Below, piece by piece: positions 1-64,000 of a stretch of 64,000 bases of DNA (positions are counted from its first letter, which is position 1; each line of letters opens with the position of its first letter). Both the position numbers and the translations under genes were made by a program. Under the pieces are notes generated by a model. That model saw nothing but the letters and a program-made list of their open reading frames with translations, was not told the DNA's origin and did no database searches. Source of the DNA: Natronolimnobius sp. AArcel1 (GTDB taxonomy: Archaea > Halobacteriota > Halobacteria > Halobacteriales > Natrialbaceae); the NCBI RefSeq assembly GCF_011043775.1, contig NZ_JAAKXY010000003.1, positions 744,001-808,000 on the forward strand. The letters run 5' to 3'.

Positions 1-358
1 TCGCTTGTGTGATCGCTTCGTCCCGGTTTGTCGTCGCCCCACTCCCAGTATCCTGACTCGAGAGTGCAATAACACCACTTCCCAGTCCAAGTCCAATCCG
101 AAGCGGTAATCGAGCATAGAGATCTGCAAGCCCAACGGCCGCGACGGCCGCGGGCGAAAAGAGGCCGGTCACTGCGATATCGGTGGTACGCATCAGCGTC
201 CGCAGGAACTGTTCGACCATCACCGGCCACGAGAGGTTGAAGACACGTCGCCAGACAGCAAACAGTCGGTCGCGTCCTCCGGAAAGCACGCCCAACACGC
301 CAAATACTCGCTGCCTCCAGGGCTTGAACGTGTTGCAACCGGCACTCGAGGATCTCAC
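1..358 (-). CDS. MATE family efflux transporter, N-terminal part (truncated by window edge)
   Basis: This is the beginning of a multidrug/polysaccharide-type MATE membrane transporter, read leftwards and cut by the window edge. Visible residues include LSWPVMVEQFLRTLMRTTD, then a stretch with FSPAAVAAVGLADLYAR and a Gly-rich segment ending GSGVIALSSQDTG, which is the usual first two-helix region of haloarchaeal MATE proteins. I placed the start at a GTG at 358 because a TATA-like element (about 387-394) sits at roughly the leaderless distance; a GTG at 298 is the alternative. It is divergent from the Lrp regulator at 449, which might control it. The family is clear, the substrate unknown. Confidence 0.72.
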   Translation of the reverse strand, partial: MRSSSAGCNTFKPWRQRVFGVLGVLSGGRDRLFAVWRRVFNLSWPVMVEQFLRTLMRTTDIAVTGLFSPAAVAAVGLADLYARLPLRIGLGLGSGVIALSSQDTGSGATTNRDEAITQA

Positions 359-448
359 CCGAGTTTCGGGTGGGATACGCACAGAATCGTAAGAGACGGG
401 ATAGACAGCAGTAGCAGGACGTATATCTACAACCTCTCTAGAGGAGGT

Positions 449-934
449 ATGGACGAAAACGAGGTCACACTCGACGATATCGATCGGGGAATCTTGCATC
501 AATTACAGCAAGATGCACGCAATAACACGACACGTGAAATTGGAGAGGCGGTCGGCGTCTCCGCTGGAACAGTCCGCAATCGACTGGAAAAACTCGAGGA
601 GGCCAACGTAATTCGTAGCTATCTCCCGGAGATCAATTACGAGCGTGCGGGCTATCAGCTCGTCATGTTATTCACCTGTACGGCGGCTGAACCGGACGAC
701 TCGATTGCCGCTGATCTCCTCGAAATTCATGGCGTTGTCTCAGTCCGGAAGCTCCTCGCTGGGACGGAGAACTACCACGTGACCGTCGTTGGCTCGAACA
801 CCGACGAGATCGCAACTGTTGCAAACGCTGTTCGCAACTGTGGCCTCGAAGTCGTCCGTTCGGATGTAATGGATACAGAACACCAGCAGCCGTTCAATCA
901 CTTCGGCAGAGAGATTTCACAGCCAGATATATAA
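449..934 (+). CDS. Lrp/AsnC family transcriptional regulator
   Basis: A 161-residue regulator. Residues 8-60 form an AsnC-type helix-turn-helix (DDIDRGILHQLQQDARNN..., then VSAGTVRNRLEKLEEANVI), and residues about 70-150 have the alternating strands of a RAM ligand/oligomerisation domain. It would bind DNA as a dimer or octamer and respond to a small molecule. A TATA-like gtatatct at 421-428 lies about 25 nt before the ATG, suggesting a leaderless transcript; the GGAGGT directly abutting the ATG is then too close to act as a normal ribosome site. It is divergent from the MATE gene, a common regulator-target arrangement, but that link is inference. Confidence 0.88.
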   Translation: MDENEVTLDDIDRGILHQLQQDARNNTTREIGEAVGVSAGTVRNRLEKLEEANVIRSYLPEINYERAGYQLVMLFTCTAAEPDDSIAADLLEIHGVVSVRKLLAGTENYHVTVVGSNTDEIATVANAVRNCGLEVVRSDVMDTEHQQPFNHFGREISQPDI

Positions 935-1039
935 TTTCCCGAATATTGTCTTCGAAATCAGTAGCTATGGCACGATTTATTCGGTAGGAAAACAACTGAA
1001 GGCGAGGGTTTATTTGTGCTCAGTGGGAGTACTTTGACG

Positions 1040-1510
1040 ATGGGCCGTACCTCCACTGGGTCGAAGTCACCGCACAGGCCTGCTGATGAGCCTGTACAGG
1101 TTGTCCTTATCGAAGACGACCCAGACGATGTTCGTCGCATACGCGCCGGATTCGATGAGATGGAGTTCGAGTATGCGATCGATGTCTACACGACCGGTGA
1201 TGAGGCACTGGACGCACTTCTCGAGTCACATCCTCGTTCCTACCCTGATTTCGTCCTCCTCGATCTTACGCTGCCTGGGACGAGTGGCGGTGACGTTCTC
1301 GAGGCGATCGCGTCACAGACGAAGTTGCGACATCTGCCGGTGATCGTCCTGACGGACTCGGATGCAACCGAAGACATCGAACGGAGTTATGCGACCGCAG
1401 CAAACGCCTACGTGACGAAACCACCCAACGGCAGCGAGTATACGTCAATCATTGCCGCCATCGAACGCTTCTGGATCAAACAGGCGCAGTTGCCTCCCAA
1501 AACGGCGTAA
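1040..1510 (+). CDS. Single-domain response regulator (receiver)
   Basis: A 156-residue protein made almost entirely of one CheY-like receiver domain. Counting from ATG 1040, the acidic pocket is E25-D26-D27, the phospho-acceptor is D75 in LLDLTLPG, T105 follows VIVLT, and the conserved Lys is K127 in YVTKPP. There is no output domain, so it probably acts by protein-protein contact with a kinase or partner, as haloarchaeal stand-alone receivers do. A GTG at 1016 would add eight residues, but a TATA-like tttatttg near 1010 puts ATG 1040 at the leaderless distance. No histidine kinase is adjacent, so the signal is unknown. Confidence 0.88.
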   Translation: MGRTSTGSKSPHRPADEPVQVVLIEDDPDDVRRIRAGFDEMEFEYAIDVYTTGDEALDALLESHPRSYPDFVLLDLTLPGTSGGDVLEAIASQTKLRHLPVIVLTDSDATEDIERSYATAANAYVTKPPNGSEYTSIIAAIERFWIKQAQLPPKTA

Positions 1511-1529
1511 AGACGGCCGATAGTCCGTC

Positions 1530-2435
1530 TCAGCGTATTTCGGTACTGTCCGCGCCACGATAACAACGTGCTTCGACCCGCTCGGCATAGTGGCGCCTGA
1601 GTTGGGCAGTCATTGGCCCACCACCAATCGAATAGCCATCAAGCGTCGCGATTGGACGCAGTTCCCACGTTCGATTGGTCAAAAAAGCCTCTGTTGCCTG
1701 GTACAGCCTGTCTCCCTCATATGAACCTGTCTGTGTCTCAATTCCTGCATCAGCGGCCTCCTCGAGCACGATTTCGCGGGTGATCCCAGGCAGAACGTCG
1801 CCCTCGAGTGACGGCGTGTGGAGGACACCATCCTGCACGAAAAAGACGTTACTGGTCGCTCCTTCGGCGATGTGGCCTGCACAGTCCAGCATGAGCGCCT
1901 CATCCGCAGACACGTCGCCGTGTTGGAGTTCTGCCCGTGCGAGAATGCCGTTCAGGTAGTTGTGCGTTTTCGCCGCGGCTGGCAAGGCCTCCGTCGGAAT
2001 CCGTTTCGTTTCGACCGACTGCACCGTGGCTGGCTTGTCCCAGACGGACTTGCCCTCGAGGCCACCGCGGGGAAGCGGGCTGACGTAGATGACCACTGTC
2101 GGATCGACATCGGGCTGGGGCGTGAGTTTGCCCGGCTGGACACCGCGGGTGATCGACAGCCGAACGTATGCATCCGAGAGTTCGTTCGCCGCGAGTGTCT
2201 TGTCAATCCGCGCGTGGAGGTCGTCGTTCGAGAGGCCGTGCTCGAGCGAAAGGGACTCGCACGTACGCTCGAGGCGCTCACAGTGTCTGTCCCACGCGAA
2301 AATCGTGCCGCCGTAGGCGCGCATGGTCTCGAAGGCGGCGTCGCCGTAGCGAAAGCCACGGTCGTCGACGCTGATGGTGGCTTCGCTCGCGGGCACGAGG
2401 TCGCCGTTGACGTGGTAGAGGCGCTTGTCAGTCAT
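1530..2435 (-). CDS. pabC: Aminodeoxychorismate lyase (PLP-dependent, fold type IV)
   Basis: A 301-residue class IV aminotransferase-fold enzyme. The PLP lysine is K156 in ALPAAAKTHNYLNG, and the N-terminal RGFRYGDAAFET and downstream EGATSNVFF segments are family signatures. Sequence alone cannot separate aminodeoxychorismate lyase from branched-chain aminotransferase. The operon decides: it overlaps by 4 nt the glutamine amidotransferase gene, which follows the chorismate-using component, so 4-amino-4-deoxychorismate to p-aminobenzoate is the likely reaction. It is the last gene of the pabB-pabA-pabC operon. Confidence 0.82.
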   Translation of the reverse strand: MTDKRLYHVNGDLVPASEATISVDDRGFRYGDAAFETMRAYGGTIFAWDRHCERLERTCESLSLEHGLSNDDLHARIDKTLAANELSDAYVRLSITRGVQPGKLTPQPDVDPTVVIYVSPLPRGGLEGKSVWDKPATVQSVETKRIPTEALPAAAKTHNYLNGILARAELQHGDVSADEALMLDCAGHIAEGATSNVFFVQDGVLHTPSLEGDVLPGITREIVLEEAADAGIETQTGSYEGDRLYQATEAFLTNRTWELRPIATLDGYSIGGGPMTAQLRRHYAERVEARCYRGADSTEIR

Positions 2436-3118
2436 CGTCGGGCCTGTATCTGGGCGGCGAACCGACAGAAGTTCTCGATCATTCGTTTGCCGACCCGTAA
2501 GGAAATTCCATCGCCATCGGTCTCGTCTCCGCGCTCGCGCGTCAGAATACTCTCTGGATGGAACTGCACCCCGAGGTGGGGCCTCTCGCGGTGGCGAACG
2601 GCCATCAATACGCCGCGCTCATCAGCCGTCCGTGCGGTCTCCTCGAGTGTGTTCGGGAGATCCCCGCGGTCGACGGCCAGCGAGTGATAGCGCCCAACTT
2701 GGAACGTCTCGGGAAGCCCCGCAAAGAGACCCTCGCTGTCGTGACTCACCGCGGAGGGCTTGCCGTGGACGACATGCGGAGCGTGGACGACCGGCGCGCC
2801 GTTTGCCGCACACAGCGCCTGATGACCGAGACAGACGCCCAGAATTGGATACGCGGTGTCGGCAAACAGCGGAATCGAGATACCAGCCTCCTGTGGCGTC
2901 CCCGGCCCAGGCGAGACGACGATACCCGTCGGCTCGAGAGCGTGGACGTCCTCGAGATCGATCTCGTCGTTGCGGCGAACGATGACCTCGTCTGCGACTT
3001 CGCCGACGTACTGGACGAGATTGTACGCGAACGAGTCGTAGTTGTCCACCACTAAAATCCGCGTTCGCGTCTGTATCTCGTCTTCGGCCGCGCCGTCGAC
3101 CGCTGTCGGCTCAGTCAT
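2432..3118 (-). CDS. pabA: Aminodeoxychorismate/anthranilate synthase glutamine amidotransferase subunit
   Basis: A 228-residue class I glutamine amidotransferase that supplies ammonia to the chorismate-binding partner. From the chosen start the catalytic triad is C96 (GVCLGHQ), H187 and E189 (VQFHPES), with the N-terminal [13 protein letters not shown] motif typical of TrpG/PabA. The start at 3118 is preceded by GGAGGTG about six nt upstream. An ATG at 3124 would overlap that site and is less likely. It overlaps the end of pabB by 8 nt and the start of pabC by 4 nt, so the three are almost certainly translated together. Confidence 0.9.
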
Positions 3119-4769
3119 CCGCATCACCTCCAGTCTCACTCGAGTTGGGAGGCGACTCCTCGAGCGCCATATCTGCACGCTCCCCGAGTGCCTCATCGAC
3201 GGCCGTGATGAGCGCGCGGGCCTTATCGAGCGTCTCGTCGTACTCGCGGTAGGGCTCGGAATCGTGGACGATGCCCGCGCCCACGCGGAGGTGGTACTCT
3301 TCGGCGTGGCGAACGAGCGTCCGAATCGTGATGTTCAGCGTTGCCCGGCCATCGAAGCCGAAGATGCCGACGCTGCCCGTGTAAGGGCCACGCCGGGTTG
3401 CCTCGAGTTCGTCGATGATCTCCATCGTCCGCGGTTTGGGCGCGCCGGTGATCGTTCCGCCGGGGAAGACGGCGGCGATTGCATCCGAAAGCGACTGTCC
3501 CTCGCGCAATCGGCCGGTCACGTCCGAGACGAGATGCATCACTTCGGAGTAGCGATCGATGCGGCGGTACTCCTCGACCGCGACAGAGCCATAGGCACAC
3601 ACCTTTCCGAGGTCGTTTCGCTCGAGATCGACCAACATTGCGTGTTCGGCGCGTTCTTTCTCGTTAGCGAGGAGGTCAGCCTCGAGTGCGTCGTCTTCGT
3701 CGGGTGTCTCGCCTCGCGGGCGGGTGCCAGCGATTGGTTCCGTTCGGACGAACTCGTCACTGCGCTCGAGTAGGAGTTCGGGACTTGCACTCACCAGATC
3801 GGCTGCTCGGAACTCGAGCAAGCAGGAATAGGGCGCGGGATTCACCCGCCGGAGGGCGTCGTAGGCCGCGACGGGGTGGACGGCTGCGGGGGCGACAAGT
3901 CGCTGGGAAATATTCGCTTGAAACGTATCGCCGTCGTGAACGTAGCCTTTGACCTGTCGAACGCGATCAGCAAACGCCTCGCGGCCGCAGTCGCTCTCGA
4001 AGGTTGCCTCCGTCGCAGATACCGGCGGCTCATCGACCGCGGGATCACCCTCGCGGATCGCTCCAGCCAACTCGAGTGCGCTGTCCCTGCCGCGTTCGTA
4101 GGCGTGCTCGAGTGCGCTCGTTGCGACGGTGACGTCTGCGTTCAGTTCGAGTCGGGGACAGGCCGCAATCCGAAGCGTCACGGATTCGTCGGGTTCAGTT
4201 GGTTCCTCCCATGCAGCCAGTCGGTCGTAGACACACACCTCGAGTCGTGGCAGACTGCGGTCGTCGACAGCTGATTCGGGAAGATCCTCGAGTTCGCGCG
4301 CCACGTCGTAGGAGAGCCAGCCGATTGCGCCGCAGGGGTAGGGAATCGAACACTCCCCGCGGCGCAAATGATCGGCCTCGAGCAGCCCCTCGAGTGCGGC
4401 GAGTGTGGGGGCGGTATCGGCTGGGCTGACAGCAGCCTCTGTGGCGTCAGCTGGCGCACTGTCGGAATCGCCGTTGTCATCGTCCGCGAGGGCGATTGCC
4501 TCTGGCGAACAGGTCAGTCGATCGACTGGGTCAACGCCAAAGTAGCCCCAGCCGGGTTGGCCGCCGGTCGTCTCGAGAAAGCTTCCCCCATCGCCATCGC
4601 TCGCACGACAGTAGGCCTGAAACGGATCGTCCACCTCGAGTCGGACCTCGACTGGGACGCGAACGGCGTGATCGCCCGTCGCGTCGTCACATTCGGCTTC
4701 GTCTTCCGTCGAGTCGGACGCAGCGGCTCGAAACGCCTCGAGCGTCGTCACGACGCGCGGATCGCTCAT
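3111..4769 (-). CDS. pabB: Aminodeoxychorismate synthase component I (chorismate-binding)
   Basis: A chorismate-utilising enzyme of the TrpE/PabB family, about 552 residues from ATG 4769 (a GTG at 4793 would add eight). The C-terminal catalytic half carries [33 protein letters not shown] and the final [16 protein letters not shown]-type segment. The N-terminal half is acidic and variable. The motif is PIAGT, the anthranilate-synthase form, not the PIKGT of classical bacterial PabB, yet the gene leads an operon with a pabC-like lyase, so p-aminobenzoate synthesis is favoured by context. Anthranilate synthase is the alternative. Confidence 0.8.
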
Positions 4770-4985
4770 ATCTCTCGAGAGCGGGTGCGCCACTAATCTT
4801 CTTTCGGTCTCGGCGGATACAGACGCTGGTTCGGGTACAACAGTGTGTCACGACCGACAACACTGCGAGCGTATCGAACCGCGAGCACAGCAAAAACAGA
4901 ATTGATCAGCCAGCAGAGTGGGCGCGTTCCGGCGGTGCTGTTTCGCCCGTTCGGACGACGAGATAATACGTCGTACCAGTCGATT

Positions 4986-5849
4986 TCAGCGGTTTCTGAC
5001 CGCTGCTTTGTCGATCCAGCCCTGAATACGCTTTTCGGAGATATCGGTCTGCTCCGACAGCGAGGCGGCGTCGGCATCGGCGAGGTCGGCGACGGAATCG
5101 ACGCCTGCAGCAGTGAGTCGGTCGGCGTAGGCCGGGCCGATCCCCTTGATTACATCGACCGATTCGGCTGCAGTTTCGTCTTCGGTGTCTGTCGCATCGG
5201 CATCCGTATCGTTGGCGTCGTCCGCATCTGTCGCGAGTTCATCGTCCGTCGCTTGGGTGTCCTCCCCACCGTCTTCGTCGGCCTCGTCCTCAGAATCAGC
5301 GTCTTCATCAGCCTCGTCCTCAGAATCAGCGTCTTCATCAGCCTCGTCCTCTGCATCAACGTCTGTGTCGGACTCGTCGGCGTCCACGTCCACATCCGAA
5401 TCATCTGGATCTGTACTCGTCTCCTCAGCCTCCTCCGCTGTCTCGTCATCGACCTGCTCGTCGGCCTCGTCGTCCGTCTCTGATTCTGACTCAGTCACGG
5501 AGTCGGCTTCTGCGTCTTCGATGACGACCTCGTCCGATTCCGGATCGACCGTTTCGACCGCTGAATCCGGCTCAGTATCGGCTGTATCCGTGATTGCATC
5601 TGCTGGCGGTCCCGCTGCTTCCGCGGGTTCGGCTGCCTGCTCAGGGTCATCGCTCGGATCGACCACCGACCCCGTCGATCCTGCGGCGCTCGAGCCAGCA
5701 GCGGCGGCGTCGTCTGCATCAGCTAGGTCGGACTCGTCGTCCGATGATCGTTCGCGTTCGACCGTTACCCCGACCTCTCGAGAGGGAGTAGATTCCGAGC
5801 CCGACCCGCCGAGACCCAATAACGACTTCAGCTTTTCGAGGATTGCCAT
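4986..5849 (-). CDS. Acidic protein with C-terminal helix-hairpin-helix domain
   Basis: A 287-residue protein. Residues 1-15 form a basic/hydrophobic N-terminus (MAILEKLKSLLGLG). A long, extremely Asp/Glu/Ser/Thr-rich linker of roughly 200 residues follows, ending in a compact helix-hairpin-helix domain (VDVIKGIGPAYADRLTAAGV...LSEQTDISEKRIQGWI). Such domains bind DNA or RNA backbone without sequence specificity, or mediate protein contacts. A 30-bp direct repeat lies within the linker. The start at 5849 was chosen because upstream in-frame sequence is not family-like. Function is unknown; the HHH assignment is solid, the linker is probably disordered. Confidence 0.78.
   Translation of the reverse strand: MAILEKLKSLLGLGGSGSESTPSREVGVTVERERSSDDESDLADADDAAAAGSSAAGSTGSVVDPSDDPEQAAEPAEAAGPPADAITDTADTEPDSAVETVDPESDEVVIEDAEADSVTESESETDDEADEQVDDETAEEAEETSTDPDDSDVDVDADESDTDVDAEDEADEDADSEDEADEDADSEDEADEDGGEDTQATDDELATDADDANDTDADATDTEDETAAESVDVIKGIGPAYADRLTAAGVDSVADLADADAASLSEQTDISEKRIQGWIDKAAVRNR
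5281..5340 (+). repeat. Two perfect 30-bp tandem direct repeats inside the acidic linker gene
   Basis: Positions 5281-5310 and 5311-5340 are identical 30-mers, and a third diverged copy begins at 5341. On the coding (minus) strand each encodes a ten-residue acidic unit of the type DADSEDEADE. Being a multiple of three, copy-number change keeps the frame, so linker length can vary between strains. Confidence 0.9.
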
Positions 5850-5977
5850 TATCCTGATATAGTGGTCTCTTTCACTTAAATTCGCCTGATACAATACAGA
5901 ACTGCTACGAGTGGGCGTCCCTGCTTCGCTCTCACCACAACTGCTGTAATCGAGCCCACAGAAGACGTTTTCAGGCG

Positions 5978-6781
5978 CTACAATCGTTCTCGAAGTGCTT
6001 TGTTCATCGTCTCGACCGGCGCGTCCCGTCCCGTCCAGCGCTCGAGTGCTTCGACGCCCTGATAGAGCAACATCCACGCGCCATCGACCGTCGTCGCGCC
6101 GGCAGCGGCCGCATCTTGCAGGAGCCGCGTCTCAAGGGGCTGGTAAACGGCGTCCATGACGGCCAGATCGTCGTGTAACGCTGCCGCGGGAACTGGTGTT
6201 GCGTCTTCTTCCATGCCGACGCTGGTGGCGTTGACCAGCACGTCCGCATCGGCGAGCAACGACTCAAGGAACTCGAGGCCGTGGCTGGTCGCCCGAGGGA
6301 CTTCCTCGGCGAGATCGTGTGCGCTCGAGACGGTGCGGTTTGCGATGGCGACATCCGCGCCAGCGTCTGCGAGGCCAAACGCGATTGCGCGGCCAGCCCC
6401 ACCTGCGCCGACGACGACCGCGTCAGCCCCATCGAGGGAGACGTTGTGATCGCGCAGCGCGCGCATTGCACCGCCAGCGTCGGTGTTGTGGCCGGTTGGC
6501 GCACCATCGCCCGTGAAATCGATCGTGTTGACCGCGCCGATTCTCGTCGCCAGTTCGTCGGCGTCGACAACCTCGAGGGCGTCCTGTTTGAACGGAATCG
6601 TCACGTTCAGCCCCGTGATACCGAGGGCATCGGCACCCGTAATTGCCGCCTCGAGATCGGCTGGCTCGGGTTCGAAGGTTACGTAGCGCGCGTCGTACTC
6701 GAGTTCGTCGTACGCCGCCTCGTGCATCGGCGGCGACAGCGAGTGGCCGACCGGATTGCCAAGAAGTCCAAATACGTCCAT
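5978..6781 (-). CDS. aroE: Shikimate dehydrogenase (NADP-dependent)
   Basis: A 267-residue enzyme reducing 3-dehydroshikimate to shikimate in aromatic amino acid synthesis. Substrate-binding [10 protein letters not shown] is at residues 8-17, the catalytic Lys is K65 in NVTIPFK, the catalytic Asp is D101 in TGHNTDAGG, and the nucleotide-binding loop is [18 protein letters not shown] and the C-terminal [10 protein letters not shown] are also present. Start at ATG 6781 matches the usual [14 protein letters not shown] beginning, and a TATA-like tataatgg near 6812 lies upstream. Full length for the family. Confidence 0.95.
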
Positions 6782-6914
6782 TGCTCTACACGCGAGTGCG
6801 GACGGCGACCCTATAATGGGTCCGGGTCCGTCGACTGCGCTTGACGTGGCCGCGGCCGCACACATTACCCGGTTCCGCGGCGCTTATACGCCGTTCTCGA
6901 GTACTCGCTCGCGT

Positions 6915-7847
6915 ATGAGCTTGGTCTCCGTGCTGTTGCTCGTCGCCGGCATTGTGGCGCTGTACGCCGGTGCCGAGTTGCTCGTTGCCGGTGCGGGACG
7001 GCTCGCACTGGGTATCGGGCTCCGAGCGGCGACCGTCGGCGTGACAGTGATTGCGTTTGCGACCACTGCACCCGAAGTGTTTGTCGCGACCATCGGCGCG
7101 CTCGATGTCTCGAGCGATATCGGGCTCGGTGCGGTCTTGGGTTCGAATATCGCGAACATCGGACTCGTCCTCGGCATTGCCGCACTCATCAGGCCGCTGT
7201 CGGTCAGCGACACCGTGATGCGACGGCACGTCCCGTTTATGGTCTTCGCTGCCTTGTTGCTCGTCCTGTTCGGCCTCAACGGGACGATCGGCCGTCTCGA
7301 GGGGTTGCTCTTGTTGCTCGCACTGGCTGGGTTCACGGTGTATTTGGTTTACTGCGCCAGAACTGATCCCGCGCCAACGGCGAAGCCCGGAGCCAGTTCT
7401 CGCGTCGAACTGCGAGACGTCGCGCTCGTCGGTGCCGGGTTGGTCGCACTCCTCGTCGGGTCGCGCTGGCTCATTGCGGGCGGCACCGACCTGCTCTCGG
7501 CGCTTGGCGTCTCCGATCTCGTGATCGGCTTGACTGTGCTCGCACTCGGCACGTCGCTGCCGGAACTGGCGGCATCCGTCGTCGGCGCAATCCGGGGTGA
7601 AACCGCCTTCGCGATCGGGAACGTCGTCGGCTCGAATATCTACAACGTTCTTGCCGTCCTCGGCATTGTCGCGCTCATTACGCCGATCGAAATTGCCTCG
7701 AGTACGCTGCGATTCGAGCTTCCCGTCCTGATCGCGTTCACCGTGGTACTCGTCGGGCTGATGGCTCACGGCCGGCGGCTCTCTCGGTTCGATGGGGGCG
7801 TGCTGGTCGTCAGCTACGTGGGCTTTCTCGTTGCGCTCGTCCTGTAG
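6915..7847 (+). CDS. Sodium/calcium exchanger (CaCA) family membrane transporter
   Basis: A 310-residue integral membrane protein with about ten hydrophobic helices arranged as two homologous halves. The alpha-1 repeat reads AFATTAPEVFVA...LGAVLGSNIANIG and the alpha-2 repeat ALGTSLPELAAS...GNVVGSNIYNVLAVLG, the ion-binding signatures of the YrbG/CaCA branch. In alpha-1 the usual GTS-x-PE is ATTAPE, a mild deviation. It would exchange Na+ (or H+/K+) for Ca2+ or another divalent ion. The start at ATG 6915 fits a TATA-like cttatacg about 28 nt upstream. Confidence 0.88.
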   Translation: MSLVSVLLLVAGIVALYAGAELLVAGAGRLALGIGLRAATVGVTVIAFATTAPEVFVATIGALDVSSDIGLGAVLGSNIANIGLVLGIAALIRPLSVSDTVMRRHVPFMVFAALLLVLFGLNGTIGRLEGLLLLLALAGFTVYLVYCARTDPAPTAKPGASSRVELRDVALVGAGLVALLVGSRWLIAGGTDLLSALGVSDLVIGLTVLALGTSLPELAASVVGAIRGETAFAIGNVVGSNIYNVLAVLGIVALITPIEIASSTLRFELPVLIAFTVVLVGLMAHGRRLSRFDGGVLVVSYVGFLVALVL

Positions 7848-7896
7848 TCCCAGGCCGAACCGTCGGGTTAACGACCGCCGAACACGGAGGGCGGAT

Positions 7897-9231
7897 ATGA
7901 GCGACCTCGCAATCGTCGAGAGCCGCGCGGACCGTGCCTCGGTCCACATCTGCGATCATCTGCGCGATTTAGCCGACTGGACGGAACGAGTCGATGACAG
8001 CCGATCCGACGCCGACGGCGGCGGAACCTACTACCAAACGGATGGCATCGAACTCCGGACGTTCGAGGCGTTCCACCTCGAACTCGAGCGCCCGGCTGAA
8101 GCTTTCGACTGTGATCCCGACTTGCTCGTTTTTGCCTCACGTCACTCCGGCGACACTGGCGCGCTCCTGACTGGTCATTTTACAGGTAATTTCGGTCCCG
8201 CGGAGTTCGGCGGCGAAGACAACGCCGTCGCCGAGACCTGCCCGAACGCACTCGCCCGATTGCTCGAGGCCTTCGACGAGCATGCGCCCGAGGAGTACGA
8301 TGTGGGCATGGAGTGTACCCACCACGGCCCGACAGACGTTGGCTGTCCCTCGCTCTTTGCCGAACTCGGCAGTGGCGACGAGCAGTGGGACGACCCCGCA
8401 GGTGCCGAGGCCGTCGCGCGAGGTATTCTCGACCTTCGGGATGTTGCCCCCCATCGCTCTAGGCAGGTCGTCGGCTTCGGCGGCAACCACTACGCCCCAC
8501 GATTCGGGCGCATCGTCCGCGAAACCCCGTGGGCAGTCGGCCACATCGCCGCTGACTGGGGACTCGAGGATCTCGGTCACCCAAGCGCCCATCGCGACCT
8601 GCTCGCAGCCGCGTTCGACGCGAGCAACACTGACATCGCCGTTATCGACGGCGACTGGCCCGTTCTCGAGGAGACCCTTACGGACCTTGGCTACCGACTC
8701 GTCAGCGAGACGTGGCTGCGCGAGGTTGGCGACCGACCGCTCGAGGTAGTCGACCAACTCGAGGCCACAGTCGAATCGGTCGACGACGGCCTTCGCTTCG
8801 GTGAGCGCCGCGACGACACCTTCGAGATCGTCTCGCTTCCGGGAGATTTAATCGACACGGCAGAAGGGATCGACCCCGAGCGCGTTCGTGACGCCGTTGA
8901 GGCGCGAACGATCGCATTCAGCACCGACAACGGCGGTAGTCGCGTCGGCTCGACGGTCGCCGTGCCTGCGGGCGAACCACTCGAGACGAAACGCGCGCTG
9001 CTCGAGCACCTCGTTGCGTTGTTGGAAGAGAAATACGACACCGTCAGGCTCACAGACGATGCAGTCATCGCGACGGAGACCGCGTTCAACCCTGAACGCG
9101 CCGCAACGGCCGGGATTCCGGAGGGTCCGAAATTCGGCGCACTGGCCGCTGGAGAGTCAGTGACGGTCGACGGCGAGACGATTACTCCCGAGCGCTTCCA
9201 GACTGAACGGACGGATCGCTTCGACCTGTGA
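7897..9231 (+). CDS. dtdA: D-aminoacyl-tRNA deacylase (archaeal type, DtdA/DTD2)
   Basis: A 444-residue quality-control enzyme that hydrolyses D-amino acids from mischarged tRNA. The family hallmarks are visible: ECTHHGPTDVGCPSLFAELGS in the first half and GFGGNHYAPRFG with GHIAADW in the middle. A C-terminal region beyond about residue 280 is the usual haloarchaeal extension. ATG 7897 is preceded by GGAGGGCGG at a suitable spacing. It follows the exchanger gene by 50 nt on the same strand and precedes ftsZ with its own promoter between. Confidence 0.92.
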   Translation: MSDLAIVESRADRASVHICDHLRDLADWTERVDDSRSDADGGGTYYQTDGIELRTFEAFHLELERPAEAFDCDPDLLVFASRHSGDTGALLTGHFTGNFGPAEFGGEDNAVAETCPNALARLLEAFDEHAPEEYDVGMECTHHGPTDVGCPSLFAELGSGDEQWDDPAGAEAVARGILDLRDVAPHRSRQVVGFGGNHYAPRFGRIVRETPWAVGHIAADWGLEDLGHPSAHRDLLAAAFDASNTDIAVIDGDWPVLEETLTDLGYRLVSETWLREVGDRPLEVVDQLEATVESVDDGLRFGERRDDTFEIVSLPGDLIDTAEGIDPERVRDAVEARTIAFSTDNGGSRVGSTVAVPAGEPLETKRALLEHLVALLEEKYDTVRLTDDAVIATETAFNPERAATAGIPEGPKFGALAAGESVTVDGETITPERFQTERTDRFDL

Positions 9232-9356
9232 GTAATCAGGTATATGAGAGAAGTACGCAACTACCAGGTGCCTGCGCTCACTCTGCTCTTCCCCAGTAAC
9301 TAAACAGGTAATCACACCATAACGTGTCAGACAGGTGGCTGACGTGTAGGGGAAAG

Positions 9357-9366
9357 GTAATTATGC
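9357..9366 (+). promoter_or_regulatory. TATA-like element of ftsZ
   Basis: A TATA-like taattatgc element is centred near 9362, about 28 nt before ATG 9391. This supports a leaderless ftsZ transcript starting at 9391, not at the upstream ATG 9379, which would be only about 16 nt from the element. Confidence 0.5.
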
Positions 9367-9390
9367 TCCATTGTTTAGATGGGTCCAAGA

Positions 9391-10617
9391 ATGGACTCAC
9401 TCATCGACGACGCCATCGACGAGGCCGAAGACGGGGACCCGGCCGAGTCCCCCGCGGCTGAGACGTCACACGACGGTCAGCCCTCCTCTGCTGACTCCGG
9501 CGGCCGCCAATCCGGGACGATGACCGACGAAGAACTCGAGGACGTACTCCAGGACCTCCAGACCGACATCACTGTCGTCGGCTGTGGCGGTGCCGGGGGC
9601 AACACCGTCAATCGGATGCACGAGGAAGGCATCCACGGCGCAAAGCTCGTCGCCGCCAACACGGACGTCCAGCACCTGGTCGAAATCGGTGCTGACACCA
9701 AGATCCTGATGGGCGAGGAGAAAACCGGCGGCCGCGGTGCCGGCTCGCTCCCACAGGTCGGCGAGGAAGCCGCCCTCGAGAGCCAACAGGACATCTACGA
9801 AGCAATCGATGGCTCCGATATGGTCTTCGTCACCGCCGGACTCGGTGGCGGCACCGGAACCGGCTCTGCTCCAGTCGTCGCGAAAGCCGCCCGCGAGGCC
9901 GGCGCGCTGACGATTTCGATCGTGACAACGCCGTTTACCGCAGAGGGCGAGGTCCGCCGAACGAACGCCGAAGCCGGACTCGAGCGCCTGCGCGACGTCT
10001 CCGACACGGTGATCGTCGTACCAAACGACCGCCTGCTCGATTCCGTCGGCAAACTGCCCGTCCGGCAGGCGTTCAAAGTGAGCGACGAGGTGCTGATGCG
10101 CTCGGTCAAGGGCATCACGGAACTCATCACGAAACCCGGCCTCGTCAATCTGGACTTCGCTGACGTTCGGACCGTCATGGAGCGCGGTGGCGTCGCGATG
10201 ATCGGTCTCGGCGAATCGGATTCGGAAGCCAAAGCCGAAGACTCCGTCAAGACCGCACTGCGCTCGCCCCTGCTCGATGTCGATATCTCCGGCGCGAACT
10301 CCGCGCTGGTCAACGTCACCGGTGGCAACGACATGGCCATCGAGGAAGCCGAAGGCGTCGTCGAAGAGATCTACGACCGGATCGACCCCGACGCACGCAT
10401 CATCTGGGGAACCTCGATCGACGAATCGCTCGAGGGCAGCATGCGCACGATGATCGTCGTCACGGGCGTCGAATCACCGCAGATCTACGGCCGACCGGAT
10501 GGCGAGTCCGTCCAGCCGAATATGGGTGGCCAGGGCCAAGCACAAGGGCAGGGCCAACCCCAGACTCGCGGGCAGGAACAGCCACAGGGCGACGACGATA
10601 TCGATTTCGTCGAATAA
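9391..10617 (+). CDS. ftsZ: Cell division protein FtsZ (FtsZ1-type)
   Basis: A 408-residue tubulin-superfamily GTPase. Segments in order are an acidic N-terminal tail ([15 protein letters not shown]...), the nucleotide-binding [13 protein letters not shown], the tubulin signature [15 protein letters not shown], the T7-loop region [16 protein letters not shown], a Gln/Gly-rich linker ([11 protein letters not shown]...), and a short acidic C-terminal peptide DDDIDFVE that probably recruits partners. The N-terminus and core match the haloarchaeal FtsZ1 clade, not the MQDIV-type FtsZ2. Start 9391 was chosen over 9379 on promoter spacing and the family-typical MDS N-terminus. Confidence 0.95.
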
Positions 10618-10726
10618 TCTCGCTGCCGTTCTCTCGTCTTTCCTTCCTTCTGGCTACCGCTCTTGTCTGGATCCTCGTCGCTCGAGGTATCCAAATATCG
10701 CTTCCCAGAAACTCGAGACAGCCGAC

Positions 10727-11065
10727 TCAGTCGTCAGCCGTCGCCGACGCATCGCCGTCAGTTTCAACCGCCGCGTCGCTTTCGATACTTGGCGGATACT
10801 TGCCGCGCTCGAGTTTCAGGTCCGATTGCGGGCGCGCCATACACGTCAGCGCGTAGTTTTCGGCTTCCTCATCGGTAAAGCCGCGAGCAGCAGGTTGGGT
10901 TACCTCACCCTCGAGTATTTCGGCTGAACAGGCCAGACACATCCCAACGCGACAGGAGTACTCCTGGGCGATTCCTTCCTCGAGACACCGGCTGAGAATC
11001 GTCTCGGTATCCGAACAGGTAATCGTCTCGTCCGTCCCGACGAACTCGATGGTGTACTCAGTCAT
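10727..11065 (-). CDS. Plant-type 2Fe-2S ferredoxin
   Basis: A 112-residue electron carrier. Cysteines C38, C43, C46 and C75 form the C-x4-C-x2-C...C pattern of plant-type 2Fe-2S ferredoxins (CRVGMCLACSAEI, later ALTCMARP). It lacks the large N-terminal insertion of the classic halobacterial ferredoxin and has a short acidic C-terminal tail. It probably donates electrons to a reductase; the geranylgeranyl-reductase-family gene diverges from it, and such reductases can use ferredoxin, which is a plausible but unproven link. Confidence 0.9.
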   Translation of the reverse strand: MTEYTIEFVGTDETITCSDTETILSRCLEEGIAQEYSCRVGMCLACSAEILEGEVTQPAARGFTDEEAENYALTCMARPQSDLKLERGKYPPSIESDAAVETDGDASATADD

Positions 11066-11265
11066 ACCGTCCGCTACGGAAGACCCGACTAAAACTCTTT
11101 ATTCCGCTGTCGTTGTCTCCGGCAGGACGAACCATCACTCGAGCGATCACGTTCCTCTCGTGACAGACAGTCGTTCGGAGCGGTGTTCACAGTTGAGGGT
11201 GACGCCTCGAGAGCAACCGAATCGACCATAAAACGTTTTCATACCGCAGTGTCCACACTACTGGT

Positions 11266-12678
11266 ATGAGTACCCAGGAGGAGTCGGGAGCCGCGCCGGC
11301 AGCCGACACCCACTCGCCAGACGCCGTCGTCGTCGGTGCCGGGACCGCAGGCTGTTACGCGGCCGCGACTATCGCACGCGCGGACTACGAGGTCGTCATC
11401 GTAGAACGCAAATCCGAGGACGAAGCGGGCCACATCGCCTGCGGTGACGCACTGAAAGGGGCCTCGGCGTTTCCCGAGGCGATTCCCCGTGAACAGATCG
11501 AACCCGCCTTCACCAACACCGGCGTCGACCACGGCCGGTTCGAAATCCCACAGGAAGATACCGTCCTCGAGATTCCCGTCCCCGGCGAACTGGCAGTCAT
11601 CGACCGCTGGGAGTACGGCAAGCGAATCATCGAAGGCGCACAAGACGCGGGCGCAGAAATCCACTACAATACCGTCGTCCAAGACGTCACACAAGCCGAC
11701 GACAACAAGGGAACGGTGACGGGCGTCGAGGCGACACAGAACGGCGACCCCCAGACCTACGAGGCCGAGGTCGTCATCGACGCTGCCGGTTCGCTGTCGG
11801 TCCTACAGGACAAGGTCGACTTCTCGAACTCCACGTTCGATACGAACGTCGACTACTCGCACTTCTGTTCGGCCTACCGCGAAATCGTCACCGTCGAAGA
11901 GCCCGTTCCGTGGGACGACGCCCTCGTGTTCAAGCCGACCGAGCGCGCGGCGGGCTACCTCTGGTACTTCCCGCGCACCGACACCGAGATCAACGCCGGG
12001 CTTGGCTTCCAGATGACCGAAGAGCCCATGCAACTCGTCGACGACCTCAAACGCGACCTCGAGGCCCGACCGGAGTTCGAGAACGCCGAGGTCGACGACA
12101 AACTCGGTGCCGCACTCCCCACCCGACGACCCTACGATTCGGCGGTCCACCCGGGCTACGTCGCAATCGGCGACGCTGCGGGTCACGTCAACCCAACCAC
12201 GGGCGGCGGAATCGCAGGCGCAGCCTACGCCGGTAAGTACGCCGCTGAGGCCATCGTCGAGGGTATCGAGGACGGCGACCTAAGCGAAAAGGCCCTCTGG
12301 GAGTACAACGAGCGCGTCATGGACCACTTCGGCGCACGCTACGCTGCACTGGACGTCTACAACATCCTCTCGACAGCCATCGACGTGGATGACCTCATGA
12401 GCCTGCTTGCGGTCATGCCCGGCGAAAAACTCGCTGAAGCACTCTACTCCGGGAGTACGAGTATCGGCCCGAAACTTGCCCTCGAGAGCCTCTACAAGAG
12501 CTACGGCCACTGGGGTACCATCCTGAATCTCTATCAGACCAAACGCCGCGCTGACGACCTGCTCGAGCTGTATGAGGCGTATCCCGACCATCCGGCCGCA
12601 CTCGAGCATTGGCAAGAGCGCCGCGACGACCTGATGGACGCGGTCTACGAGACGACTGGGGCCGAGCCGAAATACTAA
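11266..12678 (+). CDS. Geranylgeranyl reductase family protein
   Basis: A 470-residue FAD-dependent oxidoreductase that likely saturates isoprenoid chains of archaeal lipids (digeranylgeranylglycerophospholipid reductase type) or related prenyl groups. The N-terminal Rossmann fold is VVVGAGTAGCYAAATIARADYEVVIVER, with GWYFP-like LWYFPRTD in the middle and the FAD-contact GDAAGHVNPTTGGGI near residue 305. ATG 11266 is preceded by TATA-like cataaaacg near 11232. Which membrane lipid or quinone is its substrate cannot be told from sequence. Confidence 0.85.
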   Translation: MSTQEESGAAPAADTHSPDAVVVGAGTAGCYAAATIARADYEVVIVERKSEDEAGHIACGDALKGASAFPEAIPREQIEPAFTNTGVDHGRFEIPQEDTVLEIPVPGELAVIDRWEYGKRIIEGAQDAGAEIHYNTVVQDVTQADDNKGTVTGVEATQNGDPQTYEAEVVIDAAGSLSVLQDKVDFSNSTFDTNVDYSHFCSAYREIVTVEEPVPWDDALVFKPTERAAGYLWYFPRTDTEINAGLGFQMTEEPMQLVDDLKRDLEARPEFENAEVDDKLGAALPTRRPYDSAVHPGYVAIGDAAGHVNPTTGGGIAGAAYAGKYAAEAIVEGIEDGDLSEKALWEYNERVMDHFGARYAALDVYNILSTAIDVDDLMSLLAVMPGEKLAEALYSGSTSIGPKLALESLYKSYGHWGTILNLYQTKRRADDLLELYEAYPDHPAALEHWQERRDDLMDAVYETTGAEPKY

Positions 12679-12702
12679 GGAATGAACTTTTTCTCTGTCG
12701 TT

Positions 12703-12946
12703 CGAGAGAGTTCCGCTCTCTCGTGACTGAGCGAATCGAAGATTCGCGATGTCCGCGAAACCCAAGGTTTCGCTTGATGACGAGACGCCTTTGGCGTCTC
12801 GAACCACGTGCGGTCGCTTCGCGACCGCACTCGGAAAAATCTTCAAAAGAGCGCGTCGCGCTCTTTTGGACTGGGCGATTCCTTCGGAATCGCTTGCAGT
12901 CGGGCGGCGCTGCCGCCCGACGACCTCGCGGGATCTTCGATCCCGC
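12703..12946. repeat. Ordered array of nine short perfect hairpins
   Basis: Nine consecutive inverted repeats, all with perfect 7-11 bp stems: 12703-12723, 12731-12747, 12755-12773, 12781-12801, 12808-12830, 12844-12868, 12875-12893, 12899-12921 and 12928-12946. Eight have a 3-nt loop (GAA, CAA, TTT, TTC, GTC, TTC, GCT, TTC); the first has a 5-nt loop. Spacers are 7, 7, 7, 6, 13, 6, 5 and 6 nt. The stem sequences are unrelated to each other, so this is not a simple tandem repeat or CRISPR. It begins 25 nt after the end of the reductase gene and has no gene on it. Function unknown. Confidence 0.9.
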
Positions 12947-13144
12947 TTAGCTTCGATGAAAAGCACTCCTCCCTCCGTTCACTCGTCCTATCGTCCTCGT
13001 TCACATCGGTCGTCGGCCCGCTCGCTCCCGTCGGTCGCTCGCGGTCGGTAACTGGGTTATCACCTGCCCTTCCCCGTTGAGCGGACTTCTCACGGTGTTC
13101 GAAGCCCGCTCCCGGCCACTGTATTTTGTCACGCAATGCGATTA
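12947..13144. other. Gene-free intergenic stretch between hairpin array and htpX remnant
   Basis: About 200 nt with CG-rich, degenerate near-palindromic wording of the cgctcgctcccgtcggtcgctcgc kind (shown here in part only) and no start, RBS or recognisable product on either strand. I see no RNA gene in it. Confidence 0.5.
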
Positions 13145-13330
13145 CACTCGAGCGCGCAGGCGTTCGATTCGGGTTTCCGTAGAGGGATCGTCCCAAGCAT
13201 CGTGGGCGCGATGAACCAGTGTCCTCCCACAGTGAGCAACACGACGGAAAACGCCGTTATCGACTGATTGACACGCAGATCGCTCGAGTCGCCAACTCAT
13301 CACAGAGCGTGGAACAGTCACAGCATGGTG
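13145..13330 (-). pseudogene. Remnant of the C-terminus of an HtpX-like M48 peptidase
   Basis: Reading the minus strand gives SDLRVNQSITAFSVV, matching SDLRTNRSTAVFSIV of the intact htpX-like gene at 14903-16189. After a frameshift it gives HDAWDDPSTETRIERLRAR, matching the intact LLGTHPATEKRIERLR end. The piece therefore covers only the last 60 or so codons and is broken by at least one frameshift. Upstream similarity fades around 13330. It is probably the tail of a former paralog or duplicated neighbour, most of which has been lost. No 5' portion is visible. Confidence 0.75.
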
Positions 13331-13365
13331 ACTCTCAGCAGCTCGTGATTGCCTACGCTGTTAGG

Positions 13366-13390
13366 GGTGTGTCACATCTCTGTACACACC
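13366..13390. promoter_or_regulatory. Inverted repeat just upstream of the DUF4397 lipoprotein gene
   Basis: GGTGTGT at 13366-13372 and ACACACC at 13384-13390 form a perfect 7-bp dyad with an 11-nt centre, ending 14 nt before ATG 13404. The position fits an operator near the transcription start or a small 5' hairpin. No binding protein is identified. Confidence 0.4.
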
Positions 13391-13403
13391 AACCAGGCTA
13401 CTA

Positions 13404-14864
13404 ATGGTTCCAAAACAGACCAGGCGTGGTGCGCTATCGATTGTGGGTGCAACGGGTGTAACACTAGTTGCGGGCTGTCTTGGCGGTGCCGACGACGAGG
13501 AGAGTGCTGGAAACGGGAACGGGAATGGAAACGGAGCAGACGACGACCACACTGACGATACTGCAGATGACGAGGATGACTACGACGAGATGGACGACAC
13601 TGGCTCCGTCCGCGTCGCCCATCTCTCACCAGACGCGCCGAACGTCGACGTCTGGGTTGACGGCGAACCCGCTCTCGAGGATGTGCCCTTCCGTGCAGTG
13701 AGTGAGTACCTCGAGTTGCCGGTCGGCACGGCAGAGGTCATGATCACCGCTGCAGGCGATGAGGATACTGTCGTCTTCGACGACGAACTCGAGATCGGTG
13801 ACGGCGACTACACGGTCGCCGCACTGGGTGAACTCGCCGAGGAGAACGAGCCATTCGCGCCGGCCGTGCTCGAGGACGACCTAAGCGATCCTGGCGATCA
13901 GGCCCGCATTCGTGCAGTGCACGCATCACCTGACGCGCCCGCCGTCGACATCACGGCTGGAGACGGTGAGGTCGTCCTCTTCGAGGATGTCGCCTTCGGC
14001 GAGGCCGGCGCAGCGTACGTTGACCCCGGTGACTACACCCTCGAGATTCGGCCCGCCACTGATGACAACGACGGCGATGTGGTTGCGACATTCGACGTCA
14101 GCCCTGAGGCAGGTAACGTCTACTCCGCGTTCGCCGTTGGGTATCTCGAGCCAGATGCGGCACCAGCAGATGAGGCGTTCGACCTCGAGGTCGTGCTTGA
14201 CGCTGAAGGCGAGACAGCAGCGGCTGGCTCCGTCCGCGTCGCACATCTTTCACCAGACGCGCCAAACGTCGACGTCTGGGTCGACGGCGATGCAGTCCTC
14301 GAGGACGTGCCCTACCGAGCCGTGAGCGACTACCTCGAGTTGCCGGTTGGCACAGCAGAAGTGATGATCACCGCTGCAGGCGATGAGGATACTGTCGTCT
14401 TCGATGAGGAACTCGAGATCGGTGACGGCGACTACACAATCGCTGCACTGGGCGAACTCGCCGAGGAGAACGAGCCATTTGAACCGGCTGTTCTCGAGGA
14501 TGACCTCAGTGATCCTGGTGATCAGGCCCGCATTCGTGCAGTCCACGCCGCACCTGACGCGCCCGCGGTCGACATTACGGCTGCTGACGGCGAGGTCGTC
14601 CTCTTCGAGGATGTCGCCTTCGGCGAGGCTGGCCCAGCGTACGTCGACCCCGGCGACTACACCCTCGAGATCCGTCCCGCCACTGATGACAACGACGGCG
14701 ATGTGGTTGCGACGTTTGACGTGAGTCCGGGCGCTGGCAATGTCTACTCCGCGTTCGCGGTTGGCTACCTCGAGCCAGACGCCGCACCCGCTGACAAACC
14801 GTTCGATCTCGAGATCGTGCCCGACGCCGAATCGGAGATGGACGACGACTCGAGCGACTACTGA
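13404..14864 (+). CDS. Lipoprotein with duplicated DUF4397 modules
   Basis: A 486-residue secreted lipoprotein. The N-terminus has a twin-arginine-like TRRGALSIVG and a lipobox VAGC (Cys about residue 25), then a Gly/Asn and Asp-rich linker. Residues 67-274 and 275-482 are two nearly identical 208-residue copies. Each copy holds two DUF4397-like beta modules beginning SVRVAHLSPDAPNVDVWVDG and ARIRAVHASPDAPAVDITAG. DUF4397 domains are surface beta-sandwich modules of unknown ligand. A T-rich tract after the gene may terminate it. The high DNA identity of the copies implies recent duplication or ongoing conversion. Confidence 0.85.
   Translation: MVPKQTRRGALSIVGATGVTLVAGCLGGADDEESAGNGNGNGNGADDDHTDDTADDEDDYDEMDDTGSVRVAHLSPDAPNVDVWVDGEPALEDVPFRAVSEYLELPVGTAEVMITAAGDEDTVVFDDELEIGDGDYTVAALGELAEENEPFAPAVLEDDLSDPGDQARIRAVHASPDAPAVDITAGDGEVVLFEDVAFGEAGAAYVDPGDYTLEIRPATDDNDGDVVATFDVSPEAGNVYSAFAVGYLEPDAAPADEAFDLEVVLDAEGETAAAGSVRVAHLSPDAPNVDVWVDGDAVLEDVPYRAVSDYLELPVGTAEVMITAAGDEDTVVFDEELEIGDGDYTIAALGELAEENEPFEPAVLEDDLSDPGDQARIRAVHAAPDAPAVDITAADGEVVLFEDVAFGEAGPAYVDPGDYTLEIRPATDDNDGDVVATFDVSPGAGNVYSAFAVGYLEPDAAPADKPFDLEIVPDAESEMDDDSSDY
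13602..14849 (+). repeat. Two 624-bp tandem repeats within the DUF4397 gene
   Basis: Unit 1 starts at 13602 and unit 2 at 14226, with a 208-codon period. Long stretches (for example around the GTAEVMITAAGDEDTVVFD region) are near-identical at DNA level. In-frame contraction or expansion would give proteins with one or more units. Confidence 0.85.
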
Positions 14865-14872
14865 GACCGACC

Positions 14873-14888
14873 GATTTTCGTTTTTTGC
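14873..14888 (+). terminator. T-rich tract, likely transcription terminator
   Basis: A ttttcgtttttt tract lies a few nt after the DUF4397 stop codon and before the convergent htpX-like gene. Oligo-T tracts are the usual archaeal intrinsic termination signal. Confidence 0.45.
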
Positions 14889-14902
14889 GGTGCTCGAGTC
14901 GC

Positions 14903-16189
14903 TTAACTGGCGTCAGCGGCTGCCGTTCGAAGCCGTTCGATCCGTTTCTCCGTCGCTGGATGTGTTCCAAGCAGCGTGCGCGCGATGAACCGCCGCGTGC
15001 GGTCGAAAAAGCGGTGTTCCTCCCACGGCGGCGGCACGATGGAGAACACCGCCGTCGACCGATTGGTCCGCAGATCGCTCGCGGGCCGGCGGGTGAGTTC
15101 CTGATCCAGTGTCTCGAGGGCGCTTGCGAGTGCCGCAGGGTCGCCGGTGAGTGCAACCGCGCCGCGGTCGGCGACGTACTCGCGGTATCTGGTGACGAGA
15201 ATCACCGATGCTCGCGTGAGGCCAATAACCGGGAGTGCAGCGAGCAGTACCATCGGGTGTATCTGGAATGGGGACGCCGAATCGTCGTGTGGATCGGCAA
15301 GAGCATTGTCAAGCAGCGTATCGAACTTCGCGTTCGGCAGTGCCAGCGCGGTCAGAATCGCCGCATCGCGGTTGACGACGTGGGCGAGTTCGTGCGCGAG
15401 GACTGCCTCGAGTTCCTGCGTCGAGAGCCTGTCACAGAGCCCGACTGAGACGGCGATCGTCGACGTGGTCGGTCGAAATCCGGCCGTCGCGGCGACTGGA
15501 CGGCGCTCGCGACCGAGTCGAACGGTTGGTGCCGGGACGCCTGCCTGGGCTGCGAGGCGGTCGACGCGTGCCTGTAGCTCCGCGAGGCTGCTGGTTGCCG
15601 TCTCGGCCAGCACCTCATCGGCGTCGCTGTCGTTTTCGATGACGTCGATATCTTCTGCGAGGTGTTCTTCGACGGTTCCTCCACGTCCCAGTTCACCGGC
15701 AATCGTCCGACCCGTGTAGTAGGTTGCGCCGATGACGCCACAGAGCAACCCAACTGCGAGGACGGCCTCGAGCCGTGAAATCAGCGGCGTGGATTCGACG
15801 ATTGTGTATCCCACAACCCAGGCGATGAGTCCGCCGAGCATGGGCGCGAACGAGCGCAACACGAGAGCTTCGTTGGGAGTAGAGAATTCGCGGGCGAACT
15901 GCTCGAGTCCCTGCAGCCACTTGTTCGAAATCCGACCGACGATAAGCGGGGCGGGCATCAGTCGTCGATAAACGCCCGCAATACCCAGCCAGAGGCCGAT
16001 GAACAGTAGCAACACGGCGACAGCGGGTGCACCCAGAACAAGCATGAACATCGACATCACCGCTATCGCCGCAATCTCGATGACAAACAACAGCACGAAC
16101 CCGAGGACGGCGACCAAGCCGGCGACCGCCATTCGAATCCAGAGTCCCGCTCGTTCTCGGAACGTCTGTAGTGACTCGGTTGCCATCAT
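14903..16189 (-). CDS. htpX: HtpX-like M48 family membrane metalloprotease
   Basis: A 428-residue integral membrane protease. Hydrophobic helices cover about residues 20-75 and 115-155. The zinc motif HELAH is at 266-270, followed by a downstream REYVADRGAVALTGD segment supplying the third metal ligand. It probably degrades misfolded membrane proteins at the cytoplasmic face. Two adjacent ATGs (16189, 16186) are possible starts. A decayed copy of its 3' end lies at 13145-13330 on the far side of the DUF4397 gene. Confidence 0.9.
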   Translation of the reverse strand: MMATESLQTFRERAGLWIRMAVAGLVAVLGFVLLFVIEIAAIAVMSMFMLVLGAPAVAVLLLFIGLWLGIAGVYRRLMPAPLIVGRISNKWLQGLEQFAREFSTPNEALVLRSFAPMLGGLIAWVVGYTIVESTPLISRLEAVLAVGLLCGVIGATYYTGRTIAGELGRGGTVEEHLAEDIDVIENDSDADEVLAETATSSLAELQARVDRLAAQAGVPAPTVRLGRERRPVAATAGFRPTTSTIAVSVGLCDRLSTQELEAVLAHELAHVVNRDAAILTALALPNAKFDTLLDNALADPHDDSASPFQIHPMVLLAALPVIGLTRASVILVTRYREYVADRGAVALTGDPAALASALETLDQELTRRPASDLRTNRSTAVFSIVPPPWEEHRFFDRTRRFIARTLLGTHPATEKRIERLRTAAADAS

Positions 16190-16297
16190 CGATCACGCGG
16201 GACACGCCCGCAAGTTGTTTCGACGCACACAGGTTCGATAGAAAAACGTTCGGTTGTTTGATCAGTGCGTCCGATACGCAGACTCGAGTCGTACTGA

Positions 16298-17575
16298 TTA
16301 GGGCTGCGTGCGAGCGATCCGCTCAATTGTGCCCGCGAGTACGTCGATTCCGTGCTCGAGGCTCGCCTCGTCGACATCGAACGTCGCGGTGTGGTGGCCG
16401 CCGGGGTGATCAGTCCCAATACCGACGTAACAGGCGTTGCCGCCGTTATCTTGGACCGCCTGCATCAGGAAGGTCGCGTCCTCGCTGCCGCCGAGGTCGT
16501 CGCGCTCGAGGACGTTCTCTACACCTGAAACATCGCCTGCAACGTCGGCGACGAGATCGACGAGTTCCTGATCACTGGTCGCGCTTGGGGCTTCCGCACC
16601 GGTTTCGATTTCAACCTCGCAGTCGTACATCGTGGCCGCGCCCTCGAGGACGCGCTCGCACTCCTCGCTCATGTACTCCATGAGTTCGGTCGTCTCGCCG
16701 CGAACTTCGCCGACGATGCGGGCGGACTCGGGGATCACGTTTGAGGCGCTGCCGGCCTCGATACGGCCGGCGTTGACCCGCGTTCGGCCATCGTTGTGCC
16801 GGGGGATTGCGTAGAGATTCTGGACCGCTGCCGCCATCGCCTGTGCAGCGTTGCGCCCTTGCTCTGGATGACCTCCGGCGTGGGCTGATTCGCCCGTAAA
16901 CTCGGCCTCGAGATGGCGAACTGCGAGGAAACCGTCGATACCGGCCACGATTTCGCCCGTAGGGTGGTCAAGGCCGATGTGCATCGCGAGCAGCGAGTCG
17001 ACATCCTCGATGTGCTCGCTTTCGGCCATCGACTTCGCGCCGCCGATGACCTCCTCGGCGGGTTGGAAGAAGACCTTGAGCGTGCCTGAAAACTCGTCGC
17101 TCTCGGCGATGCGCTCGAGAACCCCTACCCCGATTGTCGCGTGGGCGTCGTGACCGCAGGCGTGCATCGCGCCCTCGTGTTTCGAGCGGAAACCCGCCGC
17201 AGCGGGGGCGTGTTCGGGGTCGTTTGACTCCTCTCGTGGGAGGCCGTCGATGTCGACTCGCAGGCCGACGGTCGGCCCCTCGCCGCGTTCGAGGACAGCG
17301 ACTGCGCCCGTGTAGCCTCCCTCGAGACGCTCGAGGACGGCCTCGTCGACACCAGTAGCGCGCGCTCGTTCGTAGGCGTGGGTGAGTTCAGCCTCGTCGG
17401 GGACGGCCATTCGCTGGTCAGTCTCGATGGCGTCGGGACCGATATAGAGTTCATCGAGGTCGATTCTGGACTCGAGTTCGGAGACAATCCGTGCGGTCGT
17501 GTAGAACTCGCGCCAGGCGGGTTCCGGTTTCTGGTGTAACTCTCGGCGAAGTGCAATAAGGTGGTCTGCGGGCAT
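16298..17575 (-). CDS. M20 family amidohydrolase
   Basis: A 425-residue zinc amidohydrolase of the AbgA/AbgB and N-acyl-amino-acid hydrolase branch. The metal-binding MHACGHDAH is at about residues 137-145, FQPAEEVIGG follows near 170, and a GESAHAGGHPEQGRNA dimerisation/lid region is in the middle. The late metal His is in GTDHPGGHHT. Likely substrates are N-acylated or p-aminobenzoyl amino acids. The gene is not physically linked to the pab operon, so a folate-salvage role is only a possibility. Full length for the family. Confidence 0.85.
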   Translation of the reverse strand: MPADHLIALRRELHQKPEPAWREFYTTARIVSELESRIDLDELYIGPDAIETDQRMAVPDEAELTHAYERARATGVDEAVLERLEGGYTGAVAVLERGEGPTVGLRVDIDGLPREESNDPEHAPAAAGFRSKHEGAMHACGHDAHATIGVGVLERIAESDEFSGTLKVFFQPAEEVIGGAKSMAESEHIEDVDSLLAMHIGLDHPTGEIVAGIDGFLAVRHLEAEFTGESAHAGGHPEQGRNAAQAMAAAVQNLYAIPRHNDGRTRVNAGRIEAGSASNVIPESARIVGEVRGETTELMEYMSEECERVLEGAATMYDCEVEIETGAEAPSATSDQELVDLVADVAGDVSGVENVLERDDLGGSEDATFLMQAVQDNGGNACYVGIGTDHPGGHHTATFDVDEASLEHGIDVLAGTIERIARTQP

Positions 17576-17631
17576 ACCGCATGCTTGTCGGGAAGGATCA
17601 AAAGTGCGATGTTGCGCCGCGATGTAAGAGA

Positions 17632-17967
17632 TCAGTTCGTTCGGCCAGTCCCACGGCGCTGTTCGACTTCGACTTCGACGTGTATCGAGTCGGGGAAGGC
17701 GCGCTCGGTGAGATTACGCGCGATCCCGTCGTGGCCGTGAATCTCGAGTTCGCGGGTGAAGACAGTGTAGGTCCACGAGGAAAACTGGCGTTCGTCGTCG
17801 GCGTGGAGACGCTGGTGCTGCGGAACGGAGAGTTTTTCTGGCGGATGCGAATGCGGGCCTTTCAGCGCGGCACCCTTGCGTTCGGCGGTTGTTTTGATGT
17901 CATCCACGGTACTGTCTAAAGCGGCGCGATCACCGCTCTGGAGTGTGAGACGGGTGACGAAGGTCAT
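17632..17967 (-). CDS. uS10-like (uS10/mL48 family) protein
   Basis: A 111-residue basic-acidic protein with the S10-fold pattern: TFVTRLTLQSGDRAALDSTVDDIKTTAERKGAALKGPHSHPP, here quoted as the N-terminal third by its key parts LQSGDR, KTTAERKGA and GPHSHPP. A later HGHDGIAR region and a short strand VEVEVEQ follow. It is a haloarchaeal paralog of ribosomal protein S10, distinct from the main rpsJ, which normally sits with the elongation-factor genes. Whether it enters the ribosome is unknown. It stands alone here. Confidence 0.75.
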   Translation of the reverse strand: MTFVTRLTLQSGDRAALDSTVDDIKTTAERKGAALKGPHSHPPEKLSVPQHQRLHADDERQFSSWTYTVFTRELEIHGHDGIARNLTERAFPDSIHVEVEVEQRRGTGRTN

Positions 17968-18147
17968 TGTGAGTTAGCACATCGTCAACGGCCGGGGCGT
18001 AAAAGCCTGCTGAGATCCGTCGCCGAACGTTCTCGCGAACGGACAGATACGCTACCGTAACAGAGTCATGTAACTCACCACACCAAACAGTGTCCGTAGG
18101 ACGAACAGTCCGATATTCTCTTAACGTCGCATCTATTAGTTCGGGTA

Positions 18148-18582
18148 ATGGCAGTCGAAGCTACGAGCGCAGGCGCAATCCTCTTCCGCGATACGCGGGG
18201 CCGGCGCGAGTATCTTCTACTCAAGAGCCGCCCGGGCGACTGGGAGTTTCCGAAGGGCGGTGTCGAAGGAGATGAAGAGCTACAGCAGACGGCAATCCGC
18301 GAAATAAAGGAAGAGGCAGGTATTGAAGAGTTCCGACTCCTCGATGGCTTTCGAGAAGACTACGACTACGTCTTTGAGGCGAACGGCAAAACGATCCATA
18401 AGACCGTTCATCTCTTTATTGCAAAGTCATTCGAAGCGAGCGCTGAACTTTCGAACGAACATCGCGACCTCCAGTGGCGCGACTATGAACAGGCCGTAAA
18501 CACCGTCACGCAGGACGGCCCACGAGAAATCCTCGAGCAGGCACACGTGTTCCTCGACGAGTGGGAAGAAGACGAGGAGTAG
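18148..18582 (+). CDS. NUDIX hydrolase, bis(5'-nucleosyl)-tetraphosphatase type
   Basis: A 144-residue NUDIX enzyme. The complete box G-x5-E-x7-REU-x-EE-x-G runs over residues 37-58 (G37, E43, R51-E52, E55-E56, G58). The flanking WEFPKGG and the aromatic-rich DYDYVFEANGK region resemble diadenosine tetraphosphate hydrolases. It would cleave dinucleoside polyphosphates in housekeeping. TATA-like tcttaacg lies about 28 nt before ATG 18148. It is followed 67 nt later by two DUF4013 membrane genes. Confidence 0.88.
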   Translation: MAVEATSAGAILFRDTRGRREYLLLKSRPGDWEFPKGGVEGDEELQQTAIREIKEEAGIEEFRLLDGFREDYDYVFEANGKTIHKTVHLFIAKSFEASAELSNEHRDLQWRDYEQAVNTVTQDGPREILEQAHVFLDEWEEDEE

Positions 18583-18649
18583 TCCGGCAGTCGACTCGAG
18601 TACTGCCACGAGCGTTATGTGACCGGCCTGCAAGGAGTCAGCTACAGCA

Positions 18650-19426
18650 ATGCAATCGGCCACCGCTATTCTCTCGTACCCAATCCGTGGCGCCGGTCTC
18701 GAGCGCATGCTCACGGGTAGTGTGCTCGTCCTCGGGTCTCCACTTATCCTCCCCGCGCTCGTGTTCGCGGGCTACTGTATCCGCGTCCTCGACTCAACGC
18801 TCGCCGGAGACGACGAGCCGCCCGCACTCGAGGTGCGCGAGAGACGCGAGTGGCAAACGCTGACGCGAGTTGGCGTCGGTGGTACTGCAGTTGCAGCCAC
18901 GTATCTGCTCGTGCCACTCGGTGTCGGCGCTGCAATCGCAGCCGGGGTCGCAGCCGTCGGCTACGCTGGCCTCGTTGCACTCGCCCCACTGGTTGGCGGC
19001 AATGATGTACTGATCTGGGGACTCAGCCTGCTTGCTGCCCTGTTCGCTGCACTCCTTGCGCTCGCGCTCATCGCCTCGAGTCTCGCTATCTACTACGTGC
19101 TGCCGGCAGCACTCGCGGTCTACGCTCACACCGAAACGGCCCGCGCGGCGTTCGACCGCTCGGCGCTCTGGCCGATTGTCTCGAGTCTCGAGTACGCTGT
19201 CGCGGTCGGCGTCCTCCAGATCATCCCGCTTGTCGTTGCCGTCGTCGCCGTCGCCGCACTCGTTTCGGTCGTCGGCATCGTCGCACTGCCGGCGATTCCG
19301 TTCGTCGCGGCGCTAGTGAGTTGTCGAGTGGTCGGTGCGGCTGTGACTGCATCGTCACCGACGATGCGCGGGAAATTGAACCGTGGAAGTGACAACTGGC
19401 CTTTATTTTTTGAGTCATCTAAGTGA
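18650..19426 (+). CDS. DUF4013 membrane protein
   Basis: A 258-residue, strongly hydrophobic protein with about five or six membrane helices. It starts with the DUF4013 signature (LSYPIRGAGLERMLTGSVL, then GYCIRVLDSTLAGDDEPPAL). The role of this archaeal/bacterial family is unknown; it resembles small multi-span proteins that may organise or permeabilise membranes. A second member follows immediately, so the two probably arose by duplication and may act together. The C-terminal half is more Val/Ala-rich than in the partner. Confidence 0.82.
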   Translation: MQSATAILSYPIRGAGLERMLTGSVLVLGSPLILPALVFAGYCIRVLDSTLAGDDEPPALEVRERREWQTLTRVGVGGTAVAATYLLVPLGVGAAIAAGVAAVGYAGLVALAPLVGGNDVLIWGLSLLAALFAALLALALIASSLAIYYVLPAALAVYAHTETARAAFDRSALWPIVSSLEYAVAVGVLQIIPLVVAVVAVAALVSVVGIVALPAIPFVAALVSCRVVGAAVTASSPTMRGKLNRGSDNWPLFFESSK

Positions 19427-19464
19427 ATAGTTTTAATATGTGACTCTACTTTGAGCTGAACAGA

Positions 19465-20151
19465 ATGCTTGAAGATGGCCTTTCGTATCCGGTTCGTGGG
19501 GAGTGGGTCGGCCGAACAATCATTGGTTCCGTACTTGGATTTCTCTCATTTCTATTGATACCAGTCGTTTTCCTAATGGGATACTTCGTCAGAGTACTCG
19601 AGACAACGGTTGCGGGAGCTAACGAACCACCTGCGTTTGAAGACTGGGGCGAACTCTTCATAAAGGGAATCAGCGCGATACTGATCGGTTTAGTTTACTC
19701 GCTTGTCCCGGCGATTCTCTACGTAATCCTCGTCAGCGTCCTTCTAGGCACCGGCGGGGCGCTCGGTGGCGACGGTGGCGTCCTCGCGGGGCTCGGATTC
19801 ATGTCCATGCTGACGTTCATCCCGTTGATGATGTTTATCTCCTACATCGTCCCGGCCGCGCTGACAAATTACGCACGGACGGGCGACATCAGCGCCGCAT
19901 TCGACATCGGCGTCATCAAGTCAGTCGCATTCAGCGTCGACTATCTGGTGGCAATGTTGTTGCCCATCGTTGTCGGCGTCGTTGTTTGGGTCGCTGCGTT
20001 CGTCCTCGCAGTGACGATCATCGGTCTGCTGTTCGTGCCGGTGCTGTACTTCTACATGTACGTGGCAATCTTCCGGATGTTCGGGTCCGCATTCGCCAAG
20101 ACGGACCCCACGACGCAGACCGACTCGGTCACCGCCGCACAGTCGACCTGA
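19465..20151 (+). CDS. DUF4013 membrane protein (second copy)
   Basis: A 228-residue paralog of the preceding gene, with LSYPVRGEWVGRTIIGSVLGF and GYFVRVLETTVAGANEPPAF matching the same N-terminal signature. About five hydrophobic helices are visible. It has its own TATA-like ttttaatatg about 29 nt before the ATG, so it can be expressed separately. Divergence from its neighbour is high outside the signature, indicating an old duplication. Function unknown. Confidence 0.84.
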   Translation: MLEDGLSYPVRGEWVGRTIIGSVLGFLSFLLIPVVFLMGYFVRVLETTVAGANEPPAFEDWGELFIKGISAILIGLVYSLVPAILYVILVSVLLGTGGALGGDGGVLAGLGFMSMLTFIPLMMFISYIVPAALTNYARTGDISAAFDIGVIKSVAFSVDYLVAMLLPIVVGVVVWVAAFVLAVTIIGLLFVPVLYFYMYVAIFRMFGSAFAKTDPTTQTDSVTAAQST

Positions 20152-20314
20152 TTTTGAATCCGATTCTCGACGGAATCGATACTCACCTAGTCATATTTTC
20201 GTCGAGTACGGCCACTCGTGGTCCCGAACACGGACGAGTCTAAATTTCCGTTCCGGCAAGGAGCTTACCGATACCCTCGAGTCGAACTCACCGTTGGTTC
20301 GGCCGCTCAGCTAC

Positions 20315-20749
20315 ATGGACGACGAGCCGGTGATCCGCTGGATTGATGATCGGGATCTGTTTCTTGGAAATGTGCTCGCGGCCGACCCGACGCGTCACGA
20401 CCGGCAGTTCACGTTCGTAGTGTCTCTCTCGAGCGAGGCCGCGCCGCGTACGACGCACCACCGACCGCTCACCGACGGCCGCGGAAACGACTGGACCGCC
20501 TTCGGGGAGGCGGTCGACACCGCCCGCAACTGCTACCGTCGAGATGGGGCGACGCTGATCCACTGCAAGGCGGGGATTTCACGCAGTAGTACGGTAATCG
20601 CGACGACCCTTGCCGCGGAAGACGGGCTTCCCTTTCGGGTAGCGCTCGAGCGCGTGCAGGACGCGCGCCCGCTGGCGATACCCCATCCTGCGCTCCACGA
20701 ACTCGCCGTGGTGTACCTCGCTTCAACCGCCGGCACGGAGCGGATGTAA
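20315..20749 (+). CDS. Dual-specificity-type protein phosphatase
   Basis: A 144-residue cysteine phosphatase. The signature HCKAGISRSS places catalytic C84 and R90 from ATG 20315; an upstream TTG at 20294 is a weaker start. The general-acid Asp is probably in the PLTDGRGNDW region. It would dephosphorylate Ser/Thr/Tyr-phosphoproteins in the cytoplasm. No kinase is adjacent, so targets are unknown. Confidence 0.87.
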   Translation: MDDEPVIRWIDDRDLFLGNVLAADPTRHDRQFTFVVSLSSEAAPRTTHHRPLTDGRGNDWTAFGEAVDTARNCYRRDGATLIHCKAGISRSSTVIATTLAAEDGLPFRVALERVQDARPLAIPHPALHELAVVYLASTAGTERM

Positions 20750-20812
20750 ACGAAAACCCGACGATCCGTGACCGAGTAGCCTTTGCTCTCTCAGTCCGAA
20801 GGATGGCAAGAC

Positions 20813-21892
20813 GTGGCTACAGATTTCGCCGACTCCGAGTTCGCCTTCGAACTGCGAACCTGCCGGTGGGCCGAACGCGAGTGGCCTCCGGACGGCGACA
20901 GCGACGCCCGCGCTGACACCGCCCACATCGTCGCCCGGCAACTCGGGACCAAACGCCGCCGCTGGGACACTATCATCCTCAAGTGCAACCCAGATTCTCT
21001 CCGCCAGCGCGCGAAGTTCGGACCAAAGCGCCTCGAGAGCGACCACCTGCACATCGTCCGGAACGCACCCGCGGAGTGGGCCTACTACCGCGACGCGCTC
21101 CCCCACCCCGGCTACCCCTGGCGGTACGTCCGCGAGGCGATTCACGAGGTCGACGACCGCGGGATTCTCGAGACCCGAAAGAAAGGCAACCGCATCGAAA
21201 TTCGGCGCACGTGGCCCTACCCCGACTGGTGCGAGCGCATCGTCGCCATCGAGAACAAACCCGATCTGGATGCGAGCGCCGCCCGCGCACTCGGCTCACA
21301 ACTCGAGTACGACGTCGCGATGGCGCTGGCCGACGAGGTCTGGGTCGCCACCCGGCAAACCGGCGAGCGCGTCGAGCCCGTTCTCCTCGAGGACTTGCCC
21401 GTCGAAGCGGGCGTGCTGGCGCTCGATCCGGACACGCTCGAGGCGGATGTGGCCTGGTACCCCCGCAATCTCGGGGTTGACGAGCCGGGGACGCGCATTC
21501 TCGAGCGGCCGGACGACGGCGCTCACGGGAGTTCAGCAGCGCGATTCGAGTACGTTGATCCGCAACAAAAGGCCGACAAACGGCTTGCAATCGCCGAACG
21601 CGCCTACGAGCGCGGCTGGCGCTCGTTCGTCAATACGATGCGCCCCGACTGTCGCTATTTTGAATTGCAGGCAGCCGATGGGGCGCAGTTGCTTCCCCAC
21701 TGTGGGGCAACCGGCGCATGCCAGACTGCTGCGAAGTGTTCCGGCTCCTGTCCCGACTTTCAACCGGAACCACCTATCTGGCGGACCAAGGGGTGGCCAC
21801 TCGAGGGCGGGCCAGGAAAGCGTCTCAAGGCGTTGCTCTCGGAGCGTCGCCGTGAGCGACGGCCGGGAGTTGACGAGACGTCTCACGAGTAA
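20813..21892 (+). CDS. DUF5787 family protein, possible Fe-S PD-(D/E)XK nuclease
   Basis: A 359-residue haloarchaeal family protein, from GTG 20813. N-terminal FAFELRTCRWAEREWPP is the family start. Residues 137-149 contain YPDW followed by VAIENK (D138, E147, K149), which looks like the metal and catalytic residues of PD-(D/E)XK nucleases, and is followed by a helix and strand (EYDVAMALADEVWVAT) as in that fold. Near the C-terminus C280, C297, C303, C309 and C313 form a cluster that could hold an iron-sulfur site or zinc. The family assignment is by recall; the nuclease reading is inference. Confidence 0.68.
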   Translation: MATDFADSEFAFELRTCRWAEREWPPDGDSDARADTAHIVARQLGTKRRRWDTIILKCNPDSLRQRAKFGPKRLESDHLHIVRNAPAEWAYYRDALPHPGYPWRYVREAIHEVDDRGILETRKKGNRIEIRRTWPYPDWCERIVAIENKPDLDASAARALGSQLEYDVAMALADEVWVATRQTGERVEPVLLEDLPVEAGVLALDPDTLEADVAWYPRNLGVDEPGTRILERPDDGAHGSSAARFEYVDPQQKADKRLAIAERAYERGWRSFVNTMRPDCRYFELQAADGAQLLPHCGATGACQTAAKCSGSCPDFQPEPPIWRTKGWPLEGGPGKRLKALLSERRRERRPGVDETSHE

Positions 21893-21896
21893 CGGA

Positions 21897-23381
21897 CTAT
21901 CCGAGTACATGTTCAGCGGCGATTTCGCTGCCGATAACGCACGCAACGGTCCCGAGCCCCGGCCACGTGGTGTCGCCGGCGAGGTAGAATCCGTCGACAC
22001 CGATATCGTGTGGCACCGCTCGCTGGTTGGTGTTTGCCATCGTTTGTCGATAGCCGCCCACTGCTCCGCGTGGGCGGTTCGTAAACGTTTCATACGTAAC
22101 CGGGGTTCCGACTTCGCAAACGACGGGATCCGAGGCGAGATTCGGATAAACCGTTCGAGCAGCCTCGATAAGACGGTCTCGGATATCGTTCTTGCGTTGC
22201 TCGTACGAATTCTGATCGGGGTCCCACTGCTCGAGGTCACAGTGCGTCGAGAGCATCACCGCGCGATACCCCTCCGGGGCGGATACGGTATCGCCGGGAT
22301 CGGAAACGGTGATGAACATGTTGTTGCCGTCCCCCAGTGGCTCGTCGTACGTCGGCAGCACCTGATGGTGCGTACTCTCGTGATCGTCCACCTCGTGCGC
22401 TGGGACGCCCAGGAACACGACTACCGCACCACCCTCGTGGGCCTCCATCATCGAGATGTGGTGATCCAACGAGTCGCCGACGATTGATGGTGCGATTCGC
22501 TTGGTAAGGTTGATCGGAACGGCGCTGACGACTTGCTCGGCGTGGTACACCCCGCGAGCAGTTTGAATCCGGAACGCCCCCGCTTCGCCCGTGATCTCCG
22601 TGACGAGGTGATCGGTGCGGATCGTACCGCCAAGGTCTAGATACTGCTCCTCGAAGGCGCGCCAGAATCCGTACATGCCGCCGGTCGCTCGACCGATACC
22701 AGCCCGTCGGATCGTGCTTCCGAGGACCGAATTGATCAGCGGTGCCTCCTCGAGTGTCGTGTGGACTGTATCTTCGACGAGCATGGCAATCATGTGCCGA
22801 AGCGCTCGCTCATCGGCGACATCGTAGGCGTCCAGCGCATCGGCCATCGTCCAGCGTAGATACCGGAGTTGGGGCAGGTCTCGAAGTCCCACTGCGTTCG
22901 CGTTCCGAACGACATCGCCCGGCGTCTGGACGGGTAATTTCACGCCCTCTCTGGTAATCCGCCAGAACGTTTCGGAGAGATCGTCCAGAAAGGAGTAGAA
23001 CTCACGGTGGCGGTCGCTGTCCCCAAGTTTCGCCGTCCGTTCCCGTTCCCACTGCTGTTGATCGTGATAGAGTGTGACGCGGCGGTCGGGCAGCCAGACA
23101 TCGTACGCGTCCTGTACCGTGATATCCGGCGGCTCGAGGCCGATATCAGCCAGTAACTGTCCACCGACGCCGCCCTCCTGAAAATCGACCAACGTCGTCG
23201 CGCCAACGTCGAACGCGAATCCGTCGGTGCGATAGTAGCCAGCACATCCACCGATGTGCTCGTGCTGTTCGAGTACCACCGTGGAGACGCCTGCCGCCTG
23301 TAACCGGGCCGCCGTACTCATTCCTGCAACACCACCGCCAATAACCGCGACAGCAGTGGACTCCGGGGACGTGTCAGTCAT
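21897..23381 (-). CDS. CrtI/phytoene desaturase-like FAD oxidoreductase
   Basis: A 494-residue flavoprotein. The N-terminal dinucleotide fold reads VAVIGGGVAGMSTAARL with EQHEHIGGCAGYYR after it, and the C-terminal GVDGFYLAGDTTWPGLGTVACVIGSEIAAE is the FAD-binding end of carotenoid desaturases/isomerases. It may desaturate or isomerise carotenoids or act on another isoprenoid. No carotenoid genes are adjacent. ATG 23381 was chosen; GTG 23390 would add three residues. It is convergent with the DUF5787 gene, only 4 nt apart. Confidence 0.82.
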   Translation of the reverse strand: MTDTSPESTAVAVIGGGVAGMSTAARLQAAGVSTVVLEQHEHIGGCAGYYRTDGFAFDVGATTLVDFQEGGVGGQLLADIGLEPPDITVQDAYDVWLPDRRVTLYHDQQQWERERTAKLGDSDRHREFYSFLDDLSETFWRITREGVKLPVQTPGDVVRNANAVGLRDLPQLRYLRWTMADALDAYDVADERALRHMIAMLVEDTVHTTLEEAPLINSVLGSTIRRAGIGRATGGMYGFWRAFEEQYLDLGGTIRTDHLVTEITGEAGAFRIQTARGVYHAEQVVSAVPINLTKRIAPSIVGDSLDHHISMMEAHEGGAVVVFLGVPAHEVDDHESTHHQVLPTYDEPLGDGNNMFITVSDPGDTVSAPEGYRAVMLSTHCDLEQWDPDQNSYEQRKNDIRDRLIEAARTVYPNLASDPVVCEVGTPVTYETFTNRPRGAVGGYRQTMANTNQRAVPHDIGVDGFYLAGDTTWPGLGTVACVIGSEIAAEHVLG

Positions 23382-23444
23382 ACGGCCCACTATTGATTAG
23401 AATACTATCAGTTTTAGGGTCGAGTAAAACTCGAGACGGTATCA

Positions 23445-23852
23445 CTACACGGGCTGGAACGCCACGACGCGCTCACCGGTCGTTTCCGACACTGTCACCG
23501 CAACCTCGACCTCGAGTCCCTGCTCGATATCCTCGAGGTCGATCTCGACCACTTGGCCGGTCATCCGTACAGGACCGAAGTCCGCGATGGCGGTCGCATA
23601 CGGGGCGTCGTCTGCGAACGAGGGTGTCGCGACGTGTGTGACGGTATAGGTCGCGATCTCGCCGGGTTCCGGCAGTGGTTCCTTGGTGAGGGCTGTCGAG
23701 CCACACTCGGGACAGACCTGCCGCGGCGGCAGCGAGCCGTGGCCCGCGTCGCACTCGAGGTAGTACGCTTCGTGTGCTTCGGCGGCGTCGAGCCAGTCGT
23801 CGAAGCCGGCGTCGCGGACGTTCTCGGAGTCGAGTTCGGAGTGGTCGCTCAT
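23445..23852 (-). CDS. Zn-ribbon OB-fold protein (DUF35)
   Basis: A 135-residue DUF35 protein: an N-terminal helix, a zinc ribbon (C34, C47 and C50, with H38 nearby) and a C-terminal OB fold. DUF35 proteins are acyl-CoA-binding partners of thiolases. In archaea one bridges acetoacetyl-CoA thiolase and HMG-CoA synthase. Its ATG overlaps the stop of the thiolase gene by 4 nt, so the two are almost certainly one complex. Confidence 0.9.
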   Translation of the reverse strand: MSDHSELDSENVRDAGFDDWLDAAEAHEAYYLECDAGHGSLPPRQVCPECGSTALTKEPLPEPGEIATYTVTHVATPSFADDAPYATAIADFGPVRMTGQVVEIDLEDIEQGLEVEVAVTVSETTGERVVAFQPV

Positions 23853-25015
23853 GCGGTGACCTCCAGAACGTGGACCACTGCGCTCGCGACTGTGCCACCC
23901 GCGTTGTGTGCCACGCCGGTCGTTGCTCCCTCGACGTGCTCACTGTTTGGATGGTCACCCGCGAGCAGCGTCGCTACCTCGGCGACCTGCGAGACGCCAG
24001 TTGCACCGACCGGGTGGCCCTTGGCTTTCAACCCACCCGAGAGGTTGATTGGTGTCTCACCGTCGGCCGTCGTCCGCCCATCTCGAGCGGCCGAGATGCC
24101 CTCGCCGACCTGCTCGAGGTCGAGTGCCTCGAGGGCGAGCACTTCGGCGATAGTGAAACAGTCGTGGACCTCTGCGAGGTCGACGTCGTCCGCGCCGATA
24201 TCGGCGTCGGCGTAGGCCTGTGTGGCTGCCTCGCGTGCGGCGGGCGAGCGCGCAAGGTACTCGCGGTCGTGCAGCGCCATCCGATCACCGCCCTGGCCCG
24301 TCCCGGTGATCGCCACGGGTGCCTCGAGGTCGTGTTCGTCGGCGTATTTCTCGCTTACGAGGACGACGGCGGCCGCACCGTCAGAGAGTGGACAGGAGTC
24401 GTACAGTCCGAGCGGACTCGAGACCGTGGGTGCCTCGAGAACATCCTCGACGGAGAGGGCGCGCTGGTACTGGGCTTTCTCGTTGGTGAGTGCGTTCTCG
24501 TGGTTCTTGGCGGCGATGTGTGCGAGGTCCGCGCGGTCGCCGCCGTAGGTCTCGAAGTAGGCGGTGGCCATCAGCGCGTACGCCCCGGGGAAGGTCATCC
24601 CGGCTCGGACTTCCCAGAGGTCGTCAGCCGCGATTGCGAGTGCTTCGGTCGCGCCCGCGGTACCGAGATTGGTCATCCGCTCTGCGCCGCCGACGAGCAA
24701 CACGTCACACTCGCCGTTTCGCAGTCGAATCACGGCATCGCGAAGCGCCATCCCGCTCGAGGCACAGGCGGCTTCGTACCGGGTTGCGGGCGCGGTGACG
24801 CCAGCGGCTTCGGCCATCAGCGGCCCCTGGTGACCCTGGTGCTCGGACAATTCGCCCATGAAATTGCCGTAGAGGACGCCGTCGACGTCATCGCGAGGAA
24901 CGGCGCTGTCCTCGAGGGCGGTGGTGCTCGCCTCGGCAAATAGGTCCCGACTCGTCCGTTCGGGGTACTCACCGAACGGGGTCAGTCCGGTCCCAGCAAC
25001 GCGTACGCTACTCAT
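23849..25015 (-). CDS. Thiolase family protein (acetyl-CoA C-acyltransferase)
   Basis: A 388-residue thiolase of the archaeal type that lacks the longer loop domain. The acylated nucleophile is C84 in YEAACASSG. The catalytic His/Cys set is in LAEVHDCFT and KAKGHPVGATG. With the DUF35 partner it could make acetoacetyl-CoA for the mevalonate pathway or act in acyl-CoA breakdown; no HMG-CoA synthase is in the window. ATG 25015 is preferred to a GTG two codons upstream. Confidence 0.9.
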   Translation of the reverse strand: MSSVRVAGTGLTPFGEYPERTSRDLFAEASTTALEDSAVPRDDVDGVLYGNFMGELSEHQGHQGPLMAEAAGVTAPATRYEAACASSGMALRDAVIRLRNGECDVLLVGGAERMTNLGTAGATEALAIAADDLWEVRAGMTFPGAYALMATAYFETYGGDRADLAHIAAKNHENALTNEKAQYQRALSVEDVLEAPTVSSPLGLYDSCPLSDGAAAVVLVSEKYADEHDLEAPVAITGTGQGGDRMALHDREYLARSPAAREAATQAYADADIGADDVDLAEVHDCFTIAEVLALEALDLEQVGEGISAARDGRTTADGETPINLSGGLKAKGHPVGATGVSQVAEVATLLAGDHPNSEHVEGATTGVAHNAGGTVASAVVHVLEVTA

Positions 25016-25187
25016 ACGCACACCTACCCCGTCGACGGGTTAAAACTCGGTGGTTGGTATCACGACACGAACGCTGGCATCGTCGCTGCACATCTGCACA
25101 ACACAATATCTGTTTCACAAACATAATTGTGCTAACACTGCCTGCCTGTTCCCTGTTATTTATCCGCTCGGTTTCGAATATGTGGTT

Positions 25188-26258
25188 ATGGACAGTGTTC
25201 CGTTTGATCTCGATGTTCTTACCGAGTTGACCGAGACGAGTGGCGTGCCCGGCTACGAAGACCGCATCCGCGCCCGCGTCATCGACCACCTCGAGGACAG
25301 CGTCGACCGCGTTCGGACCGACGCGATGGGCAACGTCGTCGGCACGCTCGAGGGGGAAGACGACGACTACTCGGTGGCCGTTGCGGCGCACATGGACGAA
25401 ATCGGCTTCATGGTTCGACACGTCCGCGGGGAGGAAGACGGTCCTGGTTTTCTCGAACTCGACGCACTCGGCGGCTGGGATGCACGCGTGCTCAAAGCCC
25501 AGCGGGTGACGATCCACACCACGGAGGGCGATCTGCCGGGCGTCATCGGCTCGCCGCCGCCCCACACGCTCGATGAGGACGACCGGACGAAGACACCGGA
25601 GGTCGAAGACGCGTTCGTCGACCCCGGCCTCCCCTACGAGGTCCTCGAGGAGCGCGTCTCGCCGGGCGATCTTGTCACGATGGAACAGACGACAGAACTG
25701 ATGGGTGAGACGGTCACCGGGAAGGCACTCGACGACCGGGTTTGTCTGTTCGCCATGCTCGAGGCGGCTGAGCGGCTCGAGGACCCCGATGTCACCGTCC
25801 ATTTCTGTGCAACGGTTCAGGAGGAAGTCGGCCTGCGCGGCGCACAGGCACTCGGCGTTGATGTCGATCCCGACCTCGCGATTGCCCTCGATGTGACTGT
25901 TGCAAACGACGTGCCCGGATTCAAAGCCGGCGAGCACGTCACCAATCTGGGTGAGGGAACCGCGATCAAGCTCAAAGACTCGAGTGTCATCACGAGCCCG
26001 AAGGTCCATCGCCGACTGCAGTCGGTCGCCGACGACGAAGAAATCGACTCCCAACTCGAGATTCTGCCGGCTGGCGGCACTGACACGGCCGGGTTCCAGA
26101 ACGTCGCAGGTGCGAAACCGGTCGGTGCGATTTCGATTCCGACGCGCTATCTCCACACCGTCACCGAGACGGCTCACGTCGACGACATCGCTGCGACGAT
26201 TGATCTGCTCGAGGCGTTCCTCGCAAGCGAAGACGGCGAGCACGATTACACGCTCTAA
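25188..26258 (+). CDS. M42 family glutamyl aminopeptidase/TET-type metallopeptidase
   Basis: A 356-residue co-catalytic metallopeptidase, probably a large self-compartmentalising oligomer trimming peptides. Metal and catalytic residues appear as AAHMDEIGF (H68), GKALDDRVC (Asp bridge), VQEEVGLRG (catalytic Glu) and ALDVT. The final metal His is in RYLHTVTE. TATA-like gttatttatc is centred about 27 nt before ATG 25188, supporting a leaderless start; sequence upstream in frame is not family-like. Confidence 0.92.
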   Translation: MDSVPFDLDVLTELTETSGVPGYEDRIRARVIDHLEDSVDRVRTDAMGNVVGTLEGEDDDYSVAVAAHMDEIGFMVRHVRGEEDGPGFLELDALGGWDARVLKAQRVTIHTTEGDLPGVIGSPPPHTLDEDDRTKTPEVEDAFVDPGLPYEVLEERVSPGDLVTMEQTTELMGETVTGKALDDRVCLFAMLEAAERLEDPDVTVHFCATVQEEVGLRGAQALGVDVDPDLAIALDVTVANDVPGFKAGEHVTNLGEGTAIKLKDSSVITSPKVHRRLQSVADDEEIDSQLEILPAGGTDTAGFQNVAGAKPVGAISIPTRYLHTVTETAHVDDIAATIDLLEAFLASEDGEHDYTL

Positions 26259-26312
26259 AAATTCGAGCGAACACATCACTGGTTTTAACAGAACAGCCAC
26301 AAACGGTCAGCT

Positions 26313-27479
26313 ATGAATCGACGCCGACTCCTGTTCGGCAGCGGTGCCCTCCTCGCACTCGCCGGCTGTGTTGAGACGCTCGAGACGGATTCGACCGGAA
26401 CGTCGCCGGAGTCTGAGGACAACGCAACGGATGCTGACGAGACTGCAAGCGACGATGAACACGAAGACGACGAACACGAGGTCCCTCCCGCAGCGCGTGA
26501 AACCGGCCGAGACGTCCTCGTGGTAAGCCTCACTGGTGACACTGAAACCGCACTGAACTACGTTCCCGCAGCCTATTTCGATTCGGTGGACGACGCCGAG
26601 TGGGAAGAACTCGTCGAGCAATCAACCCCACCCGAGGAAGTTCACGCGATGACGCTCGAGAACGCAATCTCCGACGACGAGTTCGTTGCAGACCTCGAAG
26701 CCGATGACGAGTTCGATGGCACGGCGACGGCAGCATACGTCCTCGAGTTCGAAGTCGACGTTGAGGTTGACGGAGAACGGATTGACCGCCCAGCGAGGGT
26801 TACCGTCCTCGAGATTGACGACGAGTGGTATGGGTGGGCCGAGCAGTTCAGCACGCAGCGGTCCGAGCCACAGGCAGCGATCGATATCGACAAATCTGAC
26901 GACACGACGGCAACGTTGACGCTCACTTCGAAGCCAGATGACGTGGTTGTGGGCGTTCGCGGCGGCGACATCGACGATTCGGCTGAGTACCAGTTCGATG
27001 CCGTCGGCGACTCGCTCACACTCGAGACGAGCGATGTCGGCAGCGGCCAGTTTTCGGTGATCGGTCACTATGAAGACGACGAGGACCACGCGGCGGTCGT
27101 CTCTACGTTTACGCTGACTGATCCGGCTGCGTGGGCGGACGTAACTGAAATTACGCTCGAGCCACAGACCGCCGGTTGGATCGGCGTCGAACCGACCCAC
27201 ATCGAGGGCGTTGAAAATCCGGATTTGGTGCTCGAGGAAGGCAGAGAGTACACAATTGCCCAAGAAGGCGGCGATGGTGCCATGCACGACCTGCAGTTGT
27301 GGGACGAGGACGAGGCAGTTGTCGACGACTACGCGACTGAACTGATCGATGATCCGGACGCCCGGCAGGAACTGTCAGTGACTGCAACCGAGGAACTGGC
27401 GGCGTACGTCTGTGAACCTCACGAAATGACGATGCGTGGCGAGATCGAAGTCGTTTCGGAGTTCGATTTCGACAACTGA
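26313..27479 (+). CDS. Lipoprotein with C-terminal cupredoxin (halocyanin-like) domain
   Basis: A 388-residue exported protein. The N-terminus has RRRLLFGSGALLALAGC, a Tat-type and lipobox signal with the lipid-modified Cys at about residue 19, then an acidic linker. The middle has DUF6517-like alternating strands with no family I can name confidently. The last 100 residues resemble a blue-copper domain: His in AMHDLQLWDE, then Cys, His and Met in YVCEPHEMTMRG. It could carry electrons at the outer membrane surface. TATA-like ttttaac lies about 27 nt upstream. Confidence 0.75.
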   Translation: MNRRRLLFGSGALLALAGCVETLETDSTGTSPESEDNATDADETASDDEHEDDEHEVPPAARETGRDVLVVSLTGDTETALNYVPAAYFDSVDDAEWEELVEQSTPPEEVHAMTLENAISDDEFVADLEADDEFDGTATAAYVLEFEVDVEVDGERIDRPARVTVLEIDDEWYGWAEQFSTQRSEPQAAIDIDKSDDTTATLTLTSKPDDVVVGVRGGDIDDSAEYQFDAVGDSLTLETSDVGSGQFSVIGHYEDDEDHAAVVSTFTLTDPAAWADVTEITLEPQTAGWIGVEPTHIEGVENPDLVLEEGREYTIAQEGGDGAMHDLQLWDEDEAVVDDYATELIDDPDARQELSVTATEELAAYVCEPHEMTMRGEIEVVSEFDFDN

Positions 27480-27495
27480 GTCTTGCGGGACGCGT

Positions 27496-28023
27496 TCAGG
27501 GCATCTCGTGAATCGTCAACTCGACGTCGCGTGGCGTGGTTCGGTCTTCGATATCCGTCACGAGTCGCTGGACGACGGTTTCGGCTTCGCTCAGGAGTCG
27601 GGGCTGGACCTTTGTGACGACCCAGTCCAGGGAGACGAATCGGGGGAGTGAAATCGCGTTTTTGTCCGCTGAGTAGGGATCATACACTGCATCGAAGTAG
27701 ATGCGACTCGCCATCTCGGCGTCTGGCGGTGCCGCGTCGGGTTCGGGTTCGACCCGCCACTCCCCGCGAGCGTCGATATCGTTCGTCAGTTGCCACTCGA
27801 GCGACTGGGGCGCGTCGATACTGGTGACTTTCGAGTTAGCTGTATAGTTGAGTTTCCACCATGCTAGATGCAGGTCGTACAGTGATCCGACGCCGCCGTC
27901 GCCGTGAACGTTGACCGATTTCAGGTGGTCCGTGTACCGCGGATAGTTGGTAAACGACCGCACGTACGGAAAGACCTCCTCGGGGGAACGATACGCGACA
28001 GTACTGAGGAGAATTCTGTCCAC
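27496..28023 (-). CDS. SRPBCC (START-like) family protein
   Basis: A 175-residue protein from GTG 28023, predicted to form the hydrophobic-cavity helix-grip fold. The signature is VAYRSPEEVFPYVRSFTNYPRYTDHLKSV, quoted here by its core EEVFPYV and YPRYTDHL. YDLHLAWWKLNYTANSKV and the acidic WRVEPEPDAAPPDA stretch are typical of the haloarchaeal group. Ligand unknown; such proteins bind lipids or hydrophobic cofactors. It is convergent with the cupredoxin gene, 16 nt apart. Confidence 0.82.
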   Translation of the reverse strand: MDRILLSTVAYRSPEEVFPYVRSFTNYPRYTDHLKSVNVHGDGGVGSLYDLHLAWWKLNYTANSKVTSIDAPQSLEWQLTNDIDARGEWRVEPEPDAAPPDAEMASRIYFDAVYDPYSADKNAISLPRFVSLDWVVTKVQPRLLSEAETVVQRLVTDIEDRTTPRDVELTIHEMP

Positions 28024-28166
28024 AGGCTGTGTAGGACGGAACCGAAAGTAAGGATTGCTATCTCTACAACCGAGGTCACACTCCCCATTTGTGGCGCTGT
28101 GCAACAGGTCACTCGAGTCGCCGATAAGTGCGAACCTTCTATAGCCATTGTCGGCAACGTGAGAGC

Positions 28167-28904
28167 ATGCGAGACGTGTGTATCGTTGGCGGGGGCGTGT
28201 CCGGCCTCGCCGCATCGATCTTTACCGCCCGTGCAGGCCTGGACACCCTCGTCGTCGACGGTGGCGAGCCAATCCTTGCCCGAAATGCCAGCCTCGAGAA
28301 TTACCCCGGCTTCCCCGATGGCGTTGACGCCCGGCGGTACCTGCAACTGGTCCGTGAACAGGCCGGGACCGCGGGTGTCGAATTCGAACTCGGACGCGTG
28401 ACGCGTGCCGAACCGATCACCGAGACGGCGCTCGAGGATGGGTTCGTTCTCGAAACGGACGGCGGGGAACCGCTCGAGGCGCGCCGGGTTGTGGCGGCGT
28501 CGTGGTCAGACAGCGACTATCTCGTTCCGCTGGATGTCGGACGACTCCAGCGCGGGAGCAAACACTTCGTCGACACAGATGATGCAGGGCGAACGGTCGT
28601 CGACGGCGTCTACGCCGCGGGTCGACTCGCGAACGAGCCACACCAAGCAATCGTTGCGGCCGGCCACGGGGCGAAAGTCGGCCTCGCGGTAATCCACGAC
28701 TCCGAGGCGAACTTCTATCACGACTGGGTCGCCCCGGCGGGCTACTTTACCGGCCGCGGTCGCGACATTCCGCCTGCCTGTGAAGAGATTGACGACGACG
28801 AACGACAGCGCCGAGATGAACAGGCACGCCAGACCATGCTCGAGGCGTTCGCGGAGCCGTTTGATGCGGAGCCGACAATGCACCCGAGCGTGGCTCAGGA
28901 ATAA
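28167..28904 (+). CDS. NAD(P)/FAD-dependent oxidoreductase, thioredoxin-reductase-like
   Basis: A 245-residue flavoprotein with an N-terminal FAD fold (DVCIVGGGVSGLAASIFTARAG) and a late GVYAAGRLANEPHQAIVAAGHGAKVGL motif. It lacks the CxxC redox pair of real thioredoxin reductase and the central NAD domain seems reduced, so it is a shorter haloarchaeal relative of unknown substrate. TATA-like ttctatagc at about 28137-28145 is 27 nt before ATG 28167, suggesting leaderless transcription. Confidence 0.82.
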   Translation: MRDVCIVGGGVSGLAASIFTARAGLDTLVVDGGEPILARNASLENYPGFPDGVDARRYLQLVREQAGTAGVEFELGRVTRAEPITETALEDGFVLETDGGEPLEARRVVAASWSDSDYLVPLDVGRLQRGSKHFVDTDDAGRTVVDGVYAAGRLANEPHQAIVAAGHGAKVGLAVIHDSEANFYHDWVAPAGYFTGRGRDIPPACEEIDDDERQRRDEQARQTMLEAFAEPFDAEPTMHPSVAQE

Positions 28905-28977
28905 GCACCGTCGTTCCGTTCTCGCCGAGTTCGGGTTGAATCGAAAGCTATGTTATTGCCAGTGCCTAGTGGTGACT

Positions 28978-29652
28978 ATGCACAGGCGCGGAATCTTGGC
29001 CGCGGCGATGGCAGTTGCCGTCGCCGGCTGTTCGTCCGACGAGGACGATTCGGCAGCCCACGAGGGTGAAGCCGACGCTGAGATTGTCGCGACCGACCTC
29101 CTCGAGGGCGAGACGAGTGGGACCGGATGGGGCCGCATCGAGGTCGAGAATCCAACAGCAGCTCCCCACGGCCGACTCGAGATCGATGCGTCGATCCTAG
29201 ACGAGGATGGCGACATACTCGCCGAGGCGACACACATCTCGGCGTATATCCCGCCGGAAACGACGCTGCGGTGGTACGTTCGCGCGACCGCTGAGAACGA
29301 CCGTCTCGAGGGCGGAGACATAATTGCGGAGATTACCGAAGCGACGACTCAACCCGAACGGACACGACTCGACGATGCGACGGTCCACGCCACCGACCTG
29401 TCGGTGGGCGGCGACGTCGTCAACGTCGTCGGCGAACTCGACGTCCCATCGACGGACAAACAGCGGGTGACGGTTATCGCACTGATCTACGATGTCGACG
29501 GCCGGCTTCGCGGGACCGGAACAGACATTCTGTACGATCCGGAGCCAGGAACCGCAGTCGAGTTCAGCGCGAACTCTAACGGCTTTCGTGCCCCCGCAGA
29601 GAGCCCGTCGATCGAGTCGTACGACGTCTTCGCGTTTGGCGAGCACGGATAA
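28978..29652 (+). CDS. Lipoprotein with FxLYD-like beta domains
   Basis: A 224-residue exported protein. MHRRGILAAAMAVAVAGC gives a signal peptide and lipobox with the lipid Cys at about residue 18. Two beta-rich segments follow, one around GWGRIEVENPTAAPHGRLEID and one around VVNVVGELDVPSTDKQRVTVIALIYD, resembling the FxLYD fold of surface proteins. Function unknown. A TATA-like gttattgcc is about 27 nt before ATG 28978. Confidence 0.75.
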   Translation: MHRRGILAAAMAVAVAGCSSDEDDSAAHEGEADAEIVATDLLEGETSGTGWGRIEVENPTAAPHGRLEIDASILDEDGDILAEATHISAYIPPETTLRWYVRATAENDRLEGGDIIAEITEATTQPERTRLDDATVHATDLSVGGDVVNVVGELDVPSTDKQRVTVIALIYDVDGRLRGTGTDILYDPEPGTAVEFSANSNGFRAPAESPSIESYDVFAFGEHG

Positions 29653-29696
29653 TCGCTCGCTACGCTTAACACGACGGCACCGAGAGTACGGAACGA

Positions 29697-30866
29697 ATGC
29701 TCGAGGGAATCAACGTCGCACTCGGGGTCACGGGATCGATCGCGGCCGTCAAGACGGTCGAACTGGCCCACGAGTTGCGACGCCAGGGAGCCGAGGTTCG
29801 CGGCGTGATGTCATCGAGCGCACAGGGGATCATCCACCCCTGGGCGCTTGAGTTCGCGACAGAAAACGACGTGGTCACGGAGATTACGGGCGCGGTCGAA
29901 CACGTCGACCTCTGTGGGTACGGCGGCTGGGCAGACGTCTTTCTCGTCGCACCCGCAACGGCGAATACGGTCGGCAAAATCGCCGGGGCCGTCGACGATA
30001 CACCAGTGACGACCTGCGCGACGACGGCGCTCGGTGCGGATACGCCCGTCGTAATCGCGCCTGCAATGCACGAACCGATGTATGACCACCCCGGCGTGCT
30101 TGAGGCAATCGATACCGTCGCCGAGTGGGGCGTCGACTTCGTCGATCCGCGACTCGAGGAGGGGAAAGCGAAAATCGCGAGCGAGGAGGCAATCGTTGCC
30201 GATGTGGCGCGTGCTGCAGGCGAGCAACCGCTTGCAGGGAAACAGATCGTCGTCACCGCGGGCGCAACCAGCGAGTCAATCGACCCCGTGCGCGTTCTGA
30301 CAAACCGTTCGTCGGGGAAAATGGGACGGGCTGTCGCAAAGGCCTGTTACGTTCGCGGCGCGGACGTGACGCTCGTCCAGCAGGGCTCAGACGTTCCCTA
30401 CGCCGATGTCCAACAGGTCGAGAGCGCGACCGAGATGCTCGAGGCAACCCAGGAGGCCTGCCAAAGCGCGGATACGCTGGTGTCGGCCGCGGCTATTGGC
30501 GATTACACCGTCGAGCCAAGCGACGAGAAGATTCGCTCAGGCCAGCACCTGACGCTCGACCTCGAGCCAGCGCCGAAACTGATCGACGAGGTGCGCGAGA
30601 CACAACCGGAGCTTCCAATCGTCGGCTTCAAAGCGGAGACCTCTGGAGAAGATGCTGCGATGATCGAACAGGCACGACAGACGCTCGAGCGGGCGGATCT
30701 CGCCTTTGTCGTTGCCAACGATGCGAGCGTCATGGGTGAGACAGAGACGCGCGCGCTGTTGGTTCATGCCGCAAACGTCGCCGCCTACGAGGGGGATAAA
30801 GCCGGGCTCGGAGCCGAGATTGCAGAGTCGATTGCAACAATACTGGGAGCCAACTCGAGTACGTAA
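29697..30866 (+). CDS. coaBC: Bifunctional phosphopantothenoylcysteine decarboxylase/phosphopantothenate-cysteine ligase
   Basis: A 389-residue coenzyme A biosynthesis enzyme. Residues 1-175 are the FMN decarboxylase (GVTGSIAAVKTVELA, APATANTVGKIA and the PAMHEPMYDHP active-site region). Residues 185-389 are the ligase (VTAGATSESIDPVRVLTNRSSGKMG, then SAAAIGDYTV and KPAPKL-like EPAPKL). Full length. TATA-like cgcttaac lies about 30 nt before the ATG. Confidence 0.93.
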   Translation: MLEGINVALGVTGSIAAVKTVELAHELRRQGAEVRGVMSSSAQGIIHPWALEFATENDVVTEITGAVEHVDLCGYGGWADVFLVAPATANTVGKIAGAVDDTPVTTCATTALGADTPVVIAPAMHEPMYDHPGVLEAIDTVAEWGVDFVDPRLEEGKAKIASEEAIVADVARAAGEQPLAGKQIVVTAGATSESIDPVRVLTNRSSGKMGRAVAKACYVRGADVTLVQQGSDVPYADVQQVESATEMLEATQEACQSADTLVSAAAIGDYTVEPSDEKIRSGQHLTLDLEPAPKLIDEVRETQPELPIVGFKAETSGEDAAMIEQARQTLERADLAFVVANDASVMGETETRALLVHAANVAAYEGDKAGLGAEIAESIATILGANSST

Positions 30867-31036
30867 GGCAGGGTTTCAACGGCCGCTACGAGTCACTGCC
30901 GGCGATACTGGGATGGCAGTAACTCGTTCTTTCGCACGGCAGGAGAATTATATAGGTGGCGTACCTGGCACGAATTAAGCGACTTGTGTGGGGATGGTGT
31001 GGCGGGAAAGCAACGGGACGAGTAAGGTGAGTTTCG

Positions 31037-31723
31037 GTGGCCCAGACACAACGACACGATACCACAGAGACAGACGGGACTGACACAACAGTCGAAAGCG
31101 ATGCATCGTCCGCAACCGACACCGGTGGCGAGACGGGCGGGACAGACTCGAGCGACAGCCACGAAACGGCTATTCCAGCCCTCTCCAAGGGCGAAATCTT
31201 CGAGGTGCTGCGAAACCAACGTCGACGCTACGTCTTGCACTTTCTCAAACAGGACGGTCGGCCAGTCGAACTCGGCGATCTCGCCCAACAGATCGCCGCT
31301 TGGGAGTACGAAACGACGCTCGAGGGTGTCACGCCTGCCCAGCGAAAGCGAGTGTACACGACGCTCCAGCAGACACACCTGCCGAAGATGGACGAAGCGG
31401 GCATCCTCTCGTTCGACTCGGATGAAGGCGTTATCGAGGCAACCGATCGAACGGGAGATATCAGTATCTACCTCGAGATCGTCCCTGGCCACGAGTTTGC
31501 CTGGCGCGAACTGTATCTCTCGCTCGGAGCGATTAGCTGTGCGCTGGTCGCCGCTCTCTGGCTCGAGATCTACCCGCTGACACTGCTGTCGAACCTGACA
31601 TGGGCAGGCATCATCGCGGTGACGGTGACACTGACTGCGGCGGTACATGGCTACTACGAGCAGAACATGCGCCTCGGTGCTGGCGAGCAGCCACCCGAAT
31701 TGAGTTACCGAGCGGACGACTGA
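31037..31723 (+). CDS. DUF7344 winged-helix membrane protein
   Basis: A 228-residue haloarchaeal protein. After an acidic Ser/Thr/Asp tail, residues 50-130 form a winged helix of the DUF7344 type (LSKGEIFEVLRNQRRRYVLHFLK...), and two hydrophobic helices lie near 155-205. It is probably a membrane-anchored DNA-binding regulator. The start is a GTG at 31037. A TATA-like ttatatagg lies near 30948-30956, further upstream than for a leaderless gene, so a 5' leader is likely. Confidence 0.78.
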   Translation: MAQTQRHDTTETDGTDTTVESDASSATDTGGETGGTDSSDSHETAIPALSKGEIFEVLRNQRRRYVLHFLKQDGRPVELGDLAQQIAAWEYETTLEGVTPAQRKRVYTTLQQTHLPKMDEAGILSFDSDEGVIEATDRTGDISIYLEIVPGHEFAWRELYLSLGAISCALVAALWLEIYPLTLLSNLTWAGIIAVTVTLTAAVHGYYEQNMRLGAGEQPPELSYRADD

Positions 31724-31889
31724 GAACTGTACGTCAGTTCCGGGCAACTGCGATCCACGCAGTGATTGCGCCGATAGATCAGTACAGTAATCCGTTTGAT
31801 GGCGGTCACCCGAAAATTGCTGCCTGTCAACGACCGACTGGGTCCACACGTATCGTCAACTTTTACTCCGCTACCAACACACCCACGAC

Positions 31890-32459
31890 ATGGATCAACT
31901 CAAGCGGTCGCTTCTCGAGGCTCCGATCATCGAGAAAGAAGGCTATCACTACTTCGTCCACCCAATCAGTGACGGCGTTCCAAAACTCGATCCGACGCTC
32001 CTCCGTGAGATCGTTATCCGAATCATCCGCAAGGCACAGTTGGATGAAGTCGACCGAATCGTCACCCCCGCCGCCATGGGGATCCACATCTCGACGGCCG
32101 TCTCACTGATGACGGACATTCCGCTGACCGTGATCCGAAAGCGCCAGTACGGCCTCAAAGACGAGGTCGCAATCTCCCAGAAAACGGGCTACTCGGAAAA
32201 CGAGATGTACATCAACGACGTGCGCGAGGGTGAGCGCGTGCTCGTCCTCGATGACGTGCTCTCGACCGGCGGCACGCTCGCATCTGTGCTCGAGGCACTC
32301 GACAACATTGGTGCCGAAGTGATCGACACGGTCGCCGTCATCAAGAAAGTCGGCGGCGAGAACAAAGTCGACGACGCAGGCTACAACGTCAAGACGCTGA
32401 TCAACGTCGACGTGATCGACGGCGAAGTTGTCATTATCGACGAAAACGGCGACGACTGA
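31890..32459 (+). CDS. hpt: Hypoxanthine/guanine phosphoribosyltransferase
   Basis: A 189-residue purine-salvage enzyme converting hypoxanthine or guanine plus PRPP to IMP or GMP. The PRPP-binding motif is [13 protein letters not shown] near residues 118-130. The archaeal Hpt family start ([29 protein letters not shown], key residues DQLKRSL and YHYFVHP) is present. TATA-like cttttact about 27 nt before the ATG supports a leaderless transcript. Confidence 0.93.
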
Positions 32460-32477
32460 CGGCGGCCCGGTTCACAC

Positions 32478-33014
32478 TCACTCCTCAGTGATTTTAATCG
32501 TTGTTTCAGCTGCTAGCCCAGCCGCTTCGGCACCATCGACGTTGATTCTCGCGCCGATCGTGTACGTTCCTGGCGGGGCCCGCTCCCACTCCGTCTCGGA
32601 GACTCGGAAAACCTGTTGCCACCGCTTGGGGAACCGTTTTCGCTCGCCACGATTGAATTCGAACTGGCCAGGATCTGCTGCGTACTCGAGGTCGAATTGC
32701 GCGGCTTCGTCGTGGCCGTCAATACTCCACGTCCAGCGCACCTGTGACGTTGTCGACAGCGCGACTGGGAACGGCAATGTGTTCCGCATTGTTACCAGAA
32801 ACGGTACCGACTCGTCAGGGCTGTACTCAGTCCGCGGCGTTGCAATACTGACTGAGACGCCGTAGCGTCGCAGTCTCTCGGGAACGACCCGTTGGCTCAG
32901 CGCAAGCGAGTTCATCGATCGCATCGCAGACGGCCGATCTTTTGATTCGCTCGTCGGTGAAAACGGATCGTCATCATCCCGACGGAGCGCGCTCGAGTCG
33001 TAGATTCGCCGCAT
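32478..33014 (-). CDS. DUF7974/BsuPI-like beta-sandwich protein
   Basis: A 178-residue haloarchaeal protein of unknown function, convergent with hpt 18 nt away. The N-terminal 45 residues are charged and likely disordered. Residues 50-178 form an Ig-like beta sandwich (STPRTEYSPDESVPFLVTMRN..., TWSIDG, PPGTYTIGARI) resembling BsuPI-type and CopC-like domains. There is no signal peptide, so it is presumably cytoplasmic. Confidence 0.7.
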   Translation of the reverse strand: MRRIYDSSALRRDDDDPFSPTSESKDRPSAMRSMNSLALSQRVVPERLRRYGVSVSIATPRTEYSPDESVPFLVTMRNTLPFPVALSTTSQVRWTWSIDGHDEAAQFDLEYAADPGQFEFNRGERKRFPKRWQQVFRVSETEWERAPPGTYTIGARINVDGAEAAGLAAETTIKITEE

Positions 33015-33060
33015 ACGTCTGGAGTAGCAACCCGACGACCAAAAGGAAGCGGGTTATGGG

Positions 33061-34428
33061 TTAATCGTCGGCCGCAACGTTGCCTGTTCCGCCTACATCG
33101 TCAGTATCGCCGTACACACCGTCGCCTGCGTACGCATCATCATACAACAGACATGAGATACGGTGGCTGTCACCGACTGTATACTGGTCGGGGCGATCGT
33201 GTTCACAGGGTGATTCGAACGCCGCCTCGAGGTCCTCACTTGCAGCCTCGATGTTGCCCGCGGCAAGCGCTTTGATCACGTCATCGATGACGGCTTCGAC
33301 AGACGGATCGCTGAATGATTCGGGAAAGCCAAACTCGTCTCTGATTGCCGACCAGAGTGCATCGGGATCAACATCACTGGAATCTCGATGCCCTTCATCG
33401 ACCTCCTCAGCACCCTCGAGAGAGACAACACCCTCGAGAATCTCAGCATTTCGGACCCGAAGTTTGAACGTCATAAGAGAGCGCCACACACCGTCTTCGA
33501 ACTCGTAGCCCTCAGGTTCGATGACTCGCGGACATCTGGTGTGGAATCGACAGCCAGTGGGTGGATCGATAGGCGATGGAACGGTTCCAGGAAGGATTAT
33601 CCGGTCGCCCTCCCAAAGCGGGTCAGGTTCCGGAATTGCTGACAACAGGGCCTCCGAGTACGGATGATACGGCGGCTGGAATACCTCAGTAGTGGACCCA
33701 ACCTCTGCGAACGAGCCGAGATACATGACTGCGACTCGGTCAGAGATATGTTCAACGACACTCAGGTCGTGTGCAATGAAAATATACGAGAGGTTAAACT
33801 CCGTTTGCAGATCCTCGAGCAGGTTGAGAATCTGTGCCTGAACGGAGACATCCAGTGCACTCACCGGTTCGTCACAAATGATGATCTCAGGGTCGACTGC
33901 AAGCGCACGGGCAATCCCGATCCGCTGGCGCTGTCCACCTGAGAACTCGTGTGGATATCGCTGGGCGTGACTCGGATTCAGTCCAACCGTCTCGAGGAGG
34001 TCATAAATCCGGTCTTCACGGTCGTCGCCGCTGGCGATATTGTGAACATCAAGTGGCTCACCAATGATATCGCCGACAGTCATCTTCGGGTTCAAACTCG
34101 AGAACGGGTCCTGGAAGATGTACTGGATATCCGTGCGGATGTCACGCATTTCGCTGTTCGACAGTTCGGTTAGATCTGCGTCTCGGTAGTAAACCGAGCC
34201 CTCAGTTGGTTCAACAAGTTGTAGCAGTGATCGGCCAAGCGTACTTTTTCCACAGCCACTCTCACCGACAACGCCCAGCGTTTCGCCCTCATGCAGTTCA
34301 AAGCTCACGCCGTCGACGGCTTTGACCCACGAAGTCGACCCGATGAGATTCTCGATGAAGCCATCGTTCGCTCGATAGTACTTTTTGAGGTCGTCAACAC
34401 GTAGAATCGGCTCATCGTCACTAGTCAT
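33061..34428 (-). CDS. dppF: Peptide ABC transporter ATP-binding protein (DppF/OppF type)
   Basis: A 455-residue ATPase from ATG 34428 (GTG 34437 possible). Walker [11 protein letters not shown]-loop [10 protein letters not shown], signature [15 protein letters not shown], Walker [13 protein letters not shown] and switch His in IAHDLS are all intact. The C-terminal oligopeptide-transporter extension ([10 protein letters not shown]...) contains an additional acidic stretch of about 110 residues before the final [10 protein letters not shown], so the protein is longer than bacterial OppF. It starts inside the end of dppD (8-nt overlap). Confidence 0.9.
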
Positions 34429-35494
34429 CGGACTCACCTTCTGGAATCTGTGTGCCCGCTATCTCGCCCTCGACGTGGACATCGTAGTCCAGTCCCTGTG
34501 TCAGGTCGCCAGAGTACTCGAGACACGCTGCGGCGCGGTCGGAGTCGGCTCCACTTGCGTCCTCGCCAGTTTCGGGATGGAGTAACTGGGGCTCTTTCAG
34601 TGTACAGGTCTCTTCGGCGTACGGACAGCGTGGATGGAAGCTACACCCGCTTGGGAGTTCAACGAGGTCGGGCATTGTTCCCGGAATCGTCTGGAGTCGT
34701 TCGCGAGTGTTGCCAACGCGCGGGATCGAACTCATCAGCCCAACCGTGTAGGGATGTTTTGGGTCATAGTACAACTCCTCAACCGGCGCTTTCTCGACAG
34801 CCTTCCCTGCGTACATAACCATCACGCGATCACACACTTCGGCGACGACACCGAGATCGTGCGTGATCAGTTCAACTGCAGTGTTGTACTCACTGGCTAA
34901 GTTCTCGATCAACTCGAGAATCTGGGCCTCGATCGTCACATCGAGGGCTGTCGTTGGCTCATCACAGATCAGCAGGTCAGGATCACACGACAACGCCATT
35001 GCGATCACTGCACGCTGTTGCATCCCACCGGAGAACTGGTGTGGGTAATCATCGTACCGGGTTGCTGGTTCTGGAATACCCACCTCATCGAGTAGTTCGA
35101 TCGTTCGGTCTTTCGCCTCCTGTTTGTCGTATCCGAGGTGATGACGGACCGCCTCAGCAATTTGTTCCCCGATCGTGTACACCGGGTTCAGTGCTGTCTG
35201 GGCGTCCTGGAAGATCATGGCAATCTCGTTGCCACGAATGTCGCGCATCTCTGATTCGCTCAACTCGAGGAGGTTTTGACCTTTGAACAGGATTTCGCCA
35301 CTCTCGATGCGACCGGGGTTGTCGATCAACCGCATCAGTGAGAGTGATGTGACGCTCTTTCCGGCACCACTCTCGCCGACGACCCCGAACATTTCACCGC
35401 GTTCGATTCGGAACGAGAGATCGTTGACCGCCTGTACGACACCCTCTGACGTGTAGAAGTTCACGTTCAGATCGCGAACCTCGAGAAGTGCCAT
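34421..35494 (-). CDS. dppD: Peptide ABC transporter ATP-binding protein (DppD/OppD type)
   Basis: A 357-residue ATPase with Walker A GESGAGKS, signature [15 protein letters not shown], Walker [14 protein letters not shown], switch ITHDLG, and the Cys-containing C-terminal [12 protein letters not shown] segment of the oligopeptide group. It forms a heterodimer with the DppF-type subunit beneath the two permeases. Its ATG overlaps the dppC stop by one nt. Confidence 0.92.
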
Positions 35495-36522
35495 TAGCCA
35501 CCACCTCCATGCATCTGTACGTCCTCAGCCTGTGCATCGAACGAGTCGTTGATTCCGTCACCAATCATGTTGATTGCCATTACGAAGATGAAGATTGCAC
35601 CGCCTGGGAAGATCGTTGCCCACCACGGGATCGGCGTTTGGACCATCGACGAGAGCGCGCCGTCGAGCATAGTCCCCCATTCTGCAGTCCCGGATGGCAT
35701 CCCGAGTCCGAGGAAACCGAGTGCAGCAACGCCAATGACGATTGTCCCTGTCGAAAGCGTCGCTTGAACAACGGCAGGTGGGATTGCATTTGGAACGATG
35801 TGTTTGAAGATAATCCGCCGGTCGCTCGCGCCGAGCGCTTTCGCCGCGAGCACGTACTCGTTTTCTTTGATGCTCAGTATCTCGCCCCGTATCAGTCGGG
35901 CATACGCAGCCCATCCCGGTAAGGCGAACGCGGCAACCAACTGCCAGTATCCCCCGCCGAACATTGCGACCAGCACCAGCGCGAGGACAAGTGCAGGGAA
36001 CGCGAACACGACGTCCAGGACACGCATCAGAATTTCGTCGATCCAGCCGCCGTAGTAGCCGGCGATAGCACCCACGAAGATACCGAACGAGAACGTAAGC
36101 GCCACGACAACAAAGCCAATCGAGATGCTGTACCGACCGCCATAGAGCACCCGCGAGAAGATATCGCGACCGTCACCGTCAACACCCATTGGGTGTGACA
36201 GCGACGGCGATGCGTACCGCTCCGGACCGCCCGGCTCGAGGTAGAGAATCGCCTGCGGATCGTGCGGCGCGAGCGAGAGGGGCTGAATAGGGAACCCCAT
36301 TACGGTAATCGGTCGTGCCAGTACTGCGAGGGCGATCATAACAAGCACGATACCGGTACCGAGCATTGCGCTTCGGTTTCGTCGGAACCGTCGCCACGCT
36401 CGTGCGTATCGGCTGTCTGTACCACCTTCAACCCCTGTACTCCAGTCTGAAAGGGTCTCACGGTCCCGTACGCGCTCAGCGTCGAAGCCCGTGATTTGAA
36501 TCCGTCCTCGTTCTGTAGACAT
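35494..36522 (-). CDS. dppC: Peptide ABC transporter permease (DppC type)
   Basis: A 342-residue permease with an N-terminal cytosolic segment, five or six membrane helices, and the EAA-type coupling loop (KALGASDRRIIFKHIVPNAIPP). The large extracytoplasmic loop between helices 1 and 2 (PERYASPSLSHPMGVDGDGRDIFSRVLYGGR, quoted by its HPMGVDGDGRDIFSR core) is typical of DppC. It pairs with DppB as the translocation channel. Confidence 0.92.
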   Translation of the reverse strand: MSTERGRIQITGFDAERVRDRETLSDWSTGVEGGTDSRYARAWRRFRRNRSAMLGTGIVLVMIALAVLARPITVMGFPIQPLSLAPHDPQAILYLEPGGPERYASPSLSHPMGVDGDGRDIFSRVLYGGRYSISIGFVVVALTFSFGIFVGAIAGYYGGWIDEILMRVLDVVFAFPALVLALVLVAMFGGGYWQLVAAFALPGWAAYARLIRGEILSIKENEYVLAAKALGASDRRIIFKHIVPNAIPPAVVQATLSTGTIVIGVAALGFLGLGMPSGTAEWGTMLDGALSSMVQTPIPWWATIFPGGAIFIFVMAINMIGDGINDSFDAQAEDVQMHGGGG

Positions 36523-36534
36523 CTGTGTGACCTC

Positions 36535-37485
36535 CTAGTATCTAATTCGTGGATCGAGCAGTGCGTAGACCAGATCTGCGAGTAAATTCATCACGATGAT
36601 CACGATGCCGATGAACAGCGTAATTCCCATGATCACGTAGTACTCACGATCCTCAATTGCGCCGATGAACTCGTAGCCAAGCCCCGGCCACGCGAACACG
36701 ACCTCAACGACAACCGACCCTGCAAGAATCCCTGCCGTGATGAACGCAGCAACCGTCACGACCGAGATGAGCGAGTTCCGAAGGACGTGTTTCAGGATCA
36801 CCGTCCGCTCAGGCAATCCTTTCGCTCGAGCGGTCGTGACGTAGTCTTTGTTGAGTTCTTCAGCCATCGACGAGCGCATAATCCGCATCATCGTTGCGGC
36901 AGAAGCGGTTCCAATCGTAAGTCCCGGTAAGATAAGATGGAACAGCATTTCTGGATGATACAGCGGCTGGCGTGGCGGAAGGACGGTCCAGGGTCCAAGC
37001 GAGACAGCAAAGACAAGGATCAGGATCAGGCCGAGCCAGAAGTTCGGAATTGCGATCCCTGCAAGTGCGATGACTCGGCTCACGTCATCTGCGAGTTGCT
37101 GTCGGTTCATCGCCGCATAGATACCCGTTGGAATTGCGATTACGATTGCGAACACCCATCCGAAAATCCCCAGTGCAATCGTCGGCGGAAGCCGCGTGAG
37201 GATAATGTCACTGACTGGCCGTCCAGATTGGATCTCGGTTCCAAAATCGAGGGTTAAGACGCCGGTTGCCCAATCGAAATACTGGACGTAGACGGGCTGG
37301 TCGAGGCCGTGTTCAGCACGGAGTGCCGCCCGATCGGCCTCAGTCGCTTCAGGTTCCAGTGCGAGAATGAAATTAACCGGGTCCCCCGGTGTCAAGTGAA
37401 CTAGTGCAAATGTAAGTACCGACACGCCAAAAAGCGTCGGAACCACAAGCAATAGTCGTTTGAGTGCGAAACGTCGTAAGCTCAT
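36535..37485 (-). CDS. dppB: Peptide ABC transporter permease (DppB type)
   Basis: A 316-residue permease with six membrane helices and the family coupling loop (ARAKGLPERTVILKHVLRNSLI). N-terminal RFALKRLLLVVPTLFGVSVLTF and LTPGDPVNFIL are DppB hallmarks. It lies between the binding protein, 63 nt upstream, and dppC, 12 nt downstream. Confidence 0.92.
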   Translation of the reverse strand: MSLRRFALKRLLLVVPTLFGVSVLTFALVHLTPGDPVNFILALEPEATEADRAALRAEHGLDQPVYVQYFDWATGVLTLDFGTEIQSGRPVSDIILTRLPPTIALGIFGWVFAIVIAIPTGIYAAMNRQQLADDVSRVIALAGIAIPNFWLGLILILVFAVSLGPWTVLPPRQPLYHPEMLFHLILPGLTIGTASAATMMRIMRSSMAEELNKDYVTTARAKGLPERTVILKHVLRNSLISVVTVAAFITAGILAGSVVVEVVFAWPGLGYEFIGAIEDREYYVIMGITLFIGIVIIVMNLLADLVYALLDPRIRY

Positions 37486-37548
37486 AGCAAATATTGTGGA
37501 AGGGGTGATTAAATATGTTGCCGGTATTTATTCGAGACTCTCCGCTGA

Positions 37549-39489
37549 TCAGACCTCTTCGGAGATGTAAATCGTCTGTTCAGCCGGTGGATGGAAGATT
37601 GCACGCGAGTACTTCTCGCTGTTAATCGGCCAGGTGTTCCATCCGTGGACCGAATCTTCGATGATAACGTCGTCCTCGAGGCCGTACTGAATCCACGACA
37701 CTGGCGGCTCCTCGAGGATTGCAGCAATCAGTTCCTCGACGCGATCACGTCGCGTATCGATGTTCTCTTCGCCGACAACATCTTCATCGAAACGCGTCGC
37801 CTGCAGGAGGTCAAAGACTTCAGGATTGTCGTAGCCGGTGTGGTTACAACACGTCCCGATGAGCGATGGATCGACCATCGAACGGAAGAAGCCATCAGGG
37901 CTGAACCCAGAGGAAAGGCCGATCGAAACCAGGGCATCCTCCTCTTGGTGCATCTCTGGATCGTTGAGCATCTCGATATACTGTCCCCACTCGTACTCTT
38001 CGAATTCGACTTCGAACAGCCCGGTGGACTCGAGCGACTCGATAATCAGTTCGTTCCAGCGAACCCGATCGTCGGAGTCTGCGTTCGTCCACATCTCGAT
38101 CTCCATCGGAGCCTCGATATCGTGGTCGTCGAAGACCTCTTGGACGAGTTCTTCGGCCCGCTCAGGATCATACTCGTTGTACTCACCATACTCCTCTTCG
38201 AGTGCCTCGTAGTCGTGTGTTCCTTCGTCAGCAGCAACCGGCGACATCGGCAGTGTTGCCGGGATTGCCCAGCCCTGATAGATGTTCTCAACAATCGAGG
38301 GTCGAGGAATTAGGTGGTTCACACCCTCGCGGATTCGTGGATCCGTCCATGGCTCATGCGTGACAGGGTACTGCAAGAAGTCATAGCCGCCAGCAACCGT
38401 GCGGCGGACCTGATAGTCATCGTCCTCATCGAGGTCAGTGAGGATATCCGCCTCGAGACCAGACGTATGGTGGATCTCTTGGCTCTGGATAGCCGATGCA
38501 CGAGTCGAGTCACTTGGGACGATTTCGAACTCGATGCCCTCGATTGGTGGCTGATCCGGGAAGTCGTCAGAGCCATCCCACCAGTCGACAGCATCTGTCG
38601 AGAACCAGTGATCGTCAAATCGAGAGACACTGTAGAACGATTCATCGTCGAATTCCTCGAACTGGAAGAAACCGGATCCAATCGGATCTTCACCGTTGAG
38701 TGGGTCGATATCACCGGGTGCAACATCGAAGTGTTCCTCGGGGACGATTGCGATACTCCCAGCGGCACCGATACCGTCAGCATCCGGCTGCTGGAAATAG
38801 ACGTCGACAGTGTAGTCGCCGTCGGCTTCCGCATAGAGATACCAATCGTAGAGGTCGGTTGGTCCACGGGTCGATCCTTCGTACCGATCGTAGGATGCAA
38901 CGACGTTCTCTGCCGTCAGTTCTTCACCGTTGTGGAAGACAACATCGTCACGGAGTTCATACGTGACGCGCATTCCCCAGTGGTCGTCTCCAGCGGCTTC
39001 CTCGCCACCGTCGACATCGACAACACTGCCGTCGTCCATTTCGAACAGAACCTGTCCCGCATCGTCTGGATCAACGGCATACTCCTCGTAGTCGTCCACG
39101 TAGATGTCCTGGGTCTCAACTTCCCAGTCGGTTGCAACCCACGGAACGTTGTCTCCGTCGCGGTCAGGATGGACCATCGCCTCATAGATCAGGAATTGAG
39201 AAGCCATTGAGGAGGTCGTATCGCCACTCTCAACGGGATCAAAATCATTGATGTTCTCCGCGAGTGCCGTCCGAAGAATACCGCCCTCTTCGATTTCGTC
39301 GTAATCAACTTCCTCGAGTTCTTCGTCAGTCCGGGCGTCAACTTCGTCTAGATCACCTTCGCCGTTCCCGTTATCATCATCGTCACCAAGACACCCAGCA
39401 AACGCACCCATCCCAACTGCTGCACCAGCAATACCTGTTGATTTGAGCACCCTTCGCCGATCGACTTCAGACCACTGCTTGCGTGGCAT
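37549..39489 (-). CDS. dppA: Peptide ABC transporter substrate-binding lipoprotein (DppA type)
   Basis: A 646-residue family 5 solute-binding protein, first gene of the dpp operon. The N-terminus has the twin-arginine RRRVLKSTG and lipobox AFAGC (Cys about residue 33), then an Asp/Gly/Asn-rich tether. The mature part holds the SBP_bac_5 fold (MRVTYELRDDVVFHNGEELTAENV region, FSPDGFFRSM near the end). It captures peptides or similar solutes at the outer membrane face. Neighbours dppBCDF complete the system. The tall acidic surface is usual for halophiles. Confidence 0.92.
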   Translation of the reverse strand: MPRKQWSEVDRRRVLKSTGIAGAAVGMGAFAGCLGDDDDNGNGEGDLDEVDARTDEELEEVDYDEIEEGGILRTALAENINDFDPVESGDTTSSMASQFLIYEAMVHPDRDGDNVPWVATDWEVETQDIYVDDYEEYAVDPDDAGQVLFEMDDGSVVDVDGGEEAAGDDHWGMRVTYELRDDVVFHNGEELTAENVVASYDRYEGSTRGPTDLYDWYLYAEADGDYTVDVYFQQPDADGIGAAGSIAIVPEEHFDVAPGDIDPLNGEDPIGSGFFQFEEFDDESFYSVSRFDDHWFSTDAVDWWDGSDDFPDQPPIEGIEFEIVPSDSTRASAIQSQEIHHTSGLEADILTDLDEDDDYQVRRTVAGGYDFLQYPVTHEPWTDPRIREGVNHLIPRPSIVENIYQGWAIPATLPMSPVAADEGTHDYEALEEEYGEYNEYDPERAEELVQEVFDDHDIEAPMEIEMWTNADSDDRVRWNELIIESLESTGLFEVEFEEYEWGQYIEMLNDPEMHQEEDALVSIGLSSGFSPDGFFRSMVDPSLIGTCCNHTGYDNPEVFDLLQATRFDEDVVGEENIDTRRDRVEELIAAILEEPPVSWIQYGLEDDVIIEDSVHGWNTWPINSEKYSRAIFHPPAEQTIYISEEV

Positions 39490-39510
39490 ATATAGCAGGA
39501 AACTCCCACG

Positions 39511-39521
39511 GTACTATAGAA
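39511..39521 (-). promoter_or_regulatory. TATA-like element of the dpp operon
   Basis: Minus-strand tctatagtac is centred about 27 nt before the dppA ATG at 39489, the distance expected for a leaderless transcript. The region upstream to 39670 is AT-rich for this genome and probably holds the regulatory sites; no clear dyad was picked out. Confidence 0.55.
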
Positions 39522-39667
39522 CTTGCGTCTTGAATCACTCCATATTACGTTGAAATAACATGTCTTTGGTGTAAAATTTGAAAGTCAGATTGAAAGAAGC
39601 GGCGAAATGCCATAAATATGCGCTTATTGGTGATTGCCCGATAATGAATAAATGCGTCGTGTAATGT

Positions 39668-39757
39668 TCATACTTGATCATAAATCAGGATAGATTCGGC
39701 GTGGCAATTCGGACACTCCACCCGAGCAAACTCATCACCAGTGCAACCCGCTTGCAC
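39668..39757 (-). CDS. Possible tiny zinc-ribbon peptide
   Basis: A 29-codon reading frame from GTG 39757 giving MQAGCTGDEFARVECPNCHAE and then ESILIYDQV-type residues. It holds one CPNC knuckle and one further Cys, like haloarchaeal small CPxCG proteins. It lies 30 nt downstream of the convergently placed same-strand gene at 39788-40693. It could be a real micro-protein, a decayed zinc-ribbon tail, or chance. No RBS is obvious. Confidence 0.22.
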   Translation of the reverse strand: MQAGCTGDEFARVECPNCHAESILIYDQV

Positions 39758-39787
39758 CAATATCAACTGTTGTCCTGGCGCTTCGCA

Positions 39788-40693
39788 TTACTGGTCACGA
39801 ACAACACCTGCATCTCCGGGAACACCACTCTGTGATGTGAGATCATCGACAACCGATGGATCGAGCTCAACGTACCGTCGGTCACACCCATCACACTCGA
39901 GCGTCGCAACATCGTACGCTCGACAACACGACTCGACAGTATCCGTATTAAGGACAATCGCTGCTGAACAAAACGGACACTGGGACACAAAGGTCCGCAA
40001 TGACTCAAGAATCGACAGTCGCTGCTCGAGTGGGACGTCCATCCACTCGTCGGTCCGGTCATGAAGTGCGGCATGTGCCGCTAATTCGACTGCCAGCGCA
40101 GCATCAGTCGGCCACTTTCGAATTCGGCCATCGATACTAATCGTGGGATAGGACCGGTCCTTGACTTCGATAACAGCTGGCTCCACGTCGAAGAGATCAG
40201 CGAGACGGCTGCTATCGACGTCTGTAGAGCGATCCTGCGAAACCGCATCAACGACAGCCGTTTCAAACGCCTCGCTAAACTGCACGTTCGTTTCATCCGG
40301 CGTCAGTTCGATCACACCTGCGTCCAGGAGAAATTCCTCGGGGTCGACTGCATTTCGTCTCTCATACTCGAGTTTCTCAATGGTGTCCCACTGGGCATCC
40401 CCTTCAGTGTCCGTTGTCGGTTCGAGCTGGTGATCAAACCGCTTTGCGACACTCTCTGGCAGGTATTGCTTCGTCAACTCCGGCGTCCCGGGAACGAGAT
40501 ACCCACGGAGATAGATCAACAACACAGACGCCACGACAACCACTGGTGCCAATAACGGAGCAAACGGCCAGATAGCCACACCCAGTATCACTGCAAACGC
40601 TAGATTACCGACTGTACATGGAAGACATCGGTTGTCACCGGTGTACTCCGGTTGTTTCACTCGCTCGAGCACAGACGGTGTGTCGTCTGCCAT
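39788..40693 (-). CDS. Membrane-anchored protein with C-terminal zinc ribbon, unknown function
   Basis: A 301-residue protein from ATG 40693. An N-terminal CLPC pair precedes two hydrophobic helices (about residues 27-65). A long soluble domain then leads to a C-terminal Cys-rich section (CPFC, CC, CDGCDRRY) that likely binds zinc. The central region has VEPAVIEVKDRSYPTISIDGRIRKWPTD, key part VEPAVIEVKDR. I recognise no catalytic family. No operon partner is clear except the tiny ORF downstream. Confidence 0.65.
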   Translation of the reverse strand: MADDTPSVLERVKQPEYTGDNRCLPCTVGNLAFAVILGVAIWPFAPLLAPVVVVASVLLIYLRGYLVPGTPELTKQYLPESVAKRFDHQLEPTTDTEGDAQWDTIEKLEYERRNAVDPEEFLLDAGVIELTPDETNVQFSEAFETAVVDAVSQDRSTDVDSSRLADLFDVEPAVIEVKDRSYPTISIDGRIRKWPTDAALAVELAAHAALHDRTDEWMDVPLEQRLSILESLRTFVSQCPFCSAAIVLNTDTVESCCRAYDVATLECDGCDRRYVELDPSVVDDLTSQSGVPGDAGVVRDQ

Positions 40694-40958
40694 AGCCACT
40701 CATTTGTGTCGAGATGCAAAAACCGGACGGTTTTACTCATCTACAACAGTGGCGTGTAAAACGAGCACTTTGGGCCGCATTTCGGACCACAATTTCGACC
40801 CAAACACTGTTTATCTACTACTATATGTTGCTTATAATCCGCGTGTATCGTCTTTGGATTACGTGACTCGAGAGGGCGACACTCGCTCCTCGTCATCACA
40901 AACGGTTTGGTCGTTTCGAACAACTCCGTTCTGCGGTATTGCACCGAGCAAAATGATC

Positions 40959-41220
40959 GCGGGAGGTAGATTGAACTACGTCCACTTCGCTCCCTGCGGT
41001 CGCTTGTGGCCTACTTCAAATCTACTCTGGACTATTTTCACGAATTCGGGACTTGCACCTCGTTCCGCTCGGTGTTCGTCGTTGAATTCGTGAAAACTAA
41101 CGGGAGGTAGATTTGAACCACGCCGAGCCGTGCTCGCTTTCACTGCGCGCGACTCGTCTGGTTCAAACTACCACCATGCTATGGATGGCGCTCACGAATT
41201 TGTTCGCGCCAAAACATAGC
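40959..41220. repeat. Repeated and inverted tRNA-Met T-arm copies with large hairpins
   Basis: The tRNA 3' end sequence CGGGAGGTAGATTTGAAC recurs at 40960-40976 (one T missing) and 41101-41118. Each copy is paired with an inverted relative: 40966-40985 with 41006-41025 (imperfect), and 41106-41120 with 41159-41172 (14 of 15). Between them 41035-41047 and 41084-41096 form a perfect 13-bp inverted repeat, and 41178-41183/41215-41220 form a fourth dyad that touches the tRNA 3' end. No gene is visible here. It looks like accumulated debris at a tRNA 3' end. Confidence 0.75.
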
Positions 41221-41291
41221 GGGAGGTAGATTTGAACTACCGATCTGCGGGTTATGAGCCCGCCGGAATCTCCTGGCTATCCCATCCCGCT
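41217..41291 (-). tRNA. Initiator tRNA-Met (CAU)
   Basis: The minus strand folds as a full cloverleaf: acceptor AGCGGGA (41291-41285) pairs with TCCCGCT, the anticodon arm is GCGGG-CTCATAA-CCCGC with anticodon CAT, and the T-arm is GGTAG-TTCAAAT-CTACC. The A1-U72 end and the three consecutive G-C pairs beside the anticodon loop are archaeal initiator features. No CCA is encoded. It has no intron. Confidence 0.95.
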
Positions 41292-41357
41292 ACCCTATCA
41301 TACCCGAGTGCACTAATTAAGGGTTGTGATTCGGGTGCCGTGTGCGGGTTTCTACCG

Positions 41358-41774
41358 TTACCCCTGATGGACTTCCCACGTGTAGAGTGATTCACACGTG
41401 TAGTTGACAAAAAAGCCAACTCCCATGCCGATGACGTTCGCTGCCATGTACCAGACGCCGAACTGGTAATAGAGGATCGCCAACACGGTCAGCGTCACCA
41501 GAAAGCCCGCAAATCGCACCGCATTCGACCGCAAAAACCGTCGTCCGAGCGGTCGGACACCCATCTCGCCGTAGCTCGAGAACGTCCATCGCTCGTTGAT
41601 CGCGAAGATCACCATGATTGCTAACTCCCACGAAATCACTTTGGCCATGACTGGCCCCAACACGGTGAGTTCGACTAACGCAAACAACACAACGTTGTCT
41701 ACTGTTGCTCCCACAAGCCCCACACCCGCAAACTGAGTGAAGCGACTCCGCGAGCGCAGTGCACGAAGTCGCAT
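41358..41774 (-). CDS. GtrA family membrane protein
   Basis: A 138-residue protein with four membrane helices typical of GtrA (QFAGVGLVGATVDNVVLFAL, INERWTFSS, then two further helices ending VNYTCESLYTW). GtrA proteins are thought to flip polyprenyl-linked sugars for surface glycosylation. I set the start at ATG 41774; longer frames from GTG 41792 or an upstream TTG are possible. No glycosyltransferase is adjacent. Confidence 0.78.
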   Translation of the reverse strand: MRLRALRSRSRFTQFAGVGLVGATVDNVVLFALVELTVLGPVMAKVISWELAIMVIFAINERWTFSSYGEMGVRPLGRRFLRSNAVRFAGFLVTLTVLAILYYQFGVWYMAANVIGMGVGFFVNYTCESLYTWEVHQG

Positions 41775-41980
41775 TTGTAGGGCTTCAATCACGAATTCTT
41801 CCGGTGTCGACGGTGACTCTCTCCGATGCTGAGGTGCTCCTTGCGGCGCGCGCCAGCGCAAGCGTGCGCGTGTGATCTCGACTGTCGAGTCCGACTCGAG
41901 TGAGTAGTGAAGAACTGAGAGAACACAGCAAAAGCGTACTGGAAGCGGAAAGGAGAGTGTGTTCGCGTATGCGTGTGCGA

Positions 41981-42247
41981 CTACAGTGCGAGTTCGCCGC
42001 TTGCTTGCACGACAGCGACATCCTCGGCATCGACACGGTCAACATCGAGGAAATGGGGCAAGAAATTTCGCTTTGCAAAGTCCTCGTATTCGGCGTCCGC
42101 ACCGACCGTACACCACAACTGAACTCTGTCCGGACCGTGCCACTCGCCGTTTCGATTGATCCCGAAACAGACCAACTCTTCTCCCTCGTGTTCGATGATG
42201 GCTCCCTTCCGGATACCGGGGTCGCCGTAGATGATGAGCCGCTTCAT
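41981..42247 (-). CDS. HAH_0734 family protein
   Basis: An 88-residue haloarchaeal protein, MKRLIIYGDPGIRKGAIIEH..., with FGINRNGEWHGPDRVQLWC in the middle. Function unknown; the family is widely conserved in haloarchaea. A TATA-like gtttaatcg at about 42272-42280 is 27 nt upstream of ATG 42247, fitting a leaderless start. It is divergent from the translation operon, and a TnpB element now separates them. Confidence 0.82.
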   Translation of the reverse strand: MKRLIIYGDPGIRKGAIIEHEGEELVCFGINRNGEWHGPDRVQLWCTVGADAEYEDFAKRNFLPHFLDVDRVDAEDVAVVQASGELAL

Positions 42248-42435
42248 ACCTCGCTGTTCACAGGAGAGACGATTAAACGCTTCGAACACGGTTACGGAAG
42301 TGCAAGGAGAAAGCCCCGTGCTTTAGCGCGGGGATGAATCCGACACCTCTGACACAATCTACCGTTCGATGGCACGGCAGGGTATTCCACGCTCGTATCC
42401 ATACCTTCAAGTGGGTTTGTCTACATAGGTTACGT

Positions 42436-43716
42436 ATGGCGAAACAGGTTGTCACCCGCACTTATACTGCTTCCATCAGGAACCAGTCACGGGTGCAAGA
42501 CGACCTTGACGCCCTCGGGTTTGCCGCCTCGAAACTCTGGAACGTCGGACGGTGGACGTGCAGCCGGGTCTGGGATGAGGGCGATCATATTCCAAACCAC
42601 AACGAACTCACCACCTACCTGAAGTCGCACGAACGCTACGATGATCTACATTCTCAGTCAAGTCAGCGAGTCCTTCAAGAACTCGCTGAGGCGTTCAACG
42701 GCTGGTACGGCAAACGACTCAACGGAGACAAGAGAGCGAACCCACCCGGCTACCGTAAACACGGCGACGACCACCCACGAAGCACGGTGACGTTCAAAGC
42801 CGCTGGCTTTAAACTTGACACTAAATACAACCGCGTTCGACTCTCCCAAGGTTCAAACCTCAAGGACTACTGGTCGGACTTCATCCTCTGTAAGTACCAG
42901 ACGCAGCCCGATGTTGACCTCTCCGCCGTGGAGAACGTCCAGCAACTGCGGGCCGTCTGGACTGGCGAGGAGTGGGAACTACACTTCGTATGCAAAGTCG
43001 AGATCAAGGCGGCCGAATCTCCCGGCGAGAAGACCGTCGGTGTTGATCTCGGGATCAGCAACTTCGCCGCGCTCGCCTACGAGGACGGCCACGCCGAGCT
43101 GTATCCGCTCAACTGTCTGAAGCAGGACGACTACTACTTCAGCAAGCGACTCGCTCAGTGTGATGACTCGAACTCCGAACAAGCCACGCGGTTGAACCAC
43201 AAGAAATCGGAGCGTCGCACACACTACTTCCATACGCTCTCGAAACATATCGTCCAGCGATGTGTCGAGGAGTGTGTTGGAACGATTGTGGTTGGTGACC
43301 TCTCCGGCGTCCGCGAGGACGATAAGACCGAAGAGTCGCAGAACTGGGGCAAGCACGGCAACCTAGATCTGCACTCGTGGGCGTTCGACCGCTTCACAGA
43401 CTTGCTCACCTACAAAGCCGAGATGGAGGGCATCTCGGTTGAGCAGGTGTCCGAACGCGATACATCGAAGTCGTGTTCGTGCTGTGGTCGCACGCGGAAG
43501 CCAAACCGCGTCGAGCGCGGGTTGTACGTGTGCGATGAGTGCGGAACGACGGCAAACGCGGACGTGAATGGTGCCGAGAACATTCGACAGAAAGTATCTC
43601 CGAGTCTTGCCTGTGATGGGGGAGATAGGAGTAACGGCTGGTTGGCACAGCCATCGACGTTCCTGTTTGACAAGGAAACTGGCGCATTCGCGCCTCAAGA
43701 ACAGGTCACGTCGTAA
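42436..43716 (+). CDS. tnpB: TnpB RNA-guided nuclease homolog
   Basis: A 426-residue TnpB. RuvC-I is GVDLGISN with D204. The RuvC-II position reads TIVVGDLSGV, with Gly at residue 287 where the canonical Glu of ...VEDL stands. The zinc finger is C347, C350, C366 and C369, and RuvC-III is NADVNGAENI with D376. Active homologs use a guide RNA from their own 3' end to cut donor sites. The ATG at 42436 begins the family-typical MAKQVVTRTY; upstream in-frame sequence lies in the left end. Confidence 0.9.
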   Translation: MAKQVVTRTYTASIRNQSRVQDDLDALGFAASKLWNVGRWTCSRVWDEGDHIPNHNELTTYLKSHERYDDLHSQSSQRVLQELAEAFNGWYGKRLNGDKRANPPGYRKHGDDHPRSTVTFKAAGFKLDTKYNRVRLSQGSNLKDYWSDFILCKYQTQPDVDLSAVENVQQLRAVWTGEEWELHFVCKVEIKAAESPGEKTVGVDLGISNFAALAYEDGHAELYPLNCLKQDDYYFSKRLAQCDDSNSEQATRLNHKKSERRTHYFHTLSKHIVQRCVEECVGTIVVGDLSGVREDDKTEESQNWGKHGNLDLHSWAFDRFTDLLTYKAEMEGISVEQVSERDTSKSCSCCGRTRKPNRVERGLYVCDECGTTANADVNGAENIRQKVSPSLACDGGDRSNGWLAQPSTFLFDKETGAFAPQEQVTS

Positions 43717-43793
43717 ACCACAATATCCCAACCCTGCGGCGCGGTGCCGTGGGAATCCTCGCCCTTCAGGGCAAGGAGGATGTCAAGTGCGAT
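43640..43793 (+). ncRNA. Putative omega RNA (guide scaffold) at the 3' end of tnpB
   Basis: By analogy with characterised TnpB systems, the transcript of the tnpB 3' end and right end should form the guide scaffold, closing with the hairpin at 43756-43777 and GGATGTCAA. The guide would then read the flanking DNA from about 43786 onward. The boundaries are inferred and no promoter is identified. Confidence 0.4.
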
Positions 43794-43831
43794 GACACTG
43801 CGGTCTTGTCCCACACATTCGAAGACGAACC

Positions 43832-43847
43832 AAACGGGTTTTAAACA
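43832..43847 (+). promoter_or_regulatory. Promoter of the eL42-aIF2-alpha operon
   Basis: An accaaacggg element precedes TATA-like gttttaaac at 43839-43847, giving a predicted start near 43868 and a short leader before ATG 43881. It lies outside the TnpB element, so the operon keeps its own promoter. Confidence 0.55.
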
Positions 43848-43880
43848 GGCCGACCATAGGCCACAGCAAGTGAGATAACC

Positions 43881-44162
43881 ATGCAGATGCCACGCCGATT
43901 CAATACGTACTGTCCGCATTGCAACGAACACCACGAACACGAAGTTGAGAAAACCCGAAACGGCCGTTCGACCGGCATGAAATGGGACGCGCGCCGAACC
44001 AAACGCAACTCCTCGAGCATCGGTAACTCCGGTCGTTTCTCGAAGGTGCCAGCTGGCGAGAAGCCAACCAAGAAAACCGACCTCACGTACCGCTGCAGCG
44101 AGTGTGGCAACGCCCACCTTCGCGAAGGATGGCGCGCCGGCCGACTTGAGTTCCAAGAGTGA
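43881..44162 (+). CDS. rpl44e: Large-subunit ribosomal protein eL42 (L44e)
   Basis: A 93-residue ribosomal protein of the tRNA E-site region. It has two zinc-knuckle pairs (CPHC near residue 11 and CSEC near residue 73) and the basic stretch [14 protein letters not shown] start two codons later (43887) is possible. It is the first gene of a translation/RNP operon whose members follow at very short spacing. Confidence 0.95.
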
Positions 44163-44167
44163 TTACA

Positions 44168-44341
44168 ATGGCAGGAAATTTCTACTCCGTCCGCTGTGGC
44201 GATTGTGAGAACGAACAGACCGTCTTCGGCAAAGCCTCCACGGAGGTCGCCTGTGCCGTCTGTGGCACCACGCTTGCGCGACCAACCGGTGGCAAAGCCG
44301 AGATCGAACACGAGATCGTCGAAACAGTCGAGTCACGATGA
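44168..44341 (+). CDS. rps27e: Small-subunit ribosomal protein eS27
   Basis: A 57-residue zinc-ribbon ribosomal protein ([20 protein letters not shown], then [10 protein letters not shown]), with CxxC pairs near residues 10 and 29. ATG 44168 is the natural start; an upstream frame from 44159 would overlap the eL42 stop. Its stop overlaps the aIF2-alpha start by 4 nt. Confidence 0.95.
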
Positions 44342-45138
44342 AATATAGCGGCTGGCCCGACACCGGCGAACTCGTCGTCGGCAAGATCGACGAAATTGAA
44401 GACTTCGGTGTCTTCGTCGATCTCGAGGAGTACAAGGACAAACGCGGACTGATCCACATCTCGGAAGTCGCGAGTGGCTGGATCAAAAACGTCCGCGATC
44501 ACGTCCGCGAGGGCCAGATCGTCGTCTGCAAGGTCTTAGACGTCGACGAGGGGCACGAACAGATCGATCTCTCACTGAAAGACGTCAACGACCACCAGCG
44601 CTCGGAGAAGATCCAGCAGTGGAAAAACGAGCAAAAAGCAGACAACTGGATGGACCTCGCCCTCGAAGAGGACATCGACGACGAGGACTACACGGCAATC
44701 GCGAACGAACTGATCAACGCACAGGGCAGTCTCTACGACGGCTTCAAGCAGGCCGCAATCCACGGTCATGAAGCCCTCGAGAGCACCGACCTCACGGACG
44801 AGGAGATCGATTCGCTCGTCGACACCGCTCGAGAGAACGTTTCGGTGCCGTACGTTAACGTCACCGGCTACGTCGACCTCGAGAACCCATCGCCAAGTGG
44901 CGTCGACGGCATCCGCGAGGCGCTCACGGCTGCCGAAGGCAACGGTGAGGTGCCTGACGAGGTCGACCTCGAAGTGAGCTACGTCGGTGCGCCCGAATAC
45001 CGCATCAAGGTCCAGGCACCGAACTACAAGACGGCTGAATCCCAACTCGAAGAGAGTGCCCAGCGCGCCATCACCGCTATCGACGACCACGATGGCGATG
45101 GTGAATATCACCGCGAGCGCCGCACTGACGACGAGTAA
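44338..45138 (+). CDS. Translation initiation factor aIF2 subunit alpha
   Basis: A 266-residue protein with an N-terminal S1 domain ([23 protein letters not shown]), a central helical domain and a C-terminal alpha-beta domain. It works with the beta and gamma subunits to bring initiator tRNA to the small subunit. Full length. It lies between eS27 (4-nt overlap) and nop10 (8 nt). Confidence 0.95.
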
Positions 45139-45146
45139 TACGACCG

Positions 45147-45326
45147 ATGAAATCCGACATCCGGGTCTGTTCGGCGTGGCGCGAGGCCCACGACAGCCCG
45201 GTGTATACCCTTTCTGACTCCTGTCCAGACTGTGGTGCGGTGGCAGAAAACACTGCCCCCGCGCCGTTTAATCCATCCGACCCACACGGCGAGTACCGAC
45301 GCTCTCTTAAGCGTCGCAATCGCTGA
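45147..45326 (+). CDS. nop10: H/ACA ribonucleoprotein component Nop10
   Basis: A 59-residue protein, MKSDIRVCSAWREAHDSPVY..., with a zinc site formed by C8 and the CPDC pair at 26-29, and the basic helix ending RRSLKRRNR. Nop10 stabilises the pseudouridine synthase Cbf5 in guide-RNA particles. It is 8 nt after aIF2-alpha and 6 nt before the PAC2 gene, matching the conserved archaeal order. Confidence 0.93.
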   Translation: MKSDIRVCSAWREAHDSPVYTLSDSCPDCGAVAENTAPAPFNPSDPHGEYRRSLKRRNR

Positions 45327-45332
45327 TATCGT

Positions 45333-46253
45333 ATGGACGAACTCGAGATTGAGGCGGTCGCCGAGGTTGAACTGGACGACCCCGTTCTCGTCGAGGGGTT
45401 GCCGGGTGTTGGCCACGTTGGCAAACTCGCCGTTGATCACCTACTCGAGGAACTGGACGCTGACGATGAGGCAGACACTGAGACTGCGGATGATTTAGAC
45501 TCCGAATCTGAGACTGCGGATGACACGGAGTCGGACGACGGTGCTGACACAGACACCGACAGTGAGTCCGACACTGACGAGACACCCACGAGCAGCCTCG
45601 AGGGCGAGGCGACGCTTGTTCGTCGGGTCTACTCACAGGAGTTCCCGCCGCAGGTTAGCGTCGAGGGTGGCGTCGCTGATCTCACCTGTACTGAAATCTA
45701 TGCCGTTTCGATCCCCAAGGGCCGGGACCTGCTCTTGTTGACTGGCGATCATCAGGCCCAGACGAACGAGGGCCACTACCTCTTGACCGATGCCTTCCTC
45801 GACATTGCCGAGGAGTTTGGCGCAGCTGAGCTGTACGCTCTCGGTGGCATCCCGACTGGCGAACTCATTGACGAGTACGCCGTTATCGGCGCAGCGACCC
45901 ACGAGTCGATGCTCGAGCCACTCGAGGACGCCGGCGTCGAGTTCCGTGAGGACGAACCAGCCGGCGGCATTGTCGGCGTCTCAGGACTCCTGCTCGGCCT
46001 CGGCAAACGCCGTGGATTCGAGGCAGCCTGTCTGATGGGCGAGACCAGCGGCTATCTCGTCGACCCGAAGAGCGCTCGCGCAGTGCTCGAGGTACTCGAA
46101 TCGGATCTCGAGATCGAACTGAACTACGAGCGACTGGATGACCGCGCTGACGAGATGGAAGACGTCATCGGCAAGATCCAGGAGATGGAACAGCAACAAC
46201 AGCAACAGCAGATGGACGTGCCGACGGACGACGATCTTCGGTATATCGGCTAA
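45333..46253 (+). CDS. PAC2 family proteasome assembly chaperone (PbaB-like)
   Basis: A 306-residue PAC2-fold protein (VEGLPGVGHVGKLAVDHLLEEL, later ALGGIPTGELIDEY and GETSGYLVDPKSA). Residues about 42-88 are an acidic Asp/Glu/Thr/Ser insertion that interrupts the PAC2 start, and a run of seven Gln precedes the C-terminus. It ends DLRYIG, near but not identical to the HbYX proteasome-docking motif. It is likely to help assemble or activate the 20S proteasome. Confidence 0.88.
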   Translation: MDELEIEAVAEVELDDPVLVEGLPGVGHVGKLAVDHLLEELDADDEADTETADDLDSESETADDTESDDGADTDTDSESDTDETPTSSLEGEATLVRRVYSQEFPPQVSVEGGVADLTCTEIYAVSIPKGRDLLLLTGDHQAQTNEGHYLLTDAFLDIAEEFGAAELYALGGIPTGELIDEYAVIGAATHESMLEPLEDAGVEFREDEPAGGIVGVSGLLLGLGKRRGFEAACLMGETSGYLVDPKSARAVLEVLESDLEIELNYERLDDRADEMEDVIGKIQEMEQQQQQQQMDVPTDDDLRYIG

Positions 46254-46328
46254 CGCGGCCAACTTCTCTTCGGTAGCACCACTGCAGCGATCCAAACGTA
46301 TTTTTGTCAACTGCTCGTACCCATCACC

Positions 46329-46874
46329 ATGGCAACAGCACGTGTGTTCGATGGCATCAGTGGCGTGTGTCACCGGTACGGCCCGGGCCGACTGCCTCGA
46401 GCGGACGATTCAACGGTTGGTGCGGGGTACGCCGGTGCAACGGCGGCACTGTTCAGCGCAGTCGTGTTTGCCGGACTAATGATCCTGATCGATGGCAGGC
46501 CGCTCGGTCCAGCAGGCAGTGGCCCGCTGCTGGGTGGTGCGGCGCTCGTTTCCGTCCCGGTTGTCGTGCCAACCGCGTTCGTCGCAACCGCTGTTGTCTG
46601 GCGATTCGTTTCGACAGCGATGCCACACCCCGGTCTGATTGGTGGTCTCCTTGCCGTCCACTTGACGTATCTTCTTGCCTTCGTCGGGCTGTTCGGGTTC
46701 AGCCTCACGGCGATACTCACGGGTGTCGGTTCCGCATACTACGGCCCGGTCCACGAGTCGTTGCGCTTTGCCGGCGGCTTCACGTATATCGGGTTTCTCT
46801 ACACCGCGTGGTTCACCGTCCCTATCGGCTGTTTTGGTGGCTACATATACGAACACGTCGGTGCACCAGCCTGA
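46329..46874 (+). CDS. Four-helix membrane protein, unknown function
   Basis: A 181-residue protein with about four or five hydrophobic helices starting near residue 32. I recognise no family. It has its own TATA-like gtatttttg about 28 nt upstream and is convergent with the HTH gene, 6 nt apart. Confidence 0.65.
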   Translation: MATARVFDGISGVCHRYGPGRLPRADDSTVGAGYAGATAALFSAVVFAGLMILIDGRPLGPAGSGPLLGGAALVSVPVVVPTAFVATAVVWRFVSTAMPHPGLIGGLLAVHLTYLLAFVGLFGFSLTAILTGVGSAYYGPVHESLRFAGGFTYIGFLYTAWFTVPIGCFGGYIYEHVGAPA

Positions 46875-46880
46875 GCGTGG

Positions 46881-47660
46881 TTACCCCTCGAGTACTTCGT
46901 AAGAAACATCCGCATCACGCAATGCGTCCGTGACGCGACCAACGGCGTCGGTGGTCGCGACGACGGTAATCTCGAGGCCGTGTTCGGCGGCGTCGGCGGC
47001 GACTTCGCCGACGGCAAACGTGACTGCAGGTTCGACATCGGCGTGTCGGCAGGCGACGACTGCTTCGATGCCGGTTGCGACGACGCGGTCTGCAGCGTCA
47101 CAGGCGTCGGTGACGGTCTCCTCGTCGAGTGCCCGGCTCCCGCCGGTGCGGACGCTTGGCACCTGCACGACGGTTACAGAGCCGGGCTCGAGTTCCATGA
47201 CGCCCTCGAAGCTCGTGACGCCAATATCGGTGCCAGCGGTTGCGTCGGTGGTCGCAATACCGGTTGCCGGACCCTCGTCTCCTGGTTCGGCGTGGAGGAG
47301 GCCGTTTTCTAAAAAGAGCGAGACGGTATCGCCCTCCTCGATCTTGTCCGTGGCGATGGCGGCGTCTTCGCTCATCGCCCCGAGAACGTCGCCCGTGACG
47401 TGGTCTGCGAACCGGCGAACGTCGTCGGCGGCCCGAAAGAGCCAATCGACACCCTCTCGAGTCACGCGATAGCGTGAGCGGCCTTCCTTCTCGACGAGGC
47501 CGTCGTCGACCAGTTCGCGGATGTACTCACTGACGGCTTGACTCGTGACGCCGACTTCCTCGGCGATTTCTCCCTGACTGACGGCGGGTTGGCGCTCCGC
47601 GATCTGGACGAGAATCCGGAATCGCGTCGCGGCTCGCTTGTTATCGAGGACGTCGACCAT
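46881..47660 (-). CDS. Winged-helix transcriptional regulator with DUF7839-like sensor domain
   Basis: A 259-residue regulator. Residues 8-75 form a winged helix (RFRILVQIAERQPAVSQGEIAEEVGVTSQAVSEYIRELVDDGLVEKEG, key parts VSQGEIAEEVGVTS and VSEYIREL). The remaining two thirds form an alpha/beta domain, possibly ligand-binding, of haloarchaeal distribution. It lies 81 nt downstream of thiC on the same strand, so a role in thiamine control is possible but not shown. Confidence 0.78.
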   Translation of the reverse strand: MVDVLDNKRAATRFRILVQIAERQPAVSQGEIAEEVGVTSQAVSEYIRELVDDGLVEKEGRSRYRVTREGVDWLFRAADDVRRFADHVTGDVLGAMSEDAAIATDKIEEGDTVSLFLENGLLHAEPGDEGPATGIATTDATAGTDIGVTSFEGVMELEPGSVTVVQVPSVRTGGSRALDEETVTDACDAADRVVATGIEAVVACRHADVEPAVTFAVGEVAADAAEHGLEITVVATTDAVGRVTDALRDADVSYEVLEG

Positions 47661-47741
47661 AGGTGTCTGTTTCTCGAGTAAGGCAAAAAAGGGCGTGATA
47701 GAGAGCCACCGCTCGAGTGGCTGTCACCGCTGAACGTGAGA

Positions 47742-49184
47742 TCAGTCGTCGCTTGCAGGTTCTGCGGATGGTTCGTCGTGCTCACTTACCGGAATATCCG
47801 CGCCCTCGTGTGTTCCAACCGGTGGCAGGTTCACCTCGGCGGCCGGCGAGGACTCGAGATCCGTTTCGTTGGTCAGGCGTTCCATCCCATCACCGTCTCC
47901 CTCGCGTGCGTCTTGGTCGATCCGCATTGAGCAAAAGTCGACGCCGCACATCGAGCAAAAGCGAGCCTGCTTGTAGTTATCGCCAGGAAGGGTCTGGTCG
48001 TGGGACTCACGGGCACGGTCAGAATCAAGTGCGAGGGCGAATTGTTCGCGCCAGTCGAAGGTGTACCGGGCTTCCGAGAGGGCGTCGTCCCAGTCGCGTG
48101 CGCCGGGGCGTTCGGCACCAACGTCGCCGGCATGGGCGGCGATCCGGTAGGCTGCGAGTCCGTCGCGAACGTCTTCTTCGTCAGGTAGTCCGAGGTGTTC
48201 TTTGGGCGTCACGTAACAGAGCATCGCGGCACCGGCTTGGGCAGCCATCGCCGCCCCGATTGCACTCGTGATGTGGTCGTAGCCGGGGGCGATATCGGTC
48301 ACGAGCGGCCCGAGAACGTAGAAGGGTGCACCATCACAAACCTCCTGCTGGCGTTCGACGTTTTCCGCGACTTTGTGCATCGGAACGTGGCCCGGCCCTT
48401 CGACCATCACCTGCACGTCGTACTCCCAGGCGCGCCGCGTCAGTTCCCCCAGCGTATCGAGTTCGGCGTACTGCGCCTCGTCACAGGCGTCGGCCAGACA
48501 GCCGGGGCGGAGACTATCCCCAAGGCTAAACGTCACATCGTGTTCGGCGAAAATCTCGCAGATGTCGTCGTACACCTGAAAGAGAGGGTTCTGCTCGCCG
48601 TTTTCTTCCATCCACGAGGCCATGATCGACCCACCACGAGAGACAATGCCCGTCTTGCGGCCATCGGTCAACGGCAGGTGTTCGGCGAGAATACCCGCGT
48701 GAATCGTCATGTAGTCGACGCCCTGTTCGGCCTGCTTCTCGATGACCTCGAGCAGCAGGTCCGTTGTGATATCCGCGGGACTCTCGGCTTGCTTGACGGC
48801 TTCGTACAGCGGGACGGTCCCGATTGGGACCGGCGAGTGCTCGAGGTGTGTCTCGCGAATCTCGTCTAAATCGCTTCCGGTCCCGAGATCCATCACCGTA
48901 TCTGCGCCGTAGTGAACCGCCGTATGGAGCTTCTCGAGTTCGGTCTCGAGGTCGCTCGTGGTTTCGCTGTTACCGATGTTGGCATTGACTTTCGTCGAAA
49001 ACTCGCGACCGATGATCATCGCGTCGAGTGCGCCGTGATTTGTGTTCGCTGGAATCACGGCTTGGCCCTCAGCGACCTGCTCGCGGACGAACTCGGGGTC
49101 GCGGTTCTCGCGTTCAGCGACGCGTTCCATTTCGTCGGTAATCGTTCCCTCGCGGGCGGCAGCAATCTGGGTGGTCGCCATCAA
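47742..49184 (-). CDS. thiC: Phosphomethylpyrimidine synthase ThiC
   Basis: A 480-residue radical-SAM enzyme converting aminoimidazole ribotide to the pyrimidine of thiamine. Family segments are [28 protein letters not shown] and the 4Fe-4S motif CSMCGVDFC (CxxCxxxxC) near the C-terminus. A short acidic tail after it is halophile-typical. Start 49184 or 49181 (two ATGs). Confidence 0.95.
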
Positions 49185-49204
49185 TAACTAGGTTGTATTA
49201 TCGA

Positions 49205-49216
49205 GTTATAAATAGT
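49205..49216 (-). promoter_or_regulatory. TATA element of thiC
   Basis: Minus-strand ctatttataac is centred about 26 nt before the thiC ATG, giving a leaderless mRNA. There is no room for a TPP riboswitch, so control must be transcriptional. A short CGAG...CTCG dyad flanks it (49202-49223). Confidence 0.55.
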
Positions 49217-49278
49217 TATCTCGTTGGCTCGAGTACATCATCGTCGAAAAATGTGACCAATCGGTGGGTGGGAGCAAC

Positions 49279-50124
49279 TTACTCAGCGGCGTCGCTCTCC
49301 GCTGATGGGGCAGTCGAGTCGGTTCGGTCGACGTACTCTGCAAGCCCGATGAAGGCGAGCGCCCACGCAATTACTGCAAGCGAGGCGATCAGATCAAGAC
49401 TCGAGCCTTGCTCGAGGCCAGGAAAGGCCAGCGAGCCAGCGCCGTAGAGGAGCGCCATCGCTGCGGCCGCGTAGGCGAGTGCGCGCCAGCCGACCGGGCG
49501 GGCGGCGGCCAACAGGGCGAACAGCCCAATCGAGACCAGCGCGAACAGCATGAACTCGTAGTGGCCGAACACCGTGTGCTCGTTCAGAAGCGTCGTGTGG
49601 CTCACGTACTCGCCGGCAGCAACAACCCAGAATCCGAGCGCGCCGACCGCAGCGAGCGCAAACAGACGCAGGTCCAGTCGCTCGAGGCTGGGCACGAGTG
49701 CTGCCCGCGCTGGGTGCAAGAGAGTGATGAGTGCAACCGGCACGGCAAAGACGAGGAGTTCACCGGCAGCTGCAACGCCTGAAGCGACGACTGTGAGGGT
49801 GAACGCAGCGATCACGAACGCAATCGCTGCCTGGAGCGCACCGACTCGTTTCGCTGGCCGGTACAGTTGGATTGCAATCGTCGCAGCGAAGATCGTCAGC
49901 ATGCCGCCGATCATCAGGTGGTGTACCCGATGTGCTGGGAAGCCGTAGTCCGCGAACCACGCGTTCCCGACCATCGTCATCGATTCCCCAATCGCCAGCA
50001 GCAGAAACGCGACGAACGCCGCCGTGACGGCGTAAAACGCAGGCTTTCGGATCCGGCCGGCACCGTGTTCGGCCGACCGCGAGAGTCGCCGGCCGACGGT
50101 CGTCGTCGACGACCGAAGGTTCAT
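49279..50124 (-). CDS. Multi-span membrane protein, unknown function
   Basis: A 281-residue protein with about eight hydrophobic helices, lacking a cleavable signal. Several His residues lie at membrane edges (AHRVHHLMIGG, NEHTVFGHYEF), which could bind heme or metal, but no named family was recognised. It stands alone between thiC and the serine protease gene. Confidence 0.65.
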   Translation of the reverse strand: MNLRSSTTTVGRRLSRSAEHGAGRIRKPAFYAVTAAFVAFLLLAIGESMTMVGNAWFADYGFPAHRVHHLMIGGMLTIFAATIAIQLYRPAKRVGALQAAIAFVIAAFTLTVVASGVAAAGELLVFAVPVALITLLHPARAALVPSLERLDLRLFALAAVGALGFWVVAAGEYVSHTTLLNEHTVFGHYEFMLFALVSIGLFALLAAARPVGWRALAYAAAAMALLYGAGSLAFPGLEQGSSLDLIASLAVIAWALAFIGLAEYVDRTDSTAPSAESDAAE

Positions 50125-50414
50125 CGTCGCCCCGCAAGGTCACTCTCAGTTAGTATCAATACAACATTTTTGAGACGTATTACTGCAGACATGGTATTCG
50201 CACCTACTACGCTCCCTCAGCACATGAATACCATCTATAATAATTACGAATATCTGCGTTTCAGGCGCATCACCCGGCTGTTTCCGGACGCAGTCGTTGA
50301 AGCAGAAAATAGCGTACTACTCGAGCGTTGCACTCGAGCGTAAGGTTCGGGCAGCCCTCTCGAGAGTACGTACCGCGAGTTTCGCGTCTTGCACTGAATA
50401 AAGAGATTGTTCTA
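50125..50414. other. Intergenic region without recognised gene
   Basis: About 290 nt between a membrane-protein gene and the serine protease gene. It holds an AT-rich tract near 50150-50260 that may carry promoter elements. I see no RNA gene or clear repeat. Confidence 0.5.
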
Positions 50415-51422
50415 TCAACTACTGTTAGCGCCGTCGGCTGCGTCTCCGCCAGTTCCGTCGTTCGGTTCCGCGGTGAGAATCTCGACGCCCAGTGTCGCCT
50501 CGACGGTTCCGATCCGGTTGCAGATCGTCTGTTCGGACGATCCCGCAAAGAGAAGGCCGGCGAGTTCGCCGTCCGCGAGAAAGACTGGCGAGCCGCTGTC
50601 GCCGGGTTCGGACATGTAGTCGGCGATGAGTTGGTCGCGGAAAGTGACCAAACCCGCGTCACCGAAGTTGACCCGGACGCTCGCGCTCGTCGCCTCGAGT
50701 GTGGCGCTCGTGACGCCGGTCGTCCGTCCCGTTTTCGTCACTGTCTCGCCCCGGAGACGCTCGTACTCCTCGCGCCGGACGCCGGTCGGCCAGTCGTCCT
50801 CGAGTTCGTGGTAGGTTGCCGACTCGTCCTCGCGCTCGACTGATCGGGCAGCGACGTCGACGAGTGCCCCGTCTTCGATGGGCACGTAGCCGACGAGATC
50901 GCCGACCGCGTCGTCGGCGTCGCCCCCATCCTCGGGCGAGGGCTGGACAATTGCCTCGCCGAGGTCGGCCGCGTTCGAGCGGGCGTAGACGTGGTTGTTC
51001 GAGAGCCGAACAAGGTCACCCTCGCTGACGTCGTCGGACCACGTCGCAGCAGTTGGGTCGTCGACGCGGGCCGGATACGGGCCGCCAGTGCCGGCCGTCG
51101 AGTTCACGTTGATCTCGCTCACGCCACCGGGAACTGGCCGGTGACGATCCTGTCGCCCCGGCGCGGCCTCGGGCATCACCTCGAGGATCGAGAGGGCGTC
51201 GAACCCCTCCTTGGACTCGCCGTAGCCCGAGTCGACGACCCGGACGTCCACATCGTGGCCAGCTTCGGCCACGCGCTTCTCGACATCGTCTTCGTCGGCG
51301 AGACAGTCCGTTGGCTGCTTCTGGGAGACGAACACCGTCACGCGGTCTTCGCTCGCATCGTAGTCGACACCGATGACGTTCTCGCACTCGAGGAGGTACT
51401 CGTAGTCTTGCGTCGCGGGCAT
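50415..51422 (-). CDS. Trypsin-like serine protease domain protein
   Basis: A 335-residue protein with a chymotrypsin-like domain. The catalytic His is likely in RLSNNHVYA, the Ser is in EPGDSGSPVF, and GLLFAGSSE follows. The first 85 residues form a separate alpha/beta domain (VIGVDYDASEDRVTVFVSQK). No signal peptide is present, so it is cytoplasmic or exported by an unknown route. It lies just downstream of the eCIS_core cassettes on the same strand but separated by a decayed fragment, and need not belong to them. Confidence 0.8.
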   Translation of the reverse strand: MPATQDYEYLLECENVIGVDYDASEDRVTVFVSQKQPTDCLADEDDVEKRVAEAGHDVDVRVVDSGYGESKEGFDALSILEVMPEAAPGRQDRHRPVPGGVSEINVNSTAGTGGPYPARVDDPTAATWSDDVSEGDLVRLSNNHVYARSNAADLGEAIVQPSPEDGGDADDAVGDLVGYVPIEDGALVDVAARSVEREDESATYHELEDDWPTGVRREEYERLRGETVTKTGRTTGVTSATLEATSASVRVNFGDAGLVTFRDQLIADYMSEPGDSGSPVFLADGELAGLLFAGSSEQTICNRIGTVEATLGVEILTAEPNDGTGGDAADGANSS

Positions 51423-51534
51423 AGCTGGACTATTCTATATTCCAATAGTTATAGCTAGGGACTATTACATTCGGTTGCGTTCCAATACGCTAGGTTCTCA
51501 AATCGCCACTGTCTGCAATGTACTGTTCTTCGCT

Positions 51535-51645
51535 GCCCGCTGCACGTGGACACCCGTCCTTTTCGTCGGCTGCTTCGGCGGTCCTTGTCCAGGTGGATAC
51601 GGATGTTCGAGAAGTCAGCATCCACGTGGTCCCTGTGGGCACACC
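51535..51645 (-). pseudogene. Decayed fourth eCIS_core (DUF4157) fragment
   Basis: The minus strand reads VDADFSNIRIHLDKDRRSSR, matching MDADFSNVRIHTGAKAAEA of A1. Further along it contains a VHVQR-like piece matching the end of the domain in A1-A3. As in A3, the part between these two segments, which includes the HELAH site, is missing. It follows B3 directly (B3 stops at 51661), in the place where the next A gene would be expected. No open frame covers it. Confidence 0.7.
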
Positions 51646-51660
51646 GAAGTGGGCAGACAT

Positions 51661-52578
51661 CTATCGGGTGAAAAGGGTGCTTTTGATTTGGTCGTAGAGT
51701 GATCCGGATTGATTCGGGCTAGTCATCCCGCGCAACTCCGCCCAAGTGATCGGGAGGTCGGGTCGGAACTCGTGGGAGTAGCCTGGGATATCGGCCTGGA
51801 AATCGTGGTACGGTGGGTACAGATCGAAGTTTTCGTACTTGCCAGTAAAGCGGTACTGTCCGTGACCAAGCACACGGTACTGTGCAGGCGGTTCCATTCC
51901 CCTCATGAGATAGCAGTCCCGAATCTGACAGCGGAGGTTATAGTCGAGATAGTCTCGGAAGGAGACAGGGTCGATGAGCGGTGCTGGGACGATATCGACG
52001 GCGGCGTCAGGTTCTCTGTCGGGACGCTCTCCGTGCCAGGTTGTGGTCCGGTCACCTCTGGCGACGTAGTACTCGATTCCGATCCCAGAGACGGCCTCAA
52101 TCGCTCCAGTGTCGTCGAGATAGATCTCCTGTTTGTATCGGACTGCGTCGTCGGAACCGATCATCTCGGCAGGCAGTTCGTGTGGGCGAGTCGTCTCACC
52201 GACATCAACATCTGGGTCGTCGCGGTAGTGACTCAGACTCTGATCGAGTAAGTCCCCGAAAAAGTGGTTGATGTCGTCGATCGAAAGTGCTTGAAGTGCT
52301 TGTCGAACGTCCGCAAAGCGGTCGGCGTCGATGTCCCACGGAATGGTGTCGTAGTCAGTTTCCTGAGCAACGTAGTACTGGGCATACTTTCGGGCATGAC
52401 CGACGTGTTCGCCTTCACTGTGGGTTCGTTCGGCTGCCTTGTCGGGGTAGCCATCCTGGTTGTGGGCAGTTATTTTCCCATCCTTCTTCCGAACATCGAT
52501 CACATGCTCTATGTCGTTATTATCGATGACGCTCAGACCGAACAGGTCGTCAGTTTCTCCTGTGACTCTTCCATCCAT
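51661..52578 (-). CDS. Cassette partner protein B3
   Basis: A 305-residue protein of a family I do not recognise, paralogous to B1 and B2. Shared marks are a start with GLSVIDNNDIEHVID, an ERTxxExxHVxxARxYA segment (residues 50-67) followed by YDTIP, and a C-terminal CQIRDCYLMRGMEPP (217-231). There is no signal peptide or membrane helix, so it is probably cytoplasmic. Its ATG overlaps the A3 stop by one nt (TAATG). Tight pairing with an eCIS_core gene suggests an immunity, chaperone or loading role, which is inference. Confidence 0.72.
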   Translation of the reverse strand: MDGRVTGETDDLFGLSVIDNNDIEHVIDVRKKDGKITAHNQDGYPDKAAERTHSEGEHVGHARKYAQYYVAQETDYDTIPWDIDADRFADVRQALQALSIDDINHFFGDLLDQSLSHYRDDPDVDVGETTRPHELPAEMIGSDDAVRYKQEIYLDDTGAIEAVSGIGIEYYVARGDRTTTWHGERPDREPDAAVDIVPAPLIDPVSFRDYLDYNLRCQIRDCYLMRGMEPPAQYRVLGHGQYRFTGKYENFDLYPPYHDFQADIPGYSHEFRPDLPITWAELRGMTSPNQSGSLYDQIKSTLFTR

Positions 52579-53315
52579 TATCGATCACCGCTGTTGTTCC
52601 GACTGGTACCAGCGATATTGTCGCTGTCGCCAGTATCGTCTTCGAGGTCGAACTCCTGATCGGTGTCGAGACCAAGTTGGTCTCGCAGGACCGTTTGTAC
52701 TTTGCCGGCGACCTGTTCGCCGAACATCGTACTGAGGATCGCTCCGAGGGGGGCGCCAACGAGCCCACCAGCGATTGCTCCAACCGGGCCAGCCATTGCT
52801 CCAGCCGCCGTCCCAATTGTCCACCCTCTGCTTGCCCCTTTGACCATGCTACTTGTGGAATCTTGCACCCGACTTGCGACATCGACATCGTGGTGCTCGA
52901 TCCACTGGGCCACCCCTTTCGAGGTCTCGACAGAGTCGACCAGCTCCATTAATTGCTCCTTGCTGAGACGATAGGTTTTGCTCGTGGCATCGTCGACCGT
53001 CTCTTCGCCCGTCTCGAGTACTCCACCAACTTTTTCGACGACAGCCTCCCCAGGATATCGTTGCACGTGCACCGCTGTCCCCATCCGATTGACTACCAGT
53101 GGCCTATCACTCGAGAGTGCCTGCTCGGCTGCCTCGGCGGCTTTCGCGCCCGTATGGATCTGGACAGCAGAGAAGCCGTCGACACTTTCCGCACACGTTC
53201 CACTCGCTTGGATTTGGAGGTCCCAAGAGACACCGCTCGGACAACCGACCGGCGCTGGACTCGGATGTGGTGGCTGTATCGCCACCGGAGCGTCTAGAAT
53301 AGTGTCGTCCCCCAT
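52578..53315 (-). CDS. Deleted eCIS_core protein with glycine-zipper domain (A3)
   Basis: A 245-residue protein. GFSAVQIHTGAKAAEAAEQ (48-66) is the start of the eCIS_core domain fused directly to EQALSSDRPLVVNRMGTAVHVQR, its end. About 70 residues with HELAH and EREAD are missing relative to A1, so it cannot be a protease. Residues 164-196 form a long Gly/Ala-rich hydrophobic stretch (GTAAGAMAGPVGAIAGGLVG) that could insert in membranes. It overlaps B2 by 22 nt and B3 by 1. Confidence 0.72.
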   Translation of the reverse strand: MGDDTILDAPVAIQPPHPSPAPVGCPSGVSWDLQIQASGTCAESVDGFSAVQIHTGAKAAEAAEQALSSDRPLVVNRMGTAVHVQRYPGEAVVEKVGGVLETGEETVDDATSKTYRLSKEQLMELVDSVETSKGVAQWIEHHDVDVASRVQDSTSSMVKGASRGWTIGTAAGAMAGPVGAIAGGLVGAPLGAILSTMFGEQVAGKVQTVLRDQLGLDTDQEFDLEDDTGDSDNIAGTSRNNSGDR

Positions 53316-54232
53316 TTATCGGTCGTCTCGGAGAACAGGTAGTGACGGTCGTACATCTCGTTGATCTGTTGCTTGACTGTTCCCCGATACGTCCCAAAGC
53401 CCTGATGCTGGAACGGTTCTGGGGGGGACACCCCCATCATCAGAAACCGGTCGCGGACCTGGGCACTCAGGTTCATGACCAACAGGAGCTGGAACAAATC
53501 GAACTGGCGAAGGTCCACTGGCGGCAGTTCAATTCTGGCATCGGGTTGGCGGTCGAGCGGGGAAGGTACCTCAGTGGTCCGCTCGGTTGTGCCGTCGGTG
53601 TGCAGCGTGTGCATCCCAGAGACTGCTTCCACATCGAACGATGGGAGTGCAGTGGCGAGTCGATCCTCGTAGTTCAGCAGTTCAAACAACTGGTGTTCAA
53701 GATCGTCTGCGTCCGTGAGGACCGCGGTTGCATCCTCTTGAATTGCTGTCGCACTGTCGACGTACTGGTCGACGAGTAACGTGTCCTCGTGCTGTGGCTG
53801 CGGATCAAGATAGAGATCCGCGCGGTAGACGAGTGGGTCGTCGGGATGGGCGTCTTCGAACGGTAGCTCGACGCCCGATTTATCGTAGTGGCTCTCAATC
53901 TGTCTGCGGATGTCGGCGAACTGGTCTTCAACAGTCGCCTCGGACATATCAGACAGCGCGATCATCGCCGCGACGAGGCAGTCCGGGTTCTCGTGACGAG
54001 GCATCGTCTCGTAGCCTCTCTCACGGTAGACGCACCATTTCGCATACCGACGCGCCTGCCGAACGTGCTCGTTTTCTTCCTGGGTGCGCTCTGATGGGTA
54101 ATCCGAGTAACCGTCCTGTTCGTGGTACTTAATTTCGCCCGACTCAGTCATCTCGATGAGATGTTCGACATCGTTATTATCGATAACACTGAGACCGATA
54201 CGTTCAGACTCGCCTGTGATGATTGCATCCAT
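53294..54232 (-). CDS. Cassette partner protein B2
   Basis: A 312-residue paralog of B1 and B3: GLSVIDNNDVEHLIEM near the start, ERTQEENEHVRQARRYAK (48-65) with YETMP, and AQVRDRFLMMGVSPPEPFQ (257-275). GGAGGT lies 7-12 nt before its ATG, within the end of A2, so coupled translation is likely. The middle (about 130-200) is unlike B1 and B3, hinting that this part contacts the cognate A protein. Function unknown. Confidence 0.72.
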   Translation of the reverse strand: MDAIITGESERIGLSVIDNNDVEHLIEMTESGEIKYHEQDGYSDYPSERTQEENEHVRQARRYAKWCVYRERGYETMPRHENPDCLVAAMIALSDMSEATVEDQFADIRRQIESHYDKSGVELPFEDAHPDDPLVYRADLYLDPQPQHEDTLLVDQYVDSATAIQEDATAVLTDADDLEHQLFELLNYEDRLATALPSFDVEAVSGMHTLHTDGTTERTTEVPSPLDRQPDARIELPPVDLRQFDLFQLLLVMNLSAQVRDRFLMMGVSPPEPFQHQGFGTYRGTVKQQINEMYDRHYLFSETTDKWGTTLF

Positions 54233-54234
54233 TT

Positions 54235-55005
54235 TTATGACCTCCTACTCTTTGCATCACCAGTCGAGTCGCCCTGGCCAGTCAGGTACCCCTCCTCTTC
54301 AAGTTGTCTGGTCAACTTCTCGAAGCGTTCTTCGATATCGCCATCCAGACTTCCGAGTTTCTTCTTGATGGCTGTGATACCGAGTCCGGTCACCAACCCA
54401 GCCAGTGGCTCGATAACCCTTGCTGACAAGAACGCGGCGACCGGTGTGCCGTAATCAAGCCACTCACCAGTGTCTATTTTACGTTCTAACTTCTTTTGCT
54501 GGTCTTCGGTCAACCCAATATCTGTAACCTTGTCATCCAACTTTTCGTTGAGCTCCTTGAATCGTAATCGCTTTTCGAGTTCCGAGATATCTTCGGCGTC
54601 ATCGACAGTAGTTGTTTCCGAATATACCTCATTAATGGTTTCCCGTAGATACTGAATTCGATTCTGGTTTTGGGTTTCCCGGAAATCGCTGTGATCCTCT
54701 TCCTCGTTTTCAATCTCCAGCATCGCCAACGTCTCGAGTGCATCTTTGTTCTTTGGTGCCCTCTGGACGTGGATCTCTGTCCCCATCCGACTGACCGTCA
54801 GGGGTTCTCCACTCAAGAGGGCCTGCTCGGCTGCCTGATCCGCTTCCCGCTCGAGGTGGGGATCAGGATCGATATCGAGATCAACGCCCTTGTGAGGTAT
54901 CAGAGCCTGATCGTTCTGCTCGCATGATAAACTGCAATCGCAGGTGGATCTGAATGGTGTATCCATGAGCGCTGGCGCGCTGGTTTGATTACATTGAGAT
55001 ATCAT
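54235..55005 (-). CDS. Truncated eCIS_core protein with coiled-coil and hydrophobic tail (A2)
   Basis: A 256-residue protein. Residues 41-82 match only the end of the A1 core: DLDIDPDPHLEREADQAAEQALLSG..., then VSRMGTEIHVQR. The EREAD motif remains (53-56 region) but HELAH is absent. A short Cys-rich N-terminus (STCDCSLSCEQ) replaces the lost part. Residues 95-180 are charged and helical, and 186-213 are hydrophobic (YGTPVAAFLSARVIEPLAGL). ATG 55005 chosen; ATG 54966 is an alternative. Confidence 0.68.
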   Translation of the reverse strand: MISQCNQTSAPALMDTPFRSTCDCSLSCEQNDQALIPHKGVDLDIDPDPHLEREADQAAEQALLSGEPLTVSRMGTEIHVQRAPKNKDALETLAMLEIENEEEDHSDFRETQNQNRIQYLRETINEVYSETTTVDDAEDISELEKRLRFKELNEKLDDKVTDIGLTEDQQKKLERKIDTGEWLDYGTPVAAFLSARVIEPLAGLVTGLGITAIKKKLGSLDGDIEERFEKLTRQLEEEGYLTGQGDSTGDAKSRRS

Positions 55006-55048
55006 GGCCCACTCAGTGAGTACTGTGATCGGTCGTGCGGTGACGTGT

Positions 55049-56041
55049 TCAGCGTGATTGTCGTCGATCAAGCCCTTCGAAGAGAGATGCGTCGGGCGTT
55101 GCAGCCGAGTCGTGGAATTTGGGATAGCCGTCGAGGAAGTCGTACTGAATTGCGGCTTCTAATTTCCCAAAGCCCAGAACCTGGAACGGTTCTGGAGGCA
55201 TCACCCCTATCATAATGTACCGATCCCGAATCTGGCAGCGAAGGTGGAAGTCCAGATATTCCTGGAAGGTATTGATCGAGTCGAATTCGAGTCGAACCAA
55301 CTCCAGACGGGCGTTGGGTTCTCGATCGAACGGCTGTGCTCCGTGTTCGACTGCAGTCAATCCGTTGTCTGGATATACGACGTGAAGATCCGAGACGCTG
55401 GCGACGGTGAGGCTATCCGCGTAGTCGATGACCTCATCTTGGATAAGGTCGTCGACGACATCCGTGAATTCCTCCCAATGGGCGAGACCGGATTCCGAGA
55501 CATCTGCATATGGGTCTGTCGAGTAGGTCTCGAGGAGGTCACGGACCTTAGATGCGATCTCCGCCGAAAGCGGGTTCTCCGGCTCTGTCGGCACTGGATC
55601 AAAGCCCAGATAGACATCCTGTTCGTACAGAATCGGTGAGGATTCCGCCACTTCCTCGGGCAGTTCGACAGGTGGCTCTACGTCGTCCCGATGATGACTG
55701 AGCAGTTGCTGGTAAGTCTCCCCAAAATGCTGCTCGAATTCCTCGTCGCTGAGGTCACAGATTGCTCGTCGAACCGCGTCGATGTGACTGATATCGTCGT
55801 ATGCCGGAATCGTTTCGATTCCTCGCTCACGATAGGCGTGATATTTGGCGAACTCACGGGCCTGTGCGACATTCAAGTTCTCTTCAGAAGTACGCTCTGC
55901 TGGTTTATCTGGATAGTCTGACTGTTGGTATACGATTTCGTTATTTTCCTTTGATATTGATATTTCGATGGTCTCGCCATCATTATCCACAACATCAACT
56001 CCAACTCCTTCCTCGTTTTCGCCAACAATGGTTGCCTTCAT
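55049..56041 (-). CDS. Cassette partner protein B1
   Basis: A 330-residue member of the B family: VDVVDNDGETIEIS near the start, ERTSEENLNVAQAREFAK (49-66) with IETIP, and CQIRDRYIMIGVMPPEPFQ (269-287). Its ATG overlaps the A1 stop by 4 nt (ATGA). It pairs with the only A protein that keeps the complete protease core. No family or fold recognised. Confidence 0.75.
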   Translation of the reverse strand: MKATIVGENEEGVGVDVVDNDGETIEISISKENNEIVYQQSDYPDKPAERTSEENLNVAQAREFAKYHAYRERGIETIPAYDDISHIDAVRRAICDLSDEEFEQHFGETYQQLLSHHRDDVEPPVELPEEVAESSPILYEQDVYLGFDPVPTEPENPLSAEIASKVRDLLETYSTDPYADVSESGLAHWEEFTDVVDDLIQDEVIDYADSLTVASVSDLHVVYPDNGLTAVEHGAQPFDREPNARLELVRLEFDSINTFQEYLDFHLRCQIRDRYIMIGVMPPEPFQVLGFGKLEAAIQYDFLDGYPKFHDSAATPDASLFEGLDRRQSR

Positions 56042-57366
56042 TGTTCTTCTTCTCTGACCCCAGTTGGGTCTTCAGAACTGGTGTCTGCAAGATCACTCTC
56101 AAGTAGTTCCTGTTGTTGCTGGAGTTGTTCGAGTAGTTCGTCGACTTCCCAAGTGTCTGCGCCGGGAGCATGGTCAAGCATCCAGTCCCAGGAGGCCCTG
56201 ATACTGTCACTGAGGGTACTGGCTGCGACCGCACCAGCCATGGCACCATGGGAAGGATCCATTCCAACCTGTGTACTCGCACCTCCACCGACGATCATCC
56301 CGGCTAAGGTAACCCCACCTTTTGCGACTGCTCCTTTGACTCCTGCCTGAGTGATCTCGTCTGGATCTCTGGAGCCACCCATGTCACCCTTCTGGGCAAG
56401 CTCGATCTGATCAACGTTGATCTCTTCTAACCGTTCGATTCTCTTCTCAAACTCCTCAGGGGAACAATCGGCGGTTTCCAACCCTTTCAACTGTTGCTTG
56501 ATTGCTTCGATCTGTTGGATTTGGTTCCGAATCTCTTCGTTTGTCAGTTCGTCTTCGAGTGCTTGTACTCGATCAGCAAGCTCTTCGTTGCTCAACGGTT
56601 CGTCAGGCAACTTCCCCGGATCAGCTTCCTCCATCTCCAGCGTCATCTGCTTTCGCTGAATGTGGATATCCGTCCCCAGCCGATTCACGACCACTGGCTT
56701 GTCACCAGACAGCGCCTGCGTCGCCGTCTCGTCGGCTTCCCGCTCGAGTTGTGGATCTGGATCGATTTCCACATCCGCCCCTTCTTGGGGCATCATGCTG
56801 ATCGCTGCCCCAGTCTGTTGTTTGACGTGTGCGAGTTCGTGAGCCAACAAAAACTGGCCCTCACCCGACTCGGGATCGTACTCACCCGAATTGAACACGA
56901 TATCATTGCCACAGGTGAACGCTTTCGCGTCGATGGCATTCGCAGCCTCCGCCGCTTTCGCGCCCGTGTGAATGCGCACGTTCGAGAAGTCCGCATCCAT
57001 GCGCTCCTCGAGTGCGCGCTGAATCGGCTGATCTAACGATTGTCCACCGTCGCCGAGCACGTCAAGTACCGTATCAGGCACCTCGTCCTGACTCGTGCCG
57101 GTGCCCGCAAGTGCACGCTGGATGTTGTGCTCGCTGGGCGAGGGTGCGAGTCCAGGGTGGCCGAACTCGTAGGACGGCGTCGGGTCGCTAACGCGGTTCG
57201 GATTTGTACCGTGGACTGCCGACTCAGCCGCCATACCGAGACCATGCGACCCCATCGTCGCCCCGCTCGAGTGTGACTTTTCCTGCGTTGAGTGCTGGGA
57301 TGACGTACTCGCGTTCGCTTGCTCAGACGATTCTGTCTTTCGTTTACGGGATTTCTTCGATCCCAT
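56038..57366 (-). CDS. eCIS_core (DUF4157) putative metalloprotease-effector (A1)
   Basis: A 442-residue protein. A basic, Ser-rich N-terminus leads to the complete eCIS_core domain (about 108-238): QSLDQPIQRALEERMDADFS, RIHTGAKAAEAANA, the zinc motif HELAH (176-180) and EREAD (208-212). Residues 255-325 are helical/coiled coil, and 341-385 are Gly/Ala-rich and hydrophobic. Such domains are linked with extracellular contractile injection system cargo in bacteria and archaea. GGAGGG lies upstream of ATG 57366. It heads the six-gene cassette operon. Confidence 0.85.
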   Translation of the reverse strand: MGSKKSRKRKTESSEQANASTSSQHSTQEKSHSSGATMGSHGLGMAAESAVHGTNPNRVSDPTPSYEFGHPGLAPSPSEHNIQRALAGTGTSQDEVPDTVLDVLGDGGQSLDQPIQRALEERMDADFSNVRIHTGAKAAEAANAIDAKAFTCGNDIVFNSGEYDPESGEGQFLLAHELAHVKQQTGAAISMMPQEGADVEIDPDPQLEREADETATQALSGDKPVVVNRLGTDIHIQRKQMTLEMEEADPGKLPDEPLSNEELADRVQALEDELTNEEIRNQIQQIEAIKQQLKGLETADCSPEEFEKRIERLEEINVDQIELAQKGDMGGSRDPDEITQAGVKGAVAKGGVTLAGMIVGGGASTQVGMDPSHGAMAGAVAASTLSDSIRASWDWMLDHAPGADTWEVDELLEQLQQQQELLESDLADTSSEDPTGVREEEQ

Positions 57367-57785
57367 CTACCGGCCCTCCGTTGGATTCCGATTGGAGGGC
57401 AGTCGGCGCGGACGGTTCCGACAGGTCATTTTTTTGTTGCTACCGACAGCAGTAACATAATACTTTCTCTTACGTTGACGAGTCTCGAGGAAGTCCCTGT
57501 CGGAACGCTCGATAGGCACGCAATCAATTCACACGACACGAGTCGTACCGGCTACAGGTGGACACCCCATTCCACTGGCGCTGTCTGAATAGAACAGCGG
57601 ATTGACTCATTAGCGGATTCGCCGCAAAGACGGCCGATCTGAATCCTATTCAGCAATTCCGTGGAATCAGTCTACAGAACGTCGACAAACTGAGCTTCGA
57701 CAGCTCATGAGACAACGGTTCCCGCAAACTGTATTCAGCCCACTTATGGGCGTGCCGCCCTCTCACTCGAGTAGGTGGCCATCAG
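57367..57785. other. Intergenic region with promoter of the cassette operon
   Basis: About 420 nt. On the minus strand a TATA-like agtattatg lies near 57455-57463, predicting a start near 57430 for the A1 operon. On the plus strand a cacttatggg near 57741 and an aggtgg RBS serve the phosphoribosyltransferase. A CGCTGT/ACAGCG dyad lies near 57578-57598. No gene is evident in 57490-57740. Confidence 0.5.
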
Positions 57786-58487
57786 ATGTCCGATCTACCA
57801 GAGGACTTCGACTGTACGATCACGAACTGGGACTACATTTACAGCCTGTGTCGAGACGTTAGCGACGACGTTCGTCGCGACGAGTTCGAGCCGGACGTTA
57901 TCGTTGCGCTGGCTCGCGGAGGCTGGTTCGCGGGTCGATGCCTCTGTGATTTCCTCGGACTGGACGATCTGACGAGCCTGAAGATGGAACACTACGTCGG
58001 GACGGCCGAGAAGGCCGACGAACCGCAGGTCCGCTACCCGATGCCGGAAGGGAGCGTCGAAGGCAAAGACGTCCTGATCATCGACGATATCGCAGACACT
58101 GGCGGCTCGATCAAGCGCGCCTACGAGTACGTCGACGACCGGGATGCAGGCGAGGTTCGGACCGCCACGCTGCAACTGCTCCAGACCAGCGAGTTCGAAC
58201 CGGACTACGTTGGCGAGCAACTCGAGGAGTGGACCTGGGTCGTCTACCCCTGGAACTTCATCGAAGATATGATCGATCTCACCGAGAGCGTCATGGAGCA
58301 GGCAGACCAAGAGACGTTCAGTCAGGAGGATATCCGGCACTTCCTCGGCGAATTCCACAGCATCGAGCGCATCGAGATGGAAATCGCACAGCCGAACCGA
58401 CTGCCGGAGATTCTCTCAGAGATGGACCGTCGCGACGTCCTCGAGCGCAGCGGGCCTGGCCAGTGGAAACTGCCTGCAGGCGAGTAA
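57786..58487 (+). CDS. Purine-type phosphoribosyltransferase
   Basis: A 233-residue PRTase. The PRPP loop is VLIIDDIADTGGS near residues 96-108, and ARGGWFAGRCLCDFLG is an N-terminal PRTase segment. A C-terminal helical extension of about 70 residues is typical of the haloarchaeal group. Substrate is probably xanthine/guanine or a related base. AGGTGG lies upstream of the ATG. Confidence 0.85.
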   Translation: MSDLPEDFDCTITNWDYIYSLCRDVSDDVRRDEFEPDVIVALARGGWFAGRCLCDFLGLDDLTSLKMEHYVGTAEKADEPQVRYPMPEGSVEGKDVLIIDDIADTGGSIKRAYEYVDDRDAGEVRTATLQLLQTSEFEPDYVGEQLEEWTWVVYPWNFIEDMIDLTESVMEQADQETFSQEDIRHFLGEFHSIERIEMEIAQPNRLPEILSEMDRRDVLERSGPGQWKLPAGE

Positions 58488-58495
58488 CACCGGCA

Positions 58496-61117
58496 TCAAT
58501 TACGTTCTGGTGACTCAGTCGACAGGAGCGGCCGCCACGCGTTGACCGCAATTGCACCTGCACAGACGAGGACTGCCGCAGTGACAAACAGCGGGTTCAA
58601 CAGTCCAACAGCGGCAATCAGAATCACGATTGCGTTGTACACCAGCGCCAGTCCCAGGTTCTGTCTGGTCCGCACACGCGCCGCACGTGCCAGTCGAAAT
58701 GCTCGTTCGACGCCCGTGAGATCATCCTTGAGGAGGACAACGGCTGCGGCGTCAGTGGCTAACGCGGTGGCACTCCCAAGGGAGAGGCCGATATCGGCCT
58801 CGGCAAGCGCGGGCGCGTCGTTCGTTCCATCGCCAACCATCGCGACGGTGCCACTCGATTTGAGCTGTCGGACTGCTGCCGTCTTTCCCGCTGGTGAGAT
58901 ACCTGCAAAGACGTGTGTGACACCGGGGTGATCGCCGAAACACGCCGTTGCAGCGCGCTCGTCACCGGTCAGGACAACAACGTTGATATTCTGGGCCGTA
59001 AGTCTCTCGAGGGTTGTTTCCCACTCGTCTCGCGGTTCGTCGCCGACCACGATCACGCCCGCTGCGGTTTCGTTTTTGCCGACAACGACTGGTAACCGGC
59101 CGGCGTCTCGAGCGCGCTGGACGTGATCGGTGATCCGGTCGCTAAGTTCCCACTGTCGCTCACGAAAGAGGTCAGGGTGGCCCACGAGGAGGTGCTCATC
59201 GCCGACGACGCCGGAGACGCCGATTCCGTGCCGGTCGAACTCCCGAACTGGCTGCTCGAGGCCGCCATCAGTACGTGCTGTCCCAGCCGACGCGGTCGCC
59301 GAGTCGTTGCCAAAGGCGTCCACAATCGCTGCTGCCGCCGGATGGGAGGCGCGCTGCTCGAGCGCGGCAACGTCGCGGAGCAACGCTGGCGATGCGTTGG
59401 CTTCAAGAACGGTCATCTCGCCGGTCGTGAGCGTTCCCGTTTTATCGAAGACGACGGTGTCGACCGCGCGCAGCCGTTCGAAGATCGTCTCGTCGAAGAC
59501 AACAAGGCCGTGTGCCATCGCGTCCCAGCTGTTGGCGGCAACGGCGGCCGGCGTTGCGAAGCCAAGCGCCCACGGGCTCGTACAGATGATGGTCAGGAGC
59601 GCGGCCAGGATGATCTGTGGTGGGCTCGCACCGAGTACGTACTGCCCGATAGCGACGACGGCCGCGCTCGCGAGAACGACCGGCGCGAGGCGACCGGCGA
59701 GTGTATCAGCGCGCCGCGTCACGCCGTGGGTTGCGCTCTGGAGGTCCCAGACAGCGGCTGTGAGCCGATCAATACTACTCGTTGTCTCCTCGGCAACCGT
59801 GACGATTGCCGCACCGTCAGTAACTGCGCTCCCACCGACAACGGCCTCGCCCGCTGATTTCGAGACAGGCAGTGATTCGCCGGTGACAACTGCCTCGTCG
59901 ACCGTGCACGCACTCTCGAGGGTACCGTCGACTGGGATTCGCTCACCTGCTCGGACGAGGACGCGGTCGCCGGCCTCGAGGTCGCTGGTCGGGACGGATT
60001 CCGTGTCACCGTCGCGAAGCCGTCGGGCAGAGTCCACCTGTGAGATCGTCAGTTCAGTGAGTCGGTCGATGGCCTGGCGTTTGGCCATGGCCTCGGCAAA
60101 GATCGCAGCCATGACGAGTGCGGCGACAATGATCGTCAGGTCGTAGTAGATATCGATTCGGTCCTGTACGAACGCGAGCGTGCCGTACGCGTAGGCGCTC
60201 AGGATTGTCAACGCAGCAAGAAGTTGCGTGTTCGGCTGGCGGAGAACCAGGCTGATGTACGCACCACGCAAGAGCGGCCAGCCAGCGAGATAGAGGACAA
60301 TCCCAGTGAGAATAACGAACATCGGAAGCATGAGGACGCCGTCGAAACTCGCGAACGCATCGCCATAGAGCGATAACAGCCACCACTCTGAGAATTCAGC
60401 GAGGTACACCGGATACAAGACGGCGACGTACGGAACCAGCAGAAAGGTCCCGAAGACGACACCAGCGATGTAGCGCACCTCGAGCATGTCGTCGCTGCGG
60501 CGCTTTCGAACTCCCGACATCTCTCGAGCGCGCCGCGTCCCACCGGTTTCGGAAGCCCTGGCGTCGTTGTCGTCTCGAGCAGCCTTGACGTGGCTGTTGT
60601 CTTCGGCAGCCCCGGTCGCGTCGTCGCGAAGATACGCGGTGTATCCAACTCGGCTCAGGGCCGCCTCGAGATCGTGTCTCGAATCGCGATCGGGATCGTA
60701 CGTGACTGTGACAGCCTCCGTGACGTAACTCGCTTCCGCGTCGACGACGCCCGGGCGATTCATCGCGACGGTCTCGAGGAACGTCTCACACATCGCCGAA
60801 TGCATGCCATCGACGCGAAAGAACGCCTGCTCGAGGTCGTCGTCAGCGGTAGCGTTGGTGTCGGGATCTGCGTCTATGACTGGTTGAACAGGAACGTGGG
60901 GGTCGCCATCGGCTGACGAGTGGTGGGCGTCTGCCGCCGTAGACTCCTCAGCCTCGAGCGTCGTCGCAATATCGTAACAGCCCGACGAACAGTACTGACT
61001 CACGGGATCAGCTGTGGCTGTTTCCGGAGTCGTCTCCGCCTCCGTAGACAGACTATCCGCTCCATCGGCAAGCGACTGGCCACAAAGCGAACACGACACA
61101 TCCCGTGATTGGGTCAC
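58496..61117 (-). CDS. P1B-type heavy-metal ATPase with altered metal motifs
   Basis: An 873-residue pump from GTG 61117. The N-terminus has a Cys-rich domain (CSLCGQSL, later YCSSGCYD) and an HMA domain where GMHSAMC replaces the usual GMxCxxC. Eight helices, TGES, DKTGTLT, SHPAAA and GDGTNDAPAL are intact. In the metal helix the usual CPC is SPW (CTSPWALGFATP). The chosen start lies 25 nt after TATA-like gttattata, fitting a leaderless mRNA; GTGs at 61159 and 61099 are alternatives. Metal unknown. Confidence 0.85.
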   Translation of the reverse strand: MTQSRDVSCSLCGQSLADGADSLSTEAETTPETATADPVSQYCSSGCYDIATTLEAEESTAADAHHSSADGDPHVPVQPVIDADPDTNATADDDLEQAFFRVDGMHSAMCETFLETVAMNRPGVVDAEASYVTEAVTVTYDPDRDSRHDLEAALSRVGYTAYLRDDATGAAEDNSHVKAARDDNDARASETGGTRRAREMSGVRKRRSDDMLEVRYIAGVVFGTFLLVPYVAVLYPVYLAEFSEWWLLSLYGDAFASFDGVLMLPMFVILTGIVLYLAGWPLLRGAYISLVLRQPNTQLLAALTILSAYAYGTLAFVQDRIDIYYDLTIIVAALVMAAIFAEAMAKRQAIDRLTELTISQVDSARRLRDGDTESVPTSDLEAGDRVLVRAGERIPVDGTLESACTVDEAVVTGESLPVSKSAGEAVVGGSAVTDGAAIVTVAEETTSSIDRLTAAVWDLQSATHGVTRRADTLAGRLAPVVLASAAVVAIGQYVLGASPPQIILAALLTIICTSPWALGFATPAAVAANSWDAMAHGLVVFDETIFERLRAVDTVVFDKTGTLTTGEMTVLEANASPALLRDVAALEQRASHPAAAAIVDAFGNDSATASAGTARTDGGLEQPVREFDRHGIGVSGVVGDEHLLVGHPDLFRERQWELSDRITDHVQRARDAGRLPVVVGKNETAAGVIVVGDEPRDEWETTLERLTAQNINVVVLTGDERAATACFGDHPGVTHVFAGISPAGKTAAVRQLKSSGTVAMVGDGTNDAPALAEADIGLSLGSATALATDAAAVVLLKDDLTGVERAFRLARAARVRTRQNLGLALVYNAIVILIAAVGLLNPLFVTAAVLVCAGAIAVNAWRPLLSTESPERN

Positions 61118-61183
61118 ACAGACTGTGTCGCGCTCGAGTATAATAACGGTAGCCGCCACCGATCAGCGAGCGTGAGTGTATGC

Positions 61184-62629
61184 CTACTCGGCCATTGGTT
61201 CGCTTTCCGGCGTGCCCTCGAGTTCGTCAGGGTCGTCATCGTCGACGATGGCGTTTTTCCACGTGCCACGGGTAAACCACGCGACTGCACCGATTGCGCC
61301 GACAACGTCGCCGACGACGACAGCCGTCCAGATCCCGATGGTTCCCCAGTCGAAAACGAAAATCAGAACGTAGGCGACGGGGAGTCGTGCGACCCAGAGC
61401 CCGAGGACGGCGAAGACGAGTGCGGTTTTCGTGTTGCCAGCCCCACGGAATGCGCCCTGGATGACCTGCATGACGCCCATGAAGACGAACGCAAACGCTG
61501 CGAACTGGAGGAACGTCACGCCGTGGCCGAGCACTGCCTCACGTCCGGCCTCCTCCGTGGTGAGGAAGACGGCGACGAACGGCTCCGGGAAGACAAACGC
61601 GAAGACAGCCGCAACGGCCATGAACGCCCCGACGAGCGCCGCACCGAGCCACGTTGCCCGTTCGGCGCGATCAGGCCTGCCAGCGCCAAGGTTCTGGCCA
61701 ACGATCGAATCCATTGCCTGGCCGACACCAAGTGCCGGCAAGAACGCAAGCGAGATCAGGCGGTTCCCCAGACCGTAGGCGGCAACAACCGCGGGCGGGA
61801 ACGTGACGACAATCGCCGTCATCGCAACCAGCGCCATCGCCGTCATCGACTGCTCGAGCGAGGTTGGCACGCCAAGTCGCGTAATCTCACGCACGTACTC
61901 GAGACGCGGCTTGAGGTGTTCGGGCCGGATTTCGGGACCAACCCCCGTGTAGTACAGCAGATAGAAGCCGATCGCCGTTGCAACGGCTCTCGAGAAGACA
62001 GTCGCAATTGCTGCCCCGCTGATGCCGAGTTGTGGAACCGGGCCGACACCGAAGATGAGGATCGGGTCGAGAACGAGGTTGATGACGACGCTGATGAACA
62101 TGACGCGCATGGGTGCGCGAGTGTCGCCGTACCCACGCATGAGCGCGACGAAGACGAAAAAGCCGAAGACGAACGGTAACCCGAGGAAGAAGATGCGCAG
62201 ATAGTCGGCTGCGAGCGGGATAATTGCCGCTTCAGTCTCCGGGTCGGCTGGGAGAACGGCGAGCATCGGGTCGGTCAGGAAATATCCCAGAATGCCAAGT
62301 CCGACTGCGACGAGCGAGATAAACGACAGCGTCTGCCCAGCGATGAGGCCACCCTCACCGCTTTCGGCACCAGTGTGCTGAGCGATCAAAATCGCACCCG
62401 CTGTCGTGAATCCACCGCCGAGTGCGATCAACAGGAACAAGAGGGGAAACGCAAGGCTGATTGCACCTACGGCGTCCGTCGAGAACGCGCCAAGCCAGAA
62501 CGTATCGCCAACGTTGTACGCGACCTGTAAGATCTGAATGACAACGAGTGGCCACGCCAACTGAAACATCGGCCGGATGAGCGATCCCTCGGTGAGATTG
62601 CTCTCGTCCGGTGATGATCCGCCAGACAT
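61184..62629 (-). CDS. MATE family efflux transporter
   Basis: A 481-residue Na+ or H+-coupled exporter with twelve helices. FQLAWPLVVIQILQVAYNVGDTFWLG marks helix 1, and MRGYGDTRAPMR and FRGAGNTKTAL are the repeated MATE motifs of the two halves. It belongs to a different MATE branch from the left-edge gene. Substrate unknown. A start two codons upstream is possible. Confidence 0.9.
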   Translation of the reverse strand: MSGGSSPDESNLTEGSLIRPMFQLAWPLVVIQILQVAYNVGDTFWLGAFSTDAVGAISLAFPLLFLLIALGGGFTTAGAILIAQHTGAESGEGGLIAGQTLSFISLVAVGLGILGYFLTDPMLAVLPADPETEAAIIPLAADYLRIFFLGLPFVFGFFVFVALMRGYGDTRAPMRVMFISVVINLVLDPILIFGVGPVPQLGISGAAIATVFSRAVATAIGFYLLYYTGVGPEIRPEHLKPRLEYVREITRLGVPTSLEQSMTAMALVAMTAIVVTFPPAVVAAYGLGNRLISLAFLPALGVGQAMDSIVGQNLGAGRPDRAERATWLGAALVGAFMAVAAVFAFVFPEPFVAVFLTTEEAGREAVLGHGVTFLQFAAFAFVFMGVMQVIQGAFRGAGNTKTALVFAVLGLWVARLPVAYVLIFVFDWGTIGIWTAVVVGDVVGAIGAVAWFTRGTWKNAIVDDDDPDELEGTPESEPMAE

Positions 62630-62832
62630 ACCCATATCCTGACGCGGGGGGTACTTGACACCTCGTGATATATGGTATCGTCACACATTCAGTCTGGCAA
62701 CATAGAAGAGCGTTTCGCGGACAGGAATTTCAACGAAACAGTTGCCACCGAGAACACTATCTTCCAGAATCGTCCGACGACGACACTGCAGCGTAATCAC
62801 AACACATCACTGTAGATCGGCACATCCCACCC

Positions 62833-64000
62833 TCAGTCCGCAATCGCTTCGTCTGGCTCCGCCTCGAGTGTCACCTGCTGAATCCAGAGATCACCGAACA
62901 GTTCGTCCTGCTCGAGTTCGAGTCGACCGCGATGGGCAAGAAAGAGTAAGGCAAGATAGGTCATCACTCGCGTCCCGCCGACGTCGTCAATTTCGGCGTA
63001 CAACACCTCATCACGACCGTTCTCGTAGTGTTCCTCGAGTTCTGCGTCGACGTCGTCGATGACGGTCTCGATATCTTCTTCGTGGGTCGTATGCGTCACG
63101 TCGTCGCTCGTCGGTTCCTCATCGACCCGGAACTGATCCTCGGCGTGATAGCTCAGTTCCTGCATCCCCCGGTCGTAGCCACTTGGGGAATTACTTGTAT
63201 CGTAACTGCGCGATTCTTTCCACCACGAGCCGCGTTCAGCACTGCGAAGATCGCGCACCAGTTCATCCAGCGTCTCGGGCTTCCCGCGAGCCTGCTTGCG
63301 CTCAAGGCGACGGTCCATCTCCGCCTCGAGACTCTCGACGGGGTCGAATCCGGGCGGGCCACCCTCATCGCCGCCGTCCATCGGTCCGCCCGCGTCGTCC
63401 GCAAACGGGGCTTCCCAGGGCGGCAGTTCCTCGTCTTCGGGTTCGTCCGTCGCGAACAGTTCGTCGCTTTTCATCCGCAAGAGAACGCTCGCGTAAAACA
63501 GCGCCCGGCCCGAGGTCCGAAGGTCAGCATCATCGAGCGCCTCGAGAAAGCGATCAGTCACCTGTACGATGTCGATATCCCAGGGGTCGATTTCGCCCTC
63601 TTCGGCGAGTTGTACGAGGAGTTCAACGGGTTCGACTTCGTCGTCATCGCCGTCATCGTCGTCCGTGTCGGACTCCGAATCCGATTCCGAGAACTCGAGG
63701 ACGGTCTCAGTGCTTGTGCTGGAGCTATCACTCGAGTCTGCACCGGGCCGGTCGCGGTCTTCGTGCCCCGCAATAGTCAGCGGGATGTCATCGCCGCCGT
63801 CGGTTCGGACAGTGCGGTAGAACTCGTCTCTGTCGGCTGGGTTTGGCTCCGTGGAATCCGTCGCGTTCGGCTTTTCGGATGCCTCGTTGCTCGCGGCTTC
63901 CCCGCTCGAGGATCGCTCACGTTCACCGTTCGCATCGAGGTCTTCGCTCCGCTCAGACCTCGCAGCGCTCCCCGTTCGCGTTTCCGAGGAGCTTCGCTCC
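62833..64000 (-). CDS. scpA: Segregation and condensation protein A, truncated at its N-terminus by the window edge
   Basis: A kleisin-type subunit of the SMC chromosome complex. The core VEPVELLVQLAEEGEIDPWDI and LRTSGRALFYASVLLRMKSDELF is diagnostic, and the C-terminal wing VMTYLALLFLAHRGRLELEQ completes it. The frame stays open, without ATG, GTG or TTG codons, from about 63600 to 64000, so the start is beyond the window. The N-terminal extension is Ser/Glu-rich and holds hairpin-like repeats. It probably lies downstream of smc, as in other haloarchaea. Confidence 0.9.
   Translation of the reverse strand, partial: ERSSSETRTGSAARSERSEDLDANGERERSSSGEAASNEASEKPNATDSTEPNPADRDEFYRTVRTDGGDDIPLTIAGHEDRDRPGADSSDSSSTSTETVLEFSESDSESDTDDDDGDDDEVEPVELLVQLAEEGEIDPWDIDIVQVTDRFLEALDDADLRTSGRALFYASVLLRMKSDELFATDEPEDEELPPWEAPFADDAGGPMDGGDEGGPPGFDPVESLEAEMDRRLERKQARGKPETLDELVRDLRSAERGSWWKESRSYDTSNSPSGYDRGMQELSYHAEDQFRVDEEPTSDDVTHTTHEEDIETVIDDVDAELEEHYENGRDEVLYAEIDDVGGTRVMTYLALLFLAHRGRLELEQDELFGDLWIQQVTLEAEPDEAIAD

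Follow-up and report, generated by a model that had tools for sequence, protein, structure and literature searches.

A geranylgeranyl-reductase-like gene in the window, the whole 64,000-nucleotide stretch of DNA that was analysed, ends in a TAA stop codon at 12676-12678, and directly in its 3′ UTR lies a dense array of short hairpins at 12703-12946 on the forward strand. Nine perfect stems were re-found there, with lengths of 8, 7, 8, 9, 10, 11, 8, 10 and 8 bp and spacers of 7, 7, 7, 6, 13, 6, 5 and 6 nt; the loop is 3 nt long in eight of the nine and 5 nt in the first, and it reads TTC in three, all as an earlier sequence-only reading had described. That reading proposed composition-matched random sequence as the check on chance, and the arrays are not a product of chance: besides this cluster of nine, clusters of 5, 4 and 3 hairpins occur in an 800-kb sample of the same genome, while fifteen 800-kb simulations (12 Mb in total) under an order-3 Markov model built from that genome gave no cluster of at least three, only pairs (n = 35). 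DNA folding of 12699-12950 is 10.9 sd stabler than that of dinucleotide shuffles and recovers all nine hairpins. Farther downstream, an open reading frame at 13404-14864 encodes 486 amino acids in two near-identical halves (GSVRVAHLSPDAPNVDVWVDG...) behind a lipoprotein-like N-terminus.

Components of the composite locus

Although first read as one array, the nine hairpins belong to three units lying side by side, all on the forward strand. The receiving unit is a 3′-UTR element that starts just after the stop codon with its 5′ part (12679-12698; GGAATGAACTTTTTCTCTG(T)), followed by a resident hairpin (12808-12830; GTGCGGTCGC(TTC)GCGACCGCAC) and by TCGGAAAAA (12831-12839), which sequence comparison marks as the 3′ partner of the T-run at 12688-12693, the two covarying between copies as TTTTGC/GCAAAA, TTTTTC/GGAAAA and TTTTAC/GTAAAA. 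The last hairpin closes at 12946 as first described, but the repeat family continues beyond it in an unpaired stretch, the tail, which reaches about 13080 (12951-13080; CTTCGATGAAAAGCACTCCTCC...GTCGTCGGCCCGCTCGC...), a sequence common to many 3′ UTRs. This receiving element is itself a haloarchaea-wide repeat with a variable resident hairpin (also at L053, L054, L069, L124 and others) that matched nothing in Rfam. The arrangement of stop codon, 5-9 nt, T-run and CTCTGC recurs at about 40 of 53 base elements from many genomes, counting those whose T-run lies at most 60 nt, and mostly 5-9 nt, past the stop of an upstream sense reading frame, and the repeat may itself be a 3′-UTR or termination element. 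Further hairpin modules occupy other fixed points of the tail, after AAAAGCAC or AAAACAC (L055, L131, L132, L112, L144), suggesting more module families than the two described here.

The first insert, A4, is a 109-bp module of four hairpins at 12699-12807 (12698-12806 if TCGTT..AACCA, flanked by G and C, is taken as the module), laid out as CGTT-hp1-TGACTGA-hp2-GATGTCC-hp3-TTGATGA-hp4-AACCAC. Its hairpins are CGAGAGAG(TTCCG)CTCTCTCG (12703-12723), GCGAATC(GAA)GATTCGC (12731-12747), GCGAAACC(CAA)GGTTTCGC (12755-12773) and CGAGACGCC(TTT)GGCGTCTCG (12781-12801). The second, B4, is a 111-bp module at 12840-12950, likewise of four hairpins, laid out as TCTT-hp-GACTGG-hp-TTGCA-hp-GACCTC-hp-TTAG. These are CAAAAGAGCGC(GTC)GCGCTCTTTTG (12844-12868), GCGATTCC(TTC)GGAATCGC (12875-12893), GTCGGGCGGC(GCT)GCCGCCCGAC (12899-12921) and GCGGGATC(TTC)GATCCCGC (12928-12946); in the paralogue L003 the last two carry the inverted loops AGC and GAA on the same stems.

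Comparison with a sister species (G001) separates the three units. Aligned with the window, G001 shows the gene and the region downstream of it with the middle hairpin only, so that A4 and B4 appear as two clean insertions of 109 and 111 bp with unbroken flanks and no target duplication. The difference runs in the reverse direction at a second locus, where inserts of two hairpins each, A2 (60 bp) and B2 (58 bp), are found in G001 and missing from the window's genome, and at a third one species has A2 and the other B2. There is good support for modules that either move or can be removed precisely, the presence/absence pattern fitting insertion and precise excision alike. The claim that simple duplication could not make the array is thereby wrong in effect, two four-hairpin modules having been copied beside an older hairpin. 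With differences between the sister species at several loci, it should be possible to observe gain and loss, and the mechanism is testable.

Copies, hosts and covariation

The notion of a unique array of unrelated hairpins was abandoned once homologues were found in the same genome and its relatives. Searching the window's own genome with the array region returned further copies (best 84-89% identity) with the stems in the same order, the same linkers, and loops changed or inverted; across this genome and its relatives, 51 of 61 genomes gave matches. A covariance model of A4 matched 203 of 243 Halobacteriales genomes at an E-value of 0.001, a figure that rests on rough E-values and takes in generic four-hairpin elements. 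In a phylum-wide draw at 1e-5, 17 genomes were positive, 16 of them Halobacteriales, and the family is confined to this order apart from the remaining one, a weak match. Hosts include Natrialba, Natrinema, Natronosalvus, Natrarchaeobius, Haloterrigena and Natronorubrum; a genome-wide pattern scan produced many chance matches in bacteria, those confirmed as modules being from Natrialbaceae, and annotated phage records held no module match.

The 28 A4 copies align unambiguously as TCGTT, hairpin, TGACTGA, hairpin, GATGTCC, hairpin, TTGATGA, hairpin, AACCA, at lengths of 104-115 bp, with ends that form inverted terminal repeats (T[C/G]GTTCGA...TCGAAC[C/G]A). Mean pairwise difference is 0.04 in the linkers, 0.21 in the stems and 0.62 in the loops, and 98.1% of stem cells are paired; changes on both sides number 110, where shuffles give 38.6, and in slid controls pairing drops to 20-49%. 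The 13 B4 homologues behave alike (98.7% paired, 22 two-sided changes against 6.0 in shuffles), and in some copies the second hairpin has been swapped wholesale, GCGATTCC giving way to CGAGGGACC together with its matching arm GGTCCCTCG. Since hairpins from the same family are not independent of one another, these counts, like the loop counts below, overstate the number of events. Within the array the stems are indeed unrelated to one another, as first noted, while each is common to the homologous position in other copies; the remark that the element conserves shape and not sequence proved right at the level of the family, where both sides of a stem change together.

Replication slippage had been suggested from the sequence; by such local slippage, or by template switching, each hairpin would have been built in place, and the perfect arms, two-sided changes and inverted loops do fit arm-to-arm copying. 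Homologous modules with the same linkers, order and stems nevertheless stand at many unlinked loci in many genera, and their presence or absence is exact to 109 and 111 bp. As the origin of the array slippage is refuted, its probability being next to nothing; as a process that maintains the stems it may play a part.

DNA or RNA as the folded form

A structured RNA in the 3′ UTR (a terminator, stabiliser or small RNA) offers another explanation for the upkeep of the hairpins, the inserts then serving as expansion arms. The receiving element lies in the sense direction and begins 5-9 nt past stop codons, there is covariation between its flanking T-run and A-run, and the RNA fold is 7.5 sd stabler than shuffles. 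The arms of A4 nevertheless change together almost without one-sided intermediates, G-T pairs (8) being barely commoner than A-C mismatches (6), which argues against wobble of the RNA type, as an RNA structure would have tolerated G-U. The same module also occurs in both orientations and in transposon-end palindromes away from 3′ UTRs, and an Rfam search gave no match at the array. The loops, too, are balanced between strands for GNA and TNC (GAA 62, TTC 65), so neither strand is preferred. The structured RNA tail proposed earlier is accordingly unsupported, and an RNA explanation is unlikely. A C/D-box-like RNA, considered for the TGATGA and CTGA of the linkers, was dropped in view of their position between the hairpins and the lack of an Rfam match at the array.

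The loops carry a signature of their own. A C-G pair closes 261 of 268 array hairpins, and C(GNA)G or its complement is found in 174 of the 268 (65%) as against 10 of 123 isolated hairpins (8%) in 800 kb; the Fisher p of 4e-28 is nominal, array hairpins not being phylogenetically independent. As a general rule, C(GNA)G triloops give ultra-stable DNA hairpins. Those of the d(GCGAAGC) type are unusually stable DNA mini-hairpins. A mini-hairpin has been used to stabilise aptamers (PMC4686876). From the loop, wobble and covariation evidence together we infer that selection or copying probably acts at the level of the DNA hairpin rather than of RNA.

Insertion sites, related elements and a proposed origin

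Many A4 copies sit inside the palindrome GAGTGCCTCGGGG...CTTGACCCCGAGGCGGTTCAC, and removal of TCGTT...AACCA from these predicts an empty form, the hairpin GCCTCGGGGCTTGACCCCGAGGC, that is, GCCTCGGGG^CTTGACCCCGAGGC. A search of 121 genomes that allowed any 2-24 nt between the palindrome arms matched in about 70 places in 47 genomes, of which about 60 are the predicted empty hairpin and a few have the loop inverted to TCAAG; the reversed-pattern control gave no matches. Because the predicted empty hairpin is found, the A4 site is G^C, with nothing lost or duplicated. The same G and C border A4 in other contexts, CTG^CG in the 3′-UTR element and ACGG^CTTCGCCGT. A rule that all insertions lie at hairpin tips was dropped, since over all flank contexts a rejoined-junction hairpin was present in 7 of 52 by a crude count, against 8.5% at random positions; it survives only for two contexts, the IS605/PATE palindrome and the hairpin ACGG^CTTCGCCGT. 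Modules also enter one another: in L308, L309, L320 and L322 the second hairpin of A4 is interrupted by a B2-like module, and in L148 a B4 hairpin is interrupted by another module. An analogy with integron attC sites, drawn from the GTT/AAC ends, was set aside because the crossover position does not fit.

The A4 relatives L151, L158, L187 and L196 lie inside palindromes of IS605/PATE type, an identity resting on the form of the palindrome and on PMC3119063 rather than on an adjacent transposase. This location, together with the absence of target duplication and the presence of subterminal hairpins, would suit non-autonomous, PATE-like IS200/IS605 elements moved by a Y1 TnpA. PATEs have palindromes near their ends, no target duplication and no inverted terminal repeats (PMC3119063), whereas A4 has such repeats and lies inside the palindrome, which is the host hairpin of many of its copies; its left flank consists of G alone and not of a fixed tetra- or pentanucleotide. 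Among A4-rich genomes, moreover, an intact Y1 gene (PF01797) is missing from G036 and G022, which have none, and from G028, where there is no more than a fragment; G032, by contrast, carries two Y1 genes but no A4. A Y1 transposase looks unnecessary for A4, and it is improbable that the modules are IS200/IS605 elements moved by one. REP, BIME and REPIN sequences are likewise extragenic palindromes in pairs or clusters, and A4 is roughly mirror-symmetric about its centre; REPs have one shared stem sequence and a GTAG/CGTC tag (PMC3733652) and a RAYT/Y1 partner, in contrast to the differing stems of A4, its lack of a tag and its apparent independence of a Y1 transposase.

The closest described elements are the SMR-A repeats of Haloquadratum walsbyi (HqIRS42, HqIRS43, HqIRS55), which are about 110 bp long with inverted ends, cause no duplication, carry no transposase, insert in near-terminal palindromes of PATE/IS605 elements, share no sequence similarity between their three families and are mobilised in a manner called enigmatic (Dyall-Smith et al. 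2011, PMC3119063). At 109 bp in the window, with prominent inverted terminal repeats, no transposase gene and no target duplication between empty and filled sites, A4 may be called SMR-A-like, a likeness drawn by description. The assertion that no element of this form had been described was therefore nearly right: size and behaviour had been, whereas the hairpin-array anatomy, the two-hairpin and nested forms, the covariation and the C(GNA)G loops are not reported for SMR-A (PMC3119063), and the window copy lies in a 3′-UTR element rather than an IS605 palindrome. Short hairpins and nesting also recur in the palindromic repeats of Volvox organelles, which are intergenic, have 3-5 nt loops, nest in one another and are thought selfish (PMC2670323), and in the double-hairpin elements of Allomyces mtDNA, regarded as mobile (PMC7218506). 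These belong to unrelated organisms and sequences, and the modules here differ in their four hairpins, conserved linkers and precise G^C site.

The locus is probably a composite, in which a dispersed 3′-UTR element with a resident hairpin has received two non-autonomous mobile modules, strings of hairpins whose folded DNA would be the unit copied or selected. A4 and B4 would have inserted on either side of the resident hairpin in the 3′-UTR element of the reductase-like gene, each bringing four short, perfect hairpins with conserved linkers between them and encoding no transposase. The hairpin array may extrude where the DNA is single-stranded or supercoiled, and some activity may then use the folded DNA as substrate or target and copy the module into G^C sites, which are often palindromic. 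Perfect stems would persist either through rewriting of one arm from the other or through the immobility of copies that cannot fold, and loops would be free to change or flip. No mobilising enzyme for the modules was found, nor, in 2.5 Mb searched, a larger autonomous element with the same ends and an internal gene within 5 kb.

A wider proposal, which we advance tentatively and with rather more doubt than conviction, is that these modules represent a class of haloarchaeal mobile DNA whose conserved trait is a single-stranded DNA fold, strings of perfect hairpins with C(GNA)G triloops. Lacking a dedicated transposase, they might be moved by a host activity into G^C within or beside hairpins, their own included, and arrays might grow by such nesting. 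For small mobile repeats whose movement has counted as enigmatic since 2011, the analysis supplies an anatomy, the exact site of insertion and a loop signature specific to DNA; it shows them to be spread across haloarchaea, and they may provide a natural case of selection for the shape of a DNA, not an RNA, hairpin.

Two minor observations complete the survey. Fused A4 elements of 204 bp occur at L254 (2062-2266), L179 (3192-3396) and L313 (1500-1704), each apparently the outcome of recombination between two A4 copies in a hairpin that they share. Elsewhere in the window, at 43592-43777, a match to Rfam sot0042 (sense overlapping transcript) covers the 3′ end of an apparent TnpB-type coding region.
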